From a virus, in the IMG/VR virus record IMGVR_UViG_3300006101_000044, positions 1 to 31,689 of that record: a stretch of 31,689 nucleotides of DNA. One strand, given 5' to 3'. The notes beneath the pieces were generated by a model, which was not told the origin of the DNA, made no database searches, and saw only the letters and a list, made by a program, of their open reading frames with translations. Shown piece by piece: positions 1 to 31,689 of this stretch (positions are counted from its first letter, which is position 1; every line of letters begins with the position of its first letter). A program made the translations under genes and the position numbers.

Positions 1-318
1 AATTCTAGTGTGACAGTTGGGACAACGGCTATTTCGTTGGGATCATCGGCCACAACGATTGCGGGGCTTGTATCGGTTACTAGCACCACGTTTGTGGGCG
101 CTTTAACCGGCAATGCAAGTAGCGCCACAACGGCCACAACGGCCACGAATGCAACAAATATAGCAATTACGGATAACACAAGCACTAACGCAACGTATTA
201 TCCCGTGTTTGTATCAAATTCAAGCGGAAATAATGCCGCCACAACATCATCAACAAAGTTAAAATATAACCCATCCACGGGTGCGTTGTATGTTTCCGCA
301 ATTTATATTGCGCCATAA
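1..318 (+). CDS. tail-fibre-like protein, C-terminal part (5' end outside window)
   Basis: The reading frame is open from base 1 and stops at 318, so the real start lies upstream of the window. About 105 residues are visible, very rich in Thr, Ser, Ala and Asn, with the repeated TATTATNATN type of sequence and a run ending in KYNPSTGALYVS. This composition is typical of phage tail-fibre shafts built from beta repeats; no catalytic motif is seen. It is followed after 9 bases by the S74-containing fibre gene, which begins with similar sequence, so the two probably belong to one adsorption apparatus. Function is inferred from composition and neighbourhood. Confidence 0.6.
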   Translation, partial: NSSVTVGTTAISLGSSATTIAGLVSVTSTTFVGALTGNASSATTATTATNATNIAITDNTSTNATYYPVFVSNSSGNNAATTSSTKLKYNPSTGALYVSAIYIAP

Positions 319-327
319 GGGGAAATC

Positions 328-1971
328 ATGGGAAATTTAGTATTTCAAGCGGCATCAGGCGGTCAGGTTGCACTAAGTGGCCCAAACACCGCAAGTAGCT
401 ATACGATTGCCGTGCCCGCCGTTTCTGGCACTTTTGTCACAACGGGTGACACTGGCACAGTTACGACAACCATGTTGGCAAGCACCACAGGATCGGGTGC
501 GGTTGTATTGGCCACTAGCCCCACATTGGTGACACCGGCATTAGGAACGCCATCTAGCGTTACATTGACAAACGCAACAGGATTGCCTATATCAACAGGA
601 TTAAGTGGCTTAACAACGAATGGCGTGGCCTACGCTACAAGTACAAGTGCTTTGGCTACTGGGTCTGCGTTGACTTTTAGTGGAGGCAATTTACTTTGTA
701 CTGGTGCAATAACATCTAATAATACTGTTACAGCGCAATTAGATGGTTCTGATTCAGCAGGTGCAGGTGCAGGTTTTAATCTATTTAATAGTGGCTTCTC
801 AAGAGGTTGGAGACAACAATTAAGTGCAAGTAATAACATAAACACTTATTATTTCAATGGTTCTTCTTATGTTTTATCCACAACTTTAAATACATCAGGC
901 AATCTAGGTATAGGTACAAGTAGTCCTAGTCAACCATTAGATGTAAATGGTGCTTCTAACATATTAAGTTACATTGGATTTAATAAAGGTGGAACACAAG
1001 CATATATTGGCAGAGCATCTGATTTAGTTGCAGGCGGTTATGCAACCAATGATGTTGGCATACAAACAGTAGGTAAGTTTGTTGTTGCTACTGGTGGTGG
1101 TACTGTTACCATGAATTTAGATAACAATGGCAACTTAGGATTAGGAGTTACTCCTAGTGCTTTGTCTTTAAGTGGATACAAAGAATTAGAAATAGGTTCG
1201 ATTGGTAATGGACTTCTTTCTGGCACTAATGATTTTATCTCAAAAACAAATGCCTATTACAACTCAGGGTGGAAGTACGCAACCTCTGGTTATCAAGCAT
1301 CTATTTACGAACAAAATGCTGGTCAGCATATTTGGCAAATTGCTAGTTCAGGCACAGCAAATAACGCTATATCCTTTACTTCAGCAATGACACTAGATAA
1401 TAGTGGAAGATTGTTGGTGGGGACTACAAGTGCTAATGGAAAATTGGCTGTGCTTGCTAGTGCTGATCCAGGAGGATTTAGTTTTAACACTTCACTCATC
1501 AACAAATGGTCTGGTGACACTTCTAAATTTGGTCTTTATATTGGTAAATACGATAATGACAACACAACATCGCAAAGATTTATTGGTTTTTCAATTAACA
1601 ACGATTTAACAGCTTGTGGTCAAATTAACGCAAATGGAGCTGGTGCTGCGGCTTTTGGTTCGTTTTCTGATGTTCGTTTAAAAGAAAACATTGTTGATTT
1701 GCCTTCGCAACTTTCAAACATCATGGCATTGCATCCAGTAGAGTTTGATTACATTGCATCTGAAGGTGGAGGTCATCAAACTGGTTTTGTGGCTCAAGAA
1801 ATTCAAAAAGTTTATCCTGATGCAGTTGGTGAGCGTAGTGATGGAATGCTAACAGTAACAGGTTGGAGTAAAACAGAAGCACGACTAGTCAAAGCCATTC
1901 AAGAACTCAACACCCTTGTCACAACCCAATCCGCTGAGATAGCGGCACTTAAACAGAAAGTAGGTATCTAA
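328..1971 (+). CDS. tail fibre/receptor-binding protein with C-terminal S74 chaperone domain
   Basis: A 547-residue fibre. Residues 1-115 are a Thr/Ala-rich shaft start, followed by beta-repeat sequence with recurring GNLGIG, GNLGLG and RLLVG motifs. From about residue 445 the peptidase S74 intramolecular chaperone domain begins: FSDVRLKENI carries the Ser and Lys expected to act in self-cleavage (Ser447, Lys452), followed by HPVEFDY, TGFVAQE and a final coiled coil (TQSAEIAALKQKVGI). In this family the chaperone trimerises the fibre and is then released by autoproteolysis. A GGGGAA ribosome-binding site precedes the ATG. Base composition turns visibly AT-rich after about base 690, suggesting that the receptor-binding part was exchanged. 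Confidence 0.88.
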   Translation: MGNLVFQAASGGQVALSGPNTASSYTIAVPAVSGTFVTTGDTGTVTTTMLASTTGSGAVVLATSPTLVTPALGTPSSVTLTNATGLPISTGLSGLTTNGVAYATSTSALATGSALTFSGGNLLCTGAITSNNTVTAQLDGSDSAGAGAGFNLFNSGFSRGWRQQLSASNNINTYYFNGSSYVLSTTLNTSGNLGIGTSSPSQPLDVNGASNILSYIGFNKGGTQAYIGRASDLVAGGYATNDVGIQTVGKFVVATGGGTVTMNLDNNGNLGLGVTPSALSLSGYKELEIGSIGNGLLSGTNDFISKTNAYYNSGWKYATSGYQASIYEQNAGQHIWQIASSGTANNAISFTSAMTLDNSGRLLVGTTSANGKLAVLASADPGGFSFNTSLINKWSGDTSKFGLYIGKYDNDNTTSQRFIGFSINNDLTACGQINANGAGAAAFGSFSDVRLKENIVDLPSQLSNIMALHPVEFDYIASEGGGHQTGFVAQEIQKVYPDAVGERSDGMLTVTGWSKTEARLVKAIQELNTLVTTQSAEIAALKQKVGI

Positions 1972-1972
1972 C

Positions 1973-2326
1973 ATGGCAAACACATACAACTGGATTGTGG
2001 AGCAGATGGACTGCTATCCCACATACGAATCACAAACAGACGTAGTCTTTACAGTCCACTGGCGTTGCAACGCAACATCAGACCAAACGCACGTTGTCAA
2101 TGGTCAGACTGTGCCTTATACAGCAACTATATACAGCACACAATCTTTGACCTACACCGCTGGGTCACCTTTCACCCCGTTTGCAAGCCTAACGCAACAA
2201 GATGTGCTTAATTGGATTTGGGGTGCGGGTGTATCAGAAACGGCAACACAGACCGCATTGGATGGCATGATTAACGCACAGATCAATCCTACTGTTGTTA
2301 CCCCTAAATTGCCTTGGGTGGCCTAA
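1973..2326 (+). CDS. small conserved phage protein, paralogue of next gene
   Basis: A 117-residue acidic protein of unknown function, with a central beta-rich part (TDVVFTVHWRC) and a C-terminal LTQQDVLNWIWG segment ending in LPWVA. It starts two bases after the tail-fibre stop and its stop overlaps the next start (TAATG). The next gene has the similar segment VTEQNVIDWI followed by a PPW motif, so the two look like diverged duplicates. Position behind the fibre suggests a virion or fibre-assembly role, but nothing in the sequence proves it. Confidence 0.72.
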   Translation: MANTYNWIVEQMDCYPTYESQTDVVFTVHWRCNATSDQTHVVNGQTVPYTATIYSTQSLTYTAGSPFTPFASLTQQDVLNWIWGAGVSETATQTALDGMINAQINPTVVTPKLPWVA

Positions 2327-2610
2327 TGGATTGGAAAATCTTAGACATTGAGCAAAAGGATGGCCAGATCACATCGGCCAAATACTATGTTACCAATGGC
2401 CAAGTGGATACAGAGGGTAATTGGTATTTCACCGAAAAGGGTGATATTCCTTTTGAGCAAGTGACGGAACAAAACGTGATTGATTGGATCAAATCGGCAT
2501 CTATGCTTGATGGAAAGAACATAATAGAATCACGGCTAGAGGAACAATCCAACCAACTTGTGAAAGCCGTTCCTCCTTGGCTTCCACAAACCTTTACACC
2601 AAATCTATGA
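2326..2610 (+). CDS. small conserved phage protein, paralogue of preceding gene
   Basis: A 94-residue protein starting at the ATG that overlaps the preceding stop; an in-frame start four codons earlier is possible but would overlap further. It contains SAKYYVTNGQ, then VTEQNVIDWI and a helical tail ending PPWLPQTFTPNL. It shares the Q-N/D-V-hydrophobic-N/D-W-I signature with its upstream neighbour but is shorter at the N-terminus. Function unknown; most likely structural or assembly-related by position. Confidence 0.7.
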   Translation: MDWKILDIEQKDGQITSAKYYVTNGQVDTEGNWYFTEKGDIPFEQVTEQNVIDWIKSASMLDGKNIIESRLEEQSNQLVKAVPPWLPQTFTPNL

Positions 2611-2765
2611 AACTAGAACTTTCAATCCCACAAGTAAACACGATTTTTGTTGCATTGCAACGTAATCAGGAACTAATTGCACAGACGATGGAAGAAATCC
2701 AACGCCAAGGCAATGAACAGCAACCCAAACCCGCCGATGATGGTCACGTTGTAGTGCCCGCATAA
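2607..2765 (+). CDS. hypothetical 52-residue helical protein
   Basis: Starts at an ATG overlapping the previous stop by four bases (ATGA). The 52 residues are a predicted helix with heptad-like hydrophobics (LELSIPQVNTIFVALQRNQ) and a Gln/Pro-rich tail (QQPKPADDGHVVVPA). Translational coupling and tight packing favour a real gene; no function is recognised. Confidence 0.6.
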   Translation: MKLELSIPQVNTIFVALQRNQELIAQTMEEIQRQGNEQQPKPADDGHVVVPA

Positions 2766-2766
2766 A

Positions 2767-3264
2767 ATGAAAACGCCAACACTTTTTCCTACGCAAGAAG
2801 AATTAAAGTCAAAATTTGATTATATTGACGGCAAACTTGTATGGAAAATTAAAACAAAAAGGGCCAATGTTGGCGATTTAGCTGGAACATTGCATCCTAA
2901 TGGTTATATGAGAACTGGATTAAATGGCCATTGTCATTTGAATCACAGATTAATTTTTATGTGGCATTATGGTTTTTTTCCTGAAATAGTTGACCACATT
3001 GATGGAAACAAATTAAACAATTCAATAGAAAATTTACGACCAGCAACACAAATTCAAAATCAACAAAATCAAAAAATACGCAAAGAAAACACATCAGGCT
3101 ATAAAAATGTTTCTTTGTGCCCACAAACAAAAAAATGGAAAGTTTCCATAAAATTAAATGGCAAAGATATAAGATTTGGTCGTTTTGACGATATTGAATT
3201 GGCAGATTTAGTAGCTCAAGAGGCTAGGGCTAAATATCATGGCGAATACGCAAGGAATCATTAA
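2767..3264 (+). CDS. free-standing HNH homing endonuclease with AP2-type DNA-binding domain
   Basis: A 165-residue protein. Residues 40-95 form an HNH_3-type nuclease core: LNHRLIFMWHYG (His60) followed by DHIDGNKLNNSIENLRPAT (His77, Asp79, Asn81/Asn89 as expected metal and active-site residues). Residues 109-160 resemble the AP2 DNA-binding fold (SGYKNVSLCPQTKKW, then FGRFDDIELADLVAQEA). This combination is common in free-standing phage homing endonucleases that cut intron-less or HEG-less alleles. It is wedged between two structural genes with 1 and 0 bases of spacing and is more AT-rich than its neighbours, consistent with later insertion. It might act in trans on the coat-gene introns, but nothing here links them directly. 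Confidence 0.88.
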   Translation: MKTPTLFPTQEELKSKFDYIDGKLVWKIKTKRANVGDLAGTLHPNGYMRTGLNGHCHLNHRLIFMWHYGFFPEIVDHIDGNKLNNSIENLRPATQIQNQQNQKIRKENTSGYKNVSLCPQTKKWKVSIKLNGKDIRFGRFDDIELADLVAQEARAKYHGEYARNH

Positions 3265-4239
3265 ATGGCCACTACCCCGATAGATATAATAACCTCATCA
3301 TTAAAAGACATTGGCGCATTGGCTGCTGGAGAAACTCCTACGCCTGAAGCTGCTCAAGATGCGTTCGTAATGATGCAACGCATGATTGACCAATGGTCTA
3401 ACGAGCAGATGATGGTGTTCTATAAGACAGAAATCATTTACACACTCACCCCAGGTCAAACCCAGTACACAATTGGCCCTGGCGGTGAGATCGGTGCAAC
3501 CTTTACAGGATCAATCACCAACAACATTCTCACAGTCACAGCCATCACCCAGGGCGCTATTAGCCTAGGAATGACCCTATCAGGCACAGGTGTCACAGCT
3601 GGGACTAAGATCACAGGATTCTTAACAGGCGCAGGCGGTAACGTTAACGAGTTGGGCACATATCAGCTCAACCTATCGCAAAACGTGGCTTCAACAACGA
3701 TTAACGCCTTTTATCAGCGCCCCCTCAGCATCAATTCGGCATTTGTACGCATCAACACCTCACAAAGTGGCGTACCCATCCTAAACGGCGGTCTAGACTA
3801 TCCCGTGGCCATTTTGAACGTAGAAGACTATGAAATGATTGGTCTTAAAACGTTAAACGGACCTTGGCCAAAAGCACTCTACTATCAACCAACCGAGACA
3901 CTAGGAAACATCTTTGTCTGGCCAAACCCAGCACAGGGTGAAATGCACATTTTTGCCGACACATTATTCAGCAAGTACACCACAATCAACGACACAATGC
4001 TACTGCCAGAAGGCTTTGAGAGCTGTCTAGAATGGTGTTTAGCTGAACGTTTAATGCCCCAGTATGGCAAAGCATCAGCCACGCAAATATCAATGATTAA
4101 CGCTTTTGCAGCGCAGGGCAAAAGCACGATCAAGCGCACAAACATGAAGCCTGTTCAGTCGGCTAGGTATTCTGATGCTTTGTTGATGAGCAGGGCAAAA
4201 GATGCCGGCTGGATCTTGTCCGGCGGCTTTTTTAGGTAA
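3265..4239 (+). CDS. P22 gp4-like head-tail adaptor/DNA stabilisation protein with inserted Ig-like domain
   Basis: A 324-residue protein. The N-terminus ([19 protein letters not shown], then [14 protein letters not shown]) and C-terminal half ([22 protein letters not shown]) match the gp4-type adaptor that closes the portal after packaging. P22 gp4 has 166 residues; much of the excess is an inserted beta domain at about residues 79-149 (3499-3711), between [10 protein letters not shown] and [13 protein letters not shown], which would be contiguous in an ordinary member. The same domain type appears twice in the gp10-like gene downstream. No clear RBS spacing because the HNH gene ends on the base before the ATG. 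Confidence 0.83.
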
Positions 4240-4240
4240 A

Positions 4241-4873
4241 ATGTTTTACATTTATCAACACCACAAAGCAGACACCAACGATATTTTTTACGTTGGGAAG
4301 GGTAAGGACAAGCGTCTGAACTCTAAAAGAGGTCGCAATCAATATTGGCACAATGTTGTTGATAAGCATGGATTTGTTGCAAAGGTAATTGCAGACAATC
4401 TTGACGAAGAATTAGCATTTTTGTGTGAGATGGAGGCCATTGATCTTTACAAAAGAATCGGCATCCAACTTGTAAACGCAACAAATGGTGGTGAAGGTGC
4501 TTCAGGTTACAAACATACTGATGAGCATCGTGAAAAAATGAAGAATAATCTGTATTGGAGTTTTGCTAAAGAAAATGGTTTTAAAGGCAAAACCCATTCA
4601 GAAGAACAAAGAGAAAAGTGGAAAGAAACTCGCAAAGGCACACCTAGCCCAAGAAAAGGTGTAACTTTATCTAACGAAACAAAGCAAAAAATAAGTCAAG
4701 CTAGAACAGGAATGATTGTTAAAGCTAGACGAGTTTTGACTGACGAACAAGTTAAACAAATTAGAATTGAGCTTAAAACTGAAAGAATGGCAGTTCTTGC
4801 TAGAAAATACAATGTTGGCGAGACAACCATTAGCAGAATTCGAAATAACGAACGTTATCAGGATGTCACATAA
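4241..4873 (+). CDS. free-standing GIY-YIG homing endonuclease with NUMOD repeats and C-terminal HTH
   Basis: Starts at ATG 4241, one base after the upstream stop; 210 residues. The N-terminal domain begins FYIYQHH and continues [11 protein letters not shown], the GIY and YIG strands of the nuclease, with acidic residues downstream (EMEAIDLYK). The middle holds NUMOD3-like modules ([45 protein letters not shown]) and the C-terminus a helix-turn-helix ([26 protein letters not shown]). This is the architecture of I-TevI-like and SegA-type enzymes. It sits between the gp4-like and gp10-like genes and overlaps the latter start by one base. The longer frame beginning at 4202 lies in the upstream gene and is not needed. 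Confidence 0.88.
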
Positions 4874-6837
4874 TGCCAGATTTTAACTTTGTCGGAGCAA
4901 GTTACACCGCACCTAGCATTTACCAAGATGCTAGTGAGTGTATTAATTTTGTTCCAGAAGTTGATCCTACGCTACCCCAAGGTTCAAGGGGTGTTGTGGC
5001 GCTATACCCAACGCCAGGCTTAACCACGCAAGTCGTACTACCTGCTGGCGCAGAAGTTAGGGGTATGCGAACACTCTCAGGCGCTAGTCAAATGATCGCA
5101 GTCTGTGGGGCTTATGTTTACCTTTTATCCAGCACTCTATCGCCTACTATTGTTGGCATCTTAAACAGCTCTACAGGGCGTGTAGGCATTTCTGACAATG
5201 GCTTGTATGCTTATATTGTCGATGGGTCTTATCGCTACTCATGGCGTATTACGACCCCTACAACGGCTATATTTACAGGGGTTATTTCTGGCACTACTTT
5301 GACTGTTTCTAATATCCAAAGTGGCACGATTTCTATTGGTCAGGTTTTGTTTGGTGTGGGGGTTTCACAAGAAACAATCATTACAGGCGGTTCTGGGACT
5401 TCTTGGACTGTTAACATTTCTCAAACAGTCAGTTCAACCTTGATGAACAGTTCTAATACCCAGAGTTTTACTGGAGTGATTACGACTGGATCAACCAATG
5501 CTAATTTGGCCACAACTGCTACTTTGTATTTAGGGCAGACGATTCAAGGTACTGGCGTTCCTTTTGATACGATCATTACGGCCATCGTAACGCCCTCTGG
5601 TGGTAATAATAATTACACTTTGTCCAGCAATACTGCGGTCGGTTCTGAGACCATGTATGCGCTTAACTTTACAGTTATGCCCTCAACTGACGGGGCTTTT
5701 AGCGGTGCTAATTCGGTTGATATTATTGACAACTACTTTGTTTACAATAGGCCATCTAGTCAACAGTTTGGTTCATCAGACGCTTTAAGCCCAATATCTC
5801 AGCAATTATCGTTTGGTTCTAAGGATGGATCACCCGATAATCTAGTGGCTTTGATTGTTGACCATCGTGAAGTTTATTTGATGGGTGAAGCCAGTTCAGA
5901 GGTTTGGGTCGATGCGGGATTGTTTCCGTTCCCGTTCCAAAGGATACCTGGCACATCTACCCAACAAGGTATTGTGGCTCAATTCAGCGTTTCTAGGCTA
6001 GGTGACAGTTTTGCTTACCTTTCTAGAAACAATCGAGGTCAAGGTCAGGTCATGCAAATGGTCGGCTATATACCTCAAAGAATCTCTACCCACGCTGTGG
6101 AGAACACACTAGCAAACCAGTACATTTCGGATGCGATAGCGTGGACATATCAGCTAGAAGGGCATGAAGTCTATGTATTATCGTTTCCTACTCTTAACAT
6201 CACTTGGTGTTATGACGTTACCACTAAGCTATGGCACAAGTGGCTTTATTGCACCAACCAGAACGAATACCAGAGACACAGAGGAAACTGTTGCGCCGTA
6301 TTCCAAGGTATGGTTCTTGTGGGTGATTACGCCAACGGAAAGATATATGAGTTGGACAAACTCAACTACACCGATGACGGCCAGAACATCAGACGCTTAA
6401 GGCGTGCGCCTCACCTTGTGGCTGATTTCCAACGTCAGTATTTTGAGGAATTGCAGATACAGTTTCAGCCTGGCGTGGGTTTTACGGGTTTATCTAAAAA
6501 TCAAAACATCTTTTTACAGACCCCTTATTACATTACACCAACTGGGGTTTTGATTATTCCAGCCAATCAGACAGTTGTTTTAGGCACTCAGGGGGCTATC
6601 AGCCAGTCTACTGAAACAACGCTACCACAAGCCATGTTGAGGTGGTCAGATGATGGTGGGAGTACCTGGAGTAATGAACATTGGACTACAATAGGGCAAA
6701 CAGGAAAATATCAAAATCGCGCCATTTGGAGGCGTTTGGGACAGGCTAGGGACAGGGTATTTGAGGTCGTTGTGACTGATCCTGTGAATGCGGTGATTGT
6801 TTCTGCAAATCTTAAGGGTAGTGGGGGTGAGAATTGA
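4873..6837 (+). CDS. P22 gp10-like packaged-DNA stabilisation/tail hub protein with two inserted Ig-like domains
   Basis: A 654-residue protein of the phage stabilisation (P22 gp10) family: N-terminal [18 protein letters not shown], the variable beta-propeller-like middle, and a C-terminal part with [12 protein letters not shown] and [15 protein letters not shown] typical of this family. P22 gp10 has about 470 residues; the surplus includes two tandem beta domains at about residues 133-194 and 198-263 (5269-5454 and 5464-5661), starting [15 protein letters not shown] and [15 protein letters not shown]. They resemble the insert in the gp4-like protein. gp4 and gp10 products contact each other beneath the portal, so matching decorations on both are notable. 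Confidence 0.85.
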
Positions 6838-7067
6838 GTATTCCAACAAATACAACACAGATTCAGCCTTATCCACAAGCGGAATTTTTGGATAAAACGA
6901 CTAATCGGCCTACCAGGGCATGGCAACAGTTCTTTTTGAATTTGTTGAACTTCTCCTCGGCTACCACGGCAACGACTGGATCGGCAACGTTACCAGCCAA
7001 CCCTGTGGGGTTTATCAACATAACTGTGAATGGGGCGCATTACAAAGTGCCATATTACAATGTATGA
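6834..7067 (+). CDS. hypothetical small virion-cluster protein (TTG start)
   Basis: A 77-residue protein that probably starts at TTG 6834, which overlaps the upstream stop and follows a strong purine-rich site (GGGGGTGAG). The first clear residues are [17 protein letters not shown], then [14 protein letters not shown], a segment often seen in small proteins next to tail genes, and a beta-rich end ([19 protein letters not shown]). Function unknown; a minor tail or fibre-linker protein is plausible from its place between the gp10-like and ejection genes. Confidence 0.62.
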
Positions 7068-7076
7068 GGGGAAGTA

Positions 7077-8891
7077 ATGGATTTAACAACAGTCAATAAT
7101 GCGGTTTCAGACGCACTAGCGGGGCTACCTGCGGGCACTAGCGACTTCATTAATGCCAACATTGGCACTCCTCAAGGTCAACAGGCTATTTTGCAAGCGG
7201 CTGCGTCTATTGGAATTACAGACCCAGCACAAATCGCAAGCATTGTCAGTTCAGCGACTGGCCAAAATATCACGCCCGCACAAGTGCAAGCCGTTGCTCA
7301 ACCTGCTGCACCCAGAAAAATAGCAACACAACCACAGGCTGCACCAGCTCCAAGCGGTACATCACTTTCTAACATTGCTACACCTCAGTTTGTTTCTTCA
7401 CCCGCATCAGGCGCGGTAGGAACAAGTTACGGCCAAGCAGCACCTACACAGATCAGCACAGCACAACAAGCCAATCCTGAACTTTCCTCGGCTTTGTTAA
7501 ACGGCACGGCAGCGGTTAATTACGATGCTGACACAGGCACTTATAACCTGATCAACACCCAAACTGGATCACCCATAGCGGGGAATTATCAAGTCCAAGT
7601 CGGCACTAATGGCGTTGGTATCAATATTCCTAGTGGCAATGGGATGATTCAAGTTGCTGTCCAACCTAACGGAAACGGCACAATTCCTCCCGTCACAGCA
7701 TCAAACGTATTAAATGTTGGTACAAACGCAGGAGCAGGTGGATTTGCGGGCGGTATCAATACTTTGGCTAACGCAGCTGCGCCTGGCATTGCTATGGTTG
7801 CTGGGGCTAATTTACTTGGTGCTTTGGGCGCACCAGCAGGTACAGACTTACTAGGTCAATCCGTAGGAGCTGGAGCTGTTGGTAGTGGGACATTAGATAC
7901 TGCAATTCCATCTTTAGCGGCAGGTGGTGGTACTTTGGCGAATCTAGCACCTGGCGCACCATCGGCCTTGGCAGCGGGCACAACCGCAGCAGGAACAGAT
8001 TTATTAGGCCAATCAGTTGGCGCTGGTGCGATTGGTTCTGGATTAGCAGATACGGCAGTTGCACCATTAGCAGCGGGCACGGCAGCAGGAACTTTGGCAA
8101 GCACCGCAGCACCTGCAGCAGCAGGAACGGCAGCAGGAACGGCAGCGGGCACGGCCGCAGGTACAGCAGCAGGAACAGGTGCGGCTACAGGCGCAGCAAC
8201 TGGAGCAGCTGCCACAAACGCTTTAGGATTAACTCCAGTTCAAACTGCTTTGGCTGGAAGCGCATTGGCTTCCACACTTGGGTCAATGAATACGAGTAAT
8301 GCAATTTCTAACGCTGCTAACACACAAGCAGGAGCTGCAACAAACGCACAAAATGTCTTAGGTAATTTTTATAGTCAATATGCTGCTGCTCAACAGCCAT
8401 TCCAAAACCTTGGAACACCCGCAGCGCAGGATATTACTAATAATCTACCTTATTTCCAGAATCAGTTTAATAACCAAGACTTAAACGCTCAATTAGCACC
8501 GAATTATCAATTCCAACTACAACAAGGATTAGGCCAAGCACAAAACGCTGCCAATGTAGGCGGTGGATTGTTGTCTGGTAATACTTTACAAGGTTTGAAT
8601 ACTTACGCACAGAATTACGCCCAAGGCGCATACCAAAATGCGTTTACTAATTACCAAAATCAGCGCAATAACATCTATAACAATCTATCAGGTGTAGCTG
8701 GAATTGGTCAAAACGCATTAGGACAAATTGGTCAAGTTGGGGCTGGATTGGCCAACACTTATGGAAACATTACAACTGGTTTGGCTGCTTCTCAGGCTGG
8801 AGCACAAACAGCACAAGCAGTTAATCAAAGTAATTTATTAAGCAATTTGGCCAATACTGCCGTTGTTGGTTCATTAATCAAACCCGCATAA
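7077..8891 (+). CDS. probable DNA transfer/ejection protein, Ala-Gly-Thr rich
   Basis: A 604-residue low-complexity protein. Residues 1-100 are helical, the middle (about 215-385) is Ala/Gly/Thr-rich with internal repeats, and the C-terminal 170 residues (LAPNYQFQLQQGLGQAQNAA, LLSGNTLQGLNTYAQNYA, YQNQRNNIYNNLSGVAGIG) match the pattern of phage DNA-transfer proteins that are packaged in the head and ejected into the cell envelope with the genome. Position directly after the gp4/gp10-like genes is as in P22-type phages (gp7, gp20, gp16). A GAGGGGA site precedes the ATG. The long opposite-strand frame inside the Ala repeats is a composition artefact. Confidence 0.75.
   Translation: MDLTTVNNAVSDALAGLPAGTSDFINANIGTPQGQQAILQAAASIGITDPAQIASIVSSATGQNITPAQVQAVAQPAAPRKIATQPQAAPAPSGTSLSNIATPQFVSSPASGAVGTSYGQAAPTQISTAQQANPELSSALLNGTAAVNYDADTGTYNLINTQTGSPIAGNYQVQVGTNGVGINIPSGNGMIQVAVQPNGNGTIPPVTASNVLNVGTNAGAGGFAGGINTLANAAAPGIAMVAGANLLGALGAPAGTDLLGQSVGAGAVGSGTLDTAIPSLAAGGGTLANLAPGAPSALAAGTTAAGTDLLGQSVGAGAIGSGLADTAVAPLAAGTAAGTLASTAAPAAAGTAAGTAAGTAAGTAAGTGAATGAATGAAATNALGLTPVQTALAGSALASTLGSMNTSNAISNAANTQAGAATNAQNVLGNFYSQYAAAQQPFQNLGTPAAQDITNNLPYFQNQFNNQDLNAQLAPNYQFQLQQGLGQAQNAANVGGGLLSGNTLQGLNTYAQNYAQGAYQNAFTNYQNQRNNIYNNLSGVAGIGQNALGQIGQVGAGLANTYGNITTGLAASQAGAQTAQAVNQSNLLSNLANTAVVGSLIKPA
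7839..8210 (+). repeat. internal protein repeats in the ejection protein gene
   Basis: Two copies of a segment encoding GTDLLGQSVGAGA(V/I)GSG start at 7839 and 7992, 153 bases (51 codons) apart. The protein is almost identical in both while many third codon positions differ. Downstream, about 8113-8210, the four-residue unit AAGT repeats about five times in tandem, followed by two GAAT units. Confidence 0.8.
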
Positions 8892-8900
8892 GGATAGATC

Positions 8901-10430
8901 ATGCCCGTATTTACAGATTATCCAACGTTTAAAGGCACTAGCCTAAACGATTTGCTTGGTTCGGTATCGAATGTCCAGCAGTTCCAACAGCAACAACAGT
9001 TGAATCCAATTCAACTTGAAGCTGCAAAATTACAACTACAACAAGCTCAACAGATGAACCCATTGGCTTTGCAAAAAGCACAAATGGAAATTGAACAAGC
9101 AAAACAAACCAATCCTTTGGATGTCTTGACTAAACAACTTGCAGTCAAAAAAGCACAAGGTACGTTAGAACCTGAAATTGCAGTAGCACAAGAATTAGCA
9201 AATCAAGCAAAAATTACAACCAAAAAAGAACAGTTTGCTTTTGACAAAGACTATAACCAACAAATCAATCAGATTATTGGCGGTTATAAAAACGATCCAA
9301 GACTTAAAAGTAACGATCCAAAAGAAGTTTTTGGTGTTATTAAGGATGCAGAAGATCAAGTAAAACAGTTAACTAAAAGCGATCCTGAGGGTGAAATCAA
9401 AACTGAGATGCGTTTTGCACCTATTAAAAATTTGGTTACATCAGGAAAACATGACAAAGTTGACCAAGTATTTTCCAACTTGATTCAAACTGGCATTAGC
9501 CCAACATCACAACAAACATTGCAAACACCACAACTTGCAACAGTTGGAGGTGCTCCTGCTACGTTTACTCCAGCAACTGGTGGCGCTACTCCTTTAAATA
9601 TCAACCAACCTCAAGGTGGACCTCAAGGTATGGCACAAGGTGGATCACAAGGTGGACCTTTACCTCAAGGTTTTGGTATGCCACAAGGTATGCCTGGTAT
9701 GCCCCAAGGCGTAACACCCACACAAATGTCGTTGCCATATTCCAAGCGTACTGCTGGCGATATTAGACCCTATGCGCCCAATGAAAAAACAGATGAGGAA
9801 AACGGCGCTAAATACCGCAACAGTTTGACAACCAGACAAACAGATTTGGCAACATCTAGACGCAATTTAGATGAAGTGATTGCCCAAGCTGACAAAATAG
9901 CAAAAGAATCCACTAAGATTTTTGGGTTAGATACTGCCACAGGCGCGTTGGGCGGATTGTCTAGAACATACGCAAATATTGTTGGTGATCCTAAATATAA
10001 GCAATTGAGCAAAGATTTGGCCAACGTACAGATTGCTAATATCCAAGCCCAAGGCGGTTCTATGGATACTGTGGCTGGCCAACAATTGCAAAAGATGGCC
10101 AATGGTGACGAGACATATCCTCCAGATGTGTTGAAAAACATTGCCAGAAGAACTTACGCTGATGTCCAGAATTTGGATATGCAGGCCACAGCAGCGTCTA
10201 AATTTGCTCAGAAGTATGGTGACAACAACCTGAACGCGTTTAAGCGCCTATGGTCTTCTAATGCCGATTCAAAGGTGTTTGAAGCTATAACCATTTTTGA
10301 AAATGTTAAAGACAAAGCCGAACGCAATAAAGCCATCAATGAACTATTTGGCTCTAATCCACAGGCTAGACAACAATATTTCCAAAAGTACAATAACATT
10401 AAAAAATTGACTGAAACTGGGGAACTTTGA
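8901..10430 (+). CDS. probable internal virion/ejection protein, Gln-rich coiled coil
   Basis: A 509-residue protein. Residues 25-85 are a Gln/Leu-rich heptad region with a repeated NPL motif (QQLNPIQLEAAKLQLQQAQQ, then QMNPLALQKAQMEIEQAKQ). Residues 210-285 are a flexible Gly/Gln/Met/Pro stretch (PQGMPGMPQGV). The C-terminal 200 residues are helical and charged. This three-part design fits a P22 gp20/gp16-like ejection protein, but no specific signature is recognised. AAGGA lies upstream of the ATG, and the stop overlaps the next start. Confidence 0.6.
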   Translation: MPVFTDYPTFKGTSLNDLLGSVSNVQQFQQQQQLNPIQLEAAKLQLQQAQQMNPLALQKAQMEIEQAKQTNPLDVLTKQLAVKKAQGTLEPEIAVAQELANQAKITTKKEQFAFDKDYNQQINQIIGGYKNDPRLKSNDPKEVFGVIKDAEDQVKQLTKSDPEGEIKTEMRFAPIKNLVTSGKHDKVDQVFSNLIQTGISPTSQQTLQTPQLATVGGAPATFTPATGGATPLNINQPQGGPQGMAQGGSQGGPLPQGFGMPQGMPGMPQGVTPTQMSLPYSKRTAGDIRPYAPNEKTDEENGAKYRNSLTTRQTDLATSRRNLDEVIAQADKIAKESTKIFGLDTATGALGGLSRTYANIVGDPKYKQLSKDLANVQIANIQAQGGSMDTVAGQQLQKMANGDETYPPDVLKNIARRTYADVQNLDMQATAASKFAQKYGDNNLNAFKRLWSSNADSKVFEAITIFENVKDKAERNKAINELFGSNPQARQQYFQKYNNIKKLTETGEL

Positions 10431-12325
10431 TGGATGAATTAGGCGAATTGATCCTCGGTGAAAAGCCCAAGGTTGCACAACCTAATCTTGTCGCACCTAA
10501 AAAAAGCCCCATGAGTGGCTTGAATCCACAATTACAACCTAAAGAAGAACAACCTGACGAACTAGGTCAATTGATTTTAGGCGGTGGTGAAACAACTCCA
10601 GAATCCGTCAAAAAGTTATCACTTGCTGAAAAACTAGGTCAATCCCAAATGGCTGGCGTTCAAGGCGCTGGTGAAGCAGGTAGAAGTTTTATCCAAGGAT
10701 TAGTAGCAGCACCAGTAAGCGCTTTGGCAGGTATTGGCGGTACGTTAGCAAGTGGTCAATATGGTACTCAGGCAGGTATCCAAGCGGGCGAAAAGACTGC
10801 CCAAAGGGTACAACAGGCTTTGGGTTATCAACCTCCATCACAGGCAGGTCAAGACATATTACAAAGTTTACAGAGCAAATTTGAGGCTAGTAAATTACCG
10901 CCTGTAATGCCTGAAGTGCAAGGTTTTGTCCCACAACGACCACAAGCGCCTACGTTGCCCAAAATTAGAATTGAACCAGTCGCTCCAAAGCCTGGCATGG
11001 TTTCTATGGGTGCAGCGTCAACCACAAACAAAGCATTGTTGGACCAGGCTATTGCACAAGCCACACCAGAAGTGGCTGCACAATTAAAACAAATTAATCC
11101 AGCGGATTTAAATGTAAAAGCATTAGAAGCAATTATTGAAGCTGATTCACTAGAAGTACCAATCAAATACACTTTAGGACAAGCTACTGGTGATCCTAAT
11201 ATCATTTCAAATGAACGTAATAACAGGGCTACACAACAGCAATATATAGAACGTTTTAATGAGCAAAACAAAGCATTACAAGAAAATGTAAGTCGAGTAA
11301 AAGAAAAGGCTGCTCCTGACGTTTTTGCACCTAATTACGTTGCTAATGCAGAAGGAGCTATTGATTTTGTAAACAACAAGATCAAGCAAAACCAAGAATC
11401 TACAAGCCAAGCCTATAAAGCATTGGATGAATTTGGCGCGGGTAAGATAAAAGTTGATAGCGCAACATTTGCTAAAAACGCAATGGATGCTTTAACCGCT
11501 AAAGAAGATATAGATTTTTTACCGCCTGTCATTAAGTCAAAGATTGATGCTTATACGTCTGGTAAAGAAATGAACTTTGACCAGTATGAGAATCTACGCA
11601 CTCAGATCGCTAGAGAAACACGCAAAGCACAACGCGCTGACGATGGAAATGCCGTTCACGCTTTGACCTTGGTGCGTGGTGAACTAGAAAAGTTACCTTT
11701 AATTGGTGAAACAGAGGAAGCCAAAGCATTGGCTGACAAAGCCAGAGCAACGGCCAAAGCTGAGTTTGACTTGGTCAACAAAGACAGTCCAAGTTATAAC
11801 AAGATTTATGCTGATATTGTTAACGGAAAATCAGATACCAAAGACTTTATTCAAAGCAATATTTTGAGGTCAAAGAATACTGATTTTGCTAAAACGATGG
11901 AGTTATTTAAAGATGATCCAGAAGCTACTCAGCATTTAAGGGCTGGTGCGTTGGATGTAATCATTAAAGATTCCACAGACGCAAGTGGAAACTTTAAGCC
12001 CGCCAAATTCAGACAAGCCATTGAAAATCTAGACGTTAATGGTAAATTGTTGCCTTTGTTTGGTGACCAGGCACAAACTTTACAAAAGATTGCACGAACT
12101 GGCCAAAGAATTGAAGCCAGACCCACAGGTGCGTTTGTCAACGAATCCAATACTGCGGTTGATTTGGCCAAACAATATGCCAATCGTATGGCCACGCAAG
12201 TGCCGATTGTGGGCAGATTTGTTGAACCAGCGCAACAATTGATCCAAGAGCGTGCGGTCAAAAAACAAGTTCAACAATCCTTAAAGCCCGCTGCTGGGGC
12301 AAAACTATCAGACTTAGGAAAATAA
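10430..12325 (+). CDS. probable large internal virion/ejection protein
   Basis: A 631-residue protein starting at ATG 10430 (TGATG overlap with the previous stop). It begins DELGELILGEKPK and has a near-copy DELGQLILGGGE at about residue 44; a hydrophobic Gly/Ala segment follows (LVAAPVSALAGIGGTLASG, about residues 90-108), which could enter a membrane. The rest is long charged helices without cysteine-rich or catalytic motifs. Third of three consecutive large virion-type genes, so an ejection protein is the best guess; a transglycosylase motif is not seen. Confidence 0.6.
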   Translation: MDELGELILGEKPKVAQPNLVAPKKSPMSGLNPQLQPKEEQPDELGQLILGGGETTPESVKKLSLAEKLGQSQMAGVQGAGEAGRSFIQGLVAAPVSALAGIGGTLASGQYGTQAGIQAGEKTAQRVQQALGYQPPSQAGQDILQSLQSKFEASKLPPVMPEVQGFVPQRPQAPTLPKIRIEPVAPKPGMVSMGAASTTNKALLDQAIAQATPEVAAQLKQINPADLNVKALEAIIEADSLEVPIKYTLGQATGDPNIISNERNNRATQQQYIERFNEQNKALQENVSRVKEKAAPDVFAPNYVANAEGAIDFVNNKIKQNQESTSQAYKALDEFGAGKIKVDSATFAKNAMDALTAKEDIDFLPPVIKSKIDAYTSGKEMNFDQYENLRTQIARETRKAQRADDGNAVHALTLVRGELEKLPLIGETEEAKALADKARATAKAEFDLVNKDSPSYNKIYADIVNGKSDTKDFIQSNILRSKNTDFAKTMELFKDDPEATQHLRAGALDVIIKDSTDASGNFKPAKFRQAIENLDVNGKLLPLFGDQAQTLQKIARTGQRIEARPTGAFVNESNTAVDLAKQYANRMATQVPIVGRFVEPAQQLIQERAVKKQVQQSLKPAAGAKLSDLGK

Positions 12326-12326
12326 C

Positions 12327-12878
12327 ATGAGCGTTAACCTTTCACCCGTAGGAAATGGCTTCCAGTTCCTATCCTCCACAACCCCCAACATACCATTGGC
12401 GGGCGGGTTTATCTACACCTATCAAGCTGGGTCTAGCACACCGCTAAACACCTACACAGACAACACGGGTAACACAGCGAACACCAATCCTATTATCTTG
12501 GGGACTGACGGCAGACCGCCCAATGAGATTTGGTTAACCAGCGGTTATTCTTATAAATTTGTTCTTACAGATGCCAATAACACAACAATTCAAACTTTAG
12601 ACAATCTGTATGGAATTATTGGAACAAGTCCTAGCGTTAGCGCTGTACCTAGTGGCGGCATTATTATGTGGTCTGGCTCTATTGGCTCTATACCTACTGG
12701 TTATGTGCTCTGTAACGGCTCTAATGGCACTCCTGATCTGCGGGACAGGTTTGTTGTTGGCGCTGGCAATTCCTATTCTGTCGGTAACAATGGCGGGTTT
12801 GCTAGTAGCGGAGTTGTGACCAGCTCTGGCACTAATAATCCTTTGTATTACGCACTAGCATTTATCCAAAAAACATGA
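12327..12878 (+). CDS. tail collar/fibre-tip protein
   Basis: A 183-residue protein. Residues 1-105 are a beta-rich N-terminal domain (NGFQFLSSTTPNIPLAGGF, then GGFIYTYQAGSSTPLNTY), found in many phage tail proteins. Residues 110-183 hold a tail-collar domain: GGIIMWSG, then GYVLCNGSNGTPDLRDRF, VVGAG and the closing YYALAFIQKT. This family forms small trimeric tips and is often involved in adsorption. AGGA lies upstream of the ATG. Confidence 0.85.
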   Translation: MSVNLSPVGNGFQFLSSTTPNIPLAGGFIYTYQAGSSTPLNTYTDNTGNTANTNPIILGTDGRPPNEIWLTSGYSYKFVLTDANNTTIQTLDNLYGIIGTSPSVSAVPSGGIIMWSGSIGSIPTGYVLCNGSNGTPDLRDRFVVGAGNSYSVGNNGGFASSGVVTSSGTNNPLYYALAFIQKT

Positions 12879-13069
12879 GCAATACTGAACAAGACTTGGC
12901 CGTTCATGTTGCGGTCTGTGACGAACGTTATAGACGCATAGAACAATGCTTGCGAGATGGCGAACGGCGCATGACCAAGATTGAATACTTGATTTATGGA
13001 GTAATGCTATTGGTCTTACTTGGCCCTGGCGTTGCTGGGGCGTTCTTCCACAAGTTTTTTGGGTTGTAA
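12875..13069 (+). CDS. small single-TM protein, holin-like (XhlA-like layout)
   Basis: A 64-residue protein whose ATG overlaps the tail-collar stop (ATGA). Residues 1-36 are charged and helical (VCDERYRRIEQCLRDGERR), residues 39-58 are a membrane segment (IEYLIYGVMLLVLLGPGVAG), and the end is short and basic. A soluble helix followed by one C-terminal membrane span is the layout of XhlA-type haemolysin/holin-associated proteins. It opens the lysis cassette, which supports the idea, but identity is not proven. Confidence 0.6.
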   Translation: MSNTEQDLAVHVAVCDERYRRIEQCLRDGERRMTKIEYLIYGVMLLVLLGPGVAGAFFHKFFGL

Positions 13070-13072
13070 AAA

Positions 13073-13792
13073 ATTGACCCCTTTACTCTTGTCGCTCTGG
13101 CAACTTCGGCGTTTAAATTGGTCAAAGAGTCCTGCGAGATGTACAAGGAGGGTCGGCAATTCGTTGTCGATACAAAAAAAGAGATTGATGGGGTCATTAA
13201 GGATGTCAAGTCAATCCAAACAGATGCAAAGGGTATATTTGGTTTTTTCAGGAAATTATTTCGTAGCGAAAAAGCCGAGGAAATCAAGGTTGGGACAAAT
13301 CCTGTTAAGCCTAAACAAAAAAAGAGGGTTGAATTTGATGAAAACCAAATCTACGCGCAAGTTGCAGACGCTTTGACCAAGTTCTTTCATGCTTACAACG
13401 GCTTAAAAAATTACGCCAAGGAACAAGAAGAAATTGCTTTGACAGCATCAGGCGAGGAAGGACAGGACATTGCAATCAAGTTGGTGATTGCCAACTTACA
13501 GATGGAAAAGTTGAATGAGGAAATGCGCGAGTACATGGTGTACCACGTTCCAGAAGAAATGAAGGATTTGTACAGCCGTGTAAACAAGATGGTTGGCCAC
13601 ATTGCTAATCAACAGGCTTTGGCTAGGAAAGCTGAACTAGACAAAAAGAGAAAGATAGCATGGCAAAAACGTCAACGGGCAGAGGAAATTCAGGACAAAA
13701 TTCTAGCGGTGGTAATTACGGGTCTGATGATCGGGTGGTGCTGGATAATGATGATGATCGTTCGTTCTTCGTCATTGTTGTCGTGGCATTGA
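13073..13792 (+). CDS. coiled-coil membrane-anchored lysis-region protein, probable ATT start
   Basis: The frame is open from just after the previous stop (13069). No ATG occurs before codon 25 of the reading; a TTG at 13118 would cut off a plausible N-terminus. From ATT 13073 the protein reads DPFTLVALATSAFKLVKESC, a natural amphipathic start, giving 239 residues. The body is charged coiled coil (KEGRQFVVDTKKEIDGVIKD; KRKIAWQKRQRAEEIQDK) and the C-terminus is a membrane segment (ILAVVITGLMIGWCWIMMMIV). Function unknown. Its 3' end overlaps the next gene by 133 bases in another frame. No clear Shine-Dalgarno is visible, so coupling to the upstream gene is likely. Confidence 0.65.
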   Translation: MDPFTLVALATSAFKLVKESCEMYKEGRQFVVDTKKEIDGVIKDVKSIQTDAKGIFGFFRKLFRSEKAEEIKVGTNPVKPKQKKRVEFDENQIYAQVADALTKFFHAYNGLKNYAKEQEEIALTASGEEGQDIAIKLVIANLQMEKLNEEMREYMVYHVPEEMKDLYSRVNKMVGHIANQQALARKAELDKKRKIAWQKRQRAEEIQDKILAVVITGLMIGWCWIMMMIVRSSSLLSWH

Positions 13793-13899
13793 TGGCGGTT
13801 ATTTTGTTGTTTATTCCGATCCTTTCTTGGATGTACATTGACATCAAAATGATGGAAATCAGAGTTAACAAGGCTTTAGCAAAGATTGAAGGCAAATGA
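13660..13899 (+). CDS. small single-TM lysis-region protein overlapping the upstream gene
   Basis: A 79-residue protein starting at ATG 13660 within the previous gene, in the -1 frame relative to it. A hydrophilic, Gly/Ser/Asp-rich N-terminus (NSSGGNYGSDDRVVLDNDDD) precedes one membrane segment (FFVIVVVALMAVILLFIPIL) and a charged tail (MMEIRVNKALAKIEGK). The stop overlaps the next start (ATGA). The gene chain continuing from it supports translation; holin or antiholin is possible. Confidence 0.6.
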   Translation: MAKTSTGRGNSGQNSSGGNYGSDDRVVLDNDDDRSFFVIVVVALMAVILLFIPILSWMYIDIKMMEIRVNKALAKIEGK

Positions 13900-14081
13900 A
13901 ATATCTGTTGTTATTATTGTTGTTGACGGGTTGTGACGATAGATATCGTTATATATGCCAAGACCCAGACCACTTCAATGACAAAGATTGCGTTCACCCA
14001 AAGTGCGAATTCAGTCAGACTTGCCCAGAATACCTGGTTGCGCCTGTTTTGGAGAAAAAGGTTGAACAAGTTAACAAGTGA
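13896..14081 (+). CDS. small lipoprotein
   Basis: A 61-residue protein with a minimal lipoprotein signal: MKYLLLLLLLTGC, lipobox LTGC with the acylated Cys at position 13. The mature part is Cys- and Asp-rich (YICQDPDHFNDKDCVHPKC, then CEFSQTCPEY). The Cys pattern suggests disulfides in the periplasm. Such small lipoproteins occur in the lysis regions of related phages; its partner is unknown. It overlaps both neighbours. Confidence 0.72.
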   Translation: MKYLLLLLLLTGCDDRYRYICQDPDHFNDKDCVHPKCEFSQTCPEYLVAPVLEKKVEQVNK

Positions 14082-14547
14082 CGAAATTGAGGTTAGGGTG
14101 TGGGCCATCGTGGTGTTGGCCATCACCGCCATTCTATTTTTCATTGTTGTCGCACTTTTGTACTCGGTCACTTTTGTTGTCCAGCCCATCAAGGCTATGG
14201 CCCCCATTGACCAGGCTTACACCAAGATGCTCAACGACATTGTTTTGCTCATCGTGGGTGCAATTGGTGGAGTGGCGGGTAAAAAGGTAGCGGGCGGTGT
14301 AGCAGGCACGTTAGGGGCTATAAAACAGGCCACAAGCCCACAAATGCCCATGATGGGGGGTTGCTATGGAATGCCTCAAGCAATGCCCCAAAGCGGCCAA
14401 GCATTCGGCGCTATGCCAACGTTTAACAATCCTAAGTTTGACGAGTCATGGACACCGCCTCCTCCTCCGACTGGACCGCCTGTTTTGGAGGATGAGGAAG
14501 AACGCGAAAGAATGGCTCACGCACGAGATAGCACTAAAAATGTTTGA
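14062..14547 (+). CDS. two-TM holin-like protein (TTG start)
   Basis: Best start is TTG 14062, preceded by GGAG at 14051 with 7 bases spacing; the open frame to its left lies inside the lipoprotein gene. This gives 161 residues: a charged N-terminus (NKLTSDEIEVRVW), TM1 (AIVVLAITAILFFIVVALLY), a short loop (VQPIKAMAPIDQAYTKML), TM2 (DIVLLIVGAIGGVAGKKVAG), a Met/Pro/Gly-rich tail and an acidic end. Two membrane spans in this place make it the best holin candidate of the cassette. Confidence 0.68.
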   Translation: MNKLTSDEIEVRVWAIVVLAITAILFFIVVALLYSVTFVVQPIKAMAPIDQAYTKMLNDIVLLIVGAIGGVAGKKVAGGVAGTLGAIKQATSPQMPMMGGCYGMPQAMPQSGQAFGAMPTFNNPKFDESWTPPPPPTGPPVLEDEEERERMAHARDSTKNV

Positions 14548-15109
14548 TTTTTTTGCACATTTTTTGCATTATTTGGCTTTATTTGCGCTAATTCTAGGAT
14601 TTGGAGCGTATGTAATTAGCTATTTAGTGGGTTTCTTGCCCATGTTAAAACCCCACGCTTTGGTTATCCAAGTGGTGGGAATTGTGTTGATTGTTTTAGG
14701 AGGTTACTATGTCGCAGATCATCACGGCTATGAAAGACGCGTTGCAGAAGATAAAGCAGAAATTGACCGACTTAATGGAGAAGCTCGGGCAAAAGAAGCA
14801 GAGTTGACAGCCAAGATTGACAAAGCCAATGGTGCTTTAAGAAAGGCAAAAAATGACATTCAAGCCAAAGTGGTTAGTCTTAATGCTCGCGTTGATTCTG
14901 GCGAACTGCGCCTCCCCTCCAATTGTCCCGTACAAGCCGATTCAAGTCCCGCCGATGGAAATCGAACCGATGCAAGCGAATCTGAGCGACAGACTGTTAA
15001 AGCTCTTATCCAGATCGCAGCAGACGGAGACACCGCCGTCACCAACCTCAACGCCTGTATCGCCCAATACCAGCAAGTGATGAAGACTGTAAACGAGGGT
15101 GTCAAATGA
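14540..15109 (+). CDS. Rz: i-spanin (Rz-like)
   Basis: Starts at ATG 14540, overlapping the previous stop by 8 bases; 189 residues. Two N-terminal hydrophobic segments (FLHYLALFALILGFGAYVIS; VIQVVGIVLIVLGGYYVADH) anchor it in the inner membrane, followed by a periplasmic coiled coil (EDKAEIDRLNGEARAKEAEL) and a Cys-containing C-terminal domain. A second reading frame inside its 3' half encodes a lipoprotein, as in lambda Rz/Rz1. The pair fuses inner and outer membrane in the last lysis step. A second membrane segment is unusual for an i-spanin, which normally has one. Confidence 0.78.
   Translation: MFDFFAHFLHYLALFALILGFGAYVISYLVGFLPMLKPHALVIQVVGIVLIVLGGYYVADHHGYERRVAEDKAEIDRLNGEARAKEAELTAKIDKANGALRKAKNDIQAKVVSLNARVDSGELRLPSNCPVQADSSPADGNRTDASESERQTVKALIQIAADGDTAVTNLNACIAQYQQVMKTVNEGVK
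14853..15080 (+). CDS. Rz1: o-spanin lipoprotein (Rz1-like), nested in Rz
   Basis: A 75-residue protein entirely inside the i-spanin gene in another frame. It has a signal peptide (KPKWLVLMLALILANC) with a lipobox-like end and Cys19, then a Pro-rich mature part (ASPPIVPYKPIQVPPMEIEP; TETPPSPTSTPVSP), the hallmark of Rz1 proteins. The residue before the Cys is Asn instead of the usual Gly, Ala or Ser. The nested arrangement and the lysis-cassette context make the call firm. Confidence 0.78.
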   Translation: MTFKPKWLVLMLALILANCASPPIVPYKPIQVPPMEIEPMQANLSDRLLKLLSRSQQTETPPSPTSTPVSPNTSK

Positions 15110-15702
15110 TCAGCGCTGAAAAACTACACGCTTTGGGGATTGGGGTTGAGTGGCAAGAACCGCTGACCACTACGTTTACCGCGTTCAGTATCAATGACAA
15201 CAAACAACAGGCGGCTTTTATCGGCCAATGTGCACATGAATCGAATCACTTTAAGGCGTTACAAGAGAATCTTAATTATCGCCCTGAAACGCTTTCTAAG
15301 CTGTTTGGTAGACATTTTAAAGATGCCGAGGAAATACAGAAATACGCGCATCATCCAGAAATGATTGCCAACAGGATTTATCAAAAGCGGATGGGCAACC
15401 GAGACGAATCTAGCGGTGACGGCTGGCGGTTTCACGGGCGTGGTCTGATTCAGTTGACTGGGCACGATAATTATTGGCATTGTGGCCAGATAGTCCAGAA
15501 GGACTTGGTCAAAGAACCTGACTTGGTGGCCACACCAATGTACGCTGCACTATCAGCTGGTTGGTTTTGGTCAACACATGGTTGCAATGCGTTTGCTGAA
15601 AAAGAAGATTGGGTCGGTTTGACCAAGCGGATCAACGGGGGCACAATTGGGCTAGATGATCGAATTTCATTAACTAAACACGCCTTGAGCGTATTGGGGT
15701 AA
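15106..15702 (+). CDS. GH19-family endolysin
   Basis: A 198-residue chitinase-19/lysozyme-type protein. The catalytic acid lies in IGQCAHESNHF (Glu45), followed by ALQENLNYRPETL and the substrate-groove motif GDGWRFHGRGLIQLTGHDNY, all typical of phage GH19 endolysins that cut the glycan chain of peptidoglycan. No signal peptide or SAR segment is seen, so export depends on the holin. ATGA overlap with the Rz stop. Confidence 0.9.
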   Translation: MISAEKLHALGIGVEWQEPLTTTFTAFSINDNKQQAAFIGQCAHESNHFKALQENLNYRPETLSKLFGRHFKDAEEIQKYAHHPEMIANRIYQKRMGNRDESSGDGWRFHGRGLIQLTGHDNYWHCGQIVQKDLVKEPDLVATPMYAALSAGWFWSTHGCNAFAEKEDWVGLTKRINGGTIGLDDRISLTKHALSVLG

Positions 15703-15704
15703 AG

Positions 15705-15929
15705 ATGGCTACTAATTTCAAAATCACTCGCGGTGAATCAAAAAAAGACAATGATTCGCATTATGTTGTCAAAAAAGAATGGCAAAAAGAACGTGAACAC
15801 GTTATGCGAATTGAGAAAGAACTCAAAAAGCATGAGAAGACAGATATGTCTCACGCACACCCAACGCATTCGCATGACGCTGGAATGAAGCAACCCAGCG
15901 CACCTTTGCCCAATATGCGTAAGGGCTAA
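15705..15929 (+). CDS. hypothetical charged 74-residue protein
   Basis: Starts two bases after the endolysin stop. Lys/Glu-rich helix (KKEWQKEREHVMRIEKELKK) followed by a His-rich end (DMSHAHPTHSHDAGM) that could bind metal. No known family. It is the last rightward gene here; its stop overlaps by four bases the stop of the convergent leftward HNH gene, with no bidirectional terminator in between. Confidence 0.6.
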   Translation: MATNFKITRGESKKDNDSHYVVKKEWQKEREHVMRIEKELKKHEKTDMSHAHPTHSHDAGMKQPSAPLPNMRKG

Positions 15930-16318
15930 CGATTTAGATATAAATCGGTCAACGGCACGCCCTTTGGCCATTGGTTGGTGATTTGTAGATAGTGAACAGT
16001 CTGAATGTGCGCCAAGTACCAGGCGTGCATTCTTTCCGCTTTGGTCATTAGATGGCCAGAATCTATTTCTGTGTGACAGGACTGACAAAGCGCCGCGATA
16101 TAATTATCTGACGCTTTAATGCCCCTACCTTTACCGCCATGCCAATTAGAGTGTGCGGCCTGAGCGAGATGGAAACCACACCTCTGACAATTCATGGCTG
16201 CCACGGCTTTTAGTAAAGTCTTGGATCGTATGTACTGTGTCTTTGGAAATGACCTCACGGGTGCTGAATCTGTGGTCTTTAGGGCATTGGTATCGTCTTC
16301 GCTTGGAATCGTCTTCAT
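15926..16318 (-). CDS. HNH nuclease (YbcO/DUF1364-like recombination-type)
   Basis: About 130 residues if translation begins at the ATG at 16318; GTG and TTG alternatives exist. The core is CQRCG, then AAHSNWHGGKGRGIKASDNY and ALCQSCHTEID: a Cys4 zinc knuckle enclosing an HNH-like centre (His in AAHSN, His in SCHTE). Related small nucleases are found in the nin/rus regions of lambdoid phages. It is the last gene of the leftward operon that also encodes RusA. The first 170 or so bases overlap the zinc-ribbon gene in another frame, and the true start is therefore uncertain. Confidence 0.75.
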   Translation of the reverse strand: MKTIPSEDDTNALKTTDSAPVRSFPKTQYIRSKTLLKAVAAMNCQRCGFHLAQAAHSNWHGGKGRGIKASDNYIAALCQSCHTEIDSGHLMTKAERMHAWYLAHIQTVHYLQITNQWPKGVPLTDLYLNR

Positions 16319-16370
16319 TGGTTCTTGTCTCAAGTATTTTGCCTATTTGACCGCAAAGTGGGCATTTCAT
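16146..16370 (-). CDS. NrdR-like zinc-ribbon protein
   Basis: Starts at the ATG at 16370, which overlaps the upstream gene's stop (ATGA); 74 residues. Residues 1-40 read MKCPLCGQIGKILETR, then SKRRRYQCPKDHRFSTREV, closely like the zinc-ribbon end of the ribonucleotide-reductase repressor NrdR, without the ATP-cone domain. The remaining 35 residues are unremarkable and lie over the N-terminus of the HNH gene. Role unknown; probably nucleic-acid binding. Confidence 0.68.
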   Translation of the reverse strand: MKCPLCGQIGKILETRTNEDDSKRRRYQCPKDHRFSTREVISKDTVHTIQDFTKSRGSHELSEVWFPSRSGRTL

Positions 16371-16693
16371 TCGTGTGACCTTATTCCTAATCTTTCTGAT
16401 GCTTCCCTGGTGCGCCAAATGTCAATCGACAGTCTAGACGCTTCAAGCTGATACTTTAACTGCTCCTCAATCATCACTGATGCCTTTAATTCGTCAATTA
16501 ACGCTAAGTATTCAGGATCGCACAAGGCTTCACGTTCCTGCGCTGCAATTTGGCTGAATTCACCAGCAACATGGCGCATACAGATGGCCTTGGCACTTTT
16601 TAACTTCAATTCGCAGGCAATGCGGTTGGACTTGGCGTTGGCGTAAGCCGTAGAATTATCGTAAATAAACTGTGCGTGTCGTTCAGGAGTCAT
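16367..16693 (-). CDS. hypothetical helical protein of the leftward operon
   Basis: A 108-residue protein predicted to be nearly all helix (AYANAKSNRIACELKLKSAK; QEREALCDPEYLALIDELKA; EEQLKYQLEASRLSIDIW). No catalytic motif. Its position between RusA and the two zinc-containing proteins suggests a DNA-processing role. Start overlaps the stop of the small membrane gene and its stop overlaps the zinc-ribbon start. Confidence 0.65.
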   Translation of the reverse strand: MTPERHAQFIYDNSTAYANAKSNRIACELKLKSAKAICMRHVAGEFSQIAAQEREALCDPEYLALIDELKASVMIEEQLKYQLEASRLSIDIWRTREASERLGIRSHE

Positions 16694-16790
16694 TAGAGAG
16701 TTCCTCTATCACCGCCCATGATGCAATTAAGATCAACAATAGGGCAAATAAACCTAGAAAAAGCATAAGAATAATCAACAAAGTATTCAT
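16683..16790 (-). CDS. 35-residue single-TM protein
   Basis: A short gene of 35 codons. Its ATG at 16790 overlaps the RusA stop (ATGA), and its stop lies 11 bases inside the next gene. The product is almost only a membrane helix (NTLLIILMLFLGLFALLLIL, then IASWAVIEELSNDS). Coupled start and stop and the gap it fills between two genes make it likely to be real. Function unknown. Confidence 0.6.
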   Translation of the reverse strand: MNTLLIILMLFLGLFALLLILIASWAVIEELSNDS

Positions 16791-17206
16791 TCTGTTTCCC
16801 TAAAAAGCACCTCAACATGGGGATCACCATATTTCTTGGTTACAAACAAATTGACAATCTGGCAATCATTCTCAAATATGACCTTGTCGCAACCATCAAG
16901 CACCGCTTTAACCACATTGTCGATATCGGGCTTCTTGGTATGCCTTTCAGACCCATTTAAACAGGCTTCCTTGCGTTTTTTAGAGTAGGACAATGGTATG
17001 GCAAAGGATATGTAAATAAACGCATCTAAGGCCGTTTTAAGCGGTTCTGAAGACCCCATTGATTTCTGTGCTGCTTGTCGAACAGTATCCTCATAAGCAA
17101 CAGTCTTTGCATCGGTATAAGTGCTGACAAAAGCCCCACGCCTGGCAAACCTTGGTCGGCCTTTACCACGGGGTTGGCCATCAACTTTAAATGTCACATG
17201 AAACAT
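16787..17206 (-). CDS. rusA: RusA-family Holliday junction resolvase
   Basis: A 139-residue protein with the family layout: VDGQPRGKGRPRFARRG near the N-terminus, KKPDIDNVVKAVLDG in the middle (the conserved Asp residues that bind metal) and a C-terminal strand with KKYGDPHVEV. RusA-type enzymes resolve four-way junctions in phage recombination and before packaging, fitting the ERF and exonuclease genes of the rightward early operon. Start at 17206 lies 20 bases inside the upstream small gene. Confidence 0.9.
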   Translation of the reverse strand: MFHVTFKVDGQPRGKGRPRFARRGAFVSTYTDAKTVAYEDTVRQAAQKSMGSSEPLKTALDAFIYISFAIPLSYSKKRKEACLNGSERHTKKPDIDNVVKAVLDGCDKVIFENDCQIVNLFVTKKYGDPHVEVLFRETE

Positions 17207-17354
17207 TGAGTTCCTTTATTCTTTGGGCTACTGCTTTGCCTAAACCTTTGAACATGGGGTGCTTTTCCATTTCCCTGACCTGGTGTCTAACGTAATCAAT
17301 CCATCCAGGCTTAAGTGCTAAGTTTGCATAATGCTCTACAAAATCTACCATCAT
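17187..17354 (-). CDS. hypothetical 55-residue protein upstream of rusA
   Basis: Two adjacent ATGs (17354, 17351) are possible starts. The product contains LALKPGWIDYVRHQVREM and then FKGLGKAVAQRIKEL, a small helical basic protein. Stop overlaps the RusA start by 20 bases. It is probably the first structural gene of the leftward operon after the long leader. No family recognised. Confidence 0.55.
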   Translation of the reverse strand: MMVDFVEHYANLALKPGWIDYVRHQVREMEKHPMFKGLGKAVAQRIKELNVSCDI

Positions 17355-17395
17355 TCTCTTTCAGACATAGTTATGCCTAGGGTGGTTAGTACCAC
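17351..17395 (-). CDS. possible 14-codon leader peptide
   Basis: GTG 17395 follows GGAGAGAGA at good spacing, and the 14-codon frame (VLTTLGITMSERE after the start) ends in a TGA that overlaps the ATG of the next gene. The DNA at 17382-17395 can form a short hairpin (GTGGT-TAGT-ACCAC). This would suit translational coupling but the frame is very short and could be chance. Confidence 0.25.
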   Translation of the reverse strand: MVLTTLGITMSERE

Positions 17396-17651
17396 TCTCT
17401 CTCCAATTCAATCTCATCTGCTTACGTCTGCTTATATCTTAAAAGTAGAAATCAAATCCAAGCTCGCTTGACGGGTTTATTCACCTTATACAACTGGCCT
17501 AGTTTCCACCTGAGTTACCAATTGCTTTACCGATACCTAAACCAAGTTCGGTCACGTTTTGCTCTGGGGTGTGTCAGAGTGCGGTGTTTAACTCCAAGCG
17601 GTCCATTCAAACCCTCTGCTATCGTGTGGAGAACGATTCCAGCGAGACAAT
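17396..17651 (-). other. leftward leader region without recognised gene
   Basis: About 256 bases between the terminator-like hairpin and the first leftward gene. Reading leftward it has only very short frames, for example a 10-codon one after AAGGTGAAT. A 61-codon rightward frame at 17468-17653 starts with TTG, has no RBS and is unlikely to be a gene. No tRNA cloverleaf was found. It may act as an untranslated leader or antitermination region. Confidence 0.4.
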
Positions 17652-17722
17652 AAAAAAAGCCACTTAACGATGTAACTTGGTCGTGTCCCCCGTGGTGGGG
17701 GCAAGGTACATCATTAAATGGC
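17652..17722 (-). terminator. long two-part hairpin plus U7 on the leftward strand
   Basis: Arms 17659-17679 and 17702-17722 pair over 21 positions, and the apex holds a second perfect stem of five C and five G (87-91 with 97-101 of 17600) with loop GTGGT. On the leftward transcript 18 pairs are Watson-Crick, two are G.U and one is a mismatch; read rightward the same two positions would be C-A mismatches, so the RNA is leftward. Seven A on the plus strand at 17652-17658 give a U7 tract directly after the outer stem. It lies 52 bases beyond the Cro-like stop, so it is at least an intrinsic terminator or attenuator between that gene and the leftward operon. Confidence 0.78.
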
Positions 17723-17774
17723 CTGATCTATTGCACACGACTGCAATAACCTAAATTATACACATTTGTAAACG

Positions 17775-17930
17775 TCAGTCAACAAACCATTCAGGCTTTA
17801 AGACTTTTAATTGCCAAATCCTTGCTTGGGGTACTGTTTTCCATTGGCTAATGGCTGATTGATTAATCCCGAGGATACGCCCAAGCTCAACTTGTGAGCC
17901 AGCCAATTTGATAAATTTATTTTTGTCCAT
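17775..17930 (-). CDS. small Cro-like helix-turn-helix regulator
   Basis: A 51-residue protein starting at the ATG at 17930. The helix-turn-helix reads KLAGSQVELGRILGINQ followed by the recognition helix QSAISQW, and the protein ends WQLKVLKPEWFVD, the size and layout of short Cro-type repressors. It is the first leftward gene behind a strong promoter and next to the divergent early promoter, so it probably controls both. No CI-like partner is visible in the window. Confidence 0.8.
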   Translation of the reverse strand: MDKNKFIKLAGSQVELGRILGINQSAISQWKTVPQARIWQLKVLKPEWFVD

Positions 17931-17948
17931 GTGTGCATTATAAGCCAC

Positions 17949-17976
17949 ATAATAACCTACTGAACTATAAGGTCAA
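17949..17976 (-). promoter_or_regulatory. leftward sigma70-type promoter for the Cro-like gene
   Basis: On the minus strand, TTGACC (17976-17971), 16-base spacer, TATTAT (17954-17949); each hexamer has five of six consensus bases. The predicted start is about 10-15 bases before the Cro ATG. A perfect TATAAT further downstream lacks a matching -35. The spacer holds ACCT and AGGT in inverted orientation 12 bases apart, a weak operator candidate. Confidence 0.55.
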
Positions 17977-17987
17977 TTATTTATTTG

Positions 17988-18016
17988 TTGTGTTGTTTTA
18001 TTAGAAGGCTTATACT
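17988..18016 (+). promoter_or_regulatory. candidate rightward early promoter
   Basis: TTGTGT (17988-17993), 17-base spacer, TATACT (18011-18016). The -10 matches five of six and the -35 three of six consensus bases. It would drive the early operon beginning at 18069. It is back-to-back with the leftward promoter; GAAG and CTTC flank the -10 region as an inverted repeat that could be an operator half-site pair. Confidence 0.4.
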
Positions 18017-18068
18017 TCATTCATGCCCTAGCGAATTGCAAAAGGGTCTTTTAAGAAAGAAGCAGAAA

Positions 18069-18635
18069 ATGAAAAAATATCTAACAGTAACAGAAACAGC
18101 CAAGTTAGTTCGTACTGCCTTGAAAGAGGCGTTTCCTGGCATCAAGTTCAGCGTCAAGAGCAGCAGCTACTCTGGCGGTGCAAGCATCAATGTTACCTAC
18201 AAAGATGGTCCTACAGTTGCCCAAGTCAAAAGCATTGTAAGTTGTTTTGAAGGTGCTTACTTTGACGGCATGACCGATTACAAAGGTTACAGATATAACC
18301 AAATCAATGGTGAAGAAGTTAGCTTTGGCGCTGATTATATTTTTGTAAGACGCGAGTTGTCGGTTGGTCTATTACAGCTGGCCGTTGACAAAGTATTTCA
18401 AGAATATGGTTTGACTAACACTTACAAAATTGTTGATGGCTACGGCGGTGCTTATGTCCAGATAGACAACAACCAACAAGTTGGCAATGGTTATTATTAC
18501 ATTGACCAAAAAATAAATCTCACTACAGAAGAAATCAGCTATTGCGCCACAGTAGAAAGCATCACGGCCAACAAGGTTGTGTCGCTGGGTGACGATGGTT
18601 ATGGTTATGGCGCGGTTGGTAGATTGGCAGCATAA
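18069..18635 (+). CDS. LPD29-domain protein, first gene of the early operon
   Basis: ATG 18069 is chosen because the open frame to its left crosses the promoter region. The 188-residue product has the LPD29-type segment ETAKLVRTALKEAFPGIKFS, then VKSSSYSGGASINVTYKDGP and FDGMTDYKGYR, a domain known from polyvalent proteins of mobile elements and from phages, with unknown biochemical function. The C-terminal half is Tyr/Gly-rich. As first early gene it may act against host functions, which is inference. Confidence 0.7.
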   Translation: MKKYLTVTETAKLVRTALKEAFPGIKFSVKSSSYSGGASINVTYKDGPTVAQVKSIVSCFEGAYFDGMTDYKGYRYNQINGEEVSFGADYIFVRRELSVGLLQLAVDKVFQEYGLTNTYKIVDGYGGAYVQIDNNQQVGNGYYYIDQKINLTTEEISYCATVESITANKVVSLGDDGYGYGAVGRLAA

Positions 18636-18646
18636 GGAGAAACAAA

Positions 18647-18865
18647 ATGAAATTTACTAAAGCAAAAGACATTTGGGCAATGACCAAAGAACAAATGGAA
18701 AAACTACCAAGAGGACAATGGGTTTACGCTGGTGAAAAAACAGCATTGGGTAGATTTTATGGAATTCGGTCAACTGGCGTTGTTGTTGTTGCCTGGAAGA
18801 ACAATGCAAAAAACAATGACTATTTTCAGTATTGCAAAACTTTAAACAATTACGCAAGGGGTTAA
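18647..18865 (+). CDS. hypothetical 72-residue early protein
   Basis: AAGGAG lies 9 bases before the ATG. A small basic protein with TKEQMEKLPRGQWVYAGEKT and a beta strand pair (FYGIRSTGVVVVAWKNN). No family recognised. Part of the early run of small genes. Confidence 0.62.
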   Translation: MKFTKAKDIWAMTKEQMEKLPRGQWVYAGEKTALGRFYGIRSTGVVVVAWKNNAKNNDYFQYCKTLNNYARG

Positions 18866-18867
18866 AA

Positions 18868-19110
18868 ATGAATACAGAATTAAGAATGTACGGAATAAAC
18901 AATATTGATCAATACATTGAAAATGTAAAACAATCAATGACTTATCGTTTTAGCGGTGGAAATATGATTGTTGCTGGTCTCATGTCTGACGCACAAGAAC
19001 AAATGGCTATGGATGATGTTGAAGGCGCTAGAAAAACTTTAAACCTTGCCAAAAATATTCTCTTTCAAATAATGGAAGGTCAATTGGTTGGTAACGTAAA
19101 AAATGATTAA
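18868..19110 (+). CDS. hypothetical 80-residue early protein
   Basis: ATG 18868 follows AAGGGG with good spacing. The product is acidic and mostly helical (DQYIENVKQSMTYRFSGGNM; MSDAQEQMAMDDVEGARKTL). Function unknown. Overlaps the next start by 8 bases. Confidence 0.62.
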   Translation: MNTELRMYGINNIDQYIENVKQSMTYRFSGGNMIVAGLMSDAQEQMAMDDVEGARKTLNLAKNILFQIMEGQLVGNVKND

Positions 19111-19306
19111 AGAACAAGCCAACCTAATTCTTGACCAGGTCAAGGTTGGCGTTCCTTACCCTATACACATTATTAATCAAGCATTAACATTAACAGGTGA
19201 TATCAATGGAAAAATACTACAGAACAACGAACGAAGCATTCCACAATACTATGGAGTATGGGGCTTGCATCGAGAAGCCAACCCCCAAGATGTTTACAAA
19301 GGTTGA
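19103..19306 (+). CDS. hypothetical 67-residue early protein
   Basis: The N-terminal half (EQANLILDQVKVGVPYPIHI, then INQALTLTGDI) resembles a small protein type seen in early regions of other phages. The C-terminal 30 residues overlap the next gene in another frame, so which frame is functional there is uncertain. RBS is weak. Confidence 0.5.
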   Translation: MIKEQANLILDQVKVGVPYPIHIINQALTLTGDINGKILQNNERSIPQYYGVWGLHREANPQDVYKG

Positions 19307-19370
19307 AATATGCGTGTACTTAATCGCAGCGATCGTTATTTTATTAGATATGTTTATTTGGAGACCCTAA
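19206..19370 (+). CDS. 54-residue single-TM early protein
   Basis: A short gene starting at ATG 19206 behind AGGTGA and ending in TAATG coupled to the next start. The product has a hydrophilic first half (KYYRTTNEAFHNTMEYGA) and a membrane segment (VCVYLIAAIVILLDMFIW-like; actual core CVYLIAAIVILLDMFIW). The good RBS and exact stop-start coupling favour translation although it overlaps the preceding frame by 101 bases. Confidence 0.58.
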   Translation: MEKYYRTTNEAFHNTMEYGACIEKPTPKMFTKVEICVYLIAAIVILLDMFIWRP

Positions 19371-19558
19371 TGGATGCCTCCAAAATTATTAGACAATCTG
19401 AAGAAGCCACTCAAGCCTACATCAATGACCCAGTCAACAAGCTGAACTTTCAGCTGGGTTACTTAAAAAGCCAAATTGAGGATTTGTGTGAAATGATCCA
19501 AATCCAACGTGACGAAATCCAAAGGTTAGAAACAGAATTACAAGGTGAACCAGAATGA
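19370..19558 (+). CDS. hypothetical 62-residue coiled-coil protein
   Basis: ATG 19370 overlaps the preceding stop; the in-frame start at 19310 would lie inside the membrane-protein gene. The second half is a coiled coil (FQLGYLKSQIEDLCEMIQIQ, then RDEIQRLETEL). It overlaps the ERF gene start by four bases, so it may be co-produced with the recombination proteins. Confidence 0.6.
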   Translation: MDASKIIRQSEEATQAYINDPVNKLNFQLGYLKSQIEDLCEMIQIQRDEIQRLETELQGEPE

Positions 19559-20124
19559 AACAAATCGCAACTGCTCTAGTCAAAGCTCAAAAGGCGTTTA
19601 ATCCCGCTTTAAAGCAGTCTATTAACCCTCATTTCAAAAGCCGATACGTTGACCTTGCTGGGTGCGTTGAAGCGGTTATAGACGCTTTAAACAACAACGG
19701 CATCTATTTACTTCAAAAGACATTTGAATGTGCTGATGGCGTGATTGTGGAGACCATCTTTGTCCATGAATCTGGCGAGATGCTTGAGTGCGGAATGCTT
19801 CACTTTCCTGCGGTCAAGGCCGATCCACAAGGTTATGCGTCAGCTCTTACATACGCTAGGCGCTACAGTCTGATGGCTGCTTGCGGAATAGCGCCAGAAG
19901 ATGATGACGGCAACCAAGCCAGTCGCAAGGTCGAAACTAAGATTGTCAGCCAAGTCAACGTCAAAGAATTGGACAAATTGATTGAAAAGATGCGCCAGGC
20001 TGAAAACCAAGAACAATTGGTTGCTAGTTACAGGATTGCATTTCAGGCTTGCCAGAGTGACAAAACCCATCAAGACCGCGTGATTGCGATCAAAAACGAG
20101 ATGAAAGAAAGGGTAGCAGCATGA
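19555..20124 (+). CDS. erf: ERF-family single-strand annealing protein
   Basis: A 189-residue protein. The N-terminal ERF core is clear: NPHFKSRYVDLAGCVEAV, HESGEMLECGML, DPQGYASALTYARRYSLMAA and GIAPEDDDGN. ERF proteins anneal complementary single strands in phage recombination and genome circularisation. The C-terminal 60 residues are a helical tail. With the YqaJ-type exonuclease three genes on it forms a Red-like pair. Confidence 0.9.
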   Translation: MKQIATALVKAQKAFNPALKQSINPHFKSRYVDLAGCVEAVIDALNNNGIYLLQKTFECADGVIVETIFVHESGEMLECGMLHFPAVKADPQGYASALTYARRYSLMAACGIAPEDDDGNQASRKVETKIVSQVNVKELDKLIEKMRQAENQEQLVASYRIAFQACQSDKTHQDRVIAIKNEMKERVAA

Positions 20125-20264
20125 CAGACTACGAATCAGAAAGAGATTACTGGCGCGAACAAGATGCAATCGAAAACGCGTATAGAAACGAATTGCTAAA
20201 GCACCCGCATTGTTTAGACCCTGATCACCCTGGTTGTTCAAAGTGCGAGGAATCCGATGATTGA
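20121..20264 (+). CDS. 47-residue Cys/His-containing protein
   Basis: Starts at an ATG overlapping the ERF stop (ATGA) and ends 8 bases inside the next gene. Acidic helix (DYESERDYWREQDAIENAYR) followed by HPHCLDPDHPGCSKCEE, which could be a small zinc site. No known family. Confidence 0.58.
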   Translation: MTDYESERDYWREQDAIENAYRNELLKHPHCLDPDHPGCSKCEESDD

Positions 20265-20586
20265 TGAACGAATCCAAATGATGTTGTACAACGAAGACCA
20301 GTTTAGTGATGAATTCTTTGGCTGGTTTCCGAACAACGAACACATTTACGATGCTTTTCAACATGAAACCATGAAAATCATTCGTAAAGGCTATAAACAC
20401 TATTCAGGGCGCACGATCTTAGAGGTGTTGCGTCACCACTCAGCACTCAGCGAAGATGGAATTTGGAAGTTAAACAACAACCATACTCCTTACCTTTGCC
20501 GATTGTTTGCCCTGATGAATCCTAAATATGCGGATATTTTTGAGTACAGAACAGTTAAAAAACCCAAATTAAGATTGGAAAAATAA
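20257..20586 (+). CDS. conserved hypothetical helical protein
   Basis: A 109-residue protein with a pattern found in many bacterial and phage hypothetical proteins: FFGWFPNNEHIYDAF, YSGRTILEVLRHHSAL and KLNNNHTPYLCRLFALMNPK. Probably all-helical; function unknown. It lies between the annealing protein and the exonuclease. Confidence 0.7.
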   Translation: MIDERIQMMLYNEDQFSDEFFGWFPNNEHIYDAFQHETMKIIRKGYKHYSGRTILEVLRHHSALSEDGIWKLNNNHTPYLCRLFALMNPKYADIFEYRTVKKPKLRLEK

Positions 20587-21194
20587 TGGAACAAAGAACA
20601 GACGAATGGTTTGAGTCCCGCCTTGGTAAAGCCACGGCCAGCAGAATTGCGGACATTATTGCCAAGACCAAGACAGGACCAAGTGCGAGCCGTGATAATT
20701 ACGCGGTCCAGCTGGTGCTAGAAAGAATTACTCAGAGTAAGGGCGAGTCTTATACCAATGCTGCAATGCAATGGGGCACAGATACAGAGCCAATGGCTAG
20801 GCAACAATACGAGCTTAAACGCGGTGTTTTTGTGGATGAGGTAGGGTTCATTGATCACCCCACAATTGCGATGTCTGGGGCTTCTCCAGACGGCTTGGTA
20901 GGGGCTGATGGACTGGTGGAGATTAAATGCCCAAATAGCGCAACCCACATGGAAACGCTAGTCAGCAGAAAAATACCACAGAAATACATACCCCAAATGA
21001 TGTGGCAAATGTGTTGTACTGGTAGGAATTGGTGTGATTTTGTGAGTTTTGACCCAAGATTTCCAGAAAACCTACAGATTTTTGTTGAGCGAGTTGAGTA
21101 TGACCCTACTTACGCGCGAATGTTGGAGTTGGAAGTCACACAGTTTTTAGATGAAGTAGAAAAGAAAGTTGAAATTTTAAGGAAACTAAAATGA
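20586..21194 (+). CDS. YqaJ/lambda-exonuclease-type recombinase nuclease
   Basis: A 202-residue PD-(D/E)XK exonuclease. RTDEWFESRLGKATAS at the N-terminus, WGTDTEPMARQQYE (Glu68), then SGASPDGLVGADGLVEIKCP with Asp102, Glu112 and Lys114 as the metal and catalytic residues, and IPQMMWQMCCTGR. These 5'-3' exonucleases resect ends for the annealing partner, here the ERF protein. Start overlaps the preceding stop by one base. Confidence 0.9.
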   Translation: MEQRTDEWFESRLGKATASRIADIIAKTKTGPSASRDNYAVQLVLERITQSKGESYTNAAMQWGTDTEPMARQQYELKRGVFVDEVGFIDHPTIAMSGASPDGLVGADGLVEIKCPNSATHMETLVSRKIPQKYIPQMMWQMCCTGRNWCDFVSFDPRFPENLQIFVERVEYDPTYARMLELEVTQFLDEVEKKVEILRKLK

Positions 21195-21445
21195 GCAAAG
21201 TATTAAAAGAAATCAAAGTTATCACAGGCACTTACACCAATAAAGAGGGTCAGCAAAAGAACCGCTATTCCCGCATTGGATCGGTAATTGATACTAAAAG
21301 CGGTCCAATGATCAAGATTGACAATATTCCGCTAAAAGAAGGCGGTTGGGATGGCTGGGCTTACATGAATGATCCAATTGACCAGGCTGCAGCGCCAATG
21401 AAGCCATCAAGAGGTCAATTTGAAGACGATTCAATCCCTTTTTAA
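21191..21445 (+). CDS. SSB-like small protein with DDSIPF tip
   Basis: An 84-residue protein with beta-rich body (KVITGTYTNKEGQQKNRYSR, then GPMIKIDNIPL) and a C-terminus EDDSIPF, nearly identical to the bacterial SSB tip DDDIPF that recruits repair and replication proteins. It overlaps the exonuclease stop by four bases. Either a minimal single-strand-binding protein or a mimic of the SSB tip. Confidence 0.7.
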   Translation: MSKVLKEIKVITGTYTNKEGQQKNRYSRIGSVIDTKSGPMIKIDNIPLKEGGWDGWAYMNDPIDQAAAPMKPSRGQFEDDSIPF

Positions 21446-21446
21446 C

Positions 21447-21680
21447 ATGGAAAAAACACCAGAAGACGAGGAATTTGAGCGTATGCTTGCAAAGATAGAT
21501 TTACAACATACGCCATCTAAAGACAGCCAATTGGTTTCATTGCGCCGATGGGAAATTGACGAAATGATCCGATTGGCGGTTTTGGCAGAACGTGAAGAAT
21601 GTGCCAAGATTTGTGATGAATGGGAGTATGCGCTTGGTGAGCGTTTAGCTAGAAAAATCCGAGCAAAAGGAAAAGAATGA
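21447..21680 (+). CDS. hypothetical 77-residue early protein
   Basis: ATG 21447 directly after the SSB-like gene is preferred over an in-frame start inside it. Acidic helices with RRWEIDEMIRLAVLAEREEC and a terminal ERLARKIRAKGKE. The end resembles that of the next gene (EREAC and IRARAKE), so both belong to a common small phage protein type of unknown function. Confidence 0.58.
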   Translation: MEKTPEDEEFERMLAKIDLQHTPSKDSQLVSLRRWEIDEMIRLAVLAEREECAKICDEWEYALGERLARKIRAKGKE

Positions 21681-21877
21681 CTAAAGAAGAAATCATAGAA
21701 ATTGCCAATAAGGTCAAGTTACCGCACGATTATGTCAATGGCGAGCCAATGTGGTTAGATAAACTAGAAGAATTTGCTAAGTTGGTAACAGAAAAAGAGC
21801 GTGAGGCGTGTGCAGAGTTGATACCTCCACAATATTTTCATTTTCGTGATTGGATACGAGCAAGGGCAAAAGAATGA
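21677..21877 (+). CDS. hypothetical 66-residue early protein
   Basis: Starts at an ATGA overlap. Contains EEIIEIANKVKLPHDYVN, EKEREACAEL and a C-terminal RDWIRARAKE, echoing the preceding gene. Function unknown. Confidence 0.58.
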   Translation: MTKEEIIEIANKVKLPHDYVNGEPMWLDKLEEFAKLVTEKEREACAELIPPQYFHFRDWIRARAKE

Positions 21878-22443
21878 AAACCAAATATCCATCTTATTGT
21901 TGCCAAAAATGTGGTGAATTGATTGGCTGGATTAGTCGGGTTCTGCCGTTTCATAAATGCAAGGAGAAAAACATGAATTCATTACCAAGATATAACGAAA
22001 AAGGTCAACTAGACACTAGGTTAAAAGTAGACCCATTAACTGGTGATGTAGGAATAGGAACACCAAAAGAAAAAAAATACATGACTAAAGACGAAGCATT
22101 ACAACAAGCACTAGATGCGCTGACTGATTTTGATTACAACAAACGCATGAGTGCTATTGAATCCATCAAAGAAGCATTAGAAACAAAAGAAGAGCCTGTG
22201 TCGTGGGTTGACTTGCTAAAAGATGCTGAACGGATTGCTTTTAATACTGGAAAGGTTGAGTATGTTGCACCACAACGCACATGGGTAGGACTGACAGATG
22301 AAGACATGAATCATGCTTTAAATTATTGGTCTGATGATTCTCGAAGTGCTTATGGTGGTGCTCATAGTGCAAACGGTGAATATGTAGACATGATTGAAAC
22401 ATGGCGTTACATAGAAACCAAGCTAAAAGAAAAAAACACTTGA
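21874..22443 (+). CDS. hypothetical protein with N-terminal zinc-knuckle, possible second internal start
   Basis: From ATG 21874 (ATGA overlap) the product has 189 residues. Residues 6-29 hold CCQKCGELIGW and FHKC, a putative zinc knuckle. An AAGGAG site at 21961 lies 7 bases before an in-frame ATG at 21973, so a 156-residue form without the zinc part may also be made. The rest includes MTKDEALQQALDALTDF and IESIKEALETKEEPVSW, a helical type common in phage early genes. It ends directly at a TTGACA hexamer. Confidence 0.6.
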   Translation: MKTKYPSYCCQKCGELIGWISRVLPFHKCKEKNMNSLPRYNEKGQLDTRLKVDPLTGDVGIGTPKEKKYMTKDEALQQALDALTDFDYNKRMSAIESIKEALETKEEPVSWVDLLKDAERIAFNTGKVEYVAPQRTWVGLTDEDMNHALNYWSDDSRSAYGGAHSANGEYVDMIETWRYIETKLKEKNT

Positions 22444-22465
22444 CAAACCCAATTTGTGATATAGT
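22440..22465 (+). promoter_or_regulatory. candidate promoter for the accessory block
   Basis: A perfect TTGACA (22440-22445) overlaps the stop of the upstream gene. The best -10 is TATAGT (22460-22465) but the spacer is only 14 bases; TAGTTT at 16 bases is the alternative. Spacing makes this uncertain. Confidence 0.35.
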
Positions 22466-22470
22466 TTAAG

Positions 22471-22493
22471 CACTACAAAGTGTAGTGTTTTTT
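22471..22493 (+). terminator. intrinsic terminator
   Basis: CACTACA and TGTAGTG pair perfectly around the loop AAG, followed by six T. It lies 28 bases after the last gene of the early operon and 23 bases before the next ATG. GC content of the stem is moderate. Confidence 0.75.
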
Positions 22494-22515
22494 GCAAAGA
22501 AACAAAGGATTTATC

Positions 22516-22854
22516 ATGGGATACCCCAAAATGGAAAAGTTGCCTATGGGCGCAAAAGCATCTGATCGCACAGGCGAGAAGAAGGTTAGCGTACCCAAGG
22601 AAGACAGAGAAATGTTTGTGCCAGGCGCATCAGGCGAGAAAATCCCTAAAGGCGCATTATCCAGCGACACATCAGGCGAGCGTAAGCGCCCCATCGAGGG
22701 CGGCGTTGGTATGGGTAAGATGGATGGAATTGGCGAGCGTGACGGCAGCCACATGGGTCACCATGACGGCCGTTTGGGTGAGATTAAGGGCCACATGGGT
22801 GAGAAGAACGTTTATGAACACAAGCGCGTTCCTCACGTTCAAGACACGATGTAA
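22516..22854 (+). CDS. hypothetical Gly/Lys-rich protein
   Basis: ATG 22516 behind AAAGGA. 112 residues, probably disordered, with loosely repeated SGE(K/R) units (ASDRTGEKK, GASGEKIPKGAL, SSDTSGERKRP) and a His/Gly-rich end (DGSHMGHHDGRLGE). No family recognised. Flanked by hairpins on both sides, so possibly its own transcript. Confidence 0.62.
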   Translation: MGYPKMEKLPMGAKASDRTGEKKVSVPKEDREMFVPGASGEKIPKGALSSDTSGERKRPIEGGVGMGKMDGIGERDGSHMGHHDGRLGEIKGHMGEKNVYEHKRVPHVQDTM

Positions 22855-22862
22855 AGCGAAAC

Positions 22863-22889
22863 CCCCCAAAGTCTAGAACACATTGGGGG
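22863..22889. terminator. G/C-rich hairpin after the accessory gene
   Basis: CCCCCAA (22863-22869) pairs with TTGGGGG (22883-22889) around a 13-base loop, followed by ATTTCT. The T-tract is weak, but the strong stem and its place 9 bases after a stop suggest a terminator or processing hairpin. Confidence 0.5.
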
Positions 22890-22923
22890 ATTTCTAATCA
22901 CAACAACTAAGAGGGTAGTTGAA

Positions 22924-23169
22924 ATGACTGTAGACAATTGTAAGGTATGCAAGTTTTATTTGGGGCATGACATCGGAACTTGCCGCAGATATCCTGACTA
23001 CAAGACCCGCTCACAAAATGAGTGGTGTGGTGAATTTGCGAAGAAACTCTCGGAGGGTGAAGCAGTTGCCGAGACTTTGCCCAAGACTGACCTCTTGGGC
23101 GTTTTTTCTGCTATGGGCATGAATGAGCCTGTAATGTCAACTCCAAAGCGCGGGAGACCACGGAAATGA
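22924..23169 (+). CDS. Cys-rich protein with C-terminal AT-hook
   Basis: GAGGG is upstream of the ATG. An 81-residue protein: CKVCKFYLGHDIGTCRRYP then NEWCGEF give four spaced cysteines that could bind zinc or an iron-sulphur cluster, and the C-terminus is TPKRGRPRK, an AT-hook-like minor-groove binder. Probably a DNA-associated regulator; function unknown. Confidence 0.65.
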   Translation: MTVDNCKVCKFYLGHDIGTCRRYPDYKTRSQNEWCGEFAKKLSEGEAVAETLPKTDLLGVFSAMGMNEPVMSTPKRGRPRK

Positions 23170-23447
23170 TCAAGCCATTGCGTGACAAGTTATTTGTAAA
23201 GCCAATCCAACGCCTACAAAGCGAATTGTGGTTACAGACCGCAGAAGCGCCCACAGTAGGCCACATCACCGCCTTGGGTGATGAAGCTGCCGAACAGGGC
23301 TTAAGCGTTGGGGACAAGATTTACTTTGGCACATTGGCCAAAGATTACAAAGACGAATATCTTAAATACCAAGAGTTGAAGGATCAAGACGATCAATTGA
23401 TTGTGATGTCTTGGAAAGATGTTTGTTTTGTGGAGGAAGTCGAATGA
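23166..23447 (+). CDS. GroES-like co-chaperonin
   Basis: A 93-residue protein with the Cpn10 pattern: MIKPLRDKLFVKPI at the start, APTVGHITALGDEA, LSVGDKIYFGT, YLKYQE and IVMSWKDVCFVEE at the end. The mobile-loop region is short (QSELWLQTAE) and carries a hydrophobic ELWLQ instead of the usual Gly-Ile-Val-Leu. Phage GroES homologues such as T4 gp31 adapt GroEL to fold the large capsid protein; P22-type coat folding also depends on GroEL/ES. ATGA overlap with the AT-hook gene. Confidence 0.82.
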   Translation: MIKPLRDKLFVKPIQRLQSELWLQTAEAPTVGHITALGDEAAEQGLSVGDKIYFGTLAKDYKDEYLKYQELKDQDDQLIVMSWKDVCFVEEVE

Positions 23448-23716
23448 AAAAGCACGACAAACCCATTGAACATAAGACCAATGGCAAGGGCAAAACTTAC
23501 AACCCGACAGAAAAGGGTGCGGGAATGACTGCCAAAGGTAGGGCTGAGTACAATGCTAAGAACGGATCAAATCTTAAACCTCCAGCGCCTAATCCGAAAA
23601 CAGAAAAGGACAAAGGTCGAAAGGCTAGTTTTTGTGCCCGTATGGAAGGGGTTGTTAAAAACGCTAAAGGCCCAGCAGAAAGGGCTAAAGCATCATTAAA
23701 GAACTGGAATTGCTAA
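23444..23716 (+). CDS. DUF6321-like small basic protein
   Basis: ATG 23444 (ATGA overlap); 90 residues. Basic, with [20 protein letters not shown] and then [15 protein letters not shown] and LKNWNC, the pattern of a conserved family found in phages of several groups. Function unknown; TAATG coupling to the next gene. Confidence 0.65.
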
Positions 23717-23859
23717 TGCCACTCATTAAATCCACTAAAAAAGAAGCATTTAAAAAGAATATTGCAACAGAGGTCAAGGCTGGCAAACCAGTCAAGCAGG
23801 CCGTGGCCATTGCATACTCTGAGAAACGTGAAGCAGCCAAAGCCAAAAAGAAAAAATGA
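23716..23859 (+). CDS. 47-residue Lys/Ala-rich protein (DUF6496-like)
   Basis: Short gene coupled on both sides (TAATG at its start, ATGA at its end). Very basic: [35 protein letters not shown], then a poly-Lys end. The [12 protein letters not shown] segment is typical of small phage and bacterial proteins of this type. May bind nucleic acid; function unknown. Confidence 0.6.
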
Positions 23860-24743
23860 TCCATCCGTTAAAAAGTTTGGTTACGATGGGGGCAGTTGGT
23901 ATGCCAGGTGCAGACCAGCCCGCTCAAGATGGAAACAATCCATTCATTAAAAACCAAGCTCAAGCAGCACTTTTTGCCAGGTTATCCCAAGAATTCCCAA
24001 ACTTAATCAAAGAATATTCAAGCCTACCCGATACTGAAGGTGGGAAAATATTAAATACTGATATTGCTAGGGAATTAAGCCCAGAATACCGAGAAGACAG
24101 GACTAGGGCTGCTGAAGTACACGAACCCGCCAGTACATTTACCAAAAGCCTTTATTCGCACAAGTTGGCGCAACCAACACCAGAAGGACAAGATTCAAGG
24201 GTTTTGTTTACAGCTGGAGGAGCTGGTGCTGGTAAATCAACTGCCCTAGAAAACGTAAAAGCATTAAACAGTAAAGCCAAAAAATCAGAAATTATTTATG
24301 ATACAAACATGGACAAACTGGATAGCGCAGAACAAAAGATAAAACAAGCGCTAGATGCTAAACGCAAGGCCATGATCATGTACACCTACAGAGAACCCGT
24401 AGAAGCATTGGTTAATGGCGCACTTAAGCGAGCTAATAGCATGGAAAAGAAGTATGGATCAGGCCGAACAGTCCCATTATCAACACATTTGAAAACACAT
24501 TTAGGGGCTAGAGAAACGATCCAAGCATTGCACGAAAAGTACAAAGACCATCCAGACGTAGAAATAAGAGCAATTGACAATTCACGCGGATTGGGAAAAG
24601 CCAGACAGATAGCGATTGAAAAACTGCCAAAATTAAACCCTGAACAATTAAGGAGAGAATTACATGATGCCCTCGAACAAGAATACGCCGATGGAAAAAT
24701 ATCCCACGCCATCTACAAATCAACCAAAGACTACTCCATCTGA
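23856..24743 (+). CDS. zeta-toxin-like P-loop kinase-fold protein
   Basis: A 295-residue protein. Residues 1-95 are a helical leader. The NTPase core starts [20 protein letters not shown] (Walker A at 121-129), with [13 protein letters not shown] (Asp149, a base-binding Asp expected in zeta toxins), [20 protein letters not shown] and [20 protein letters not shown]. Zeta toxins phosphorylate UDP-sugar precursors of peptidoglycan; many phage members are packaged or act in superinfection, but no antitoxin is visible here. It lies just before the terminase genes. Confidence 0.75.
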
Positions 24744-24834
24744 ACACAAAGCCAAACGGCTGCAGCAAAAAGAAGCCGACAACGTAATGAATGAGTTAAT
24801 TAACGCACTAAATACAGGAGCAAAATCAAAATGA
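24664..24834 (+). CDS. hypothetical 56-residue protein overlapping the zeta-like gene
   Basis: AGGAG lies 7 bases before ATG 24664; the stop overlaps the small-terminase start (ATGA). The product is Pro/Lys/Gln-rich ([18 protein letters not shown]) with a helical end (KRLQQKEADNVMNELINALN). The first 80 bases lie over the 3' end of the zeta-like gene in another frame. The RBS and coupling support translation. Confidence 0.58.
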   Translation: MMPSNKNTPMEKYPTPSTNQPKTTPSEHKAKRLQQKEADNVMNELINALNTGAKSK

Positions 24835-25223
24835 CAGCTGGCCGCCCAACACTCTATGATCCATCTTATTGTGATGAGGTCAGAGCATTGGGCGCTCTGG
24901 GTAAAAGTGTAGAACAAATTAGTACAAAATTAGGTGTTTCATTAAGAACAATGTACACATGGCGGGATGCTTATCCTGAATTTTTGCACGCCTTGGATGA
25001 TGCAAAGATTGCAGAACAGACTTGGTGGGAAGAACAAGCCCAGGCTTATATGCTTGAAAGCAAAGATGGACCTAAACTAAACGCAAGTATTTGGTCAAGG
25101 TCAATGGCTGCAAGGTTTCCTAAGAAATACAGGGAATCGGTCAAACAAGAAATATCAGGCGAGAATGGTGCGCCTTTGTTGGCTGGCTTACAAGTAACAT
25201 TTGTCAAACCCAATGACACCTAA
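24831..25223 (+). CDS. terS: terminase small subunit
   Basis: A 130-residue protein with an N-terminal helix-turn-helix (SVEQISTKLGVSLRTMYTWR) and a helical oligomerisation core (FLHALDDAKIAEQTWWEEQA). It recognises the packaging site and recruits the large subunit encoded next. The 3' end overlaps the large-subunit start by 11 bases. Confidence 0.88.
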   Translation: MTAGRPTLYDPSYCDEVRALGALGKSVEQISTKLGVSLRTMYTWRDAYPEFLHALDDAKIAEQTWWEEQAQAYMLESKDGPKLNASIWSRSMAARFPKKYRESVKQEISGENGAPLLAGLQVTFVKPNDT

Positions 25224-26469
25224 TATTGAGTTCCCGTTAAAACTCCAATGTTTATTTGAGCCATCAAGGTATAAAGTTTTGTACGGCGGCCGTGGTGGTG
25301 CTAAGAGTTGGGGAATTGCTAGGGCGTTGTTGGTCATCGGATCAACCAAAGTCACCAGGGTGCTATGTGCCCGTGAATTCCAAACCAGTATTAAGGATTC
25401 AGTCCACAAGTTGCTAAGTGACCAGATCATGGCCATGAGTTTGACAGAATTCTATGAAATTACCGACAGAACGATCAGGGGCAAGAACGGCACAGAGTTT
25501 AACTTTGTTGGCCTGAAGAACAATGTCAGCAACGTCAAGTCTTATGAAGGCGTGGATATTTGTTGGGTTGAGGAAGCCCAAAGCGTGTCCAAGCGGTCTT
25601 ACGACACATTAATACCAACCATTCGTAAAGAAAAGTCCGAGATTTGGATCAGCTTTAACCCTGAACTAGAGACAGACGAGACTTACAGGCGCTGGGTTGC
25701 TAACCCGCCAGACAACGCCAAAGTGGTCAAAATCGGGTGGCAAGATAACCCTTGGTTTCCTGAAGTGTTAAGAGACGAGAAAGACGCGCTTAAGAATCGT
25801 GATCCTGAAGCCTATCAAACAGTCTGGGAGGGAATGTGCAGGTTGACAGTTGACGGAGCTGTGTTTGCCAAAGAAATGCAAATGGCCGAAATCAACAACC
25901 AGATCACAAACGTGCCGTATGACCCCATAAAGCCCGTCTACACGATTTGGGACTTGGGTTGGGCTGACAGTACCGCCATTTGGTTTGTGCAGTTCATAGG
26001 CGTGGAAATCAGGGTTCTGCGCTATATGGAAGACTCACAGAAGACCATTAGCTATTACTTGGCTGAAATCCAGAAGTTTGGTTATGTGTTTGACACTCAT
26101 TATCTGCCCCATGATGCTGCTAGTAAGAATCTAGGAACTGGCCGATCCATTGAGGAAATCGTGAGAGCTACAGGAATGAACGTCAGGGTATTGGATCGAG
26201 TGCCAATTGCGGACAGTATTAACGCTGCAAGGACCATATTCCCAAGGTGTTACTTTGATAGGCAAAACACAACGGATGGCTTACAATGTTTACGACACTA
26301 CAGGTATGAGGTTGACCCTGACACCAAGCAGTTCAGTAGAACGCCATTGCATGACCAATACTCGCATGGAGCTGATGCGTTCAGAATGCTGGGATTAATG
26401 GTCCAAGAGCCTAGAAAGCCTGTTAAGAAGAAGGCAACGTACGATTATTCAGCAAATTGGATGGGATAA
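25213..26469 (+). CDS. terL: terminase large subunit
   Basis: ATG 25213 gives 418 residues; a TTG four codons earlier is possible. ATPase: Walker A GGRGGAKS (25-32), Walker B VDICWVEEA (114-122), coupling motif WISFNP. Nuclease: IWDLGWADSTAIW with Asp247 and Asp252, and a C-terminal SHGADAFRML with the last acidic residue. It is of the PBSX/P22 type used in headful packaging. Unlike the coat gene, its frame is uninterrupted. Confidence 0.93.
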   Translation: MTPNIEFPLKLQCLFEPSRYKVLYGGRGGAKSWGIARALLVIGSTKVTRVLCAREFQTSIKDSVHKLLSDQIMAMSLTEFYEITDRTIRGKNGTEFNFVGLKNNVSNVKSYEGVDICWVEEAQSVSKRSYDTLIPTIRKEKSEIWISFNPELETDETYRRWVANPPDNAKVVKIGWQDNPWFPEVLRDEKDALKNRDPEAYQTVWEGMCRLTVDGAVFAKEMQMAEINNQITNVPYDPIKPVYTIWDLGWADSTAIWFVQFIGVEIRVLRYMEDSQKTISYYLAEIQKFGYVFDTHYLPHDAASKNLGTGRSIEEIVRATGMNVRVLDRVPIADSINAARTIFPRCYFDRQNTTDGLQCLRHYRYEVDPDTKQFSRTPLHDQYSHGADAFRMLGLMVQEPRKPVKKKATYDYSANWMG

Positions 26470-26472
26470 ATT

Positions 26473-28572
26473 ATGTCAGACTACCAAGACGATTATGATC
26501 CACGCATAGATATGGCCAAGAAGTTTTTGAAACTTGCCAATGATGCTGACACCAACAATCGTTCAGAAGCTCTTGAAGACTTAAAATTTGGTTCTGGTGA
26601 CCAATGGCCAGTAGAGATTCAAAACAGCCGTGATCTTGAAGCTAGACCCTGCCTGACGATCAATAAGGTTGACGCTTATGTGCGCCAGGTGACCAATCAG
26701 CAACGCCAACAGCGCCCACGGATTAAGGTCCACGGCATGAATAGCCAATCAGACGCTAAAGTGGCCGAGATTCTGACAGGTATTTGCCGACATATTGAGG
26801 TCAATTCAGACGCTGACCACGCCTACGACAATGCTTTTAACTACGCCGTGCGCTGTGGGTTTGGGTATTGGAGGGTCACGACAGACTATATCAGCGAGAA
26901 AACGTTTGACCAGGACATCTTCATCGAGCAGATTCATAACCCGTTTACAGTCTATTTTGATCCTAATAGCACCTTGCCAGACGGGTCAGACGCAGAACGC
27001 TGTCTGGTGACCACAGTAGTCAGTAAGAAGGAATTTGAGAAACTTTACCCCGATGCCGACACAGGTGTGGGCTTTACTCAGCGCGGAACGGGTGACAGTA
27101 ATGCCGAATGGGTGATGAAGGAAGACATCAGAATCGCCGAGTTTTGGTATACAGAGCACATCAAAGATACGCTTTTACTGTTGTCTGACGGCACAAAGGT
27201 ATTTAAGTCCAAAGCGCCCAGCAAAGACGATATGAATATGCTTGGGCTAGAAATCGTTGACGAACGCCCAACCATGCGGAAATTGGTCAAGATGATCAAA
27301 TGTACTGGCATTCAAGTATTGGAAGAATACGATTGGCCAGGCAAGTTCATTCCAATCGTGCCAGTCTACGGCGAGGAATTCGTTGTTGACAATAAGCGTA
27401 AAAAGTACGGCATGATTCGCCAGGTTAAAGACGCACAGAGGATGTATAACTTCTGGAAGACGGCCATTACTGAGTCTGTGGCGTTAGCACCAAAGGCCAA
27501 ATGGTTGCTTGCTGAAGGCCAAGACGAGGGCCACGAGAACGAATGGGCGCAGGCTAACATCAAGTCCATGCCAGTCCTTAGATACAAGCAAAAGGACATT
27601 GAGGGCGTGCCAGCTCCCGTGCCTAGCCGTATTCAGCCTGAATCACCGCCTGCGGGCATTATGGCTGCAGCTGACGGCATTAATCAGGATATGCAAGCAA
27701 TTTTGGGTATCTTTGATCCTAGCCAACAACTAGCCGGAAATATGTCCGGAAAGGCACTAAATGGCCAACAACAACAGGTTGATCTCACAAATTTCCACTA
27801 TTACGACAATTTGACCCGATCAATTAGACACACCGCCAAGATTATTCTTGATCTAGTGCCGACTGTTTATGACACGGCTAGGGTCATGCGGATCATTGGT
27901 GACGATGGCCAACCTGATCTGGTAGAGATCAACAAGCAAGCTCAAGACGAGCAAGGCGTTGAGAAAATACTAAATGACGTAACAGTTGGCGAATATGACG
28001 TTGTGATGGACACAGGACCAGGCTACAACTCCAAGCGTCAAGAAGCGGTCGAGACCATGATTCCATTGTTGTCCAAAGACCCACAATTGATGAATGTGGC
28101 GGGTGATTTGATCTTTAGAAACATGGACTTCCCTGGCGCTGATGTGATTGCAGACAGACTTGCAGCATCCAACCCAATGGCGCAAATTGATGATAAATCG
28201 CCCATTCCCCCACAAGTTCAAATGCAACTTAAGCAGTCACAAGCTACTATCCAACAGCTGCAACAGCAGTTACAGGGTATGCAATTGATGCTTAAAAACA
28301 GGGCTGACGTTGAGCAACTCAAACAAGACGCTGAGACTAAACGGGTTCTTATTAAAGAGACCAACCGCGCCCATGACATTGAGTTGCGTGACCAACAGAA
28401 GCAAAAAGACACAGAAATGCGTGTTCACACAACGGCACAAGATACTGTTCTTAAGACACAAACACAACTAGAAATCGAGCGTATGAAGGCCGATTTAGCC
28501 GTTTATTTGAGCCATTTAGACCGATTGAGCGAGCGTGAGGCCAAGGCTGAAGCCGTTGAGCGTGCTATTTGA
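26473..28572 (+). CDS. P22-type portal protein
   Basis: A 699-residue protein, near the 725 of P22 gp1. N-terminal features are DDYDPRIDMAKKFLKLAND, FGSGDQWP and RPCLTINKVDAYVRQVTNQQ, then NAFNYAVRCGFGYWRV and FTVYFDPNS. Residues about 575-600 and 620-690 are Gln-rich and charged coiled coils, as expected for a crown or barrel. It forms the dodecameric DNA channel at one head vertex. Its TGA stop lies inside the -35 of the next promoter. Confidence 0.92.
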   Translation: MSDYQDDYDPRIDMAKKFLKLANDADTNNRSEALEDLKFGSGDQWPVEIQNSRDLEARPCLTINKVDAYVRQVTNQQRQQRPRIKVHGMNSQSDAKVAEILTGICRHIEVNSDADHAYDNAFNYAVRCGFGYWRVTTDYISEKTFDQDIFIEQIHNPFTVYFDPNSTLPDGSDAERCLVTTVVSKKEFEKLYPDADTGVGFTQRGTGDSNAEWVMKEDIRIAEFWYTEHIKDTLLLLSDGTKVFKSKAPSKDDMNMLGLEIVDERPTMRKLVKMIKCTGIQVLEEYDWPGKFIPIVPVYGEEFVVDNKRKKYGMIRQVKDAQRMYNFWKTAITESVALAPKAKWLLAEGQDEGHENEWAQANIKSMPVLRYKQKDIEGVPAPVPSRIQPESPPAGIMAAADGINQDMQAILGIFDPSQQLAGNMSGKALNGQQQQVDLTNFHYYDNLTRSIRHTAKIILDLVPTVYDTARVMRIIGDDGQPDLVEINKQAQDEQGVEKILNDVTVGEYDVVMDTGPGYNSKRQEAVETMIPLLSKDPQLMNVAGDLIFRNMDFPGADVIADRLAASNPMAQIDDKSPIPPQVQMQLKQSQATIQQLQQQLQGMQLMLKNRADVEQLKQDAETKRVLIKETNRAHDIELRDQQKQKDTEMRVHTTAQDTVLKTQTQLEIERMKADLAVYLSHLDRLSEREAKAEAVERAI

Positions 28573-28596
28573 CAAAGTAACTCTTTCGTGTATATT
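28569..28596 (+). promoter_or_regulatory. sigma70-type promoter for scaffold and coat genes
   Basis: TTGACA (28569-28574), 16-base spacer, TATATT (28591-28596): a perfect -35 and five of six for the -10. It overlaps the portal stop codon. It would give extra transcription of the two most abundant head proteins. Confidence 0.65.
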
Positions 28597-28607
28597 TACA
28601 CAAAACC

Positions 28608-28644
28608 TTACCCATGAGGAACATGGGGTTAATTCTTAGGGTAA
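28608..28644 (+). promoter_or_regulatory. scaffold leader with two exclusive hairpins
   Basis: CCCATG (28611-28616) can pair with CATGGG (28622-28627), loop AGGAA. Alternatively TTACCC (28608-28613) can pair with GGGTAA (28639-28644), covering AGGG, the only plausible ribosome-binding site of the scaffold gene. The helices share CCC and exclude each other, so one form would expose and one hide the site. Confidence 0.4.
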
Positions 28645-28648
28645 ACCT

Positions 28649-29536
28649 ATGTCTGAAAAAGAAGCGTCATCAGTATTGACGAGTGAGAACTCAGCTGAGT
28701 TTTATGCTAATAAACTTGGTTTAGCTGACAGAAACGATGATGTGGCGGTTGAGGAAACTCCCGAGCCATCAGAAGTTGAAGATCAGAGTGAACCAGAGGC
28801 AGAACAAAGCAAACCTACAGAGGAAAAGAAGCAGAACCCTAAGTTAGAAAAAAGGTTTTCTGAACTGACAAAACAACGTGAGCAAGCCAAGGCAGAAGCG
28901 CAAGCAGAACGCCAACAGCGAGAAGCGTTGGAAGCAAGGTTAAGGGCTTTAGAGCAACAGGCTACGCCCCCACAGGCGAAGAACATTGACGAAGAACCAC
29001 AACCTGGTCAATTCCAAGATGCGTTTGAGTACGCTAAGGCATTGGCGCAGTATTCAACAGAAAAAGCCTTACAAGAGCGTGATCAGCAAGAAGCCAACAG
29101 AAAGGCTAATGAGGAAAGACAAAAGGTTATCCAATCATGGTCTGCCAAATTAGACAAAGTGAAAGCTGATTTACCTGACTACGATGAAATTGTAAGCACG
29201 GCTGATGTGGTGGTTAGTGATGATATTCGAGATTCTATTTTAGAGAGTGATGTTGGACCAAGAATCCTGTATCACCTTGCAGAGGACCTTGAATATGCTC
29301 AAAAACTAGCACAAATGCCCACGCGAAAGGCTTTGATTGAAATAGGAAAACTGGAAAAGCTATACGAGAAAAGTGAAGCCAAACCAGAGACTGTAGTGAA
29401 AAGTAAAGCGCCAGCACCGATCAGGCCCTTGAAGGCAGGTAGTGGTCAAGCAGATATCCCTATTAACAGTAGTGGAGATTTTCACGGCACATACCAGGCT
29501 TGGAAAGAAGCTAGACGGGCGGGCAAAATCCGTTAA
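28649..29536 (+). CDS. scaffolding protein (P22 gp8-like)
   Basis: A 295-residue acidic protein, size as in P22 gp8 (303). It has an acidic Glu/Pro stretch (VEETPEPSEVEDQSEPEAEQ), a long coiled coil (RFSELTKQREQAKAEAQAER; REALEARLRALEQQ), a helical middle and a basic C-terminal end (YQAWKEARRAGKIR) that should bind the coat protein, as the P22 helix-turn-helix does. Located between portal and coat. It is needed for procapsid assembly and leaves before packaging. Confidence 0.85.
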   Translation: MSEKEASSVLTSENSAEFYANKLGLADRNDDVAVEETPEPSEVEDQSEPEAEQSKPTEEKKQNPKLEKRFSELTKQREQAKAEAQAERQQREALEARLRALEQQATPPQAKNIDEEPQPGQFQDAFEYAKALAQYSTEKALQERDQQEANRKANEERQKVIQSWSAKLDKVKADLPDYDEIVSTADVVVSDDIRDSILESDVGPRILYHLAEDLEYAQKLAQMPTRKALIEIGKLEKLYEKSEAKPETVVKSKAPAPIRPLKAGSGQADIPINSSGDFHGTYQAWKEARRAGKIR

Positions 29537-29556
29537 ATTCAAATCAAGGAAATCAA

Positions 29557-31299
29557 ATGAGTAATAATCTCTTAACGATATCCAAGATCACCAACGAGGC
29601 GTTGATGGTTTTGGAAAACGAGTAAACAGTTTGCTCCCTTATGCGGTAACGCATATTGAATAACTTTCTCTGATTGACTTGGAACTCTGGCAGCAGACAA
29701 CAAGGGGCAAGCGAAAGCAGCCTGAACGACTAAGTGAGAAAGCTCCTAGAAATAGGATGATGCGATAGTCTGAACTACCCTATAACAAAAGAAGGGGTAG
29801 AGGAGAATCCGAAGAGGTTTTCCCGCCTAGAAATAGGTCACTAAAGTAACAGAATGTAACTTTTACAAGTGAAGTTGACAGAAACTATGACGATCAATTC
29901 GCCGTTGTCGGTGCAAAGATCGGTAACACAGTTAACGTTCGCAGACCAGGCCGTTTCATCGGTACTACTGGCCCAGCATTGAACGTTGAGGACTTTAACG
30001 AGTCTAGCGTACCCGTGACTTTGTCAACCCAGTTCCATGTGGATAAACGTATGTCCACATATCAAGACGCTTCCTTTCTAATAGCGGCTTGATTGGCAAA
30101 ATTCTTCCTGATTGACTTGGAAGCCCTGCGGAGGGCGACAGGGGGCAAGCAAGAGAAATCTGTGCAGCCTGAACGACTAAGTGGAAGAACCTAGAAATAG
30201 GATGCGATAGTCTGAACTTTGGTATAACCTAAAAGAAGCCAGAGAGTTTGATCCGAAGCGGTCGAACCGCCCGAAAGGGTCAGTAAGCGAAAGCTGAAGT
30301 AACAGAATGACACAATTCACAACTCAGGACTTGGCATTGTCTTTGGATATGTTCTCTGACCGCGTGTTGAAACCCGCTGTGGCAGCAATTGCTAACAAAA
30401 TTGATCGTGATGGCTTGGTGATGGCCAAGAACAACACGGCCAATATCGTTGGTACAGCTGGTACACCTCCCACAGGTTTGATCACATATTTGACCGCTGC
30501 TGCTTACCTTGACGCTGAAGGCGCACCAAGGGATGGCCGCCGTTCATGTATCGTTGAACCTTTCACAAGCGCCACAATCGTTGATTCTTTGAAGGGTCTA
30601 TTTGTACCCCAAGAAGCCATCGGCGAACAGTATCGCAAGGGTTTGATGGGTCGTGACTCTGCTGGTATGAACTGGAAGATGGATCAGAACGTTGTTTCAC
30701 AAACATTCGGTTCTTATTCGACTGCCGTGTTGTCATGCAATACATCGACTGCAACTGGATTCCTGACCTCTGGTTGGGCATCAACTTCTACTATCGCTTT
30801 GTCTGCCACAACAGCCACAGCATCGTTGAACGTTGGTGACGTTATCCAAATTGCTAACGTGTACGCTGTCAACCCCCAGAATCGCCAGGCTTATGGTTCT
30901 AACAAGCTACGCAACTTTGTCGTGACTGCTGCCGCTACTGTGGCAACATCAGGTACAACTAGCGTGACTGTTAGCCCTGCCGTGATTACTGCTGGTCAGT
31001 TCCAGAACGTGTCTGTGACCAATGCTGGCGCATCAACTGTTACGCCTTTCAACAATACTGGTACTGTGTCACCACAGAATATCATTATGCACCGCAATGC
31101 GTTTACATTGGCAGTGGCCGATCTTGAGTTGCCAGAGGGTGTCCACTTTGCTGGTCGCGCTTCTGACAAAGAGATTGGTTTGTCCATGCGCGTGGTTCGC
31201 CAGTACACCATTAACAATGACAGTATTCCAACCCGTTTGGATGTCTTGTACGGCTGGGCACCGCTCTATCCTGAACTCGCTTGCCGTGTTGCAGCTTAA
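29557..31299 (+). CDS. major coat protein (P22 gp5 family), split by two group I introns
   Basis: Exon 1 is 29557-29623 (67 nt), exon 2 29857-30044 (188 nt), exon 3 30310-31299. Joined, they give a continuous frame of 414 residues (P22 coat: 430). Exon 1 codes the N-arm (SNNLLTISKITNEALMVLE), exon 2 NYDDQFAVVGAKIGNTV, GTTGPALNVEDFNES and STQFHVD, exon 3 continues TQFTTQDLALSLDMFSDR and KPAVAAIANKIDRDG. These blocks appear in this order in P22-family coats, and the second junction falls inside the conserved HVD-x-x-F segment. Without splicing, exon 1 reads into a stop right at the splice site and exon 2 ends 8 codons into intron 2. The ATG at 30307 lies in the intron and is not a real start. 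Middle of exon 3 is an inserted Ser/Thr/Val-rich domain, as in the family. Confidence 0.92.
29624..29856 (+). ncRNA. group I self-splicing intron 1 in the coat gene (233 nt, ORF-less)
   Basis: 5' splice site after the U in CGAGT; P1 pairs GAGTAAA (29620-29626) with TTTGCTC (29630-29636), with U.G exactly at the splice site. P2 is TATGCG-GTAA-CGCATA. P3 pairs 29664-29670 (CTTTCTC) with 29736-29742 (GAGAAAG). The R-region is CAGCCTGAACGACTAAGTG (29718-29736). P7 pairs GACTA (29728-29732) with TAGTC (29766-29770). P8 is the hairpin CCTA-GAAA-TAGG (29745-29756). P9 pairs CTACCC with GGGTAG (29775-29780, 29795-29800). The last base is G29856. No ORF. Ligation restores codon TTA (Leu): gag|t + ta. 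Confidence 0.93.
30045..30309 (+). ncRNA. group I self-splicing intron 2 in the coat gene (265 nt, ORF-less)
   Basis: P1 pairs ATGTGGAT (30037-30044) with GTCCACAT (30053-30060), eight pairs with U.G at the splice site. P2 is a long hairpin with ATCAAG and CTTGAT plus CGCT and AGCG. P3 pairs TTCTTCC (30102-30108) with GGAAGAA (30183-30189). The R-region CAGCCTGAACGACTAAGTG (30165-30183) and P8 CCTAGAAATAGG (30190-30201) are identical to intron 1. P7 pairs GACTA (30175-30179) with TAGTC (30208-30212). P9 pairs CTTTGG with CCAGAG (30217-30222, 30239-30244). Final G is 30309; insertion is between codons. The last 12 bases match those of intron 1. Confidence 0.94.
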
Positions 31300-31320
31300 T
31301 TAACTTAAAGGAAAACTAAC

Positions 31321-31689
31321 ATGAGTAATCCAGGACCAGCAACCACAGTAAGCAATCACCCACAAAACTTGGCCACAAACCAAGCATTGCGTTTGATTGC
31401 ATCCGCACAATCCGTTAACTTGGCCGTGGCTGGTGATACAGCCATGACAGTAGTCGATGTGACTAAATTTGTGCCCGTTAGCGTGCTAATCACCAATGGC
31501 TTGAACTCTAGTGGATCAACAACCACTATTGCTACGGCTACTGTTGGTGTTTACACAGGCCCAAGCGCAACAGGTTCAACAGTATTGACTACCGCTGCTT
31601 TGACTAGCAACACAGGTGGTCCTTATGTGACAACCTCAACCGCGACAAATCCCGCAACCGCTATTTCCAACCCATCTACGATGTATGTC
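31321..31689 (+). CDS. head-region protein downstream of coat (3' end outside window)
   Basis: AAAGGA precedes the ATG. 123 codons are visible to the end of the window with no stop. The product is Thr/Ser/Ala-rich and beta-like (NLAVAGDTAMTVVDVTKFVP, then VLITNGLNSSGSTTTIATAT), as in small head decoration or hypothetical proteins that follow coat genes. Function unknown. Confidence 0.65.
   Translation, partial: MSNPGPATTVSNHPQNLATNQALRLIASAQSVNLAVAGDTAMTVVDVTKFVPVSVLITNGLNSSGSTTTIATATVGVYTGPSATGSTVLTTAALTSNTGGPYVTTSTATNPATAISNPSTMYV

Follow-up and report, generated by a model that had tools for sequence, protein, structure and literature searches.

An inserted beta-rich domain occurring once in the gp4-like adaptor and twice in the gp10-like nozzle protein of a virus

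Three copies of one domain in two neighbouring tail proteins

The window, i.e. the whole stretch of 31,689 nucleotides analysed here (IMG/VR record IMGVR_UViG_3300006101_000044, positions 1 to 31,689), encodes on its plus strand a gp4-like head-to-tail adaptor of the T7/SU10 type (3265..4239, 324 aa) and a gp10-like nozzle or head closure protein (4873..6837, 654 aa). In the adaptor, a beta-rich domain is located between helix-bundle segments. The protein was matched by phrog_12985 (E = 1.1e-38) and weakly by Pfam SU10_adaptor (E = 3.8e-5), a match that falls short of the Pfam cut-off. Foldseek analysis of its AlphaFold2 model (mean pLDDT 78.6) gave matches to the portal-tail adaptors of cyanophage A4, SU10, N4, T7, and others, and the model has the adaptor fold of a helix bundle plus a beta dock domain (9k09_d, E = 4.8e-7; also 7z47, 9lc0, and others). 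These matches to T7/SU10/N4-type adaptors bear out the gp4-like identity proposed in an earlier note on this DNA. The gp10-like identity held as well: the protein belongs to phrog_578 (head closure Hc3, E = 1.8e-98), and the insert-free gp10 family profile matched 9vyg (E = 5.6e-43), 8tvr (P22 gp10, E = 3.6e-17), 7eeq, and Sf6 gp8. In T7 and SU10, the adaptor and the nozzle are in mutual contact (PMC6702177, PMC9509320), which supports the view that the two proteins touch each other below the portal.

The window also codes for an HNH_3 endonuclease just upstream of gp4 (2767-3264) and, in the gp4-gp10 interval (4202-4873), for a NUMOD3, probably GIY-YIG, homing-type endonuclease. In 49 of 234 gene pairs, gp4 and gp10 were more than 400 bases apart; thus, homing-type endonuclease genes may come and go at this site.

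A domain of approximately 65-70 aa is present once in the adaptor and twice, in tandem, in the nozzle protein, always on the plus strand. Copy 1 (3490..3714, residues 76-150 of the gp4-like protein) lies between YTIGPGG and YQRPLSIN and reached a profile score of 95.9 bits. Copy 2 (5263..5457, 80.1 bits) starts after RITTPT in the gp10-like protein and is abutted by copy 3 (5458..5667, 86.3 bits), after which the gp10-like core restarts at FTVMPS (5668). The three related segments that had been assigned to 3499-3711, 5269-5454, and 5464-5661 are therefore present, with slightly wider profile borders. Pairwise BLASTP analysis gave 42% identity for copies 1 and 2 (E = 1e-10), 38% for copies 1 and 3 (E = 3e-7), and 31% for copies 2 and 3 (E = 2e-5). 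All three copies matched one common stretch of PHROGs 21413 and 38233, copy 3 weakly. With copy 1 as query, the three copies and no fourth one were found in the whole window. The motif FxG...LTV...GV suggested previously is incomplete in copy 3, which is degenerate in this respect and has no LTV. The GC content did not mark the inserts as foreign DNA (gp4: 0.49 in the insert versus 0.47 in the core; gp10: 0.42 versus 0.45-0.47). A second variable stretch of gp10 (6490-6615, LSKNQNIF...STETT), unrelated to the domain, is also found in MW202520 and is missing from MW202674 and others.

Structure prediction yielded a confident, compact all-beta domain. The AlphaFold2 model of the tandem copies 2 and 3 is all beta with a mean pLDDT of 89.5, and copy 1 reached values of about 87-95 over most of residues 78-149 with dips near 121-130. 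Among PDB entries, the only confident one-domain Foldseek match of the tandem model was chain 1 of 8eci, the Arthrobacter phage Bridgette particle (probability 0.99, 24% identity, rmsd 3.4 over 68 columns); it has to be taken as moderate because its E-value was 0.16. This chain was not among the matches of domain profiles A3 and A8 to PDB sequences, where only chance matches such as OmpK36 were obtained. Bridgette has dimeric capsid cement proteins (PMC13033339), and we infer that chain 1 is such a protein. Among predicted viral proteins, the best structural match was an uncultured phage's protein resembling P22 gp10, followed by fibre, capsid, and lectin-like proteins. Collagen-repeat proteins of the giant virus Indivirus (BFVD A0A1V0SCQ2 and A0A1V0SDM6) also matched the tandem model.

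The earlier note had described the domain as Ig-like. Its all-beta nature and its promiscuity among virion proteins would suit a true Ig-like domain, but none of the three segments gave any Pfam match above the cut-off, be it to an Ig-clan profile or another, the closest being a sub-threshold match of copy 3 to Kre9_KNH (E = 0.039), a family described as Ig-like. In agreement, Foldseek matches of the tandem model to Fab structures had a probability of 0.10 or less. The predicted fold is thus probably not Ig-like, and we consider true Ig-like domains very unlikely here.

Insertion, copy number, and spread

Relatives of both proteins without the inserts align straight across the insertion sites, indicating true insertions. 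In Rhodoferax phage P26218, MW202557, EBPR podovirus 1, and Vibrio phage FGH, the YTIG of the gp4 core is followed almost directly by RP; the core is contiguous in these four plain family members, as had been expected. Copy 1 is missing from relatives L007, L009, L010, and L011. The 135-aa tandem of gp10 is missing in the same four phages and in MW202674, MW202520, and L081. In the gp10-like alignments, L004, L005, L006, L007, L009, and L011 lack copies 2 and 3. In MW202674, STNT is directly joined to FTTLP where the window has the 135 extra residues. The adaptor insert occurs without the nozzle pair in MW202674, MW202520, and L081, so the pair was either gained later or lost. A diverged insert is found in gp4 of Xanthomonas phage PBR31 (weak profile match, probability 49).

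One copy in the adaptor and two in the nozzle (1+2) were found in 207 of the 234 loci having both genes, a figure that is no unbiased census because these loci overlap and were chosen by similarity. Twelve related records of 32-36 kb had exactly 1+2 copies and none elsewhere, except for one marginal extra match. In the 1+3 loci that were inspected, the third match was the far half of a second copy split by another module; a numerical check with fixed cut-offs, however, flagged only 6 of 19 as split. The 67 kb contig IMGVR_UViG_3300025723_000032 holds two related gp4/gp10 regions (L012 and L043) whose likeness to the window is 100% and 82%, and represents either a join of two related genomes or an assembly chimera.

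Collections of phage and bacterial contigs were scanned with single-copy queries. The domain was found in the neck terminator (PF23961) and the neighbouring DUF3383 sheath protein, further in cement, minor capsid, capsid, baseplate, Laminin-G/lectin-like, and fibre proteins of phages, and in single PilY1-type and T9SS-type proteins of bacteria. It therefore occurs in unrelated virion proteins. In contractile-tail phages or prophages, the terminator and the adjacent sheath protein both carry the domain (L249, 2462-5467; L199, 1228-3942; L255, 3797-6332; L209, 1556-4307). Copies may also be nested within a copy, as in gp10 of L248 (3509-5803) and gp4 of L165 (922-2349). Foreign modules are nested in copy 3 of L059 (4966-7077), L069, L080, and L089, and at two levels in copy 3 of L072 (2066-4093). 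A tblastn search of phage records with the copy from L017 gave no match. Pfam and NCBIfam have no model for the domain itself, and full-text searches of the open-licence literature found no paper naming it. The domain is real, common, and without a name in the libraries searched; it is a promiscuous, widespread, mobile decoration module.

Both inserts are under purifying selection and evolve slightly faster than the cores. Omega was 0.129 in the gp4 insert versus 0.083 in the core, and 0.122 versus 0.096 in gp10 (343 and 341 pairs). There was no sign of diversifying selection on the inserts, with no pair in either set above 1. Once covariation of the cores was taken into account, none was observed between the adaptor insert and the nozzle inserts (partial correlations of -0.008 and -0.028); the two nozzle copies covary with each other (gp10a-gp10b, 0.385).

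Origin and possible role of the inserts

The preferred reading, which we hold to be somewhat better than an even bet, is that the inserts are three copies of a mobile, exposed decoration domain that were recruited separately and give weak contacts. Phages would place this compact beta domain of ~65-70 aa into loops on the surface of their virion proteins. In the podovirus lineage studied here, the adaptor carries one copy, by position in its fibre-dock-like beta-rich region, and the nozzle carries a tandem pair, probably in one of its first propeller blades. The gp10 insert begins after about 130 core residues, and its placement at blade 2 is a reading of the sequence. With one copy in the adaptor and a tandem in the nozzle, these domains would cover the tail exterior directly beneath the portal, their exposure and number being judged from homologues. 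If the usual 12:6 stoichiometry holds, there would be 12 adaptor and 12 nozzle domains, a count that is suggestive only. Most likely, each recruitment drew independently on a stock of such domains, and the copies most likely serve as decoration modules whose weak contacts are made with glycans of the host surface or with adjacent parts of the virion. Surface Ig-like domains of phage Douge bind host glycans (PMC13033339), which serves as an analogy only for the domain described here. Purifying selection of this strength is at least as compatible with a stabilising role as with attachment to a receptor that keeps changing.

With regard to origin, the earlier note had proposed duplication between the two genes. 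A direct move from gp4 to gp10, or the reverse, followed by tandem doubling would be compatible with either function of the inserts. The genes are neighbours, copies 1 and 2 share 42% identity, and a single clade of all gp4, gp10a, and gp10b copies was not rejected by an AU test (p = 0.31). However, in a domain tree of 143 copies and 69 columns, which had few firm forks, the gp4, gp10a, and gp10b copies fell into groups of their own, and the gp4 group was joined by many copies from other hosts, albeit at weak forks. The extra gp4 copies of L165, L169, and L315 were placed among the other-host copies. Moreover, the domain is common elsewhere, so that a local source is unnecessary. The tree and the AU test neither bear out duplication between genes nor exclude it; separate recruitment appears likelier than copying from gp4 to gp10 on the basis of these sequence comparisons, and we rate a direct move as rather unlikely.

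As to function, the inserts may instead be fibre-docking or tail-assembly elements, an alternative of appreciable but clearly lower probability than the preferred one. The adaptor copy would then extend the fibre dock, and the nozzle pair would take the place of the nozzle or dock domains found in T7 and SU10; together they would hold a fibre or brace the joint. The T7 fibre is held between the adaptor dock and the nozzle dock (PMC6702177), and SU10 has its nozzle domains inserted between blades 2 and 3 of the propeller (PMC9509320), near the gp10 insert as positioned above. The strong purifying selection and the fixed 1+2 pattern are also in line with such a role. It is at odds, however, with the adaptor insert occurring without the nozzle pair in three relatives, with the adaptor and nozzle inserts not covarying beyond their cores, and with the presence of the domain in proteins of the capsid and the sheath, neither of which is known to dock fibres. 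Near-neutral passengers tolerated in exposed loops would account for the nesting and the differing numbers of copies that some relatives show, but omega values of 0.12-0.13 and a single copy number in most loci make this improbable. We assign only a slim chance to the idea that the adaptor domains (12) and nozzle domains (6 x 2 = 12) form matched interlocking rings of 12 that bridge the 12-to-6 symmetry step, i.e. an added collar made from one mobile domain; if it were true, the terminator/sheath pairs would provide a comparable example.

The finding defines a common virion domain that has neither a Pfam nor an NCBIfam model. For annotators, it explains the cross-matches among adaptors, nozzles, sheaths, and fibres of unrelated phages. 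It also offers a testable case of tail surfaces that are built up by module insertion and nesting. The sharing of the domain by neighbouring virion proteins, a pattern seen twice (adaptor/nozzle and terminator/sheath), makes a structure worthwhile.

Comparison with known systems

Phages are known to decorate their virion proteins with exposed domains, and the domain described here is a new case of this habit. PHROGs 21413 and 38233 (tail fibre protein) contain it; they comprise large multi-domain proteins, and there is no entry for the domain alone. The likeness to chain 1 of 8eci is limited to the structural match of one domain, and the Bridgette protein is a separate chain of 124 residues, in contrast to the inserted domain here. 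Ig-like virion domains, such as those on the major capsid (MCP) and tail tube (TTP) proteins of mycobacteriophage Douge (PMC13033339), are likewise small beta domains found on several unrelated virion proteins. Unlike these, the domain in the window showed no significant Ig profile or fold match; the tail tube domain of Douge is C-terminal (PMC13033339), whereas the present domain is inserted in loops and self-nested.

The closest systems for the two host proteins are T7 and SU10. Their adaptors share the fold of the gp4-like protein, and the adaptor dock, which is present in T7 and SU10 and not in P22 gp4 (PMC9509320, PMC6702177), likewise carries an extra domain. Their nozzles bear extra domains inserted near propeller blades 2-3 (PMC9509320, PMC6702177), and the gp10-like protein probably likewise carries its extra domains on the propeller. 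The extra nozzle domains of T7 and SU10 differ from the one in the window: those of SU10 are described as Ig-like and rearrange upon genome release, and that of T7 is described as a tip barrel.
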